Part shown: positions 1 to 64,000 of the stretch, one piece after another | Layout: the number at the start of each line of letters is the position of its first letter | Position numbering within the stretch: position 1 is the stretch's first letter | NCBI RefSeq assembly: GCF_037975245.1 | Contig: NC_092563.1 | Location: 4,163,001-4,227,000, forward strand | Origin: Apostichopus japonicus | Lineage: Eukaryota; Echinodermata; Holothuroidea; Aspidochirotida; Stichopodidae | Length of the DNA stretch: 64,000 bases | Direction: 5' to 3' | The notes under the pieces: generated by a model | Told to the model about the DNA's origin: nothing | What the model saw: only the letters and a program-made list of their open reading frames with translations | Databases searched by the model: none | Program-made: the position numbers and the translations under genes

Positions 1-331
1 AAGTTTTGTATTCAGTGATGTGTAAATATTACATGATTTGCTCAGAAGAATAAACAGTGATGTCATTGAAAATGGAGAATTGGTAAGATGGAGGTATCAC
101 TTTATGAAAAGTAGCTTTTTTTGTTTCATCTATTTGGTCATCCATCTTCCAAACTAGTTGGATTGTTAATGAATGAATTAAAATGATAATTTAGGTTATA
201 ATATACAACAACAACTTTTTGTGAAGTAATTCTATGCTAAATCTTAACAAAACCAAAAAGGGTTATTATATATTTTTGGCATCACCATATTATTTGCAAC
301 CATATCGTTTATTATTTGCTCCTACTTTCAG

Positions 332-1394
332 CTTCTCCAGCTGTCGTTTCTTCGACACCAGAAGTGCCTGGTAACAGTTTATTAAATTCTGATCTCTATG
401 ACAACGAAGAAGATTCACAAAGTCAGTCACAGACTGGTACTCTCAGTCAATACCAGATTGGTCCCCTCAGCCAGTCGAACAAACCCTATGGAAATGTCAG
501 TGCTGGCATACATCGGAAACCGGAGGATGGCCTTAGAACTGTTAGCAAGCATCCAAACAGGAGCAGTTTATCGATCAGGAGTCAGAGAGATGAGGCTTCT
601 AGTTCAGACGAGGAAGGAGAGTTAGAGAAAGAGGAGGATATTATCGTATCAGGGATTAGCCAATCACAATCAAGTGAACTGCCTACCATGACATCATTCA
701 AGAGGAACCACTCGTGCTCTATTTTGGGCTCTCAAAAGCAAACCAGTCCAAAACCAACGATAGCTAACGACACTCTGTCGGTGTCCCCACTGATGTCCTC
801 CGAATCAGGCGAAGTTCCAGTCAGAAACACAAGTATGGCAAAGGACACTTCCCGTGAGGATGCGAGAGTCGTCTATCGTACGGCCATGGACAGCGTGGGT
901 AGCGCCACCAGCAGATTGACGGTTAAGAAACATCCAGGGACGTCCGTAAAAACTAGTCACAAAACCAACAACAAGGTTCCCCTCATATCGGAGAACGACT
1001 ATGTAGCGGAAGATTGGTTGATAGAGGATTTGGCGCCCTCTAAAAGGCGTCGTGTAGATGGCAGGGATGTATTCAGGGAAGCCGAACTAAACAGCGTCGG
1101 TAGACACGAGGAGACTTCAAGATTGTCCAGAAAGAAGAGGAAGAAGCAAACCCAACTGAAGTTAACAGGAATCTTACATCAGAGGCCGAGGAACACGTCC
1201 GAGAGGGGAGATTCGTCCAATGACGAGAGAGAAACGGAACCGATGGTACCTTCCTCGTCGCCGATGGTGTCTCAGTCAATCGATAACCACCACCAGGTGG
1301 CGGTGGTTTCATCTTCGCCGCCCGCAACGGCTTCAGCGATGCGAGTCAAAGTCAGGGTGGTGGATAAGGTGTTTCTCATCTCGGTGCCTTTGAG
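332..1394 (+). other. TONSL: Copy A linker exon with TONSL-specific motifs and UBL start
   Basis: This is a 1063-nt exon, entered in phase 1 after a ctactttcag acceptor and left in phase 2 at gtactc. It encodes a disordered, Ser/Gln-rich then basic stretch (SQSQSQ near the start; KRRRVDG and RKKRKKQ as likely nuclear localisation signals). Two short blocks match the human TONSL linker as I remember it: VYRTAMDSVGSATSRL at about 862-921 and PLISENDYVAEDWLIEDL at about 979-1035. The last 20 or so residues start the UBL domain (MRVKVRVVDKVFLISVPL). Copy B lacks both linker blocks. Confidence 0.85.
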
Positions 1395-4300
1395 GTACTC
1401 CACAAAAGATTTTTATCAGTATTTTTTCCACTTTGTTTGGGATAGTGAGCAGTTTTACATACGTCCCTGTATCAAACGCTCTGGGACTTATTAAGATATC
1501 ATCTAACAGAAAGAATAAAGACCAATAGGTTGACCATCTTCAAAATTTAACCCTCATTATGCCAAACAGTAGCAGTAATGTTTTACATTTTTCACTTTTT
1601 ATGAATGTCTTAATTTTACGCCAGCTCAAACCACCATCTCATAGAACCTCCAATTGTTCACGGTAAATTAAATCTTAGGAGGCTTACGTTCAACTCTCTC
1701 CCGTCCAGAAAGGACTCAGACTTTCTCCATGTGTAATTTTTGTTTTCTTCTTGCTGTTAATGTCTGATGACTCTCTGTTTATTTTATTTATTTATTAATT
1801 AATTAATTAATTAATTAATTTATTTATTAATTAATTAATTAATTAATTTATTGTTTCTTTGACAGTTCACCTAAAACCATCAAGTGGCTCTCAGAAGAGA
1901 CGGGGAACAGATACTATTCATTCTCGGGATTGAGACCTCTGATCACCTTGACAACGGCAGACAAGGCTCTCTTTTCTCCAGACGACGTCGTGTCTGAGAT
2001 ACTCAATAACAACGAAGAAGTAAGGACAACCTGTAAACATAAAACAAGATTTAAATTAGCTACCGGGGGGGGGGGTGAAGTTATGATGTATTTACCAGGC
2101 TAGAGAGATATTGACTTTACCCAACCCTCCAAGATATTTCATGTTATAAACAGTCTGCCTTATTGAGAACAAGGGGAAAAAATGGGGATTTCATATTTAC
2201 AAGTTTCTTTACCTTTCTTGCTAAATATTAAAATAGTTAATCCAGTAATGTTGGAGATAATTCATAAATCATCCTCCTGGCATGAGTGGAAATCACTGTT
2301 TGCTATGCAGCGTGAAACTTCATCGCCTCCTTCACTCTTTTCTATTAATAGTTCTTCCCTTTTAGCATTTATACTACAGCATGATAGTTGCATGGATGTC
2401 AGCAACAGCTCAAATAATATACGAATGTGCATAAGATGTTATAACGTCACCAGTAAATAAATCCATCTGTATTTGATTTATCCTAATTGATTTATTTCAG
2501 GTTCTTGCTAACGTCGAGTCCTGGCATATGCCTCCTCTCCAAGAGAGATACCGTACGCTTTGTCAGAAAAACAGTCAGAGTAGGTTAAGTTTTTCACATT
2601 TTTTACTTGAGAAAGGAAAGGTCATGTGTTATATGTATTATGTAATTCAGCTATTCTAATTTCTATGATATAGTCCCAGGAAGCAATTGTTTGGGCTAAA
2701 TGGAATTCATTAAAAATCCAAATTATATGAACATAGAAGTCACCCCCCCCCCCCCACCCTTTCCTTCACCTGTCAGGATCTTGCATATTGCAAAAGTTGG
2801 AAACGAACATATTTGTTCTATGACTTACCCTTGATTGTGTTTAGATGTTTGATAGGCTGCAATAGACACAGCCAGACAGAGCCACACAGCTTAAGAATTG
2901 CTAACAATGAAGCATTTATGAGTAGAATATTTCCTATCAAACTCCTGAGTGGCTGAGACTCAATTCTCAATATCATCCATGTAACATTGTCAAGTTCGAG
3001 GCTCTTACTGCTAAGGTATAGAAAGAAACGTCCTCTTGCTGTAACATGTTACGATACAGCAAGTGACACAGGTGTCGTATGTATGGCTTCGGTTACATTG
3101 ACACAGAATATAATATCGTAGGTCTGCGATGAATGGTGTCAAAGAGTTTTAGGTAAGATGAATGTGATTTTCCTTTCCCTCATAATTCCTACCACTGAAT
3201 AATTATTCTGTTTTATTATTTTTTTGATCCCCCTCTAGGTGTACATCGTAAGATCGAGTCAAGACTAGAGATGCAAGACCAGCACCACCTTGACCTTTCA
3301 TCTTTGACCTTGACGGAGGGTCACCTCAAACCACTCTTCTCTGCCCTACAGTGTCAGCATTCCTTACGTAAGCTTCTGCTTGCACGTAACCGAATAAACG
3401 ACAAAGTGATGGCCTCCCTGGCAGAGTCTTTGCCCTCTCTACCGAACCTTTCTCTAATTGACCTCTCCTGTAATGAGGTCACCCATGAGGGCCTACGGAG
3501 GGTGAGTGAGGTCCTATCCAAGGAGACAACCGAAGGCGTTGCGATGGATGGTTCCTCGGTTTCAAAGCCTTTACAGGTATGTGAACTGGGTCTCATTTCT
3601 CTAACTAATAAATCCTTTAAATGAGGTTTGTCATAGTGCTTGGATTGCTGTGTTTTGCAATAACATATGTCACTGGTGATTCAACCGTTAGAGGAAAAAA
3701 TTAGGTACTTGAAATGTATTCATATACTCTTGTTCACCAGACTTGCACAAGGAGTTACAAATTTGGGCATAATCATCTACTGTTTGCAGATGAAGCAATA
3801 AAGACATGGAACTAAAATTTGTGGGACACAAATTTGCTGTATTGGATTTAAAGGGTAGACAAGTCACTAGTTCAGAACAAATGTTTGGCAGCAAATTGGA
3901 TCACTCGATTAGCTTGCGGGATGTCCAATTTCTATTAACATAGCGTGATTTGGTCAAAAACGATTCAAGGTTAACGACGGAAGGCAAAAAAGCAGCTGAA
4001 AGAGACACAAAGCCATCTTTTTGATATATTTATGTTTTTGTTTAAATTTGTCATTTTGTATCTCTTTTTCTTTGTCTTTCCTTTGTATACAGTATCTTGA
4101 AGAGTTGGTTCTTGATTACAATTCGTTGACGGACAATTGCGCCTTATACATAGCTAGTATTTTGAAACACTGCCCTCTATTAAACAGGCTCAGTCTAACG
4201 TCAACTTACATCACCAAACGCTTCTTCCAGTTTAACAGTACTGCATTGCTTGAAGCTTTTCAAGGTAACATGTAGTATTAATACAGTACAATGAAATCAG

Positions 4301-6957
4301 AAATATTGTTAAAGAAAATTGCCACACAATGTTTTATTGTTTTTGTTTTGTTTTTCTGATTCATCCCATTTGTTTGAAGATCAGTGTGATAATGATGCTA
4401 AAGATGTCTCTAGTTTGTTGAATAAATTTAGCTAGCAGATAAACAGCCACATCATCTGTGGGTCAGAGGTCAGAGTTGGCTGTGTACTGTGGCAGTTAAG
4501 GACAAAGATATTGAAAAATCACCATCTTTTATGGGACCTTAAAAACCTTTTAAGATAAAACAGATCTTAAACATTGTTTATAAAAGATAATTGAGTTTCT
4601 TGTTTCATCCCCTTCCTTTTTTTTGCAGGGGCCGGACACCTGCAATCTTTAAATGTATCTCACAATGCCCTGGGTTCCTCAGGTGTTGAGCTGTTGTTGA
4701 AGTGTCTGAATCCTGAGTCGATCAACAGTCTCAACCTCGGCTCAACGATTCAACGTACCGGAGACTCAAGTATAGCAAAGCACTTGGCCTCATTCTACAG
4801 TAAGGTAAGATATAAACCAAGCTCTTCTTGCCTACTGGATTACAAGTTAGATCAAGTCCTAGGCCTAGAACTTTGAAAATGTTGTCAACTTTGCTAAAAT
4901 ATGACAGGCTTGCTTAAAACATTCTCTTGGCTAAAATCAAGTTCTCATTGGGATTTTTCCTGAATTATGACTTGTATCAGCTACTGTACAGGCTTATGAG
5001 AGCAGCCCAGTAATATTTACTTTTAATAAGCAGTAGAACTGGGCTTATGTTAGACATGGATGTCATGCCGATTCTTTGACTGACGATGGTTAACAGACTA
5101 GTCTACCATGTGTCTAAGTTCTTAATGTCTACTCGCTGAAATGGAGAGTGCCTTGTTTTGTTCTACTGGCAAATGTGCAAAATCCACTGGTATATAGTAT
5201 ACAGCAAGATTATCCCCATGTGTGATCAAGGGTTTCGTACCACAAGTAATGTCTCGGTTGACTCGCACACTACATTTGTCACTTTTCAAAGCCACTTAGA
5301 GCATAGCCAAAAGTTTTCAACTGATCCAACATCATTCAATGAGATTTGTCCACCGTCCATGACCGTTTAGATTTTGAGCCTTCTAGGTTGAAGTTTAGCA
5401 TATAGCACTCTCTCCGACCCCCCCCCCCCCCCCGATCTGCCAGCTCTCCCTGTGTGGAAACCTTCCTGTTTCACCCAGGAAAATTTCTAAATTGCCTTAA
5501 ATCAATTTTGGTCCTCCCGAAAATGTTAAACCATCTGTTTATTTTAGCCACTGCAACATCTGAGCATTAAATAGATGATGGTGACCGACAAAATCCCATG
5601 AAAAGTCACTTGTTGTATAGTACCTTAAATCTTTGTCATATTTGGCCTTCCATGAGTAGGGGTGGTTATCTCTGCTATTTGTGAGTAGACTTTTCTGACA
5701 TGACACTCTTAATTACATACCCTGTAACACAGCTACATTGCCCTACTCCAAATATGCTGCAAAAATTTAACACCTTCATTGCCCAACTAGTGCAATTTTG
5801 TGCAGAACTGAGTTGTGTAACTAGGTGTCTTGATGGAAGTTCTTTTCCTGTTGTAATGCTTTTTGTGAAGTTTTTTTTTCTTTCTTCATTTTTGTCCAAT
5901 TCTTTTCCTTTTCACTTTTCAGGGTAATTGTTGTCTGCACAATCTTAATCTAGAAGACTGTAAACTCAAGGAAAATGACATGAAAACCCTGTCAAAGTGA
6001 GTGGTTATCAGCATCAATTCAAATCCCCGGTGTTTCATCCTTGAGGTCATTTTTACATGATTCTGTGATATTTTATTTGATTTTAATATTTATTTTCTAT
6101 CCATATAATTTTTCTATTTACATGAAGGTCAAATACCTCTATAAGTGTCACACTCAACTTTATTGAGAACTGTCTGCTTAAAGAAAAATTTGACCATTAT
6201 GTAAACCATGGAATGACCTTTCCATGTGGAACATAGTCACTGAAAATATATTAAATTTAGTGTAGTAATTCTAGGAATTGTATGGTTAATATTAATAAAT
6301 AGTACTGTTAAATACTACCATATAGTTGCTCAGTATGCAGACCACAGAGATTGCTAATGCCCTCTCTATCTTTTTTCAGTGAAAATATTAAAGGTTTCTG
6401 CTATCACTTTTAATAGTCTACATTTAGTCTCACTTATGTTGTGAATGGCTTGCTGTTGCAGTTTGAAATCCTTCTCCCCTTGCAAAGTTCGTTGCTTACT
6501 TTATTATTATTATTATTATTATATTTTTTTGAGTGGTTCAGACTGTCATTTCAGATTTTCCTCAAGCTTCGCTTTTCCTTAATATCGTCTCTTCAGATGT
6601 ATCCCAGGTTCATTGTCAGTAAGCTGGTCTCATCTAGGTCTCTCTGCCAACCCCCTCATCACTCATAGAGGTATCCATCTCCTGCTAGCTGGCCTTCAAG
6701 AGGCAGGATGTGGCTTAAAGTCTCTGGACCTCTCCCTGTGCGGACTGGAGTCACCTCTAGAGGGAGACATGTTCGATCTATTAGCGGGATTCATGTCACC
6801 GGAGCACCCTTCGGGAGAAGCCCTCGCAAAAGTTGTACTCTCCGGAAACAAATTAAGCAAAGTTGATTTGGAGGTTCTGATCAATGTTTGGGAAGCCACA
6901 CATGATGAATCGGCTGGACATTGTATTGATAAAGTTAGATGTATCCTCTATGCTTAA
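332..6957 (+). CDS. TONSL: TONSL-like protein, copy A (3' part; 5' end outside window)
   Basis: TONSL is a replication-stress scaffold that pairs with MMS22L and handles histones and RAD51 loading at damaged forks (family knowledge). Exons read from splice signals and frame: 332-1394, 1866-2019, 2501-2579, 3239-3576, 4093-4264, 4629-4804, 5923-5996 and 6597-6957, ending in TAA. Phases agree at every junction and give about 805 residues. Domain order is a linker with the TONSL-type VYRTAMDSVGSATSRL and EDWLIEDL motifs, a UBL domain starting MRVKVRV, then LRRs to the C-terminus. TPR and ankyrin regions would lie upstream of base 1 and cannot be assessed. Gene structure over UBL and LRR matches copy B exon for exon, so the two are tandem duplicates. 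Protein identity between them is only about half by eye, so the duplication is old. Confidence 0.9.
1780..1855. repeat. (ATTA)n/(TTTA)n simple repeat
   Basis: Tetranucleotide tract of attaatta and tttattta units immediately upstream of the copy A exon at 1866. No function is apparent. Confidence 0.9.
1866..2579 (+). other. TONSL: Copy A UBL-domain exons
   Basis: Two exons, 1866-2019 (154 nt) and 2501-2579 (79 nt), finish the UBL. They contain IKWLSEETGNRYYSFSGLRP and, after a 481-nt intron, VLANVESWHMPPLQERY. The latter matches the TONSL sequence after the UBL (human: NDEVLAEVTSW followed by DLPPLTDRYRR). The 154-nt exon has the same length and phase as its copy B partner. An (ATTA)n tract lies in the intron just upstream. 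Confidence 0.88.
3239..6957 (+). other. TONSL: Copy A leucine-rich-repeat exons and C-terminus
   Basis: Exons 3239-3576, 4093-4264, 4629-4804, 5923-5996 and 6597-6957 encode the LRR array. Repeat cores visible in order include LRKLLLARNRI, LSLIDLSCNEV, LEELVLDYNSL, LNRLSLTSTYI, LQSLNVSHNAL, INSLNLGSTI, LHNLNLEDCKL, LGLSANPLITHRG, LKSLDLSLCGL and LAKVVLSGNKL. In human TONSL this region contacts MMS22L and is needed for fork recruitment (family knowledge). For the last exon the acceptor at 6595-6596 was chosen because it gives phase 2 and the CIP tripeptide shared with copy B; the later ag at 6606-6607 breaks the frame. Confidence 0.9.
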
Positions 6958-8782
6958 GGTCAGAGGAAATTCTTACTCTGAACATTCGACATACTCTGTA
7001 AGCTGCTGGTTCGGTTTGTGGTATAACATATCTCCGATGACATCATTGTACTCGGACTCAAATATACATGGTTAGTTTGTCTGCATAGTTGTAAAAGACA
7101 ACCGTGTAAAGAACTCAAGACAAATCCTTCCACCGTAAATCAAGTCAAAATGACTAACCGTGGATTCCAGATTCAAATAGCTCTATAGAATATATTCCTA
7201 TTTCTATTATCATGGGTTGGGAGGATGGGGGGTGGGAGGGTGGTTGGTGCCTTTGCTGTCACTGTTCATATCTTCTGTTGCCTCACCTCTCGATTCTTTC
7301 CCTCCCCTGGGTTGGGAAGAAATACCTCATAAGTGTCCATATGAAGCATTTCAAAGCTAATTGAATGGATTTGCTGTGTAGTGCTGTATGGGTTATTTAT
7401 TATTTAATTTTAGTGGTAAAATATCATTACAACTGCTGGAATAGATGACTGCATGATGAGGAAAGATTGTATATCATGTCCACTTTTAGCAGTTACTGTT
7501 GACTAAAACCATACTTACTTCTAAATCCTCTGCCTTACTCGTACATGTACTGGGGTCACTCTGAGGGTTTGAATGACCTGGCTGATGTAACGTTAGTTTT
7601 GGAACTCATAGGTGACAAACGTCCTTTTTAATTGGTTTGTATTCCAAGCTTCGTTTCAAAAGAATATGAAATGGGCATCAACTTGCAGTACTTGAGTGAC
7701 AAGTAACCAGTAAACCAACATTCAACTCAGTACATGTAAAGGCCTATGTAGCCAAATGACTTCACTGGTGACTGTCCTGTGACCTGCCACCTTTCCCCCT
7801 CCCCTTCCCCTACATAAAAAGTAGGATTTTAATCATGTTTATCTGCTGATGAGATAAAATTTTCATTGCTCTGGTATGGTTGAGAGACTTGTACAAAAAA
7901 GAAGCGGAGAGGATAGTGAATTGCAATGTACAGCAGGCATTATATTTTCTTTGTATAGAGAATTAAGAGTTGAGATACTCAAAGTTGCAAAAGTATCTAA
8001 AACTACATGTAATGTTTGTAGATATTTTCTAACTTTTCATGAGTAAATTAATACAGTATTTAAAATTAAAATCATCTATTGTTTCATTCCTTTTCTTTAT
8101 TTGTAGCAGCATAGTGTAAAAGAAAAATAATGATAATGACATCAAAGTCAGAAAAAGAAATGGAAAATAATAATATTTTAGGAATTTTTTTTCAAAACAT
8201 TGAAAATGCAAATAATTGTTTACGATCAGGACAGCTGAGGAGTGGCTCCTGTTCATTTTGAGGTTGGAGATGTGTAATCTTCGAAAGGTGATCCCATGAA
8301 CTCTTATATCCAGTTCAAAATGAATGATGACAAATGTTTGATGCTTTGTAGAGATCTATTAGATATTGCCATGATTACAGTAAGGACCTGCGAGCTAGAC
8401 CGGTGTGGGTGGGGGGGGGGGCACACAGAAGCCGATCAGGGCAAACCTTCAAGTTGCTGGAGAGAAAAGACTTGACATTTTGTTAAAGAACAATTGACTC
8501 GATCTTGGCATTCATGCCATATATTTACTACCCTCTAAGAAATGAGTTCTTTAAATTACCGTATAGTACAAACTTGTACTGTTCCTGCCATTGAAAAGAT
8601 GAAAAAATATCCCTATGCTAGGTATATGTAAGTTGCCAAAACAATAAAACACAACGTAGCACGGTCTCTTTGATAACCTAGACACGTCTACTCAGATATA
8701 GTAACTATATTCACCCAACCTCAACCATTGGTTCAATTGATAAAACTTTGGGGAAAAGTCTCTCTAAAATATAGACAAATAT
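6958..8782. other. Intergenic region 3' of copy A
   Basis: This holds the copy A 3' flank. I found no convincing AATAAA near the stop and no coding exon. G-rich and C-rich runs occur around 7218-7245, 7790-7815 and 8408-8421. Confidence 0.5.
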
Positions 8783-9235
8783 CAGGCGCGTATCCAGGAT
8801 TTTCTAACCCGGGGGGCGCGAATTACTATCTAAGCGGAGCGCCACCATCGGTTGGCGCGGAGCGTACAAGAAAATTTCTGGTTTTGATACCCCCCAGATC
8901 ACCGGAAATGGCACTTCTCGGGCTTGAAAATGACCAACCAGATGTACACTTTTGCCTGAGAACCGCAGTATTTCCCAAAAGTTTTTTTTCCATCCATAAC
9001 CTTTTTCAAGATTGTCACCAGTCACACATCATGTTCGACCTCATTGCATGTCCTATGGATCATTGCTTTTGTAGGTGATTCTACGTCACGGCCCACAATA
9101 TCCGAAAGCCCCACTTTTCAAGGTTTTAAGCCCATTATTTGTTGAGAATTTGAAAATTCACATTTATTATAAAACTGCGTTGAAGGAAATGAAAAATAGC
9201 AGATATTTCCGATATCAGGTATATCGAAACCGAAC

Positions 9236-9704
9236 ACTACACACATAGGCGTAGGTCCCGTAGGAGGCGGGGGCTGCAGGCCTCCCCCCCCCCCCCCCCG
9301 CAACCAAATTTTCCCCATTTTTTTCTGGCACCTACTGAAAGAAAAATAGCTAGCAATGAATAGCTTAAAAATGATCTCCTTGGTAATTAAAATAAAGTTC
9401 TAAGCTTGGCCGATATTACTACTGTAAAAGAGAGTTTTGACATAAATGGATCTGTATGCTTTTTCTCCACCTACATAAGACATTTCGTTGTTTACATTAG
9501 CATCCGGCGGTATACTGTGCAACTTTCACGGACCGTACGGTAAACGATGGCATGCGATGTAATGACCGATGCTTGTTTATATGATATTGGCATCGATATG
9601 TTGAACGCGCGCAAAGCGCGCGAAAAATTTTGGCTTTTTTTTCGGGCAAGTCATTACAGCCCCCAAATCCAATTGGGCTCCTACGCCTTTGACTACACGC
9701 ATAG
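9236..9704. mobile_element. Nested short inverted-repeat element
   Basis: The left part is ggcgtaggtcccgtaggaggcgggggctg from 9248. The right part ends cagccccc...gggctcctacgcc at about 9687, so GGCGTAGG, a CCC block and GGGGGCTG recur inverted. Flanking 13-mers actacacacatag (9236-9248) and actacacgcatag (9692-9704) differ at one base and may be a target duplication or extended direct ends. A cgcgcgcaaagcgcgcg hairpin lies at about 9606-9622. It sits inside the larger element, so it inserted later. Confidence 0.4.
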
Positions 9705-10356
9705 ACAGTTTTTGGGGCTGTTCATCCTGGAACATGCATTTCAATGCTCACTGATATGATGTTATATATGCTCTTTGCTTTACAAATTCGAAAAGGCGTG
9801 TAGCGAGTAATTGCCAAGGGAGGGGCGAAGCCAGTAGGCAAACTATCTAAGCGAAGCGCCACCATGGTTTGGCGCGAAGCGTACAATAAGATTTTTGGCC
9901 GAAAATGCCTCCCAGACCGCTGGAAATGACACTTCCCAGGCCTTGTGCATCTAAGCATTGTCTATTTTCAGTGAAATTACTAGCGATGTCATAAAGAAAA
10001 TTTGCTCGGGGGGGGGGGGGGCGGTCGCCCCTTCTCGAAATACGTCATGTTCCCCGACGACTCGGTCGAGTTCAAGACCAGCCACAGTTGGTTCCATATA
10101 GCACAATTGTACAATTGTTTAAGGCTTCCATACACACACGCGCGTTATGATAGACCATATATAGTATTTATGTAGATACATTAGTGAGAGAGGAAAAATG
10201 GAAACGTCAAAAATGGAGTTGTCGGTGTAAGGGGTAGGGTAAGGCGCACTCCCCCTCCGTAATCCTTGATCTGTCACTGGCTACCCTGTGTATATAGTAG
10301 GGATCAGCGCTTTAACTATGACTGTTCCTCTTTCTCTTCCCGAGGTCTTGGCTATC

Positions 10357-10492
10357 TTCTACTCCCCCCCCCTTTTCTCCTTTTTCTCTTTTTTTTTTCT
10401 TTTTCTTTTCCCTTCCTTCCTCTCCTCCTTTTCTTTTTTTCCCCCTCCTTTTCCCTTTTTTCTTCTCTTTTTTTCTCTCCTCTTTTCCTTAC
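10357..10492. repeat. Polypyrimidine tract (C/T only, about 130 nt)
   Basis: Almost uninterrupted C and T on the plus strand, with mirror-like blocks, next to the right inverted end of the large element. It gives rise to overlapping low-complexity open frames on both strands, which are artefacts. Confidence 0.9.
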
Positions 10493-10534
10493 CCGGGGGC
10501 GCGCGCCCCCAACGCCCCCCTGGATACGCACCTG

Positions 10535-12414
10535 AATATTCGTAATTACCGAAAGGTTACATCGTACAGTCCGCAGATTAGATTTACAGGTGCCTATATA
10601 CAATGACAAATTATACGGAGAAAGTAGTTCATTTTACTTGCCAAAGTGGAAATTTCAGGAAAAAACTCTTTACGTTATCACATTAACTAGTTGAACTTTT
10701 CGGGGATTCGTTGGCGACAAGAAGTCCCAAGAACGAAATTGAAAGTCATAACTTCAAGCACACAGTGGAAACTAGGAGAAATATAGTTCAATTTTGCAGA
10801 TAATTTTCGATACATAAAGTGATATTTTTTATATTGTTCATTATAAACCATAGCGTTTTAATACTTTTTTTTTTCTCAGAAATGGTCGTTATGCAGTGTC
10901 GTACAGTCCTGACAAGTATTACATAGACTACGGACTTCTCTTCCATGTTTTAGACCTAAGGCTATATTTTGTAACTTACAAAGATCGGAACCTAACGTTG
11001 GTATGTAATGGGATGAAAACTACCTTTTTTAAGGGCTATATCAGATGCCTACTACGTTCAAAGTAATATGTTTATGTAAGATGTAACAACTTATAAGCAT
11101 TCGATTAAAAGTTTTAAACGAAAAGGTCCTGCACAGTGAAAACTTGTCCACTAAAAACAGGAAGATAAAAGCTGATGTACCGACGATGCTACACACCATA
11201 CTTGATGTTACCTGATTGGAACGAAAAAATCATCGAAAGACCCATTGATAATACATGTAGCAAACCAACTGAATGTCAATGACGGCTCTTGTATAAATGG
11301 TATTTAACCTATCCTGTACTATCGGTCGAATGAAGGAACAGAAATTTCCACTGTTTTGCGAAAAGTAGACCTAATGTTACAATACACTGTAGTTGAGGTA
11401 CTAGAGGACCTAACCTGATATATGTATGTAAAAACATATTTAAGTTTTCAGCCTAGTATGAGATTAAAACGTACATAGACTAAAATGGAGTGAAACCATA
11501 TCATTAACTGAATCGCCCCAGCTCAAAAAGTATCGATTATAAGGAGTATTGATATTATCAAAATTAAAATTGATTTCGAGATTGACGGTAGCGCACAAGT
11601 TCCATATCCCTCTTGTGTCAAATCTGCAAAGGACGTTCCAGATACTTGCATTTTTCAGAATGTTTACTTAATGCATTTCTGGTCTCGTATAATCCAATGT
11701 GTTCGAGTTTTGCCTTTTTTTATTATTTAGAGTTAAAACAGTATGTGTACCACACACGGCGCGGTACATACAATGACAACATTAGCTGGAGACAGAAGTT
11801 TGAGTGTTTCATCACAGATCTGAAGTGTTATTCCTTGTTAGAGATAAATCAAGCGGGCTGTGAAACAGCTCAGTCGCCATGCACGATCATCAATTTTCAG
11901 TATACTCTTGAGCCCCAGCTATTAACGGAAACGCTGGACCAACACTAAGGACAGCCTACTCCCCCATCAAATTTATCGTTATATTGTGTATTCAGTCCCA
12001 TCAGCTCCATTATACGTCTGTTTTTCACGTTACTCACCACTTAGTTTCGGTGTTAGTCAACTGTAGGCCTAGCAATGTTTCATACTACAGTAGCAAATGA
12101 AGCCTAACATTTGTAATCAGTGCCAGCGAGCAGCTATAACGAAGAATTTGAGCTAACGTTAGCCTTAAGCATAGGCCTACTGCCTGATATTGCAACTGTC
12201 AGGCTATTCTTAATTCTTGACTTAATTTATCACAGTCCCGAATCAAAATTAATGTCAGAACTATGCCCTAGTAGTATCACTAAATTGTAGCCTGTATGCT
12301 TGCCTAACTACCAAAATGAGTAAATGGAGGTGCTGATGTACCAGTGAACTAGTCAAGCTGAATAATATTAATAACTGAACAGGAAGCATGTCAGTTATAC
12401 CTAGAACTTAGAAG
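10535..12414. promoter_or_regulatory. 5' flank of TONSL copy B
   Basis: This 1.9-kb stretch precedes the copy B start codon and should hold its promoter and 5' UTR. I see no TATA box or initiator I would defend and no coding exon. The open frame at 11613-11948 has no recognisable similarity and was not called. Confidence 0.35.
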
Positions 12415-15400
12415 ATGAAGACACCGGAAAGAATTAAGTTGGCTCGTAAGTTTTTCATCCAAACTTTTGCTCATAACTCAGTTTTTGACTTTCCTGCAAT
12501 ATGTAAAGTGCATTTATCCATTTTTTAATTTTCACAAGCACTGGACAAGATTGCATAGTTTGCATTTAAGATAAGACGCTACATGTATTCACGTTTCAAA
12601 TTTCTTCACTTCTGAATGTGCCCACAGGTTGTAATTGAGCATTCACAAAATATATAAAGTGATGACTGATGAGTATGATACTGCTGCAGATTTGCCATAT
12701 AGACTGCTTAACATTCTTCATGAATGTTACATGACTATCTTTCTCTGAAATTTGATGTCTTCGTAAAATTCTGTTTCAAATGTTTGTGTTATCCTGGTGC
12801 ATAATATATTTACCCATATCTAATGCAAGCATACTGTTACTCTACTGACCTAAAATTTACTTGTATTAATGTCATAATTTCAGTCAGAGATACTGTACAT
12901 GGTGGTGCTGGGTTTTAGGGTTACATTCCGAAATCTAGGTAGTTTAAATTATTGTTTTGTGTGCAAAGATTTGCTCTAGTTTTCTCTCGACATTTTATTC
13001 ATATGTTCTACTTTCAGGTCTTATGAGGGAAAAGTTGAAGTTTTCACAAAGTGGAAAGGCCAGGAAGGAAGCTGAGATTGATGGCAAGATAGGAAGACTG
13101 CACATAAGAAATGGTAGTGATTACCTTTAGTACTTTAAATTAAGTATCTTACCAATAGGTTGTAATAATTCTTTTAAAAGGAAGTGGAAAGAAACCTTTT
13201 TAGTTGAAAAAATCAATTCATTCATTCGATCGTATACTGGCTTTTGTGCATTTGCTCATTTAGTTTTCCCATCTGTCCTAAATTCATTCATACAATAGTT
13301 ATGATTATTTTTTTATTACGTTTATTTTGTTGATTTGTTTGTTGTTTCCTGAGATGTTGATATGGAACTCAGTTATAAATTTTTGTAAAATATTGTTTTC
13401 CTTCTTAAGGAAGTTACCAAGAGGCCATTAAGGCATTCAAAGATGAGATGGAGATCTGGACACGTCAGAAAGACGCCATGGGAGAAGCCATGAGCCACCG
13501 TAGCCTCGGGGAATGTTTCGCAGAGGTGGGGTACTTTCCGATCGCACTCAGTCACCATCACCAGTACATGGCCTGGGCCGAGTCTAACAAGAACTATCCT
13601 GAGTTACAGCGGGCTCTGGCTACCCTCGGAAGGACGTATATCTGTAAAGCCGCCTCGGCCGATGAGAAGGGAAGCTCGGAGGCAACCACCAGCATCAGTA
13701 AATCGGAGGAAGCTTTCTTGAGGTAACTTTCACTGATTATAAACTCCCTGATTGTTTTTTATAGCAGCTGCGCTTATGTTTGCACTGTTAATGGTCGTAA
13801 TGGAAAATGAATACATCACTAGGAATCACGGGTGTGCAAAAATATGTTCAGATTGCCAAGTAGCAAACGAGAATTACCAAACCACTGAGGACTCCGCTCA
13901 ACAATGCACTTCACAGCAGTTATAAATTTTTTACAGTGGTGGGGACTTGTGGGGCGAGACTCTAACCACTACACCACGCCTTCACCTTCCAGGGCTGAAA
14001 TTAATAATATTAAATATATGCTACAATTGCATTGGTTTTAAATTTGCCCTTCTGTAGGAGTATGTCTGTGTGCGACAATCATCTCGCTGGTCTGGTGAGT
14101 GACAATGAGCTACAGCAGATGAAAGCCCGTCTGTACCTTAACCTTGGTCTGGTTTACCTGCACCAGGAGAGCTACCCCAAGAGTATCGTCTCTATAGAAA
14201 AGGCAGTCAAAATATCACAGTAAGTACGTCTGTCCTTGTTTCCGAAGAGTGGGTTAACTTTATTACTTATAAAGTGACAAATAGTGAGAAATGGTTGTCT
14301 GATGGTATTAACAATAAACACAATTATGAGCTCCTTATTCTTTCCAATTTGAAATGCTAACATAAAAAACTGCCTGGGCTTTCGGATAGAAACAGTTCTC
14401 AAACCCAGATGCCATTAAAGCAAGGAGTATTCCTTCAGTGTAATTGCATGAAAGCGTTCAGAGATAACATCAGTTTGTCAGCTATTAGTTTATATGTTTT
14501 AGTCCATGTTTGTCAACAATTTTATATTTGTAAGTGTCCTCAGTTACATGTACCTATCCCTACTCGCTGTTCCCCTATAGCTTATTACTCTACTGTAAGA
14601 CATCTACCATCAAACTGGTAGTCACAGCACCCCTCGGCCACCATGACTCTTAGGCACCAATAGCCTTCTCGCCAACACCCTTGCAATCATACCCTTATAG
14701 CCACCCGTCCCATAGCCACCAGTACCCTCATATCCACCTGTACCCTTGTAGCCTACTTTCCCATAGCAACCACTATCCTCATAGCCACCGGTACCCTCAT
14801 AGCCACCAGTTCCCTTATAGCCACCCTTCCCATAGCCACCAGTATCCTCATAGCCACCAGTACCCTCATAGCCACCAGTTCCCTTATAGCCACCCTTTCC
14901 ATAGCCACCAGTACCCTCATAGCCACCAGTACCCTCATAGCCACCAGTTCCCTTATAGCCACCCTTCCAATAACCACCAGTACCCTCATAGCCACTAGTA
15001 CCCTTACAACCACCCGTCCCATAGCCGCCATAATTCCTTAGTCTTGCATTTAAACACAATGTGTACTTCATGAGGTGCTTAAACTTTTTTATTGTTTGTT
15101 GCATTCAGAGAGCATAACAAGATGGAGGATCTTTACAGAGGACATTTGAGTCTAGGAGATGTTTATCTGCGGATGAACAACACCAGTCAGTCCCTGCAGT
15201 CTCTAGATATAGCATTCTCCATCTCTAAGAAACTCAAAGATAAAGAAAAGGAAAGTGATGTACTCATCCAGAGAGCTCATGTAAGAGATAATGCTATTTT
15301 AACCATGTACAATATAACTAATTTATATTATTAAAATACACCAAATGTGCTCATTCAGAAACAGTCTTACTGTATGTCACACATATGCACAGTTGCTTAG

Positions 15401-18400
15401 CTATGAGATCAGGAGATATCAAGATTGCCCAGATTAATTTAATTTCTGTTCAATTAATGCCAAAATAAAGTCTGAATGGACTTTTTTGGAAAGGGGAATC
15501 TGATCAAGTGATTGTGGAAATGATTAGTTTGGTTAAAGAAATATCTAATAGAGATGTTTTTTAACTAATGCAGGAACAATAAACTGAAACAAACGTCGTA
15601 CCTTTTTCCCCCGCTTCATTTAGGTGCATTTTATTCTGGGTGAGTATGCTGCTGCTGAAGGGGTGCTTAGGAGGGTTTGTGCAATTGGAGCCATGAAAGT
15701 CACAGAGAAGCAGAGTATTATCGATCAGATCAAAGTTGGTGAGTGAAAATTTAATCATCTCATCTGACCAGGTCGTTATGTCCTGTTCGAACATAAGACT
15801 GTTTCAACTGTTCTCAAAACTGGCTGGACAATTTCAGTCATTTTTTAAGTAAGGATTCAAAGTGTCTTTGACAGGAGAAAAGAAAATCCAAGCAAAAAAA
15901 GAAAAAAAGTTAAAAAAATAAAATAAAATAAAAGAATGCAAATCTTATCTCAATGCTTAAAAATACCTACCTTAAGTTAATGTGATCTCATGCTTGATTT
16001 AAAATTGGAAATATTAACAAGAGTAATTTCAGATAAAAATCATGGTGGATTGGAACAGTTTTGTTCCGAGGGGATGGAGGTAGGACAGACCAAGCAAAAG
16101 TCTCAGCAATTGTTTTCATTCTCCATTATGTACACAAGTTAAGACAATCTCTTGTATGCAACTATTGCCACAAGACATGAGTGTTGTTAGAGACATACTT
16201 CCCATCACCTCTATGAACCCCTTGTCAAGGCTTCCTTTTATTCACTTCCCCCACTTTCTCTCTTCCATTAGTCTTTTCTGAAGAAAAAAAAGAGATCTTA
16301 TTTTATTTTTAATTTTCATGATTTTTTTTCTTTTTCCGATCAGCTAAGAAATGTTGCAAACTTCAAGCAGAGTTGAAGACAGCGATGGAGGAAGTTAACT
16401 TGAAGAGAGTGATGGTGATACACGAACAGCTGGGAGACTGTTGTTGTAAGGTTAACATATACAGAGAAGCACTGTTACATTATAATAAACAGGTAACAGT
16501 TTGTTCCGTGGTATTTGATATTCATTGTCTGTCAGTGTGTGTTCAGTTGTCCATCTCCATGTTTTCATTCTTCGGCAACATTGTCGCAGCAGTTTGAGTT
16601 TTCCCACAAATTTCTTGCAAGTTACCAAAACAAAAAACCAAAGATTTTGATTCAAAATAAGATTGCATTTAATCAAACAAAAAGATCCTTAATGATCTAA
16701 ACAATGTGAAGGAGGATTAGTAACTAATTAGTTTTAATGGTTCTGTTCCAGTTTCTGAAATCTCAGAATGTCTTAGACACTTCTTCTCATATTGGTAGTT
16801 ATGACATGTTAAATGAAAGTTTGGTTCATTTGTCCTGTTGAGGTAATTATTATTATTTTTTTTATTTTTTTTTTATTTTGAGGTAATTAAACGGCACTGT
16901 TATGTGAGTCTACTACAGAATATCACTGGAAATTGCCAATAATAATTCAAACCTCTGTAAAAGATTAATGTTTTTATTAGTAATTTCTGTGACCTTACAG
17001 CTCTACTGATAAATGAATCATTTAATGATCGGTTTCTTCTTCTTTGTGTTTCCAGTTGGAGTGTGCTTTGACACTCCAGCTCCCTGATGAACAGTTAAGT
17101 CCTATCTATGTGTCCCTGGCAGCTACCTATGCAGACAGTCAACAGTATGGAATGGCTGTCACCATGTATGGCAAAGAGCTACAGCTTAGAGAAGGAAATT
17201 CAAAAGAGGTTAGTATACTGCCACTGTGTCGGCTACACACAGAATGAGTGTAGTGTAACAATTAGTGTTATAGCACTGTACTCAGTAATAGTCTCTCTAT
17301 TCCACCACTGGGCATGCAAACAGTAATGGTGTACCGTTACAGCTTGTATTAAAGCACTACAGACAGTAACTATCTAGTGTGCTAGACTGGTCAGTTGATA
17401 GCAAGGGTCTTCAATAGGCAGCCCTCGGACTTCGAAATGCGTAAAATCTCCATGTAGCCTTGCACTAGTCGGTTGTACCGACCCTAAATGACTATGGCCT
17501 TAACACCCTATCAGCCTAAGCTGCACATTGCATAATCCAGGTCTAGTCAGATTTTGGGTCCTGTGTGGCAGGTTAAGCCCGTGTTCTTTTTTGAACCCTG
17601 GTAGAACATCACTTGAGAACCCCTTTGTGTACATCCATGTATGGCACCATGCAATTTTGTCTGTAATCAGAGATCTTATCTTCTTACACCCATACATGAT
17701 GCACTATATCAATAGACAACTGTGACAAGGCATTGATTTAATGAGTAGTTGGTTATTATTATCGTTTTAAAATCTCAATGTGTGTTTGCCAAATTTTAAT
17801 TTCGATCTTTCCTTACTGCCCTAAAAGCTCAGTGGAAGTAACACCGTTCTATGCAATTTTCATATTAATAATCTTTTTTTTTTATTGAGTGTGTCTTTTA
17901 ATATTTTGAGCTGAATAAAATTCTCCAGATTTGTTAACGAGTCCGTAGATTATGAACATGCTGATATGGGTGGTCGCAGTTATTTTACGGTAAATCGTTC
18001 GCACCATAAGGGCAACAGAAATAAATTTCTCTCTTTCGATTATGACAGCTTTTCTCCATTAAACCCACCTGGTCAGAATGCATTTAGAATAAGAAACATT
18101 GAATTTGCTTCAGAAGTTTATTTTCCTAAATTCATCAGCAAACACGTATAGAGACTTATACATTGTTATTGTTTCACAGGAGTGTAAGACCTGGCTGAAC
18201 GTTGCCGACGCACAGGAGAAAGCTGGTCACAGCTACGAAGCACTTCAAGAATCGTACAATAAGGCATCCAAGTTTGCCCTCAAGGCAGGCAAACCTAAAC
18301 TACAGGTGTGGTCATGATTGCTTAATTAGAAATTCAATTATGAATGTGACAGAAGTACAAAATAAAGACTTTTTTTGTCATGATTAGAGATAACCTTATA

Positions 18401-21400
18401 TGGTAGAATTTAACCACATTGGCAGGCTTGAGGTTTTTCATAAAGTTTACTTAGCATTGTTTACACATAAAAGCCTATGTGGATCAATCAGTATAAAACT
18501 TTTTTTCCCCTGTTTTTGGTGTAAAACAGATTTTTGTGTTTCCTTATTACACTTTTCTGTCTGAAACTGTGGTAGCAGCTATATAAGTTAACAACTGATA
18601 GCAAAACAATACAGACAAATTTAAAATTATGGGTTAACTTTCATTCTCTTGTTAGATCAGCTATTTTTTGTGGTGTTGAGTTTCGCAGTTGGTTGGTTTG
18701 GTTTATTATTTGTTTTTAAAATCTGTCATAAAAATATAACCAAAGATATTTTTGATCACTCCATGATTCCCGTATCCTTATTTCTCTTTTCCTCTCATTA
18801 CCTTTACATTCTTCCTTCGTTTTTTTTTCTAGCGAAGAGTATTAAAATCTCTGGCGATCGTACAGGAACGATTCGGTCAAGCGAGCGACCTCCATGCGAC
18901 CAGAGAGAACTTGGCTAAATTAAAGAAAGATTATCAGCTTGGATCCGATAATGACAGTCTGAGTGAGGAAGAGGATCAGGTACCTCTGGCAGAATTGTCT
19001 GTCGAATCAGAAGAAGATATTGAAGCATTAGGTGAGTAAATGACCCCAGCCCTTTAAAATAAGGCAGGTTTCATTAAACACTACATGTATGTGTGTATAT
19101 ACGTGAAGCATTGTATTAAAGGGGTAGTATAATAATCCATGAGTCAATTCTGAGCTGTAGGGAATGAGTTTGTGGTGTCAATTTTAAAGGTAAAAAGTGG
19201 AAGTGTTGCAGAGTCTTGTGTCAAGGCCAAGTCTTCTCACATGGTTTTACATCAGTTGTAGTAGAATGAGATATGAGTCCCTGATAGTGGAATTACTCAT
19301 TTTAGGCAAATGTAATTAAATCACTTGATAAAGGCAATTAGGAGACTGAATTTGACATCTTCTAAGGGTTTAGTGTACTCCAGCAGCTAAGAATAGGCTG
19401 TTTTATTAGAAAAAATAGATAAATTGGGTTTGTGAATGTACAGCAGAGTTATAGAATCAGTTATGGGACTCAGAGGAGACATTAATTCTTATTTTTTTAA
19501 TGCAAATGTAATTAATAAGAACCAGATAAAGTCAAATATTGGACTACAAGCTTGAGACACTCTTAGGGGTAGTTTACTCCAGAAGTCAACATATAGCTGT
19601 TAAGAATAATTTGTGTGTGAATGTGCAGGGAGTCATATAAGCCGACTTACAAATCTCAGAGGAGAAGTTAATTATTTTAATTGAAATTTTATTAATAATC
19701 AGTAGATAAAGCTTAATATTTGGTATGATGAGTCTCAAAGCAGATTTAATAAAGTTAATGTTTCATCTCTGTAAATAATTTTTTATTTAAAATATTTTTA
19801 GTTGACGATAATGGCAACACAAAGCAAGAAAGAAATAGAAATACTGACATTTTATCTGCTTCTTGCAATTTAGGTTTATTCCCCCCCCCCCCCCCAAAGA
19901 ACTGAAAGTGAATAGTAAGACTTATTTTATTTTATCTTTATAAGATCTCTTTATGATTCTACTCTTTTTTTCTTTTTTTTTAATCGGACTAAATATGATA
20001 TTTGTAGTGAATGGACCTGAAGTGAAGAGAGAGAAGGACTCGTCAAATTTACAGGTTAGTGTTTTCATCAGAGCAGCCTCGTGTGATTGGGAATGCAAAC
20101 AAAATAACAACAATATCTGGAAGAACCATGCAAACTGTCTTCGATGACAATATTTGTTTAAAAATGTCAAAATATGATACCTCGTCTTTCTTTCAGAAGT
20201 CTCATTCAGAGGACATTCTTAACAATTGGTTGGATACAAATGAGGAAGAGATACCACAAGAGCCGGTACGCGTTCGCATTAAGCTGGAAGCCCTGGATCA
20301 TTCAGGTACATATCTATGGGCGCTCATCTTCAATAAACTTAGAAGAGACACCTCCCACTTGAAAAAAAAAAAAAAAAAATCTTTTCTTGAGTTCTTGCAG
20401 CTTGCTCTGACCCACATTTATTTGTTTTAATTGTTCTCCCCTATCCTTAGAACCATTTGGTGACCCATTTACTCCAGGAGTACCTCCAGCAAAATTATTG
20501 GAGCTTCATGACATTCAGATTAAGACGGAGCCTGCAGAGGAAACAGCCACCTCGGACTTCCAACAGACAGTAGACCAAACCAAAGGTAGATGGAGCATCA
20601 AAAGTAAGAAGGGTAAAACCCTCATATCCAGAAACTCTCCGACCAAAGCCAAGAAAAGGACGCTAAGTGACTCCCATGCGAATGACAAAATCAAAAGGTA
20701 TAGCCCAAAGCAATCCAAGGGTAAAGTAACCAGACCGAAGGACGTCCAAGACGACCCTCTGACCGTCAGAGGGAAGCTCATCGAAAAGTACTACACGGGA
20801 GACAGGAATGTGGCCAGGAAGTATTTTGAAACTACAGACGAGGCGGATGGCGCGGGGACGTCAGAGGACAGAGACAGGTCCAGGGAGGACATTGGTGGAA
20901 ACCCTGTGTCCTCCTCGAACACCGAGGTGCCCCTCTCTGAGCCATATTGGGGTCACATGTCCACGGAGAATCCCGGTGTTTCTCCCGATAGTTCCCTGCC
21001 ACACCCCACAGTGGAAGAACGGATGCCTTCCATAGCGTTCGTTCATCCTCCTCAGAAGTCGAGGATGAGGGTGAGAGTCCGGTTTAAGAGGACCACATAT
21101 CTCGTAAATGTTCCTCGAAGTTCTATGTGAGTATAAATTTTCTTGCTTGTGATTATTTAATCGCCACAAACGACTTTTGAAAAGAACTTGAATTGAACTT
21201 GAATTGAATTTGAATTTATTGTCCACAATCGGAAATTCGGCTTACACAGGTCATAAACAAAAGAAAAAAAACTAGCAATAGATATAGTCAATAAACTGCG
21301 ATACACATACAATAGTACAACAAATATACAGCAAGTCACATATGCCACATATGTTTGTTATTTCCCTGTTTTTCAATCTCTTGGTTGATTCTTATCTTTG

Positions 21401-24400
21401 TTGTAGTTTACTTTGCTGTGGGTTTTTGTTTTGTTTTTTTCTTCTTCTTGAAATGGCATGGTGTATTAAATTAATTGAATATTAGTATTAATAAATCTTT
21501 TGCATTCCAACCTCATCCTGGAAATATGGTCTGTTACGAAACTAATGAGGATTCGCTGTGATGCACAATTCCTCCCAAGTCAAAATTTGTATTGGAAAAT
21601 GTTTGAAGTCATAATCATGGCTACACTGAACGAAATGTGACCTTTTATAATAAGGTCACATCAAAAACCATAGGCAAGGGGTCATACAATGGAAGAAAAA
21701 CAATTTCTTTAGATGATATATGTTTTTATATGTTGTTTCTTTTTCTCCTCTATTTGACAGACCTCCATTAACTTTCCAGTGGTTAGCTGATCAGGCTGCA
21801 TTAAGGTATCAGGAGTCACACGGTCTAAGACCAAAGTTGTCCTTATCTACGACAGATTGCGCCCTGATAGCAGCTAGTGATGTGGTGTGCGAAACTCTCG
21901 CAGACAATGAGGAGGTACGCAACCGCGATTGAGTAGAAATTAGGAGATAATGCATTGACAGAGATGATGGAGTGTTTAAAGTCAGTTTCTCTCTACTGCA
22001 AGGAGATCAGGGAGTCCAACCAAATTTGTCATCAAAAAATCCCTCATTGTGAATATCAATCATTTTGAGCATTTGTAGGAAAGAACTGACCATGTGCAAA
22101 GTCTTGGGTGCAAAAAGTGACCTTTCAAATACGTAAAAATAAAATCATTTGATTTAAACATAAGCAGCATGTATTTTTTCCCCGGTGACATTCGACTCCT
22201 ACCGTGTAGATAAATGACAAGGGCTCGTCTGTATCTGAGCTATCATAATTTGGAACATTCAGTTCTGTGATTACTGGAGGTGTATGAAAAAGGAACGGAA
22301 AATAAGAAACATCCATCATTTGTGGGCGAGGGACTTGGGGTAAATGTTAATTAATTATCATTTAGCAAAAGTAAACTGTCACTAAAATCAAACAAGAAAA
22401 ATCCCATACTGGAATTGAGACTTTGATCGCCATAATCCCTGATGAAAAAGGGGTTGCATGAAAATAAAGAAAATGAGCATGTGTGGTTGAGGGACTTGTT
22501 AAAATTTAGCAAAGGTAAACAAAAACTCTGAATTATTGGGGGAGGGAGTGGGGGGGTAAGCCATGACAGGCCATTGCAGTTTGTTATGAATCTGACCGGT
22601 ACATTTTATGGTATTGTTTCTATTTTCAGGTGATTGCTAATATCGATTCATTGATTACAACACCTTCACAAGATAAACCTCCACAGTCTACCAAAGCAAG
22701 TCAAGGTAATGAATGTCATACAAAGAGATGCCCAAAAATTTTTGGGGGTTTTATTTTTAGATGATACATTTTTTGTTTATGTTAGATTTTATTATTTATA
22801 TATATATATATATATATACATTGGCTGGAAAGACGTAAACATTTTTTTAAATTGATTATAAGATTGTAAATAACCGTTACTGGGTAAAGTTCCTCTTTCA
22901 GTATATTGGTTGTGATTGATACTGTATTCTTGCATTGACTTTGCTACAGTCTGGTTGTGATTTACTCATTAAAGGAAAGATACGGTATGTGACAAGATCT
23001 CAAATTTATGCAAATGGAAAATGAAATATTGTGTTAAATTTTTTGGGACACAAGAACAGCTGAACAAACTGTATGAGTAGAAGTAGCCAACTTAACATGT
23101 ACCCATTTGGATCTCAGTTTTGAGGGTATCCAATTATGTGTGAATTTTAGGACACAAAATCATACACCAACATAAACTAGAGAATTAAATGCCAGTTTTG
23201 GGTTCAGATGCCACTCAAGTGGGATTAATCGACTGACGGCAGCAGTGTCATAGAGACCTTAAATCATCTTAAAATTAAGTCAGTCAGTTGGTTGATGCAA
23301 AGTTTGATTTTGCTTTCCTGTAACAACGTCTACTCTATATCCATTTGACCGTACGGCTGGTGGTCGACTCATCGCATTGACTATTAGATGCTACGGCTGG
23401 TCTTGGTTTCAGTGGTCGACTCATCGCATTGACTATTAGATTCTGATTCCTTGGTTTTTCCCAGGTGACCTGTCATCCAGGCTAGGATCAATAGCATCTG
23501 TTGTTGAGACCCATCCTCTGATGCCAAAGCCTGTCTCTTTATTGATCCAGGAGCAATGCCAGCTCTCTGTTCAAGTTCTCTGTCTCTCCCAGAGTCACAT
23601 CTGTGACGAGGGCATCGCCCACCTCGCCGACACCCTCCAGTCTCTCCCTCACATCACCAGGATGGATCTATCGCACAACGCTATCACTTACAAAGGTCTG
23701 CAGAGTCTCACTCAGATTCTCTTTCCAGAGTCTGAGGAACGTTCGAGTCAATGTCACCTTGAGGTAAGTGTCGGAGCAAGATGTAAACAAAGTTTGGGAT
23801 ACTCATAAGTGTTCGAATCTGTTTCGTGCTTAGTATATGTGATTCATCCACTTTCTATAATTCTAGGATTCTATAATGAGAACATTCCAATCTTCAGAGG
23901 TAAAATAAGAACAATTTGTTTTTGACATTTTACAATAAATTATAATCAGTTGCATCATCAAAATAAATCCTTTCATTTTTTTGGCTTCTTTCACACCTTC
24001 TTTCACAGAATTTGAAAGACCTTGTATTAAGTCACAACCCTCTAGGAGATAACAGTGCCCTTTATATTGCCAATCTTGTAAGCCACTGCCATAAGCTTAA
24101 TGAGCTATACCTGACTGCCTCTCAACTCACAACTCAGTTTGTCATGGACCACCATGCAGTCGTCCTCCAGACTGCATTCGAAGGTAAGTCTGTAACAGTA
24201 CATATACCGAGGTCTTACAGAAGCATAAAGACTGATAAATGAGACAGTATATTAAACAAGGATGCTTGTAAAAGTTAACGAATGAGAGCTTGCCTGATCT
24301 CAGCTTATGTACGCAGACGACATTAGGACCTGTTGCCTTGCCAGCCATCTCAATGAGCTTGTGTATATCAATGTAGGCTTGTAGTAGTCTCATGCAATCT

Positions 24401-27400
24401 GTGTGTTACCAACCTGTCTGTATATCTGTGCATATGGTTGGATGACTACCAACCTTTTATCTGTTTGGACAGAAGGGCATGATAACCTCCTGACCCTTTT
24501 GCTAAGTCTTGTTGGTTACTTGCCTATATACAAAAGCACAGTCGTAGGGCGATTGTTGAATCGTGATTGCTTTGTTCATGCTCTTTGATTATTCCTGAAA
24601 TGATCTTACCAGAGCTGGATTGGGGGTGTAGGTATCTGTGTTGTATGCTTTGGATGTCACATGGGTGGAAACTTGTGTTTAGTTATGTAGAAGTGTACAT
24701 AGATGGTGTGAGCGGTGAATAATTTACCCAGTATCAGCATCTCTAGAATGCTATACAAAAGGTCAAGTTGCTATTAAAACAAGTGTAAAGATGTATAGCA
24801 ATTTTCTACATAGGAACTACAGTATTCAATCAGAGAAAGAACTCCAGAGCCTTTAAAAATGCTACACAAAATTTGAGCACTAAATTACTCCCCCAGTGAG
24901 TACTTGAGTACTTAGTATACAGAGTTTCTTCTTCAGTCTTCATAATGTGTAGTTGCCTAGAGATAGACCTAATAATTATTGCAGCTGATCGGAATTTTGA
25001 CGCATGTTCGTAGCGCTACTCAAATAAATTTGCAGCCTTGTAGTTTGCTTCTCTAAATAGAGCATTAATTACTGAAATGTTGTTCTTTTATTTAATTGTT
25101 AACATTTCCTCAAAATTGATGATTTACGTCAATTTCAGACTCCAGAAGAGACAGTGCAATACTTCCTTTTTTTTTCCTCTTTTTTTTCTGTATTTGTTTT
25201 GATTTTTGTAGGTGCTCCTAATCTCCAAGTCCTGGATGTATCCCACAATGCATTGGGATCAACTGGCATTGATATGCTGATGAAGTTTTTGAATCCAGAA
25301 ATCCTTACGACACTGAATTTTTCATCAGTAATTGAAGACAAAGATGCAATGAGCTTGTGCAATCATATAGCTTCATACTTTAAGGAGGTAAGTATGCTGC
25401 TAGTATGTTCTGTAGTTTTCTCAATGTGAAGGATAAATCCAATGAGCCTGTGTAATCATATATCTTCATACTTTAAGGAGTTAAGTATGCTGCTAGTATG
25501 TCGTGTGTCATTGGTAGATGCGAATTATGATTCAATGAGTTTGTGTAGGCATACAACTTCATACTTTAAGATTGTAACTGTGCTGGTAGTATGTTACCTT
25601 TCATCAGGAGCAGATGGTAGTTTACCACATGCTTTAGTTAATATAAAGTTGCATACCTTAAACCAGGTTAGTATGTAGTAAGTATACTTACTAATACCTT
25701 GTTCTAATGAGTGTTTCTGTAACCACCCTCCTAGCAGCTGTAAAATGGGATAAAAACCGTGATAGCTTTCATGTCAAATGATGCTGAATTAATCGGCACT
25801 CCATTTCAACTTGACAAAGCGTGATGTATAATCATGGATTGTTGTGTAATATTTCTTTCTTCCATTTTGATTGTTTCTAGACCCAGTGTGCCTTGCATAC
25901 ATTGTATCTGGAAGGATGTAACCTCTGTGACAGCGACATGCAAGCCCTATCCACGTAAATATAGATTGTATATCACATCAACCAGTAACAGCATCGCACT
26001 ATGTATGCTAGTAATGTTACATTGAATACATGCAAGCCCTATCCACGTAAATATAGATTGTTTATCATAGCAACCGGTAATCGCATCGCACTATGTTCGC
26101 TAGTAATGTTACATTGAATACATGCAAGCCCTATCCACGTAAATATAGATTGTATATCACAGCAACCGGTAATAGCATCGCACTATGTATGCTAGTAATG
26201 TTACATTGAATACATGCAAGCCCTATCCACGTAAATATAGATTGTATATCACAGCAACCAGTAACAGCATCGCACTATCTATGCTAGTAATGTTACATTG
26301 AATACATGCAAGCCCTATCCACGTAAATATAGATTGTTTATCATAGCAACCGGTAATCGCATCGCACTACGTTCGCTAGTAATGTTACATTGAATACATG
26401 CAAGCCCTATCCACGTAAATATAGATTGTATATCACAGCAACCGGTAATAGCATCGCACAATGTATGCTAGTAATGTTACATTGAATACATGCAAGCCCT
26501 ATCCACGTAAATATAGATTATTTATTACAGCAACCAGTAACAGCATCGCACTATGTATGCTAGTAATGTTACATTGAATACATGCAAGCCCTATCCACGT
26601 AAATATAGATTGTATATCACAGCAACCAGTAACAGCATCGCACTATGTATGCTAGTAATGTTACATTGAATACATGCAAGCCCTATCCACGTAAATATAG
26701 ATTGTATATCACAGCAACCGGTAATAGCATCGCACTATGTATGCTAGTAATGTTACATTGAATACATGCAAGCCCTATCCACGTAAATATAGATTGTATA
26801 TCACAGCAACCGGTAACAGCATCGCACTATGTATGCTAGTAATGTTACATTGAATACATGCAAGCCCTATCCACGTAAATATAGATTGTATATCACATCA
26901 ACCAGTAACAGCATCGCACTATGTATGCTAGTAATGTTACATTGAATACATGCAAGACTTATCCACGTAAATATAGATTGTATAACACAGCAACCGGTAA
27001 CAGCATCGCACTATGTATGCTAGTAATGTTACATTGAATACATGCAAGCCCTATCCACGTAAATATAGATTGTATATCACAGCAACCGGTAACAGCATCG
27101 CACTATGTATGCTAGTAATGTTACATTGAATACATGCAAGCCCTATCCACGTAAATATAGATTGTTTATCACAGCAACCAGTAACAGCATCGCACTATGT
27201 ATGCTAGTAATGTTACATTGAATACATGCAAGCCCTATCCACGTAAATATAGATTGTATATCACAGCAACCGGTAACAGCATCGCACTATGTATGCTAGT
27301 AATGTTACATTGAATACATGCAAGCCCTATCCACGTAAATATAGATTATTTATTACAGCAACCGGTAACAGCATCGCACTATGTATGCTAGTAATGTTTC

Positions 27401-30361
27401 ATTGAATACATGCAAGCCCTATCCACGTAAATATAGATTGTATATCACATCAACCAGTAACAGCATCGCACTATGTATGCTAGTAATGTTACATTGAATA
27501 CATGCAAGCCCTATCCACGTAAATATAGATTGTATATCACAGCAACCGGTAATAGCATCGCACTATCTATGCTAGTAATGTTTCATTGAATACATGCAAG
27601 CCCTATCCACGTAAATATAGATTGTATATCACATCAACCAGTAACAGCATCGCACTATGTATGCTAGTAATGTTACATTGAATACATGCAAGACTTATCC
27701 ACGTAAATATAGATTGTATAACACAGCAACCGGTAACAGCATCGCACTATGTATGCTAGTAATGTTACATTGAATACATGCAAGCCCTATCCACGTAAAT
27801 ATAGATTGTATATCACAGCAACCGGTAACAGCATCGCACTATGTATGCTAGTAATGTTACATTGAATACATGCAAGCCCTATCCACGTAAATATAGATTG
27901 TATATCACAGCAACCGGTAACAGCATCGCACTATGTATGCTAGTAATGTTACATTGAATACATGCAAGCCCTATCCACGTAAATATAGATTGTTTATCAC
28001 AGCAACCAGTAACAGCATCGCACTATGTATGCTAGTAATGTTACATTGAATACATGCAAGCCCTATCCACGTAAATATAGATTGTATATCACAGCAACCG
28101 GTAACAGCATCGCACTATGTATGCTAGTAATGTTACATTGAATACATGCAAGCCCTATCCACGTAAATATAGATTATTTATTACAGCAACCGGTAATAGC
28201 ATCGCACTATGTATGCTAGTAATGTTACATTGAATACATGCAAGCCCTATCCACGTAAATATAGATTGTATATCACAGCAACCGGTAACAGCATCGCACT
28301 ATGTATGCTAGTAATGTTACATTGAATACATGCAAGCCCTATCCACGTAAATATAGATTATTTATTACAGCAACCGGTAACAGCATCGCACTATGTATGC
28401 TAGTAATGTTTCATTGAATACATGCAAGCCCTATCCACGTAAATATAGATTGTATATCACATCAACCAGTAACAGCATCGCACTATGTATGCTAGTAATG
28501 TTACATTGAATACATGCAAGCCCTATCCACGTAAATATAGATTGTTTATCATAGCAACCGGTAATCGCATCGCACTATGTTCGCTAGTAATGTTACATTG
28601 AATACATGCAAGCCCTATCCACGTAAATATAGATTGTATATCACAGCAACCGGTAATAGCATCGCACTATGTATGCTAGTAATGTTACATTGAATACATG
28701 CAAGCCCTATCCACGTAAATATAGATTGTTTATCACAGCAACCAGTAACAGCATCGCACTATGTATGCTAGTAATGTTACATTGAATACATGCAAGCCCT
28801 ATCCACGTAAATATAGATTGTATATCACAGCAACCGGTAACAGCATCGCACTATGTATGCTAGTAATGTTACATTGAATACATGCAAGCCCTATCCACGT
28901 AAATATAGATTGTATATCACAGCAACGGGTAATAGCATCGCACTATGTTCGCTAGTAATGTTACATTGAATACAGTGTCATATGCAGGGAATAAATTCAG
29001 TGTTCAAATTTTGTGTGGCAGTCATGCTGGCATTTAAGTTTGTCTCTTATACAGTACTATGGTTTTACTGTGTACAAAACTGTTATACAGCTTTGCAGTG
29101 GTATAGCAATATTGACTATCTTGCGTACCATTTTGCAATGGGATACTGGATAAATTAATATTCCTGATTGATTCTATTGATAATGTTTACATCAATAACA
29201 TCACTATCCACATTCCACAATGATAAGCAGCACTATCCTCAGAATCCAAAAATCGGTCAAAAAAAAAATTCAAAAGGTTGATAAGAAACACTTGCTTTAA
29301 AGTAAAGAACGATGATAACGAAATGTCAGACTTCATTTCAGATTACAGAAGCAAGTGTTCAAAAAACAGTAATTTTTTTTCTATATTCTTACCATTTTAT
29401 GCACCTATTACATCTTGTCAAAATGGTAATTGTCAGATTTTCTGATGTTTTGCAATCTGCTTGAGTCGTTAATGTGAATGTCCCTTCTAGGCTTCCGTAT
29501 CAGATATTTCTTTTCAGTTAACATAGATCGATACATCATGGAAAGTTGCTACACATGTTACCTAATTGAGATGCAATTTTATCTGGGTTAGAAAGTAAAA
29601 GAACATTCTCTCTCTTTGTCTCAGTTTGCAAGTTGTACTATTAGAAAGTTCTCCATCCGGGTGAATGGGTTGTGGAGGGGAAGAGAAGTGGGTCATGGGA
29701 GAGGAAGCAGTCCAAAGCTATTTCTCTCTTTCATTTCTATGAAAACTGACATTAGTATTATCGCATGAACACATTTGCTGACTGAAAAAAGCTGCTATTA
29801 TTCCTTATAATTTGTCAACTTCATATGAAGAGAGAAATAGGTTGAAGAGGGGATACAAGGTTTGAATGGCAATATTAACCCCCCCCCCTTCACCCACCCA
29901 CCCCTTCCTCCACGCTTTAGTAATACGTCACTGTTGTTTGTTGTATTTTTTTTCTTCTAACCATTGTCATGGTAATTTTCATCTCCAGGTGCATACCATT
30001 TACCAAGTTTTGGCATCATGTAAGTCTGTCTTCCAACACTGGCATAACTAACCAAGGTCTCGTCACTCTGTTGAGAGGATGGAATACCTCCGGCTGTCGA
30101 GTAGGATCATTAGACGCCTCTCTCTGCGGGCTGGTGTCCCTGCTGGGGCAGGAACTCATCACGCTGTTGATAAGGTTCATGACCTCGACGGACCAATCCG
30201 AAGGCTGCATGACTACTTTAAAGCTATCCAATAATAAATTGAGTGACAGCGACCTGGAGTTGTTGAAGAGTATCTGGCTGTTAGGTCATGGAACAGCTTC
30301 CAGTCTGCTGATTGAACAAATGCAAGCAGTTTTCTCCACAGATGAGGAGAAATCAATTTAA
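12415..30361 (+). CDS. TONSL: TONSL-like protein, copy B, complete, without ankyrin domain (20 exons, 1224 aa)
   Basis: Exons by splice signal and frame: 12415-12445, 13018-13113, 13410-13722, 14058-14219, 15109-15280, 15624-15738, 16344-16492, 17056-17208, 18180-18305, 18833-19031, 20008-20054, 20197-20305, 20451-21126, 21761-21914, 22630-22705, 23465-23763, 24009-24183, 25212-25387, 25881-25954 and 29989-30361. The sum is 3675 nt, exactly in frame, with every junction phase consistent. Order: TPRs (about aa 25-465), acidic tail (475-505), basic linker (506-760), UBL (about 765-835), LRRs (about 870-1224). Human TONSL (1378 aa) has three ankyrin repeats between acidic region and linker; none is visible here. 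The start ATG opens MKTPERIKLARLMREKLKFS, matching the TONSL N-terminal helix in position. A derived paralogue is likelier than a pseudogene, because every exon is open and spliced in phase. Confidence 0.9.
13938..13986 (-). repeat. tRNA-like (A-box) SINE fragment
   Basis: Read on the minus strand, the segment has TGGTGTAGTGGTTAGAGTC, a good Pol III A box, as in the head of a tRNA-derived SINE. No B box follows within about 60 nt, so this is a truncated relic in intron 3 of copy B. Confidence 0.45.
14640..15030. repeat. 69-bp higher-order minisatellite in copy B intron 4
   Basis: Basic 18-mer ccaccagtaccctcatag alternates with a 15-mer ccacccttcccatag. Together 15+18+18+18 make a 69-bp unit starting at 14752, 14821, 14890 and 14959, with diverged copies at both ends. 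The minus strand is open for 160 codons (14622-15104) and reads as a Gly/Tyr-rich repeat (GGYEGT, GGYKGT, GGYGKG). I treat that as a by-product of the repeat: it lies in an intron, its start has no context and its length follows from multiples of three. Confidence 0.9.
19032..20007. other. Intron where the ankyrin exons would be expected
   Basis: This is the 976-nt intron between the acidic exon and the 47-nt exon 11. I looked on the plus strand for the TONSL ankyrin signatures (GETPLHRAC, DYCGWTPLHEAC-like) and found none. A C run lies at 19881-19895 and T-rich tracts follow. The sequence holds repeated tagggg/cag/ttataat-like AT-rich stretches but no coding exon. Confidence 0.6.
20008..21126 (+). 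other. TONSL: Copy B linker exons (no ankyrin repeats)
   Basis: Exons 20008-20054, 20197-20305 and 20451-21126 encode about 277 residues joining the TPR tail to the UBL: acidic, then strongly basic (KKRTLSDS, KRYSPKQSKGKVTRPK). Residues 603-618 (20585-20632) read GRWSIKSKKGKTLISR. This aligns without gaps to the start of the TONSL ankyrin domain (K-W-N-R-R-N-x-x-G-E-T-L-L-H-R) but lacks the HRAC core and everything after it. The linker motifs of copy A (VGSATSRL, EDWLIEDL) are missing. The last residues begin the UBL (MRVRVRFKRTTYLVNVP). Confidence 0.8.
21761..22705 (+). other. TONSL: Copy B UBL-domain exons
   Basis: Exons 21761-21914 (154 nt) and 22630-22705 (76 nt) encode PPLTFQWLADQAALRY followed by VIANIDSLITTPSQDKPP. 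The WLADQAA.RY core matches human TONSL WLAEQAAQRY closely. Exon lengths and phases mirror copy A (154 and 79 nt). A (TA)n run lies in the intron downstream, at about 22796-22818. Confidence 0.88.
22796..22818. repeat. (TA)n microsatellite
   Basis: About 11 TA units in the intron after copy B exon 15. Confidence 0.9.
23360..23440. repeat. 52-bp tandem duplication in intron
   Basis: The 29-mer beginning gtggtcgactcatcgcattg occurs at 23360-23388 and again at 23412-23440, both preceded by a ctacggctgg-like stretch. It is a recent local duplication about 25 nt upstream of the acceptor for the exon at 23465. Confidence 0.85.
25348..25680. repeat. Degenerate 93-bp tandem repeat of an exon end plus 5' splice site
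   Basis: Unit 1 (25348-25440) contains the last 40 nt of the LRR exon and its donor. Copies follow at 25441, 25534 and 25627, exactly 93 bp apart. Each has the exon-like aatgag..tg..catacttcatactttaag part, then a donor-like base run: gtaagtatg, ttaagtatg, gtaactgtg, gttagtatg. Only unit 1 carries a full consensus donor. Copies are clearly diverged, so this array is older than the 92-bp array in the next intron. Confidence 0.85.
25938..28973. repeat. 33-copy, 92-bp minisatellite made from an exon/intron boundary
   Basis: Units start atgcaagccctatccacg at 25938 and recur every 92 bp (checked at 25938, 26030 and 26122 and at later points). The array ends at 28973, so it holds 33 units exactly. 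Unit 1 begins inside the coding exon 25881-25954: its first 17 bases encode MQALS plus the split codon, and the following gtaaatatag is the functional 5' splice site. Every later unit therefore repeats the last 17 exon bases and the donor. Variation lies mostly in the middle and 3' half (tgtatatcacag / tgtttatcatag / attatttattacag; ccggtaacag / ccagtaacag / ccggtaatcgc). Confidence 0.97.
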
Positions 30362-33300
30362 AGGGTTGTTTACCACAGGTGCTGTAATAATCATGTCTAC
30401 CTATTTGTCGAAACTAGTGAATATTCGTGTATTGAGAAAACTGGCTACAAAATGGCTTTAATAGAAATCATGTTAATACAAATTTCTACCATATTAAATG
30501 ATATTGTAAGTTAAACACAATCATTAGCTTACTCAAAGACAGAGATGACCAATGAAAAATGAACCCAAATAGCTAACAATCCCCAACCCATCCCCCCCCC
30601 CCCCCTCGCCATTTGTGAGATATCACCATTTCTGTAGGCCTTTACCAAGAACAGGCATATTGATTGTCATGCAAGGATACTCTGTTGCAGGTATGGAGTT
30701 AAAGAAACATGCTTTGTTTGAATTATTAAAATTGATAAAACAATGGACTAACGTGTTCAGAGGAGTGAAGTCATCAGTTTCTCATTCCATGAGATTTTAA
30801 CATATCTTAAGGATGAATATCTTGGAAACTGAACTAGCTCGATAAAAATTGCTATGAGGTTCATGTTTGTTTTTCTTTGGACCACAGTCATCCTATTGCG
30901 TTGAGTTTAACTTAATTTAATGTTTTCGTACCATTCTCAACCATGAAAGCAAAGATCAGGTGAAATCATATTAATGTAATCCACTTTTTCTAGTCCACCA
31001 AACATGCATCAGGAATTTCAGGAAGGATGACATTTAGGTGTAAATTTCAAAGCGACTAAAATTGTGGTGTACACCTTTTTCTGTATAAGATAAAATGGCT
31101 AATTTTAATGACTATCGAATTTAGGAAAAGCCTAATGTTTTTAACCACATTTAGCCCTTTGAGGGATATCAAATCATACATGTAAGAATTAAATATGGCT
31201 GTCAGATGTCGAGGTTATGCACAACACGATGTTGAGTTGAAGTCGAGTTGATGTCGAGTGACGCACAACTCAATGTCGAGTTGATGTTGAGTTGTCGATA
31301 CCGTCTGTTTAACTTGAGGTTGATCTTAACCAAGTAAAAGGGAGACAGGGATATTTGCCATCCCTCCCTTGATTGGACAAAAACAAACAACTAATCATTT
31401 ACCATGTAATGTATTTGAGATAGCTGAAGTTGTATTTATTGTCCAGAAGGTCAGTACTGTCACTGTGGGCATGTTTAAATATTTTACCACTACTTTACCC
31501 TTAAATTATTTTTCTCAATACCATCTTTATTCAATTGCTCAATTTCATAATTATTTAATGTGTGGTCTTCACTGGCAAAATGCTAGATTTGTCGGCATTG
31601 GTGATATCAAACCATTTAAGATGTTGGCCTGTAGTTTCAACAAGTTTGACCTCATCAGAAAGAATGCAAGTATAATGTGAATGTAATTGTTTTTATTTTT
31701 TTTCCCTCCTTATCCAGCATGACAAATATTATGATATATACCACACCATCTTTGCTACACAAACTACTTTGTCATATTCAGGACTATGCTACTGCTGTTG
31801 GCAAACTTGGTGACAATTTATAGAAAGCCTTGGCTCACTGGACTGAAACCTTGCAAGGACTTAAAATCTTGCAAGGTCTTAAAATGCAATTCACTGCTGA
31901 ACCAAAAATCACCTTGAGTAAATATTCTGCCTAATTTAACAAAGGCTGTTTACTTGATAGTTTAGTTGCTGGATATTATGTTTTCCAGTGGAGAAGGAGT
32001 TTGAATTGACACAAAATTCATTAAAGGAAGGATTACCATATTTGATCTCAAGAAAAGGTTGACAACTTGTCACAGCTTTGGGAAGGGGAGGGGGGGGGGG
32101 GGAGGAATTCTTCCTACCCTGTAGCAAAAATTGACTTTAATAGGTATCTTCAAGAAAGTGTTTATATCAACCTAGCAGACTTGTGTAAATACATGTTTAC
32201 AATACATAGAATATAAGCCTATTTTGAATGCATTACCATTGAGTTTACAAAAAAGCTGTAATGGTATTGATGTCTGGAATAAGGTTGTTTAAGTACAGAC
32301 CAAAGAATGGAGGTAGGTATTAACAACATAATTAACATTGAATATTATTTTTTTTTAATACCCTATGAATTGTACCTTCAGTATTTTTGGATTATCAGTC
32401 CCACAGAATTGTGTTTCCTTTTGTAGACAATTGAAGTGTAATACACAATTCCTCTATTCTAATAATGTGTCTGTCGTAAGCCTATGTGTACTTTGCATGC
32501 ATATTACAGTCAATTTTTAATTGCATTTAGATTGAACATTTTGCTGGTAAGTAGTATAAACAGTAGTGAGTAGCTACTATCTTATTCTTACTTATTTTAG
32601 TCATTTGTATATAGAACTGTGCAATATTAGAAGGCTTAAGTCTGTCAACTAAATATAGTTGTCACTCTTGTATCAATTTTACTTTTCCATCTGAATGTTC
32701 ATGGTGCTTCAATACACAAAATAAAATCAATGAACTTGTTTTATATTTTTTATTTATTTATTTTATTTTCCAAAATAACTTTCACATAATTGTAAAACCA
32801 ATTTTTAGTGCACACCAATGCATGGGTGAATCAAATATTGATAATTTTCACCTTTACCGACTTTTATAAAACATGATTAACAGGAACTCTGCCTTAGCAA
32901 ATTAAAAGGTATTCATTGGCACCTGACCTTAGGAACAGAGACAAAAAAGGCCTTACAGCCTGCTCTTAATAAACATAGGGATATTATGGAACTGGTTATT
33001 TTTAATTTTTATTGCAAGTTGGCAAAACAATCCTATTTTATATATATCTAGGATTACCATATTTCTTTGGTTGAAAAAGTAGGACAACACGTCCTGTGGG
33101 GAGGGGTGAAGGGAGATGGGGTGACCCTTCCTCATATCACAAACTAGTTACATACTTCGTACAACTTTATAGCCCATATTAAAAAGTTTTTCCCGCCAAG
33201 CTTGTGGAGCTAATATGATGCCATCTCTCATCAAAAAGATTATATCATGCTTCCAAAATGGTCACTTTTTAATGTGACAAAGGCATCAAAACTCAGGGAA

Positions 33301-34190
33301 AACTTAGATTGTGTTCAGAACAAAACATGTTTGTTGCCAAATCAGGACATTCCTGATAAATCCTGCAAATTTTCCCCTTTTTCTTGCCCATGCATATTTA
33401 AGGCTGCTTTGTGAAATAAGTGCCTTACAAAATACAAAATAATATTAGCAAAAACCAGAGTAAACAAACAGTGGTAAAGTAGTATAAAAGGAGTTGTTTT
33501 GTGCACAGAATGGAAAATGTAATTTCTATATTCTACTAAAACTGGCTAAATAATCAGCTATATGAAATCAGCTATATAAAACCAGCAACGTGAAACTGAT
33601 TATATAAAAAAGACATGACAGCACTATTACATTAATTTTGGCTCTTTCAATGCTGCAGTTTGAACTATCACAATAACAAAGTGTTGATGTTATTGCGCTT
33701 CAGGTCAAATTTCTCAAATGAGATATTCCATTGGCACGGAATCTGACAATCACATGGAGGACAAATATATTCCCCACTGCCACTTAAAAACCCAATTTCA
33801 AATTCTTTATAACGACATATTCGGTCATTCGAAGGAATTCAGATTTTTCTTGTCTTTGTTTCTTCATTTCTATTTCAGTTCACTTCTCCTTCAAGCGTGT
33901 TACATTTCAAATGCTTGAAAACAACACTCACTCTCCTGTTGCCAGATGCATTGTTGACTTTCAAAAGAAAGTCAACAACTTTGCAAAATGAAACATGCTA
34001 TCATTAGTATTTCACCAAATGGTGGAAAAACTTAACATCATTTTTCTTCACAATCCATTTCCTGGCCAGAGTTTTGTCCCTTTACATAGATCCAAACCCA
34101 ACGGTTGCAGTCAGAGAGGAACACTCTGTTGCAAGCAACAAGAAGATTGCCATCATAAATTCATCACCATGACAACTTGTATGGATCTCT
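30362..34190. other. Intergenic region between convergent TONSL copy B and MED10
   Basis: It should hold the 3' UTRs of both genes. No coding exon is supported. Homopolymer C/G runs occur at about 30593-30605 and 32088-32103. A (TTTA)n tract lies at about 32751-32765; on the minus strand it offers AATAAA-type signals, but 1.4 kb from the MED10 stop. Confidence 0.5.
31206..31300. repeat. Short tandem/inverted repeat of a gttgagttgatgtcgag motif
   Basis: About six variants of gtcgagttgat or gttgagttga occur within 95 bp, interrupted by cacaactcaatg, which is the inverse of the same motif. It can form imperfect hairpins. Confidence 0.7.
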
Positions 34191-37112
34191 TCATGTGTTG
34201 CTCTCCCTGGACTTTAATGCTTTGTACTTCTGTGTCTCTTCAGGGAAGACATTGCTTAATTCGTTAATCAGAGCGGATTTGAATTTCTGTTGAGGAGAGA
34301 CAGATAGTGAGTTTAGTGCTCTAATATATTCATGTATGTTAGCCTATACTGCCAAGCCAACTAAATTGAGGATGACACACACACAAACAAGTTTTCTATC
34401 CTTGCTTATGTCATGTTAGAGGAGTAGTAAGTAAGGGTATGTACTGAGTATATACACCCACCCTAGGTAGTAGGTACCACAGCTCAAAGAATTAGGTTTA
34501 CAAAAGACTGCACTAAACAATAACTTGTGATTTAACTATTTCCAGTTGTAAGAAAATAGAAAAGCAATCTTAGCTATTAGGCGTGTCCTGACCCACCAGG
34601 GACGACTACACCAAAGATCTTCTGTCAAAGGACAAGTGGAATAACAATTGTTATTCCTTTTTTGCGAAACACAATTAACATGGACTCAATCTGCTGGTAC
34701 TTTTCTTTTTTGGGGGTGGGGAATGATATGTAGAAATTATTTGTGAAGAAATATCTCAGATTAAATCAAAACAATTAACATCTTGACCATAACATATTTT
34801 TTGCTGGCTAAAAGTATTCCTGTATCTCACTTAAACATCATAAAGCTTGATGTACCTTCTACATCCCCGAATATGATATGAGTCTCAACATTTATTGATT
34901 TTGAATACAAATATTGGACTTATGATATCCAGCTCAAATTTGATAACAAGTTTAAGCTTTACCTTAAATGCTTCAATCTTGCCCTTGACATGTTCGTTCT
35001 TGATCACGGCTCTCTCCATGCAGTCCTTTGTGTACAGCTGAGGATTACGGCCCTGATCAACATATCTGCAAAATATGGAATTTCAAATATTCAGATAGTC
35101 CCAAAAGCATTGAAGTATATATATACTTTCCTCCCAACTTTCTAATTGCAAACACACACATACATACAGAAACAAGCTGGAAATAACTGACAAGAGCCAG
35201 ATAGGTCATTCTCACTTCCACAGTGCATGAAATGTTGTTGCTATTCAGTTTAGGCAAGAGAAATTTCAATTACAGTCCCATGAGAACTTGGGGATTGTAG
35301 CTAGCATGTGTCTCTGAGTATCAAAATAATTTGATAGATTGTCCCTACAGCTCATTTTACAGTTAAAATTTTCATAGTTATCTTTGTGTTCATACCACAG
35401 TCAATCCAAACTAAAATTAATACCAAAAAGTCTGATAGAAACATGAACAAGTACTCCACCTTGGCATGTTTTGGTTTAAATTATTATCAGACAGATAGCT
35501 TGAATGCTTGTCTGAAGAAGATTTATAGGGAGACATAAGGTTCATAGTAGATGGTGGCTTACTAGTCTCCACAAAGATATAATATATGATATTATAAACT
35601 TAATAAAACATGACTTCATCAATCACTCATCAATAGTTAGGTTAATGTTAACTAATCGCATATAAGATTAAGTGTACTTACTGAGATATTAATTCAAGGG
35701 GCACTTGTGCATCCTGCAAGCAACTCTTACATTTCTCCAGTTCCTGAAGCCCGGCCACGAGGGAATGTCTACAACAAATTGGCAAAAGCAACATGATCAT
35801 CAATTTGTGTCTGTTTCATTGAAAATCAGAACCAATGATACCAATATAGGATCTGGTTAACCAGCCCAACTGTTACTACATAATGTGAAGTGGTGAAATG
35901 ATTGACTATTCAAACAGACACATATTTCGATATGGGTACATACCGGATAACAGAAGATACCAATACAAGAAAATCTCACAAGGATATACTAGAATTGTCA
36001 ACTGAAAAGTAACCAATGATTTATAATGAAAAACAAGCTACATCACTGTGTCAATAATGATATGTGAAGAAGTCAATGTTTTACATAACGAATATCAAAA
36101 TTCCTTCTATCCAGTTGTACTCATTATTAATAACTGATAGCTTATAGAAAGACTATCTAAAAATGTAATGCTTAGCTTAGTGACCCATCAAAATTCAAAC
36201 AGAAATCATGAAATTGGACGTAAGAGTTTTTAAAAAGGAAAAGAAAATATAGGTACATTAAGTTTGTGGGGAAAATAAAATGATCTAAATTTAATTAAAC
36301 AGTTCATAATAAGAGGCCACCAAATCATTGAAATTAAACTAAAACTAAAGAGATCCCTTATGCTCATGAGGTATATTAGTTTTCAAACATGATTGCTCCC
36401 CCTCCCCCCCCCCTCCCTACTACATGTAGCATGGTGACTTCGAAGTTCGGACACTTAAGACTTAAAACACCCCAAAACTAAATCTTCTGGTATAAATCAT
36501 TTGAAAATATACTTCATAAGGTGGGAGAATTTTGTTATAGTACGATACACGGCCAAACTTTCTTTCCTGCAAACTGTTTTCACGTTGTTTTCCAAGAAGA
36601 TTCTTCGTGATTGTGGAACTGGTATTTCTTTGCTAGAGTATTGCGAAGTTCGGACACGCAACCCACAGTGTGGCGCTGGTGATAAAATTGGTGGCGCAGT
36701 TGCTCTTTCAGTAATTATAACAGACTTCATAGATCTTCGTCATTTTATTGACAAATATGTAAGTAATTTCTTGCACGCGGGTCATTTTGGAGAGAAAATA
36801 ACTGTAGCTTCCTACTTTTTGGTGAAATTTGACTCTTCCTGTAGATTTTCATGGTGAAATCGTGTATTTCTTAGGGTGTCCGAACCTCGCAGTATGCGGA
36901 ACTTCGCAATACTGACTATACTACTTTTTCATGTAGGAACACAAAATAGCTTTATTACATGGAACTGAGGACCAATCTATGACTTACAGTTTTTGATTCA
37001 ATGTCAGTTGTCCTTGTTGCGGAAAGTCACTGACGATAATACCAAGCTGACGTGTATTCTCCACAAATCTCTCCAGGCTCTCAACCAATGGCTCAAATCT
37101 GTCTGACGACAT
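34191..37112 (-). CDS. MED10: Mediator complex subunit 10, complete (4 exons, 136 aa)
   Basis: MED10 is a small middle-module subunit of Mediator, the RNA polymerase II coactivator (family knowledge). Minus-strand exons: 36988-37112, 35682-35768, 34963-35065 and 34191-34286. The sum is 411 nt, in phase throughout (2,2,0), giving 136 aa plus TGA, against 135 aa in human. Diagnostic stretches are RFVENTRQLGIIVSDF (human KFVENIRQLGIIVSDF), HSLVAGLQELEKCKSCLQ, YVDQGRNPQLYTKDCMERA and LINELSNVFPEETQKY. The start ATG was chosen because it gives the family's usual N-terminal length. Intron 1 carries an inverted-repeat element. Confidence 0.96.
36438..36916. mobile_element. Inverted-repeat element in MED10 intron 1
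   Basis: The motif cgaagttcggacac occurs at 36441-36454 and, as gcgaagttcggacacgc, at 36643-36659. It recurs inverted in 36873-36914 (gtgtccgaacctcgc, then gcggaacttcgcaatact). Thus agtattgcgaagtt (36637-36650) pairs with aacttcgcaatact (36900-36913). The layout suggests a small MITE or foldback element. Ends and target duplication are not clear; tgact lies next to both edges. Confidence 0.5.
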
Positions 37113-40100
37113 GACTGGTCATCTAGGTAAATGAAGTGAGCGGGAAATTAATGCAGAATGTCATATATAAACATTAGCAAACATACCGTAAATGCATAGG
37201 CCGATACGAATATCTGCTGTCAGGTTAGGGCTAGACTACTCGTTAGACTTGCAATGCTTAGTATAGTACAGGCGGCCAAGGACTAGGCTACATGTAAAGT
37301 TAGGCTATTTAGGCTGTAGTAGATAACGTTGATTGTATGCTGTATAACCTATAGGATAGTTGAAATTAGCTGGCAAATCTATGTAATGACTTAACGTCGT
37401 TTTCAACGAAGATAACAAATATTTTGTATCATATACCTATTCACACGAGAATTTAACATTCAACCCAAAGCCTTGTGTTTCTCCGAGAAATACCCAGCAC
37501 TGCATGCGGAACACCTTACGTTTTCCCTTCCAATCTAGTAGAAAAAGACTACTGAAGGTAAGGCGCGCCGAATTGGAAATGTTGTCTTTTGAACAGAAAG
37601 TCGACCAACTGGTATCACTAAAGGTCAGTGACTGGTATACGTATAATTATACGAGCCTCGTTCGACTGACATTCTATCTCTATGTGATTTGTCTGCATGC
37701 CAGAACGATAAAAAAAGATAAAAAATATGTGAAGAAAGATAAGAAAACACATGTTAATTTCATCTTTGTTTCTCTAAATGTTCATTATTACATACTGACC
37801 AAAAACTGATCAGTAGTGAGGGTTTCATTTTTTACCTGACACAAGATTGGCGTGTTTTCATAACAACTCTTTACTCCAATTTGGAATTTTCAAAACCTCA
37901 AACATTCACAACACCTGAAAAACTTACAAACAAAAAGAAAGAAAAAGGTTTTACAACACGCTGCTAACAAAACTCGACACCATACGCGGTGTTTCTTCAG
38001 TTGTATATTGTGTACAGTTCTACTTCAAAGGGACTTATAATCCCTCACCACGACTTTGATATAGCGAAAAGCTGTCAGTGCCACGAGCCAAGGATTAGAC
38101 TACGCATGCGTGTTTATTGTGCCGCGGCTTTTCAAGCCTTTCAACTTTAATCAGCTAAGTCGGTCGGTCAATTATAAAGGGCCCTGTCCCTCTTTAATGA
38201 CAGCACCGGCCAATGTTTAAAATGTATAATTTATACCTCATTATATAAGATTACAGCAGCTTTTGTGTGCGGTTATACTTGCCGCTTTACACAACTTTTA
38301 CCAAAAGTATCGTTGAAGTAAGAGTGCGATTAATCAAAATGAAGACACTCTCCAAATGTTTTTAACAAACGCAATGATTTTCTTCAATGTTTAGTTCATC
38401 GCCCGGACAAATTATGTTGCATATTCAGTGTTACAAAACGTATCGAATGTTTCGGCCATTTCTTTCTTTTCGGAACTGTTTGAAGCACCGAAGTGCATTG
38501 TTATGTCATGTTACTTAGTATCACGCAGTATTCTCTATGCACCTTGAATCCTCCACCCACGCCACCCCACCCCACCCCCGAAGACAAATGTCTTTCTTTA
38601 AGTATCCGCAAACCAAACGTTAGCAAATATGGTAGTATTTCTTTGCTCATGATCTCAATCACAATACAGAGTTAACAAACACATTAAAATACGCAGGTAC
38701 ATAAGCACCAGGATCACCGTGGATACCGGGAATTTCCCCCACCCCAATCTTTAACCAAATCTACGATACAAGGTACAATTTCTATCAAAGTATCCAGAAT
38801 GGCCCAGTGATCAAATATCTATTTTTACTCTTATAGATCTCTCAAATTAATTTCCGTTCAACAACCCACACATCTCTGCTTTTCATTCCCGCGGTATCAC
38901 TCTCACTTGCCACCACAGACCCCCCTTCTCCCCCTCCCTTCCCCACATATACACTAGATCAGTACAGTGCGCTTCATCATTTCTACTTTAAAGGTCATCG
39001 GATAACCCTCACCAGGGGCGTTACTGGACCGCCGTTTTCTAGAGGAGGATGCTTTCCTACGGGAAGGGGTGGATGCGGCGGGCTAAAAAAAACCGCTTTG
39101 CTTACCATTCTTTCGGGGGATGATAGATACGTGTGGGGGATACTCCCCCCCCCCCCCAACAAATACACACACCCGTTGCTTCGCCACTGACGATAACTAT
39201 ACGCTTAGTCAAGTTATTGGTCACGTCAAGAAGCATTTTACGGCACCGCAAGGATAACATTCTTTTAAGCAATTTTAGCATGCTAATAACGACGGATATA
39301 TTGAGTGATATTTCCGCTTTAATCACTTTCCCTATTGCATATAGGTCTATCCATCTTGTTATGGAACATATATAATTCAACATATACTTTATACCAATAA
39401 AATACATAATGATTGTACATCTTATTATTGAGAGAGATCATATTTCTCAACATCAGGTCATTCGCCTGCCCCCACCTCACCCAACCCCCGCTTCCCCGTA
39501 TTCAATCCGTTATGAACTACTCATTAAAAAATTTCGTATATACATTTCTATAAATAGGCTATTAATATTTATGAAAGACAATAAGGATTGATACTAAACT
39601 TATCAAAGAATATCTTCATAAGTTGAAAAAAGGAATACAGCAAACACATAAATAAATGCTGACTTAAGGTAGCACACGCCCATTAAAAGCCCCATGGATT
39701 AACACACTAAATCACAAAAGTTATGCGGTCTCTAAGTCTAGATAAAAGTTCTCACTAGCTAAACGCTACCCATCCCTGGATAGTTGACGAGTTGGCCTTT
39801 CATGTAACTATCAATTTCCGTACCATGACCGAGCAGATTTTTTGCTATCAGAGCCAGGAGTTTTTGCTATTTGTAAACAAACCTCTTCACTCAGTAGTTA
39901 ACAATTTAGTACGCTGCTCCTGGGAGGCCTAAAGGGGTTTAAATTTGCCACAATTGACCCAATTTTTGCATCACATGTACTTCATTCATGCTCTTCAACA
40001 TGCTAGCCCCCAAAAAACAGATCCTTATTGAACAGGTCAAAAAAGATGTTCTCCTGTTGCTTTTTGTCAGTTTTCCTGAAGGAGAACAATCCGGCATATT

Positions 40101-40769
40101 GATATAGACTCTAATAGGAGTATGCCACCTTAAAGGTTGACCCTCTAACTTTAGAACGCCGATGGTTTTATAAGATTTAATCTTCTGTATTTGTCTTTGA
40201 CATGAAGACCAAATAATGAGAGAACTTGTTCTTTTCAGAACACTATAACAGGAGCTCTCATATGTCTTCGATAGTGTCGGATCAGCTGATAAGATTTGGT
40301 AAATGTTTTCATATAGGCCTATGTCATTATTCAATATAGCAATACACAGGAAGTTATACGTGTGATATACTTTGATTTCCCACCTGATTCGAAGTAAAGG
40401 TTTCATTCAGGCCAAGCATTGATAGAGGGATTACCTTTGACCATCATTGCGGCTTGTTTCAGAAGGCACGACGGTAACCGCTTTGATGACCATAAGTTAC
40501 ATAAAAAGAAATCACAAGTTATGGGATTAAAGGATTATAATATAAACATCGATGACAAGGTGCTAATATCTCGGCACAATGCTCTAATAACCGAGCAAGT
40601 GTGAAACGGATTAACGGCGGTCATTATAACCATTTTAGGGCCGTGCCTATAGAATTAGGGAACACATAAAACCAAACGTTTACATTGAACCCATCTACAC
40701 TTCACCTTCAGCCTCAAGCAATACCGTTCCTTTAAATTTTGACCGTGAAATTTCCTGAAAGCTAACGCA
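37113..40769. other. Region upstream of MED10 and of the 164-aa gene
   Basis: Divergent intergenic region. A short plus-strand candidate first exon lies at 37504-37623: ATG, then MLSFEQKVDQLVSLK in frame before a gtcagtg donor. I found no partner exon. A possible hAT-like fragment, cagggg..cg(39014) to cgccactg(39188), encloses a C run. A 155-codon minus-strand frame at 39939-40406 has no recognisable similarity. Confidence 0.4.
39014..39189. mobile_element. Possible short hAT-like relic
   Basis: The left edge is caggggcgttactgg. The right edge, inverted, is cagtggcgaagcaacgg; they share CAG(G/T)GGCG, which is typical of hAT-type ends. There is no clean 8-bp target duplication (accctcac versus acgataac), so the call is weak. 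Confidence 0.3.
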
Positions 40770-43196
40770 ATGGTTAAAATTTCTCACGAAATGACCAACG
40801 TTGTTGAAGAGGGGGGCTTTCTGACCCCACCAACGTCACCTGTTGAAGATAGATCCTTTCCAGAATTTGCTGCTTCTACGGGACAAACTGGTAAGCTATA
40901 CGGTACTTTGTTAAATGTTCTTTATTTTATATTAGATATTAATCATATTTTTAAAATAGTATCATATAGAGCCTAGGCCATTCGAAACACATACATGGGT
41001 AACATCTTTTTTTATTAGTCTTATCGCATATGTATTTGTGCTTTAAAGTCGCTTCACCCTCAATTCCCCTGACCAGAAATGGTACTTCTCGCTGCCACAA
41101 GTATTCTATGTTTTAAACTCGCTTCGAGAGAACAAGGAGTATCTGAAAATCATGTAGAGTAGATCCTCTTCTTTAACATATAATTTTGCGCTCTAAAATC
41201 TCTTCAAAGGCGACTTAGAACGTTCTACAACAGCTGCAGCTTATGAGGACCCTTACAGTGTACAGTTTAAACTTAAAAATCAGCCTGCCGCTTTCGACAT
41301 TTTTCGAAACGTTGCTCCGCTAGTCTTGAAAACGCTTAACATCCCTCTTGGAAAACGGTGAATGTACGACACTTGTTATATGTAATATTTAAATTTTGAA
41401 TTTCATGTGAAAAAATACAAGTTTCTTAAAGTAAAATTTGGTTCACCGACGAAGCGTGTGTGTTGGGAAGGGTGGTAGGATGTATTCCCTAGACCCCTAC
41501 ATTTTCTCGTGGTGTACACTTAAAACAGGTGCCTTTTTGCACTTCCAAATATTCTCTCCCCTACCTCATCTTCAATGGTTTGCTCCTTCCCGACATCCAA
41601 ATTTAGACTTTTTTTTCTTCTCACAAGCGTATTAAATTAATAATAACGATATATGTCTTGTCTTAAATATCATGTATCAGTAATTCAGATAAATACGATA
41701 ATGGTCATCTAGAGTTCAACTTTACTATATATCCCGCCATGAAGTGTTTACCAAGCTGTGTGTTCTAAATATAAGGGTTAAAATGGTGCCTTTGGTTTTG
41801 AGGTGTCAATATAATATGATTTTTATAGTAAAAATTCGCCATGTGTTTTTTCGTTGGAAGGATACATACTTTTGGTCTTCAGTAAGGGGAATACTGTTCG
41901 TTCAGGTCTAAGTTACGGAACGCCAAGTTTGAGCTCGTTTGTGAACTCTCATTGAAGTGGCAACGAAGAAATATAACACTTAATCGATTCACATCGATCC
42001 ACAATTGATCGAATATGATTACCCATTTGTCAACATTTTGACAACATGGATATTCATTTGATAATTTTCATTTCTTTTTTTTTTTAGATTCTAGTCAAAA
42101 TATCGATGAAGTTATCCGTACGCCACAATCGTCGCCCTCGAGTAGTTCTGAAGCAGAACGTGAAAGCGAGAACTCTGGACAACTAAGTCGGGGAAGATCT
42201 GTACAAAGTAGAGATGCTAGACGACGTCGTAGGATAAGCAATCGTGTACGTCATTTCCTGTCTCTGAGTCCTGCTGAAACAGCTGACTTAACCGCGGTTA
42301 CCGGTTTACCATCGCCAGTTGTCCGTGTAAGTAGAGTGGCATAGTTTAAATAATATTCTGTGACAACTCACTTTGTCATTTTGTGACAACTAGTTTTCTA
42401 CAGTATACCCATTTCTGATGGCTCTGTGAACAGGCAGTTCCAATGTATATGCTTGATCCTGTTTTGATTTTTTACAAGTTAAACAGTATTGTACACTGTC
42501 GCGATTTCTTGTCCCACTGTAAAAGCAGCTTAACCTTCCGATTAAAACTTTTAATGCTCTTTGAAGGTGGTATGTTACCACCCGTTTGACGCCGACCTGG
42601 AAAAAATACCACATAAGTATAGTAATCGTTGTTGTAAATTGATAAATAAACCTGGCGTTGTGAAGCTTATTGTTATTGCATTTCACAATCGTTCCGTACA
42701 CACAAAGGACCTCTTTAGGTCATTCTCAAGTTTATGTTCCCTTTCTCTCCATTCCCTCAATGCTTCGGTCTTTACCCTTTAATAATCCAGGGAGTGTTTT
42801 GTTTCATAATATATAGTGGCAGGTGATTTCATCACGACAGATGTTCTTCTTATCATTTTGCTATACTAACTGTGTATGTCTAAGATAACATAAATAAAAA
42901 ATGGGGGGGGGGCAGTTATTGAACAAACTGTTTAGGAATATGTTTTGAAGTAAATCACGGTTGACCAGAACATTACTGTTGATGGTCGTTGTGTGATATT
43001 ATTGCCGTTTTATTACCATGCAAATGTTCACGATTGTCTTCCTTCTGTTTCTGACCTACAGATGTTGTTTGCCGAGAGCAGATTAAGGCAGATCCAGCGA
43101 AGGCTTGCCCGCCAGTCTTCCGTAGTCACCGGGTCCGTGATGACGTCGAACCTTCGTAGTCGTAAGAATAACAACAAATCTGCCAGGACGAAGTGA
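40770..43196 (+). CDS. Unrecognised 164-aa basic, Ser/Pro-rich protein (3 exons)
   Basis: Exons 40770-40890, 42088-42326 and 43062-43196 (TGA) give 495 nt in phase (1,0). I do not recognise the family. Visible features: FLTPPTSPVED at residues 17-27, which fits the cyclin E/MYC-type FBXW7 phosphodegron (TPPxS with a preceding hydrophobic residue); a second RTPQSSPSSSSEAE cluster at about 50-63; an arginine tract DARRRRRISNRVRHF at about 84-98, a likely nuclear localisation signal; and a helical, basic C-terminus (RLRQIQRRLARQ) ending RSRKNNNKSARTK. Splice sites are good: gtaagc, ttttttag, gtaagt, ctacag. Polyadenylation signals follow the stop. It looks like a small phospho-regulated nuclear protein; that role is inference. 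Confidence 0.75.
41210..41361 (+). other. Candidate alternative terminal exon of the 164-aa gene
   Basis: After a tcttcaaag acceptor, a phase-1 frame continues exon 1 for 50 residues (GDLERSTTAAAYEDPYSVQF... to LNIPLGKR) and stops at TGA 41359-41361. It cannot splice onward to 42088 in frame: a donor at gtgaat would leave phase 2. If used, it makes a 90-aa isoform that keeps the phosphodegron and loses the arginine tract. The composition looks protein-like, but there is no independent evidence. Confidence 0.4.
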
Positions 43197-43339
43197 GTTG
43201 CGAAGCCAAACGAGAAAGATAAGACAAAATGACGTCATCCACGCAGGATGGAGAAGAGCCCATGCGCGTTGCCAGGGATCGTTGAGACGAGTTGAAATCG
43301 AACATAATTATTTTTGCCATCATGCTTGCTTGTACATAC

Positions 43340-43379
43340 AATAAATTGGTTGTAAATATTCCTAAATCAGATAAATAAA
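43340..43379 (+). terminator. Polyadenylation signals for the 164-aa gene
   Basis: AATAAA at 43340-43345 and again at 43374-43379, about 145-180 nt after the TGA, with GT-rich sequence (tgtttgtttttaactg) at about 43423-43439. Confidence 0.6.
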
Positions 43380-46300
43380 TGTTGTAGATAATGAAGTTGC
43401 AGTCTTCTTGATATTTTTTGTCATGTTTGTTTTTAACTGTAAACATGAATGTTATGGTGTGTGGGGCGGGAAGGGGACGGGTGTGATTGTTGTAGTTGGG
43501 TGGACAAAGGGGAGAGAGGTGTGTATAGTGAACAATTTGGGAAGTTTTTATCCGTCGATCCTTACAAGTGATGATACGTGCAGTGACGTGTTCGTTAGCA
43601 ATCGTTTATGGTGACCAATGGGAAATATTTATGACATAGTCAAACAATACATGCGGTCATAATAGTCGAAAATCTACGCAATAGCACATTGAAAGTCCCA
43701 GTCAAGGTGGACCGCGAAACCAGTCTGAACATACTTCAGTCGGAAGAGTTTGTTACAAGTGGAATTTTTCTCCAAATGGAAGATTTCTTTAGTTGGTAAT
43801 TATATACCACCCCACTCCCCCTATCAAAATGTCGCGGTATATAATTCCTCCATTTTAGATAAGTCACCAAGAATGAGCCTGGGCACGGAAACTAACTGCT
43901 TGTTCCAATCCCAGTACCCTGGTAATATTAAACATCATGCTCCATTGGTGGAAGACCTTCTGTAACTGGATACAGTGGTGTCGCCAATGTTTTTGATAAT
44001 CCCAGCCATTCTTGATGAAGAGTGAATTTATGAAAAGCATCACGAAGAAGTAGAAGACATTAATATCTTAAACTAGATCAAAATTAATCCTCTTTTACCC
44101 AATATTTTGCTGTCATGTTTATGTAAACCCATAGCTCTATTACTGAAACTGAATTTCCCTCAAAGTAATGATGTTTATGTATACTAAAAATCCTAATAAT
44201 AGGAAACATTCCTCATCGTTTCGTCTGTTTACCCAAGTATTGCTGAGTTTATGGAAGATATCTCCCTACCTTACTCTCTCCACGCTATTTTGAGTTGGTC
44301 TATGGATATAAATTACTTCCTTGTCCAACAAACTCAGCACACAGACAAAACCAATTGCAATAGCGCCACAGTTAAAGTCAGTCATGTAGTTGGTCCATTT
44401 TCTAATCCACAAAGCATTTGTAAAACATCAGCTGCGTTTCACGAAAACACGACTATTGGCGAGTTCAGGGAGTAATATTTTGGAGTCTGAGATGGGTGAG
44501 AAAACTAAATATTGTTTAACGTATAACATTTATTAAGTCTTCTATTTATTTATAAGCGTTGTTGTTTGTCATTTCTGCTTGTTAGAATTTGTAGTTATTG
44601 TGTTATTGGGAGGATGTAGAGGAACGAACACGCCTTCTGTGTGGGCCTATTTTATGTATACATACCACAGTTACACTGTAGGTTCGCAGCAGCTCCGGTA
44701 AATTCGCTGTGCAAGCTCAATGAGTAGCATCAAAGCAACTACTGTATGGCCTACATTATGTCTGTATGAGTAACAATTACTAAACCGTCTAGCCTATATA
44801 TGCAAGGGTTAGGCCTAATAATATGATGATATGCCGTAATCATGAAATATGCGCCAAAATATGACATTCACGAAAGTTAAAAAAGTGGTGTAAAAGTGCA
44901 TTCAGACAATCACATCATTATAATCTTTTCTACAGTAAGTAACGTATACGTTTAAGTAGGCTAAACCTTTTGAGTAATGTTACTTGTTACTGTTAGGCTA
45001 TGCAGTACCATAGCCTATCATAATATTAACATGAATGAAGAAGCATGCTGTAACCTAACAGTTGTTGTAAGATCAGAATAGTTTTAACACTACATTATAA
45101 ACTTGCAGTCAAAAGAAAGATTGCAATTAATTTGTAGTAGTTGAAATTGACAAAGCCTGACTACAACTTACACAAGTATAATGGGTGACTCACTATAGTA
45201 TATATGTAATAGATACCGTGGAATTTGAACAAGTTGTCCCTCTTGTGGACTGACTGAACATTAACAACTTTTAATACAAAACAGGTCTGTTTGAATCAAT
45301 ATAAAAAATGGAAAAACGTTCTTCAGCCTTCCGCTCCGCTTACAGTTACTGATAGCACTGTTGCAATAATTTTTCCAAGGTGGCCTTGTCATTCAATGAC
45401 CTAGTATAACTCATCCCAGGTGCAAGATTGAATAAAAACTAAGAAAACAACAAACCTTTGATTAGAAATGGTTATGGTAGGAAACCGCCATTGTTTTCAT
45501 TTCAAGGACTATAATGTTAATATCTGATAGCTCTATATCATCTTGTGTTCTTGATATACAACCATTCTAGACTTCTAGTGAATGGAGTGTACCATATAGT
45601 GTGTAACGTTATTGAGTAAGACAGCATCATTTACCATATTTGGATTTAACAGCTTTAAAAGTCCTCTGCTATATGATAGGCATTCACCTATATTTCTGCT
45701 ACCCTTCATCGTACTGATTCTCATAGCAAGATAGAAAATACATTGTGTTAATCAGAATATTTTCCCCAGTTTTATCAAACGGGTTTTACTACAAGCCGTG
45801 AAATCGTTTAACTGTGCAGCCTTAGATTGAAAGTTTGCTGGAGCATTGATACCTCCAGATTAGTTTTCTCCTAAATCAGCTGCTCATAGGCCTAGGCCTG
45901 CCTTTTTTTCAAGTTTGCTTAAGCACCTATACCTCCATATTATTTGTCTAGAGCTGTTACAGTTAGCCTAACTCTGCTGCTCATAGGTATTGGCCTTTGT
46001 TTCACTCTCAGTTTATTCTCTATGCATATGCACACTTCATTTGCTTTCTCTTCTCCTGACCACTAGCCATTCTAATGGTGAATAGCATTAGTTTTCAGTG
46101 TGTGTGGTAATGGACTTAACATACTCATGTAAGAGCCACTTGCACTGTGTGTAGAGAGTTTGTGATTAAAATGAAAGGAAGCAAGTTTGAATGTAATGCA
46201 AATCTTGATACATTGTTGTACCAGTTTGAACATATACCAAAAAAAAAAAACAAAAAAAAACTGGTTACTGTCCCAAAATTGTTCCTGGTAAGCTGTTTCA

Positions 46301-49300
46301 CTCTCAGTTGTACAATTATACAGACTTGTCCAGTCTTCGTGTTATAATTAGGCCTACAAAATTAATGATATTAAAATCCCTTCCTTGCAAACTTTGGGTT
46401 AACCTTTGAACCTGAACCTGATATAGGTACTACAGTAATTCACCTGATCTTTACACACAGTTTAGCAGACTTGTTATAATGGCTTATGGAAGCTTATTAT
46501 ATTAAAAAGAAGACAATGACCAGGAATATTCAAAGTTGGACTTTTGGTGACACTTTGTGAAAGATATTGATATATATGGTAAAGACCGTCCATGGTGTAA
46601 TGTTGAGGCAGGTCATGAAAGTGTCAAAATGTTTACATTTTTTTTTGTAAAATGGAGACCAATCTAAAGAGAGAAAGTGAAAGTATTTGAGATATTTGTT
46701 ACTTAGTAATAGGTAGGCAAGTATTACAGGTCTATTAATTTTGACATTGTATACAACTGTTTTTAATGAGTGTGTATACATATTGTGTGTATGTTGGGTG
46801 TGTACATGATGGCCTTAATTGTAAACTAAACCAGCATGCTCATGTGGTTGGGTATCATGAGTGCAGGAACCCACATCGTTGTGGTGTCGTTCAAAATTCA
46901 TGTAAGATCAGTGCAGGACAAATGTTGAAATCTTGAAAGCAAATATGCAGTATATCTCTAGAAGAGCAGTTTTGAGATATCTTGTGAACCCTTTGTTTTT
47001 GTGTAAGAAGAAACAGTAGATGTGGGCAGAGGTTAATATGTATTCATGTTGTTAATGAGCTATAAAGCAGCTTGGACAGCTAGACTGATGTGTGTATGCC
47101 CTATATTAAGCACAGGACTTCTGAAACTAGGTCAAATTAATTCAAAGCATACATATGTAGCTTGTTTGAAATTTTAGTCCTGACGCATAGCAGATAACCT
47201 TAAATCTATTTAGCTAGCAGATGATGGCATCTTTTCCACTAATTTTCAACCTCATTTAACTCTGATGAAAGATGTAGTGTGAATAAGTGGTGTTTATCAA
47301 ATAACATTAATTTACTTTGAAATCCTCTTAAATGTTTTGTCCTTTGATAACAAAGGATGGTGACAGGCAGTGTTATAACTTAGAACCGTTAAGGGAGAGT
47401 CTCACTTTTAAAGGGCGGTCATCAATTTACAATTTAACATAGTGTGGTGTTGGATTTCACATTTTATGTGTAGATACACATAAGTCTACACTAATAAGTA
47501 TCCATTTCCTTTGAGAGTGGTTAACAGTAATGTGGAATGTTCTGTGTGTAATGTGTGACTTTGTGTCTGTAAGTGCTGCAATTAATAGTTTATACTAGTT
47601 CTGAGTTATCATGTAAATCATAAATAAAATGAAAGGTTACTGTGAACAAGCAGATTGACAGATATTAGGAGGCATGTAACTTATGTTCTTTTCTCTTAAA
47701 TTATGTGGGGAATAGATACCCAACTGGTTTGTGATGGTTCTGAACATAAATGAATGTGCTAGTTTGCTATATTGCTATATTTTTCTTCATGGAGAAAGTC
47801 AGTTCTTGTATTTCCATAAGGCTCCCATGTTTATTCATTAGTAGGGTTTGGTTTATACAAATATATAATTGAAATTGTAGTGCATTGGAAAATCCAGAAC
47901 AATGAAAAAACTTCCAGCCTCCATTGGGATTCGAACCCGGGCCTCCCCCTTTATATGTGGACACCCTAACCACTAGGCTATGGACGCTGATTGTATGTCC
48001 TGAGGTTCGAAACCGGTAAGGAAGGTCGAAATTCCACTGTATGCATTTGTCACCTGTATCGAACAATACTAGTTCTAAATTTGTGACATATTTGCCTTAC
48101 GCTGGAGATCAAACATGATGATAACCAACTTGAAAGATCAGTCTGTATAATATGTACATATGCACGTGTTTATGTATGTGTGCATGTTCTGATAGAGCCA
48201 GCACAAACATGTTCTGTACTGTATCAGTTTTGAAGCCGTCCCTCTGGCCGGCCATACAGTAGGACGGAAACACATTACATACAGTATGACCACCAAAACA
48301 ACAGCTAAGACACTAATCTCTCTCTTTCTATCCCTACCCAAGATTTAGAATGGAAATAGTGTTCACTTTAATGCCTGAACTACATAGTCAAGTTTCTGTT
48401 TGTGTATATTATTCTGTTCTGTCTGACAGGAAGATTTATCATTCTATCATGGTTTTGTGATTTATTAGTTGGAATCAGGCTTCTCAGGGTCATATTATTG
48501 TAGCATTCCTTCCTTTGGTTGTTTAGATAGCATCTTGTGGAGGAGAAGTATTATATGGCCAGTGGCTGCTGAAGTACTATGATTGCTAAAGAAAGTAACA
48601 TGACATTCTACACTCAATCTTGATTTATCAACTGCACATACATTAGTTACATTAAGAAAAGATGGTGCTAGTAATCTTGAAATGGTCTCATTTTATGGCA
48701 TAAATCATATTATCAGTAAATGCTATTTGGGTTTTAGATTTTCTTCCCCTCTTATATGTATGCAAGTTGGCAAGAAAGGACTGCAAGATTTGCAAGTTAT
48801 GTCAGCCCAAAAAAAAGGAAACTAGAAAAATGAGATCTATTCATGTATAACAGAGCTAGTGACCTTTGACCCTTATTACCCTAATGACCCTAAACTGAAG
48901 CTTACTGTTGAATGTACTTATTGAAAGGTCTTCTTTATTTTTCTTGAGGAGGGGGGGGGGGGGTGGTTGGGGGAGTTGGTTACTCTTAGCCAAGGGAATA
49001 TTTTAATGATCAAATTTATGCAACCGGCTCTCAGTTACCTCACCGGCCTACTGTAGGGTTCCCTGTGTATAAAAAGTGTTATACATCTTTAGTTTCTATA
49101 ACAACTTGCCAACTTCTTTGTATGTGATACCGGATAAATTATTCGCTGAAATCATGAATATTCACATATGAGATGAGATCTATGTTGTTGCCACTGTTTG
49201 ACCTCTCTTAATCAAGTTAGTATTTATTTAATCCTGTGGATATGCGTAAAAATTGAAGCATACATACATAGTTTATATCATACATTTCAGAACCTTTTTA

Positions 49301-50508
49301 GGCTAAATTTCATTGTTGTTAACAATACTAAGCAGGTTATGTTCCAAGTACTGGCAAATAGTAAGAAAGTCAACTTGAAAAGAATATTTCATTTTGGTTT
49401 CTTATATGCGTAATATTCTGGATATAGTTGGGAGGGGGGGAGGGGGTGGGAGCCAGATGGAGAGAGATATTTGTCAATACGTAAGGACTGAATTCTGGTT
49501 TCTTCATAAGCTTATCCATGGGAAATTCAAATGATCATCTAAGATGGTTAGTTAAAGAAATAGTCCACAGCCTGTATCATCTACAAGAGCTGCATATGGA
49601 GCTACTTTACCCAGTGGCAAACTGTCGAGAAATAAACTATAATGTATAGCTACTGTGTAGAATTCTACCATTGTTTGGTTAGTTCTCAGCAGTGCTTTCA
49701 CAAGCACCTAACAAATGTACATCAAGTTTCTTTGTCTTGGTTTGTTTCAACACTTAACGGTAGTCAACTGTAGTTTTTGTCCAAATAAATGAGAATTTTT
49801 AAGTGGCACCGCTCCCTCCAGCCAATCCACCAGCAAGCAGTGTAAGAAGATTGTCATGGTATCTTGTGTGTACGCATTCTCTCGAGGGATCTGCTCATGA
49901 ATAATCTCTCTGGGAAAAGAGGTAGGCCTAGATTCTTCGTCCAAGGTTGCCAAGTTAGAGAAGCCTTCTTGCTGGCTCCCCTCTAGCAGTGGTGCTGCTA
50001 TGCACCAGTGAGCACCCTTTCAGCGGTGTTGAATAAGCTCTGTGGTAGTCCTAATCTTGTTTAGAAATCATCACTGACCAAAAGGAGCAAACCTCTCACA
50101 GGAACAATTACTGCATCTGTCATGGTTCCAACCTGTTGTGGGGTGTTGGCCTATTTTGTTGCATGGTGTTTGCATGGACATTTGATTTGTTAGTGTAACT
50201 TTAACAGCACAGTTCGAAACTGACATTGGGAGATAAGGAAAGTGAGAAACCCAAGAGCTATCAACTGTGTCAAAGCTATCATACAGACTGTACCGTCATT
50301 TCCTGAATTGCAACAGGAAAAGTAAAACATCTACTATCCGCAGAGCTAACAGATATCGTTGTCGCATTACACATGCTAATTTGTCCTTTTTTTCTATCAT
50401 TTTCTTCCCGACTCATCTCAATCCCTTGCTTCCTGTCCTCTGCGTGCCGGATTACGTTTCTGTGGACTATAATAACCGCCGCCCGGTTCGCCGTCGAAAC
50501 GGACCAAA
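43380..50508. other. Intergenic region between the 164-aa gene and the septin
   Basis: I see no supported coding exon here. Contents: a tRNA-like SINE at 47917-47987, poly(A) at about 46240-46260, G runs at 48951-48963 and around 49430, and scattered taggcct motifs. Septin 5' UTR exons could lie here but cannot be recognised. Confidence 0.4.
47917..47987 (-). repeat. tRNA-derived SINE head (tRNA-like, degenerate)
   Basis: The minus strand reads GCGTCCATAGCCTAGTGGTT, then GGCCCGGGTTCGAATCCCAA, and ends TGGAGGC. The A box (TAGCCTAGTGG) and B box (GGTTCGAATCC) are good. The acceptor stem pairs with one mismatch. D, anticodon and T stems each have mismatches and no sensible anticodon loop forms, so this is a SINE or tRNA pseudogene, not a working tRNA gene. 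Confidence 0.65.
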
Positions 50509-50538
50509 ATGCCGACCTTCATCGTGGCCCCACCAGCT
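50440..50538 (+). promoter_or_regulatory. Septin alternative first exon 1a and GC-rich leader
   Basis: The ATG at 50509 (accaaaATG, good -3 A) gives [10 protein letters not shown], ending at a strong gtaagt donor (50539). The 60 nt before it are locally GC-rich (ccgccgcccggttcgccgtcg), unlike the AT-rich surroundings, which suggests a leader or core promoter. The spliced product would be [21 protein letters not shown]. Confidence 0.55.
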
Positions 50539-53500
50539 GTAAGTATTCCTGCAGATTATCGTCTGAGGGTGCTTTATTTTAGTATATATTCACGTATAGT
50601 ATTATCTTGTGTAGTGAGCTCGCCGCACAGAGAGTACTGGTTTACAAAGCATGGTTCATTCAGGAAGTGTAGTCTGTGTGTATATAGAGTGCAGCTACAT
50701 GCAGTAATCTATCTTTTACTTTCATTCTGCATGCAGCATGCTCATTAACACTTACAGTATAAAAATTACTGTTATCAATGTGGGTATGCTAACAATTAAC
50801 AGAAGTTAAGGTCTTTGTGATATTTTGAATCTGAAGTGAAATAAAGTACCCATTGATAAACTCGTCGGAGTTTTTATATAGCTGGAGGACAGAAACCTAG
50901 GCCTGTTTTATCATTGATAATAGAGCTGTGTCCATGCACTAGTTGAAGATCATAGCCAGAATTTTATAAACTACCCATATGGGTTTGTTAAAAATTTTGT
51001 TCCTTCACATTTGAGAGACTTTCATTGGCTAGTCTCGTAAATGTCAGAGTATTCAGAGAGTAAAAATTCCTCAGAAAATTTGGTTACTTTTCGAAACAGC
51101 AAAGACCTACCACACTTCTGTAGAATCTGGTTTACCTTGTCTTTATTTGCATGAAATAAGGAAAGGGTTTTTCTTTTGTAAGAGGCAAGGAGTTGCTTAA
51201 TTGAAATTAGAGAGAAGGTGAACCGTACGCATCTCATCATGGATGTCTCCCTGCCTGTTGCAACACAACTTTAAAGTAGTGCAACAGCCAAATATATCCT
51301 TGAGATGGAAAACTGGTTGAATATTAAAGAAAAAAAGAGATCGTGGGATCTTACGGTTTATCAAGTGAACTTACAAAAAATGCTTAAATTATGTGTGAAA
51401 TTCTACTGTACAGTCTTGTTTTGTGGCATCCTGTGCCATATATACATATTAACGGCACTCCTTTCTTACCTGCCTTGACTCTACTATTGCACCTTCCCAT
51501 CTACCTAGCCTAATAACTGGTAATTTGTTAGCACTGTGCCCCCTTGACCCTCCTCTGGGTCATTCCCCATCACCTCCTCCTTCAGAATCTACAGTACCAC
51601 TCGCGAAGTGAAGTTTTTCATCATGAAAGAGAAATTCCTCCACATGCTTTCAGAGTGCTGCATAAGTATCCTTTGACTTTTTCACATCTTTTTCGATAAG
51701 TGTACACTGTGCTATGTATACATTACAAATTAAAATGTTAAATAGCTTTGGTCTCATCGCGTAGCTCAAACGCTTCATGAATACTTCAAGTGCATGCACA
51801 ATAATGATGAAAGAATATGCTTCTTTGGAAGCAAAGGCATAATTCTTTGGTGTAGATATTTTGTAACAAGTTAACATAATATAGTTGATCAGATATAGTG
51901 AAGTGCTACTGTACACTACAGAATGGCCAAATTGAGTTAAATTGTTTATCCAAAGATATTTGTAGATATACATAAAATTAACAGGATTTTTTGTACACAA
52001 AACAATAGAACTTACAATATTTTATGATTGAGGGAAACTTGATAAATTATATCCAAAAATATAACTATATAAATTTTTATACACAGACAATAAATTGTAG
52101 TCTGTAGTAATGAGTAAGGTAATGAATCAGTATACAGAAACTGAAACTAACCAAGTGGTAATATCGTATACCCTTAATTGACCTTAAAAAAAATGCATCA
52201 TTTGGGAGCAAGTTTCTCTATGGTAATGGGTATGCTCTTTCCTGTTCAAAGTTGAAAATGCTATGTGCAAGCGTGAATTTTGCCGTTATAGCTTTACGAA
52301 GGGAAGCAAGGGTTGTTATGACAGAAAAACATTCACATCCTGTATCTTCCTAACTGGCACAGTTTTCATGTTTAATTAGATTGGACATAATTTGAGATTG
52401 TTTGCATAGTTCACAGTCTCGTAATCATAAATAACTAAAGTATATATATACTGGAAGCCTTAACAATACAGTTTGTAAGAGTGATAGTCTCCCTCCCCCA
52501 CCCCCACCCCCAGCCCACCCCCCCTTTGCAAAATATCTCAAGTTTGTCACTTGGTGGCAACAACTAAAATGTTTTCTAATTTGTGGGATTTACCTTTTGG
52601 GCACTTGAGAGAGATGAATTGTGATAAGGGTGGATATTATTAGTCACAGTGAGACTCGTAATTTTGCGACAAACTTGATTCACTTCCTTCTCCTCTTACC
52701 TGTCTCCTCTTTACATTCGCACTCTGATCACCTATAAAACTGGTAACATACTTGCACTGCTCCCTGCCCCCCCCCATGACCCTCAGAGAGGTCATTGCCT
52801 CTCCATTCTGAATCTGCCATTCAAAAGCCTACATCCAACTATCCTGTGGAATTTCATCCTCTTGAATCCGCATGTATTCTCATTCTTCGTGGAACTTTTG
52901 GGGTTACAAACTGGGACAATTTTAACTATCAATTTCTATAAAATGCATTGTAGAAATTGCACACAGATTTTGTCAGGATGCATAGTATATGTCCTGTTTT
53001 ACATAAGTCCAAATAAATTTTCCCAGTGACTATATTTTTCAGGATTTTGAACTTTGGTTAATATGAAATGCTGAAAATATATAATATTATGTACACAGAG
53101 CAATAGTGCAATATTACACAAACTATTGTTTGTAGCTTTCTGGACACTTTGCTACAGTATGCTGTACCAGATAAAGCATTCCATATCTTGTGATTGAAAA
53201 TTTACACTTAACAATGGGTCAGTCTTTGTGTTACCCTGGGAAGAGGAGAGCTTTGTAATATGATACTATCCAACCAACCATGGCACTGGAGTGGAAAATA
53301 AACATCTATTGAATGGGCTCCACTATTCAAAGAAGTTATTAGAATAAAACTACATTGGCTAAGCCTATTTGTTGTACTGTATGGCCTAAAGGGGACAGGT
53401 TTATTGGGGAGGGGTGGGGAAAGGGGATTAGGATGGAAGGGGGGTTACTTAGGGGAACATGAAGGTCAGTCGTTGGGGCATAAATGTTGAGGCCAATGGG

Positions 53501-55152
53501 TCAAATCGATATCTAAAAAAAAAAAAAAAAAAAAATGGCAAATTTGTATTGGAAGACTTTTCCATACTAGATGAGAACAGTTATGTTTGTACAGTGTAGA
53601 AATCAGATGCTCATTGCACTGCAAACCCTTACCTTCTAGAGATATGATACAAACTTTTGGTTTCCAGTTTCACAGTTGAAGGAAACCTATCCCTGAGTTG
53701 CTGGTATTCCATTTAACCAGATCTCTTGATATTGTAAACCTTGTGTATGAACACCATCAATAGATTGTTGTCACAACCAGGAAAAATGTTTTGGGATTTC
53801 TTTTTGACCATTTAACAGACATATAGCAAGATACCAAGACAAAAAACGACCTTAAAGAATTCGATGCAGACTTTGACCTAAGTTTCGTGTGTTTAAAACG
53901 TTTACAAATTTGCGATTTGCGCGGTACGGTTACATTTCGTAGCATTTACGTTACGTACTAGTTTGTTTCGTTTTAAGTTTCACTTGATATTGTGCAGGGC
54001 ATTATGAATAAACATTCTCACTCCTCAAATAGTGACATACTATTGATTGATATAGAGTCTATAGACAGTGGAACGGCTGTTAGAGATACTGCACTGGAGA
54101 TACTGCACTGGATTATGAGCCTTCACCTAATGTCCCCCCCCCCACCCCACCTGCACCCCTCCTCATCCTCTGAGTTGGGTTTTATCACTCTGAAGATGCT
54201 GTGACATATATTTACTACCTCCTCTCTTACCTGTCTCCAGTTTTACTTTTGCACCTGCGTCATCTACTGAACTATACATATACATAATTAGATTACAAAT
54301 CTTATTTCCCTATTCCTGATGCGATATTGCTGAACCGAATAAAGCGACGGATTTATGTTTTCATGTACTTCAGATTGGAACATCGAACATTCCCTTCCAC
54401 ACATGTAGGATAACGGACTGCAGTTTCATACAAGCTGCTGTCAATAATTCAAACTGAGTATACAGTATTCATTCAGTTCTGTACTGTAGTACTTTAATGG
54501 TTAATGGATTGGTTTAATTATTTATTTATACTGTTCAACTTGAACTCTACTACAGCTCTCTTAAACATTACTGTACGTAATATATGTATGTGAACTGTGC
54601 AGGTACAATCTGTACAGTTAACTACATCGTGTGACTGCAATAGGCGACGAGTATTGCCGGAAGAATAACATCTGAAGGCGCGCGCATGCAGAGTAGACCG
54701 TGTGGCAACGGATTACCACAACTTTCCTGTTGTTGTACTTGTCGGCAAGGACACCACGCCACCAGGAAGCGGTGCCGATTTCCAGAAACCCTCTGGGATT
54801 GCCAAGTTGCCTTCTAGTGGAACTGACTAGTTTACATTTAAGACTTTGAACTTGCTGGATTAAACGTTGAAGCTGTTGAAGAATAATATGAAGGTAAAAT
54901 TATGTGTGTTAAAATTGGAGATTTTTTTTTCAACTTTTTTTCTTATTTAGCTTGAAAGATGGAGACTCTAACAATTGATCATATTGTGGAAGAATAAATT
55001 GTCTTAATGGATATTTTCTGGTTTATTTCCTTCATCTGATTTTCAGAATAAAGCTAAAGATATGGAGGGATATGTTGGGTTTGCCAACCTTCCTAATCAA
55101 GTGTACAGAAGATCTGTCAAGAGAGGGTTTGAATTTACCTTGATGGTTGTCG
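50509..55152 (+). CDS. SEPTIN7: Septin, SEPT7/SEPT2-like, 5' end (continues beyond window)
   Basis: Septins are GTP-binding, filament-forming cytoskeletal proteins (family knowledge). Exon 55047-55152 encodes [20 protein letters not shown] followed by [16 protein letters not shown]. This is nearly identical to the human SEPT7 segment before the P-loop ([38 protein letters not shown]). It ends in phase 1 at gtaagt within that Gly codon. The GTPase domain itself must lie past base 64000. Two first exons splice in phase 0 to it: 50509-50538 ([10 protein letters not shown]) and 54888-54893 (MK). Septin is certain; the orthologue assignment within SEPT7/SEPT2 groups is less so. Confidence 0.85.
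51455..51605. repeat. Interspersed repeat, copy 1 of 4
   Basis: Shares with the copies at 52681, 54211 and 55379 a block ctcct..cttacctgyct, then a ttgcacct..catcta stretch. With copies 2 and 4 it also shares ctggtaat..ttagcactg, ctcagrgggtcattncc and ttcagaatct. No coding or structural RNA identity is seen. Confidence 0.65.
52681..52825. repeat. Interspersed repeat, copy 2 of 4
   Basis: Starts cacttccttctcctcttacc and runs through aactggtaacatacttgcac, ccctcagagaggtcattgcc and attctgaatctgcc. It has the same orientation as copy 1 and is diverged in the middle. Confidence 0.65.
53515..53535. repeat. Poly(A) tract
   Basis: A run of about 20 A in the first septin intron (between exons 1a and 1b). 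No retrotransposon sequence is recognisable upstream. Confidence 0.8.
54205..54275. repeat. Interspersed repeat, copy 3 of 4 (truncated)
   Basis: Only the first part is clear: tatttactacctcctctcttacctgtctcc, then ttttgcacctgcgtcatcta. Confidence 0.55.
54640..54893 (+). promoter_or_regulatory. Septin alternative first exon 1b and leader
   Basis: ATGAAG at 54888-54893 precedes a gtaaaa donor and splices to 55047 after only 153 nt, giving [13 protein letters not shown]. Upstream, 54640-54790 is locally GC-rich (ggcgcgcgcatgcag, ggcaaggacaccacgccacc) and may be the promoter and leader. Confidence 0.5.
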
Positions 55153-55369
55153 GTAAGTAAAACTGATTTTTCATATCATTTATTTAATAATTTAGGAATT
55201 AGGGTCCGATTGAAAATAAAATTTCAAGCTTCACAATTTCAGGAGTAATGGCATCAGTTGATGTCTGCAACCTGGTCGCCAGTTTTTACGGTGACTCTTG
55301 TAAGCGGCATCTGTGGATTTAATAATTTGTTTTCTGTGTAGTCAGTACTGACTGACATTGAGTCATATG

Positions 55370-55535
55370 TAAGATATTAACATCGCTCCTTGCTTACCTG
55401 TCTCCCCACAACCTTAGCACCTCATTCTACCGTGTCTAGTATGCCCTGGTAATCTTTTAACACTGTGCACCCTCAGTGACCGGTCATACCCGGTCAGTGA
55501 ATTTCCTTCTCATTCTACCACCCAAAGTGTCTACA
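55370..55535. repeat. Interspersed repeat, copy 4 of 4
   Basis: Reads gatattaacatcgctccttg cttacctgtctcc, then gcacctcattctaccgtgtc, ctggtaatcttttaacactg and accctcagtgaccggtcat. It lies in the septin intron just after exon 2. Confidence 0.65.
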
Positions 55536-58500
55536 CATGTTTTTCGTATTGGGAAAAATTTTCTTTTACATGTATAGTATATAAACCAGTATGTTTTATA
55601 ATATATATGGAACCACATGTAGTGTAGGACAAACCATGTAGTAATGCTTGTAGTACCTCCTCCTCCTCCTCCTGAAAGTAATTAAAATGAACAAGATTGC
55701 GTGTTTTCTTTGAGTGACGAGTGAGTTGCATGGTATACGTGACAGATGTTTGCTGAAGGGAGTTGAGAGAAATTCATCGCTTTCTTTCTTTCTTTTCGTT
55801 CTTCCTCCTTTCCCTGTCTTTCCTTACCATATGAGTGCCAGGATGTCGGTATTTGTTATGATATCAAATTGGGATCAAATTTTGCATGAGAGTTATATGC
55901 AAGAATGACTATCATTTACAGTCTGTAATAATTGGAATAAAGGGCAGCACTACTGAGCCCAGAAAAAGGAAAGACGTACACGAGATAGTTTGTGTTTCTA
56001 GAGTCTAGGCTTTCCAGAGGAGTAAGCATAGAAAATAAGTTTATTTGTATGATTTTCTCGAGTGCACCGTCACATCAATAATATTCAGAGTATGATATTG
56101 TACAATTATGTGCAGAATAGTGCACAAGTTTCCTGGTGCCAGTTCAACATCACACTGTAGGTTGGTATTTATAACCCCTTTACACTTGAAACAAACTTCA
56201 GCATTGAACCCCGCAACGCTGGATCTGATCTGCAGTGTATGCACAAGTATCAGACCTCCACAGATTCAACCATTGATAGACTTGGATGGATCGAGGATTA
56301 GACCCCCCCCCCTCCGTGGTCAGTGTTAATGTTGTAATGTTAACACAGATCTGGTTGACCTGGTGTCAGTGGTGACCCTTCACTTCCAGTCGTTGTTTGT
56401 TAATGCTTGAGTTTGGTGCATCAGTAGTAGGCATATCACACAGCAAATGGTTTCGTGCCATTTCTTGAAGTAGACAAACCTCAACTTCCTGTCGGTTGAT
56501 CACAGTGTTTACTGAAGGTTCAAAATGAAATTGATCTCGTCTTAATGCTGAAAACTGATCCGTAAGTTCTGTGTAAAAAGCAGCCATCGTTTAAAGGCCA
56601 ACCATGGCGTCAAATTGTCACCGTAATTTAAGTAATACTATTGATTTATAATATATATTTCAAGGTATGGTCCTCTCTCTCTCCTTTAAGTTTGTTAATA
56701 TTATAAGTAGCCTTGTTAATGACATTAGCCATCGGTGACAACATTAGTTGTCACAGTGATAGTTGTAATTACTTTTGAACTGTTTATAATTATGTTTCAG
56801 GGTAAAGTCCTATCTCATTGCTTTCTTTATAATGTCTCACATTAGCCTATTTACCATAGTACTTAGAGAATTATTTACGATTAGAACTACATTTTATATA
56901 CAGTAACTGCAGCCAGCTTCTTATTGAAAGGTTATACTGTACATGAGCTGATTCGACTGTGACTCACAGTCTTACTTCAAAGTTCTACGAAAAACCTTCA
57001 GCAAAAGTTGGGGTTAATCATTACCACATCTGCTGGGTACACACGTATTGCTTGTGTGTTGAAGTGAAGGCCAGAATTGATTGTGTGGGGACTGCCTTTT
57101 TGATGCCATACAGTAGCATATTATTAAGATGAGAAGAAGTTCTTTAATAATCAAGGAATGTAGACAGTTATTCATGGTTGGAAATTGATCTGGTCTCGTA
57201 ATAATTACGAGAATTCTGCAATAAACATACCCAGAATGCAATAAGGAGAAGTTTTGTTTGATATCGCCTCCTTTCCCCAAGTGACTTTGGTTGATGCATG
57301 GCTTGGTTTCCGTGTATAAAGAGACTGACAATTTGCAGGCAGTAAAATGTTAACATTATTAATTATCGACGTGTATTCTTGTATATCGCACTGAATGTGA
57401 ATGTACAGATGTTTGTGAATACATGTTGTTGGGACATTCAGAGGTCTGAATGTAGTGTTACAAATTGTATTCTAAATGTTGTTAATGTTGTAACTGTTAA
57501 TGTTATAACTTTTCAGTGAAGACCATCTGAGTGATAGATCAAAGTTGTGGGGGGGGGATGTTGGGGTGGGAAAGGGGTGTTGGTAGGGAAAAACCTAAAA
57601 GCAATGTTGCATAAATGCTGCCTATGGTAGGAAGTTTACACACAAAACCACAGTTTCTAGTATGTGAATTGTTGGCTTACTGGTAGTACTATCACTAGGC
57701 ATATTGATTAGTGATGTTAAAGGAAGTTACTCTTATGGGGAGGGAAAGGGTGGGAAGATGAGTGGGTGGGGTTGGAGCACTTTAACCATTTAAAGCAAAG
57801 AAGAATGGTGGGCAATAGGTTAGTTTAAATGCTGACTGATACAGTAAGGTACACAAAACCGTAGAGTTTCATTTCAGAATTCTTTCTCACCTCCAACACA
57901 TCCCTTCCCCCTCCACACCCCCTCCACACCCCCTCCCCATATTGGACCCGGTGCTTGCGATCACCGAACAGGAAGTTGAGGATTTATTTATATATATTTA
58001 TACTAGAAAGAAAGGCATTAAACCAGAAGCAGTGTGTTGTGTTGCACTGTTGCTAATGCCTAAGTCTGCTAATATTGCATCAAATGACGATCAAAACAGA
58101 TAACAACGGAAGTTAAAGGGCACCATTGATCCCAGGTCAACCCCAAGCTGAGTTTACATTACAAATTTAGTACGGAGCACAGGGTCTGATCGTCCCTTGG
58201 TCCTCGTCCATCGCAGGGTTCAACTTGCTGGGTCTGATCCACATTTACATTTTAACTTAAACATTGCTCACCATCTAATGTGAACAGTTTCCCCAGTCCA
58301 ATAACTTGGAATTGATATATACATATATGTTAGATATTATACACCCCCTGCTGGAAACATTTTCAGTTATTTAGTCCCCTGCAATATCTGTGTTATAAAT
58401 CACTGTCAGTTGGTGTGCTGATTGGAATGTTTACCATACATAGGCATCCCTTGTTTCTGACTGAAAAGAATTGCTTGGCATTGCCTAGAAGTACTGAATA

Positions 58501-59585
58501 AAGAGAATTTCCCATTCTAGTGGTGTGTGAATATGAATGATTACCATTGTTTGTTGTGAAATCCTTAAATATTTTGTGGTCAAGCCTATCCTCTCTGCTG
58601 CTTGTGTTGTTGTTTGCATTCTGTTACCTATTGCCAAACCAATCCCTAAGACACACTAGAACACACTTCTCAACATTCTGTCACAGAATGAACAATAATC
58701 TTGTGAGTTATTTATGAGCGTTGTGAATTCTTAATACCTTGTTGTCTACTACTGTCCAGACAGTTTTTACATATCATGTTTGTCACTCGTGAAAAGTAAA
58801 CTAACAGATGTTTGTAATCCAAAAGAAACATGTTGGATGAAATCTTTGAGCGAGACTTTTGTCTCTGTGACTTGAGTACAGTAATAACAGGGCAGTGTTG
58901 AAAATTGACCAAGACTCAACTTGATTTTTTTTTTACACTAAATGAAACATACATTTATAATGTTGATTAACAGTGTAACACTCATTGACCTTTGCAATAT
59001 AGAATTATTTTATGAGGAGCAAGGGCATTTACCATGTATACTTTGTGAGGGGTTGGGAGAGAAAGTCTTTAGCCCCCCCCTCTCTTCCACTGGCATACAG
59101 AATATTACATATAGATCCTACAGAACAGTACATTAATAGAGTACTACCTAAGCAGTGGAAACTTCTTCCAACTTTTCCAAAGTTGCAAAATATTGCACCG
59201 TTTTGGAGCTATGCACCCTCCATTTGATAAAAGAAAAACAAATAGCCCCCCTCCCTTGGATGATTTAACATCGTAGCCATGCCCCAGTACAAAAGTGGTG
59301 GTTGCTGCCCTGCTGAGTCGTAAATTTAATGCATCCTCAGTCCTGTTATTCAGAACATACCAACATTTCTCCCATCATGAAAGGCTCCAACTATCACAAC
59401 CATAAACAAAATGAAAGGAAAGGATTGGAAAAATGAAGTGGCAAAGAGAATGCAGAAAGTCTGCAACAAAACAGTAGAGCTTTACTAGCCTCTGTACAGT
59501 TCATTCCTGTATAGCTTGTAACATGAATCTAGCTTGTAATATGAATACTGCTTCAAGGTGTCAAAGTTCTCTACACATAATTTGT

Positions 59586-59755
59586 TAAACTATGTACAGA
59601 AGTTAGTCTGTTAAACTAATTAATCTGTTAAACTATGTAAAGTAATTAGTTTGTTAAACTAGGTACAGTAATTAGTTTGCTAAACTATGTACAGTAATTA
59701 GTCTGTTGAACTATGTACATTAGTCTGTTAAACTATGTACAGTAATTAGTATGTT
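59586..59755. repeat. About 26-bp minisatellite
   Basis: Roughly six to seven imperfect copies of ttagtytgttaaactatgtacagtaa, with some units shortened. Confidence 0.85.
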
Positions 59756-62700
59756 CCCCCTACATCTGTCAACCTGGTATAAACAACACTAGATTCTGAT
59801 TATACCTAAGTATTGCTAGTTCAGGGGAAGCCCAATCCAAGAGAACAAAGTGCCTGTTCAGTATTTTCTGCTCAGAACTAGAAAGTTATTTTTCTTTCAA
59901 AGTTTCTCTTGATCCTGATCAAATTGTCTGTTTGTGTATTTGTGCCTAGGAAGAACTGTAACTATCACAACCATTTCCTGTCTTAGTTGTAACCCTTTAT
60001 TGTCCAATGACGCAAAAAAAAGATGACCAAAGTCTCATTTTGAGCCATAGCAATTTATGTCTGGTGCATCAGAGTTAACAATTGTATGTATACCACTCCT
60101 AGCATCAAAGAACATCTTTTGAGGGAGGCATTTGATTGGGGTCTTTAATTGGAAACCATAAAAGCTTTTTAACTCTCCCTCAATCCCATTGTATGACTAT
60201 CATATTGGACAGCAGCAGGGCCTGGCTGTCAAGAGTGGACTATTGATTGTGGTTGGTTTATATATCCAGGCTGCAGTATCATCAGAAGGATGATGATGAT
60301 ATGAGGGAGTTGAGGTAATGGCTGAGTGAATAACCATCTAAGTGCTCAGCCATGAATGATTATCACTAGATTGGAATGCCAAGAATGAAAGAATCTCCAC
60401 CAAAAAGATAATAACTCTTCCAGTTTGGTCAGCCGTAGAGTTAATTCCCTATGGAGGTTAGAAGGCTGCAGAGCTTGTCTTCAGTTGAAGGTATCTGCTG
60501 TAGATTCCTGATTTACGATGGATGAATATTTTAAGGACCATCTAGTTAGAAATTTGTTTGTGTGTTTTGATGCAGTAAGCTCTGGACTGTACATGAAGCA
60601 GCTAATTGTGTATTGCTCCCGTCCTTCTAATCCTTTTCTCTCAGATTCTCCACCTGGGTAAATTCTCCCCTTCCCCTAATATCTCTACAAAAACATACCA
60701 TATTTGTTTTCTTGTCACTTCCTTTCACACATGCTATATGAGCAGACATTGGGATTCAATCAATGTTCATGTTATCTGTTACGATTCTCTCTACAATACA
60801 CAAAATGAAATAAAAAGGCACCGTTGAGCTTCATGCTCTTCAACAAGGGCCTTAATATGAGGATCTCGCTTGTTAATTTGAGTCGTTAATCGCTGTGATG
60901 TGCAACGTCCAGGCTACCACGTTTCTTGGTTAGAATATCTGTTACAGTGCTGAATGCGCTCTTAACTAGATGGAGAGAAGGCCATCCTCCCAAATTCTCC
61001 CTCTCTTCTCTATTCACCACCCAATACTTACCAGTTCCCCCCTGGGTGTCCACATGGACCTTGGTTGAGAAGCACTGGTATACAGTAGTTGTATGTACAT
61101 AATATAAACTACTTACGACTTCCTCATGCTCGCATTTTGGAAAACCACATAAATCACAGGAACTAGTGTTTTGCGAGGAATGGCACACATCATCATGCAA
61201 TATTGAGATATTGTGCTTGAAACTTTGATCCAATTATCCACATTATGTCTTACAGCTCTCTGATGTACAGTACTGTCCCTACTGTAGTCTAACCTACTTT
61301 GCATATTAGAATTAGGGATGAACTTGTTATTGCACCGTAAACTAATCTGTTAGGGTGATAACCGTCTAATTTCACCAAAGTATAATGTTTTCATGAGAAA
61401 GAAAATCTTCTTTGTAGTTATGACAAAGCATTGCATTAGTGATAACTTGATCATATAGTTAAGTATAATGGTTGTGAAGTGCAGACCTACGGTAGTAGCG
61501 GAAAAGTTAATAAAATTGGGAAAGTATCTTTGGTCGTTGGTTAACTTATTTTTTGGTGCGCAGGAAATTTGTAGACCAGGAGAATCTAACTTTGTTTTTG
61601 AGGCATCTGCCAACACAATATAAGAGCACAATATACAGTAATAGCACTGTTTCTGTGTTACCAAAATTTTACCTTTTCTGCAATGCATGCCTCATGCACA
61701 TGTTGTATTATTGACATTTTTCTCTCACATTTATCTAGATTTTCTTCCCTTGGGTGAAAGTATATATACTGAAAACAACCAGAATGTGTGTACATGTGCT
61801 TCTCATACTAATATAATATCATATTTATTGCCTTCCTTTGTATGTAACTCTATGCAGTTTATTTATGAGTCACATTTCACCAGTCAATAAGCACTTTCTA
61901 TATATGAGACTAATTAAGTTTACACACAATTAGGCAGTGAAAGTCTCCTACACATCATGTATGTACAGTAATTATTATTCATGACAGCCGCTTTGAAGAG
62001 AGGGAGAACTAAATGTTACCGAGTATGCAGTCAGGCTACGTGTGTGTGTGCATGTATGTACGTAGAGTAATAACAGGCTGTGTGCAGTAGTATTGACGTG
62101 TGCTGAATACTGTACAGTTTATAAACACACAGCTCAATGGCAGGCACACATGAAAGACTCAACACTGATAGTTAAGTTATGCCACTCATTGATTCTGTAT
62201 GACAGTGTGATTACCTCTGTACTGTAAATCTATAGGTACTAGTACTGTAGGTAGTAGTAATAGTAGCACTGTGTGGTGTATATGTGTCTCACCCACTTCC
62301 TATTGACTGTTCCATATACTCACCTAATAGGAATGTCAGCCATGAGCTCATAGGGGAAATCAACCTGCTCTCTGACCTCTTACCAATGGGAACTCTTGTT
62401 GGAATTAGTTGCTATAGAATCCAAGGATAATTTCAGGATTTTTTCAGTAATACTAGGAATGAAAGCATATATCTCAGCAAAAAACTATACCAGTTGGTTT
62501 CCTGGCTAAGTCACAAGTTTTGCTCCAGGAAGGATACAGTAGTTGCTCACATGACAAATATTACTACAATAGCACAGCTATAGATGTAATTGCTCTGTAC
62601 ATGTATTTATCTCTCATCACTGTAGGTATTATCATGCATCTTTAAAAAGCTGTTGACCAAAGTACCTATTTATAGTTTAAGTTACCCTAACATTATTATT

Positions 62701-64000
62701 GAAATAGTAGTACACGACCCCTACACTACATTTTATATAACTTGTGTTCCACACCATTCTACAATACTAGACCTGCATAATCCCTGTTAAACCTCTTGCT
62801 TTTATTAGAGTTGCTTTCATTAGATGCTAATGCAAGATGGCATGCTGTGCAGGTTGATTTAGTCCAGGAGGTTTAATTCATGGGACTGTGTAACATGAAA
62901 GCAGAAAGAACCTCTGATTGATGGTTGGAGAAATTCACTTAACGTTTGCTATACAAAGGTTCCCTCAAAGGTGCATTTTTTGTTGTTGGCAAAACTGCAA
63001 AAGAATTTATGCTTACAGTGGGTTGTTAATTTGACCAAATTTGTGGCCTTTTACAATATTTATAGCAGTCTTTGATTTCAGCTAGAGCTGTTAGCAACCA
63101 TCATTTTGCCCTAAAGACCTATAGTATAGTATATGTGATGGAGGACTTAACCAACATCTTTTGTACGCAATGACGTGCAGTTCTAAAAGGAAGTGAAACC
63201 GTTGAGTTTCTGTTTGTAAATTTATCAGTTTAAATTTCTCTTAGGACTGCAGTTTCGTGGTAAGAGTAAATAGTGTTGTTATCCATGGAAAGCACAGTGT
63301 CACTTTGTCAGCATAAATAAGGTATTTGTACAAATATAGGAACACATCAGAAAGTCAAGCTGGTGCTACAACAGTAGAACATTCATACATACATAAATAC
63401 ATACACGCATACACACACAAATCCTGGAAAAATTCACTGGAACATTGGAAGGTCGCTATAGTAGCATTCCTTGGATAGCATCTGTGATTGTTTTTGATGG
63501 TGTTATCAGCAGAATTTTAAACTGTGAATGTACCAGGAAGCTTCTGTAGAGTGATAAAGTATGAGATACTAAAAAGGCATCCATAAATGGTGTTGACTGA
63601 AGATTTCTACCCAAAGGGAGAAGAATGCCTATTTTGGTGGCTTCTATGCGACCTTACCATGTATAAGTTGAGAAGGTTGCATATATTTGTCAGGGGATTT
63701 TGTTCAAGTTCAAGCAGTTTAAAGACAGGTCAGCCTTTCCAATGAGTTATGGCATTGATATAACAAGCTAAATATTCTTATTCATACTACACAATTTCTC
63801 TATGTTTACACTGTTGTATTCCTCTTCTTGTTTGCCTCCATAGCCTTCTCTGTGTGATTACTGCCACAGCAGCCTGCCAATCAATACACACAATGTCATA
63901 ATTCAAACCATATAAAACATGAAAATGTACTGGCGCATGGAAGCTAACACAGTCGTAATCCTTAGCTGCCACAGTTAGTGACAGTGAATGCCAACTTTCC

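What the first reader, a model, noticed from the sequence alone, without database searches (positions are those of the whole stretch)
25881..28973. 33 tandem copies of a functional 5' splice site (exon-boundary minisatellite)
The 92-bp unit begins with the last 17 coding bases of copy B exon 19 and its donor gtaaatatag, and unit 1 is the real exon end. By eye the segment tatccacgtaaatatag is unchanged in all 33 units while the rest varies. Each unit also has a possible acceptor (tatcacag) 68 nt before the next donor; splicing one in would add an immediate in-frame stop (T-N-R-stop in the common variant). The array could thus be a bank of decoy donors or poison exons tuning this DNA-repair gene, or it may tolerate decoys because all donors are equivalent to the true one.
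Basis: partly seen in the sequence, partly recalled or inferred. Interest (0 to 1): 0.85.

Follow-up and report, generated by a model that had tools for sequence, protein, structure and literature searches.

The report
Tandem array of duplicated splice donors
In a sea cucumber repair gene the end of one exon, with its splice signal, has been copied head to tail into 33 units, and similar copied exon ends were seen in other genes of the same genome, giving a natural test of how cells choose among identical splice sites.

Summary
The array is real: 33 units of exactly 92 bp (25936-28971), unit 1 being a true exon end, with CAC|GTAAATATAG identical in 33 of 33 units. The genome is almost certainly Apostichopus japonicus (sea cucumber), the gene the second of two tandem TONSL-like copies. 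The structure is of a known kind, the "mirages" of lancelets; searches listed no echinoderm case. The preceding exon carries an older, decayed array over its own donor, and of 172 exons sampled from chaperonin, kinesin and myosin genes 9 have donor-spanning and 2 acceptor-spanning repeats. In this array alone the donor is not clearly special (donor 9-mer P=0.13, rank 26 of 92). Pooled over 7 arrays the donor 9-mer shows 0.16 of the mean divergence (P=0.0003; by variable columns P=0.009; by a tie-conservative rank test P=0.18); donor-like 9-mers in 20 other arrays show no such effect. The poison-exon idea is not supported: its acceptor lies in the variable middle and loses AG in 5 of 33 units. 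Most likely: a donor-spanning minisatellite, tolerated because the true donor comes first, its copies kept intact by exchange and perhaps selection.

The parts
25881..25954 (+).
   Evidence: tblastn match to the other copy at 5917-5994, E 7e-4; sequence
25936..26027 (+). Unit 1: last 19 exon bases, true donor CAC|GTAAATATAG, 73 intron bases; identical to units 11, 17, 19 and 28
25955..25956 (+). True 5' splice site (GT), by homology and frame; no RNA evidence
   Evidence: homologous donor in the other copy at 5997; in-frame join to the exon from 29989
26028..28971 (+). Units 2-33: 32 further copies of exon end plus donor; use of any later donor would read ACG TAA, an in-frame stop, straight after the exon
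28972..28974 (+). ACA, 3-bp microhomology between the array's start (ACATGC) and the sequence after it (ACAGTG)
25212..25387 (+).
25342..25594 (+). Second, older boundary array: 93 bp x 2.7, about 80% alike, spanning that exon's own donor; copy 2 has TT for GT, copy 3 is weak (ATT|GTAACT)
29989..30361 (+). Last exon, acceptor CTCCAG|GTGCATACC

Best explanation
This is a donor-spanning minisatellite ("mirage") in the second of two tandem TONSL-like genes of a sea cucumber. A 92-bp segment made of the last 19 exon bases, the donor and 73 intron bases was first duplicated, probably through 3-bp ACA microhomology, then expanded and homogenised by multi-unit unequal exchange or slippage in which unit 1 took part. 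The upstream-most donor, the only one attached to the exon with a real acceptor, is used; the 32 copies lie downstream, leave with the intron, and would give an immediate stop if used. They stay intact because copies are exchangeable with the true one and because copies of real donors seem, in this genome, to be selected to remain donors. Shown: array, boundary, frame, unit order, other cases in the genome, pooled donor conservation. Inferred: which donor is used, and the cause of the conservation.
For: Exact array and true exon end. Homologous donor in the other copy, which has no tandem repeat listed there. Unit 1 identical to units 11, 17, 19, 28; unit order repeated. Later donors give ACG TAA. 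Nine of 172 sampled exons have donor-spanning repeats (read by eye). Pooled donor 9-mer divergence 1.09 against 7.00 expected, P=0.0003 over 7 arrays; flanks -12..-4 P=0.48 and +7..+15 P=0.61; 9 of 63 donor columns variable against 16.6 expected, P=0.009; P=0.0015 over 11 arrays. Control: 20 other arrays, 17.55 against 20.02, P=0.28 sense and 0.26 antisense; 7 against 20 arrays, Mann-Whitney P=0.011. Lancelet mirages are reported not to disturb regular splicing (PMC3087553 and PMC3902484, passages).
Against: No RNA evidence. For this array alone donor conservation is not clear, and combining per-array ranks with ties counted against the effect gives P=0.18. The true donor is weak: 5 of 38 chaperonin donors score as low by PWM and 2 of 38 pair as weakly with U1; of 1142 GTs at 20-40 kb 54% pair with U1 at least as well and 13% score at least as high by PWM. 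In array L016a unit 1 has GTAAGT while the copies' consensus is GTAGTA, so exchange with unit 1 is not general. Both copies on the preceding exon have changed donors. In the four low-copy arrays alone the donor gives P=0.20. The pooled test was devised after seeing the data.
Confidence: 0.68

Rival explanations
1. Purely neutral minisatellite: the anatomy and the use of the first donor are as in the best explanation, but the donor copies are passengers whose intactness reflects recent expansion only.
For: Donor invariance in this array is within chance by two tests. Repeats at exon 3' end windows (12 of 172) are no commoner than at intron control windows (124 of 1376, P=0.47). Changed donor copies are tolerated on the preceding exon.
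Against: Pooled over 7 arrays the donor 9-mer shows 0.16 of the mean divergence (P=0.0003; P=0.009 by variable columns), while its flanks and donor-like 9-mers in 20 other arrays do not.
Confidence: 0.3
2. U1-binding bank: each copy binds U1 snRNP and strengthens recognition of a weak donor or protects the intron from premature polyadenylation.
For: Pooled conservation lies in -3..+6, the U1-pairing window, and not in its flanks. U1 genes of this genome carry ATACTTACCTG at the 5' end. The true donor is weak.
Against: The other gene copy does without an array. Other arrays follow average or strong donors (GAT|GTAAGT 8.5, CAG|GTGAGA 10.3). Exon-derived columns are also below the array mean in 8 of 10 arrays that have them, which fits exchange with unit 1 as well. 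No binding data.
Confidence: 0.15
3. Poison-exon bank: 68-nt cassettes between TATCACAG and the next donor are spliced in and down-regulate the gene.
For: Splicing one in would read T-N-R-stop in the common variant (sequence).
Against: AG lost in 5 of 33 units, TATCACAG exact in only 19 of 33; only 10 of 92 windows are more variable than the acceptor; little polypyrimidine tract is visible in the sequence.
Confidence: 0.04
4. Assembly artefact.
For: Long near-identical arrays can be mis-sized (general knowledge; no call).
Against: 15 distinct unit types at regular 92-bp spacing; the matching assembly was made from HiFi long reads (PMC10344927, passages); similar arrays occur in unrelated genes.
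Confidence: 0.03

Closest known systems
Lancelet mirages (Adh3, globins BflGb6 and BflGb9, TnC, PGBD5)
   Same: Minisatellite-like tandem repeats spanning exon-intron boundaries, many units keeping splice signals, homogenised among themselves (PMC3087553 passages; PMC3902484 passages)
   Different: Here an echinoderm; 33 units against 6 and 3 (BflGb6 haplotypes) or 2-7 (PGBD5); unit 1 is identical to inner units, whereas cluster-boundary units were excluded from homogenisation in BflGb6
Human IFI6 (6-16) minisatellite with multiple splice donor sites (Turri et al. 1995)
   Different: Only the title was seen, in reference lists; the paper is not held; the gene name is recalled. Unit size and donor use are not compared here
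Variable internal tandem repeats at exon-intron boundaries of human segmental duplications
   Same: Minisatellite-sized repeats at exon-intron boundaries
   Different: Reported to lead to novel introns or retained repeats in young paralogues (PMC2812944, passages); no new intron is inferred here
Human hTERT intron 6 VNTR
   Same: Intronic minisatellite that affects splicing
Intron gain by tandem duplication (potato RdRp)
   Same: Tandem duplication within a gene
   Different: Leads to a new intron (PMC4974935, title and start of abstract in a search listing)

Membership tests
[quoted passage not shown]
   Unit 1 covers 25936-26027, donor at 25955
Mirage minisatellite | Unit size in the reported range, 10-160 bp | tested here: met
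   92 bp against 10-72, 150-160 and 157 bp
Mirage minisatellite | Units carry AG/GT splice signals | tested here: met
   Donor GT in 33 of 33 units
Mirage minisatellite | Homogenisation within the array, boundary units excluded | tested here: inconclusive
   Unit order repeated; unit 33 has a private change, but unit 1 is identical to 4 inner units
Mirage minisatellite | Regular splicing not disturbed | not testable with these tools
   No RNA data
Mirage minisatellite | Copy-number differences between haplotypes, somatic instability | not testable with these tools
   One assembly haplotype only
Poison-exon array | Conserved acceptor before each donor | tested here: not met
   AG lost in 5 of 33 units; acceptor window more variable than average
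TONSL gene | TPR, ankyrin and LRR parts (architecture recalled) | tested here: inconclusive
   Second copy: TPR matches below Pfam's cut-off and LRR_6 matches, two of them above it. First copy: an ankyrin exon matches PDB 5ja4 Tonsoku-like protein at 118 bits in one stretch, listed behind many other ankyrin proteins. No ankyrin exon seen among frames of 35 aa or more at 18901-20500 in the second copy

The most novel reading that the evidence does not exclude
In this lineage donor-spanning minisatellites are a normal part of gene structure (about one exon in twenty in the three families sampled), and the copied donors are held by purifying selection as working U1 sites, so that arrays of dozens of identical donors are maintained while the spliceosome reliably takes the first.
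Probability: 0.25. Interest if true: 0.8.

Novelty: new member of a known kind. Interest (0 to 1): 0.6.

Why it matters
Arrays of identical donors are a natural experiment on donor choice: exon definition and first-transcribed-first-used predict donor 1, a preference for the intron-proximal site predicts the last (these rules are recalled). If about 5% of exons in a sea cucumber carry such arrays, RNA reads could answer the question genome-wide. A tandem duplication leaves the true donor first but the true acceptor last, so a donor excess over acceptors would itself tell how splice sites are chosen; the counts here (9 against 2 of 172, P=0.06) lean that way without proving it.

Tried and rejected
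Poison cassettes: rejected on the acceptor's variability. Homology between the 92-bp unit and the 93-bp unit of the preceding exon: none found (score 19, reached by 174 of 1000 shuffles and 174 of 935 window pieces), so probably two separate events. Donors as hot spots for arrays: no, 12 of 172 3'-end windows against 124 of 1376 intron windows, P=0.47; 5'-end windows are poorer than introns, 3 of 172, P=0.0003. Donor against acceptor: 12 against 3 windows P=0.03, but 9 against 2 once read by eye, P=0.06. By set, 3' and 5' windows: chaperonin 42 exons 5 and 0; first 50 kinesin 0 and 0; myosin 40 4 and 0; last 40 kinesin 3 and 3. Kept as a lean only.

Failed or faulty steps: fuzzy-anchor unit cutting missed many units and was replaced by alignment to a cyclic consensus. 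One search printed its counts and then stopped on a file-writing error; one search repeats the question with more exons and shifted windows. In one search the other copy's donor was looked up one base off and not scored, and some chaperonin donors there are probably wrong picks. In one search copies of L016a and L141 were missed because of indels, and the frame used for the preceding exon was off.

Left out of the survey: kinesin 90 of 126 matches used and myosin 40 of 70, in listing order among rows with no stop inside, except that one myosin row (C19:18664958) was overlooked; chaperonin 42 of 57 (those inside nine fetched stretches, one more dropped because cut by a stretch end). Control windows may touch unrecognised exons, and neighbouring exons' stretches overlap.

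Full report
Observation. TRF reports 33.0 copies of a 92-bp unit at 25936-28974. TATCCACGTAAATATAG occurs 33 times, exactly 92 bp apart; 18 of 92 columns vary, there are 15 distinct unit sequences, and 8 units equal the consensus. Unit 1 holds the last 19 bases of an exon and its donor. The array starts with ACATGC and is followed by ACAGTG, a 3-bp microhomology that suits a first duplication by slippage or end joining (inference). A genome search found this sequence at this one place; it skips very common words.

Genome and gene. The mitochondrial contig (16,099 bp) carries, by my reading of its open frames, cox1, nad4L, cox2, atp6, cox3, nad3, nad4, nad5, nad6 (minus), cob, tRNA-Phe and later nad1 and nad2 on the plus strand, with long frames in code 9; I recognise this order, from recall, as that of sea urchins and sea cucumbers. 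Total length and contig number fit the published assembly of Apostichopus japonicus (671.6 Mb, 34 scaffolds, HiFi reads; PMC10344927, passages) plus a mitochondrion. The gene is the second of two tandem copies, 38-62% alike in protein exon by exon. TPR matches are below Pfam's cut-off; LRR_6 passes it in two exons. An ankyrin exon of the first copy matches PDB 5ja4, Tonsoku-like protein, among hundreds of ankyrin proteins. I call it TONSL-like, partly from recall of that architecture.

Boundary. The homologous exon of the first copy ends ATGAAAACCCTGTCAAA followed by GTGAGT, in the same phase as ATGCAAGCCCTATCCAC followed by GTAAAT. The next exon continues in frame in both. The second copy's donor is weak: among 38 chaperonin donors, picked as the best-scoring GT near each exon end, 5 score as low by PWM and 2 pair as weakly with U1; of 1142 GTs at 20-40 kb 54% pair with U1 at least as well. 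Later donors of the array would give ACG TAA.

A second array next door. The 93-bp, 2.7-copy repeat at 25342-25594 spans the end and donor of the preceding exon. Its true donor is strong (GAG|GTAAGT); copy 2 has TT for GT and copy 3 reads ATT|GTAACT. The two units show no relation. TRF lists no repeat at either exon of the first copy.

Turnover. Unit 1 is identical to units 11, 17, 19 and 28, and types ABC occur at units 1-3 and 28-30. Repeated neighbour pairs were reached in 0 of 5000 shuffles of unit order and triplets in 0.06%; the longest shared run was not significant, P=0.18. So blocks of units, probably unit 1 included, have been copied.

How common. Exons came from Pfam matches in the same genome: chaperonin, kinesin and myosin, 172 in all. 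I asked whether a 90-nt window at each exon end has a copy within 400 bases. Windows at 3' ends: 12 of 172; at 5' ends: 3 of 172; intron controls: 124 of 1376. Read by eye, 9 of the 12 include the donor (L012 at 8724, two in L016, L070, L088, L106, L121, L131, L141) and 2 of the 3 include the acceptor (L119, L127). The others (L098, L012 at 7412, one in L016, L138) do not. Donor-spanning repeats are thus found in all three families, but 3' ends are not richer in repeats than introns (P=0.47), and 5' ends are poorer (P=0.0003). The window array is the longest in bases of the donor arrays aligned (3039 bp) but not the richest in units: L016a has about 39 and L016b about 37. Stretches of about 1 kb cut some arrays short.

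Conservation of copied donors. For seven arrays with 2.7 or more copies, aligned to a cyclic consensus, the summed relative divergence of -3..+6 is 1.09 against 7.00 expected from random rotation, P=0.0003, and 0.0010 without this array; -12..-4 gives P=0.48 and +7..+15 P=0.61. Counting variable columns only, 9 of 63 against 16.6 expected, P=0.009. Combining per-array ranks with ties counted against the effect gives P=0.18, so the strength depends on the statistic. Adding four low-copy arrays, two of them with changed donors, gives P=0.0015, between 0.0002 and 0.0052 when one array is left out; the four alone give P=0.20, and there -12..-4 is conserved too (P=0.002), which may come from how they were found. 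Exon-derived columns are below the array mean in 8 of 10 arrays that have them. In 20 other arrays, among them the acceptor-spanning L119, the best donor-like 9-mer gave P=0.28 on the sense and 0.26 on the antisense strand; seven against twenty, Mann-Whitney P=0.011. The test was devised after the data were in hand, and the donor copies were first recognised by eye.

Mechanism. The duplication leaves the true donor upstream-most, attached to the exon with its acceptor, and all copies downstream. Under exon definition or first-come choice (recalled rules) the true donor wins and the copies leave with the intron. Intactness of the copies can come from exchange with unit 1, from selection for U1 sites, or partly from youth. 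The data favour some constraint on copied donors but cannot separate these causes. The poison-exon reading fails on the acceptor.

Comparison. Lancelet mirages are the same kind of structure: repeats over exon-intron boundaries, in several genes, homogenised, and said not to disturb splicing (PMC3087553 and PMC3902484, passages). The founding paper (Canestro 2002) and the human minisatellite paper (Turri 1995) are not held and were seen as references only. Of searches for an echinoderm case one found no paper and one listed 15 of 33, none of which looked relevant by title and abstract start; in the searches on mirages the listed papers that looked relevant were the two lancelet papers (the last listing 10 of 186). 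Most subscription papers are outside that library.

Verdict. A true observation of a known kind of structure, in a phylum where I found no report of it, one of several in this genome, with pooled evidence that copied donors are constrained.

Noticed in passing
25342-25594: Older 93-bp array over the donor of the preceding exon, with changed donors in both further copies.
   Followed up: yes
L016 1-9766: A chaperonin gene whose introns are packed with minisatellites, two of which span donors (31 bp, about 39 units; 69 bp, about 37 units).
   Followed up: partly
L119 256-464 and L127 169-486: Acceptor-spanning tandem repeats in kinesin genes (42 bp x 5 and 168 bp x 1.9; L127 coordinates on its minus strand).
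   Followed up: partly
L088 540-980: Myosin exon end with donor duplicated once as a 220-bp tandem copy.
   Followed up: partly
L012 7201-7560: Chaperonin exon end copied once just downstream, the copy ending about 3 bases before the donor.
   Followed up: no
14622-15104: Minisatellite with an open minus-strand frame rich in Gly and Tyr, inside the second gene copy's span; no Pfam match.
   Followed up: no
18901-20500 and L001 8634-8942: The first gene copy has an ankyrin exon; none was seen in frames of 35 aa or more in this part of the second copy.
   Followed up: partly
G000:C20:29019462-29087219: Cluster of at least 42 U1 snRNA matches, many about 856 bp apart.
   Followed up: no
G000:C29:14745-31219: Further cox1 pieces outside the mitochondrial contig.
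   Followed up: no
8825-8926 and 9842-9945: A roughly 100-bp pair about 79% alike, possibly remains of a mobile element.
   Followed up: no
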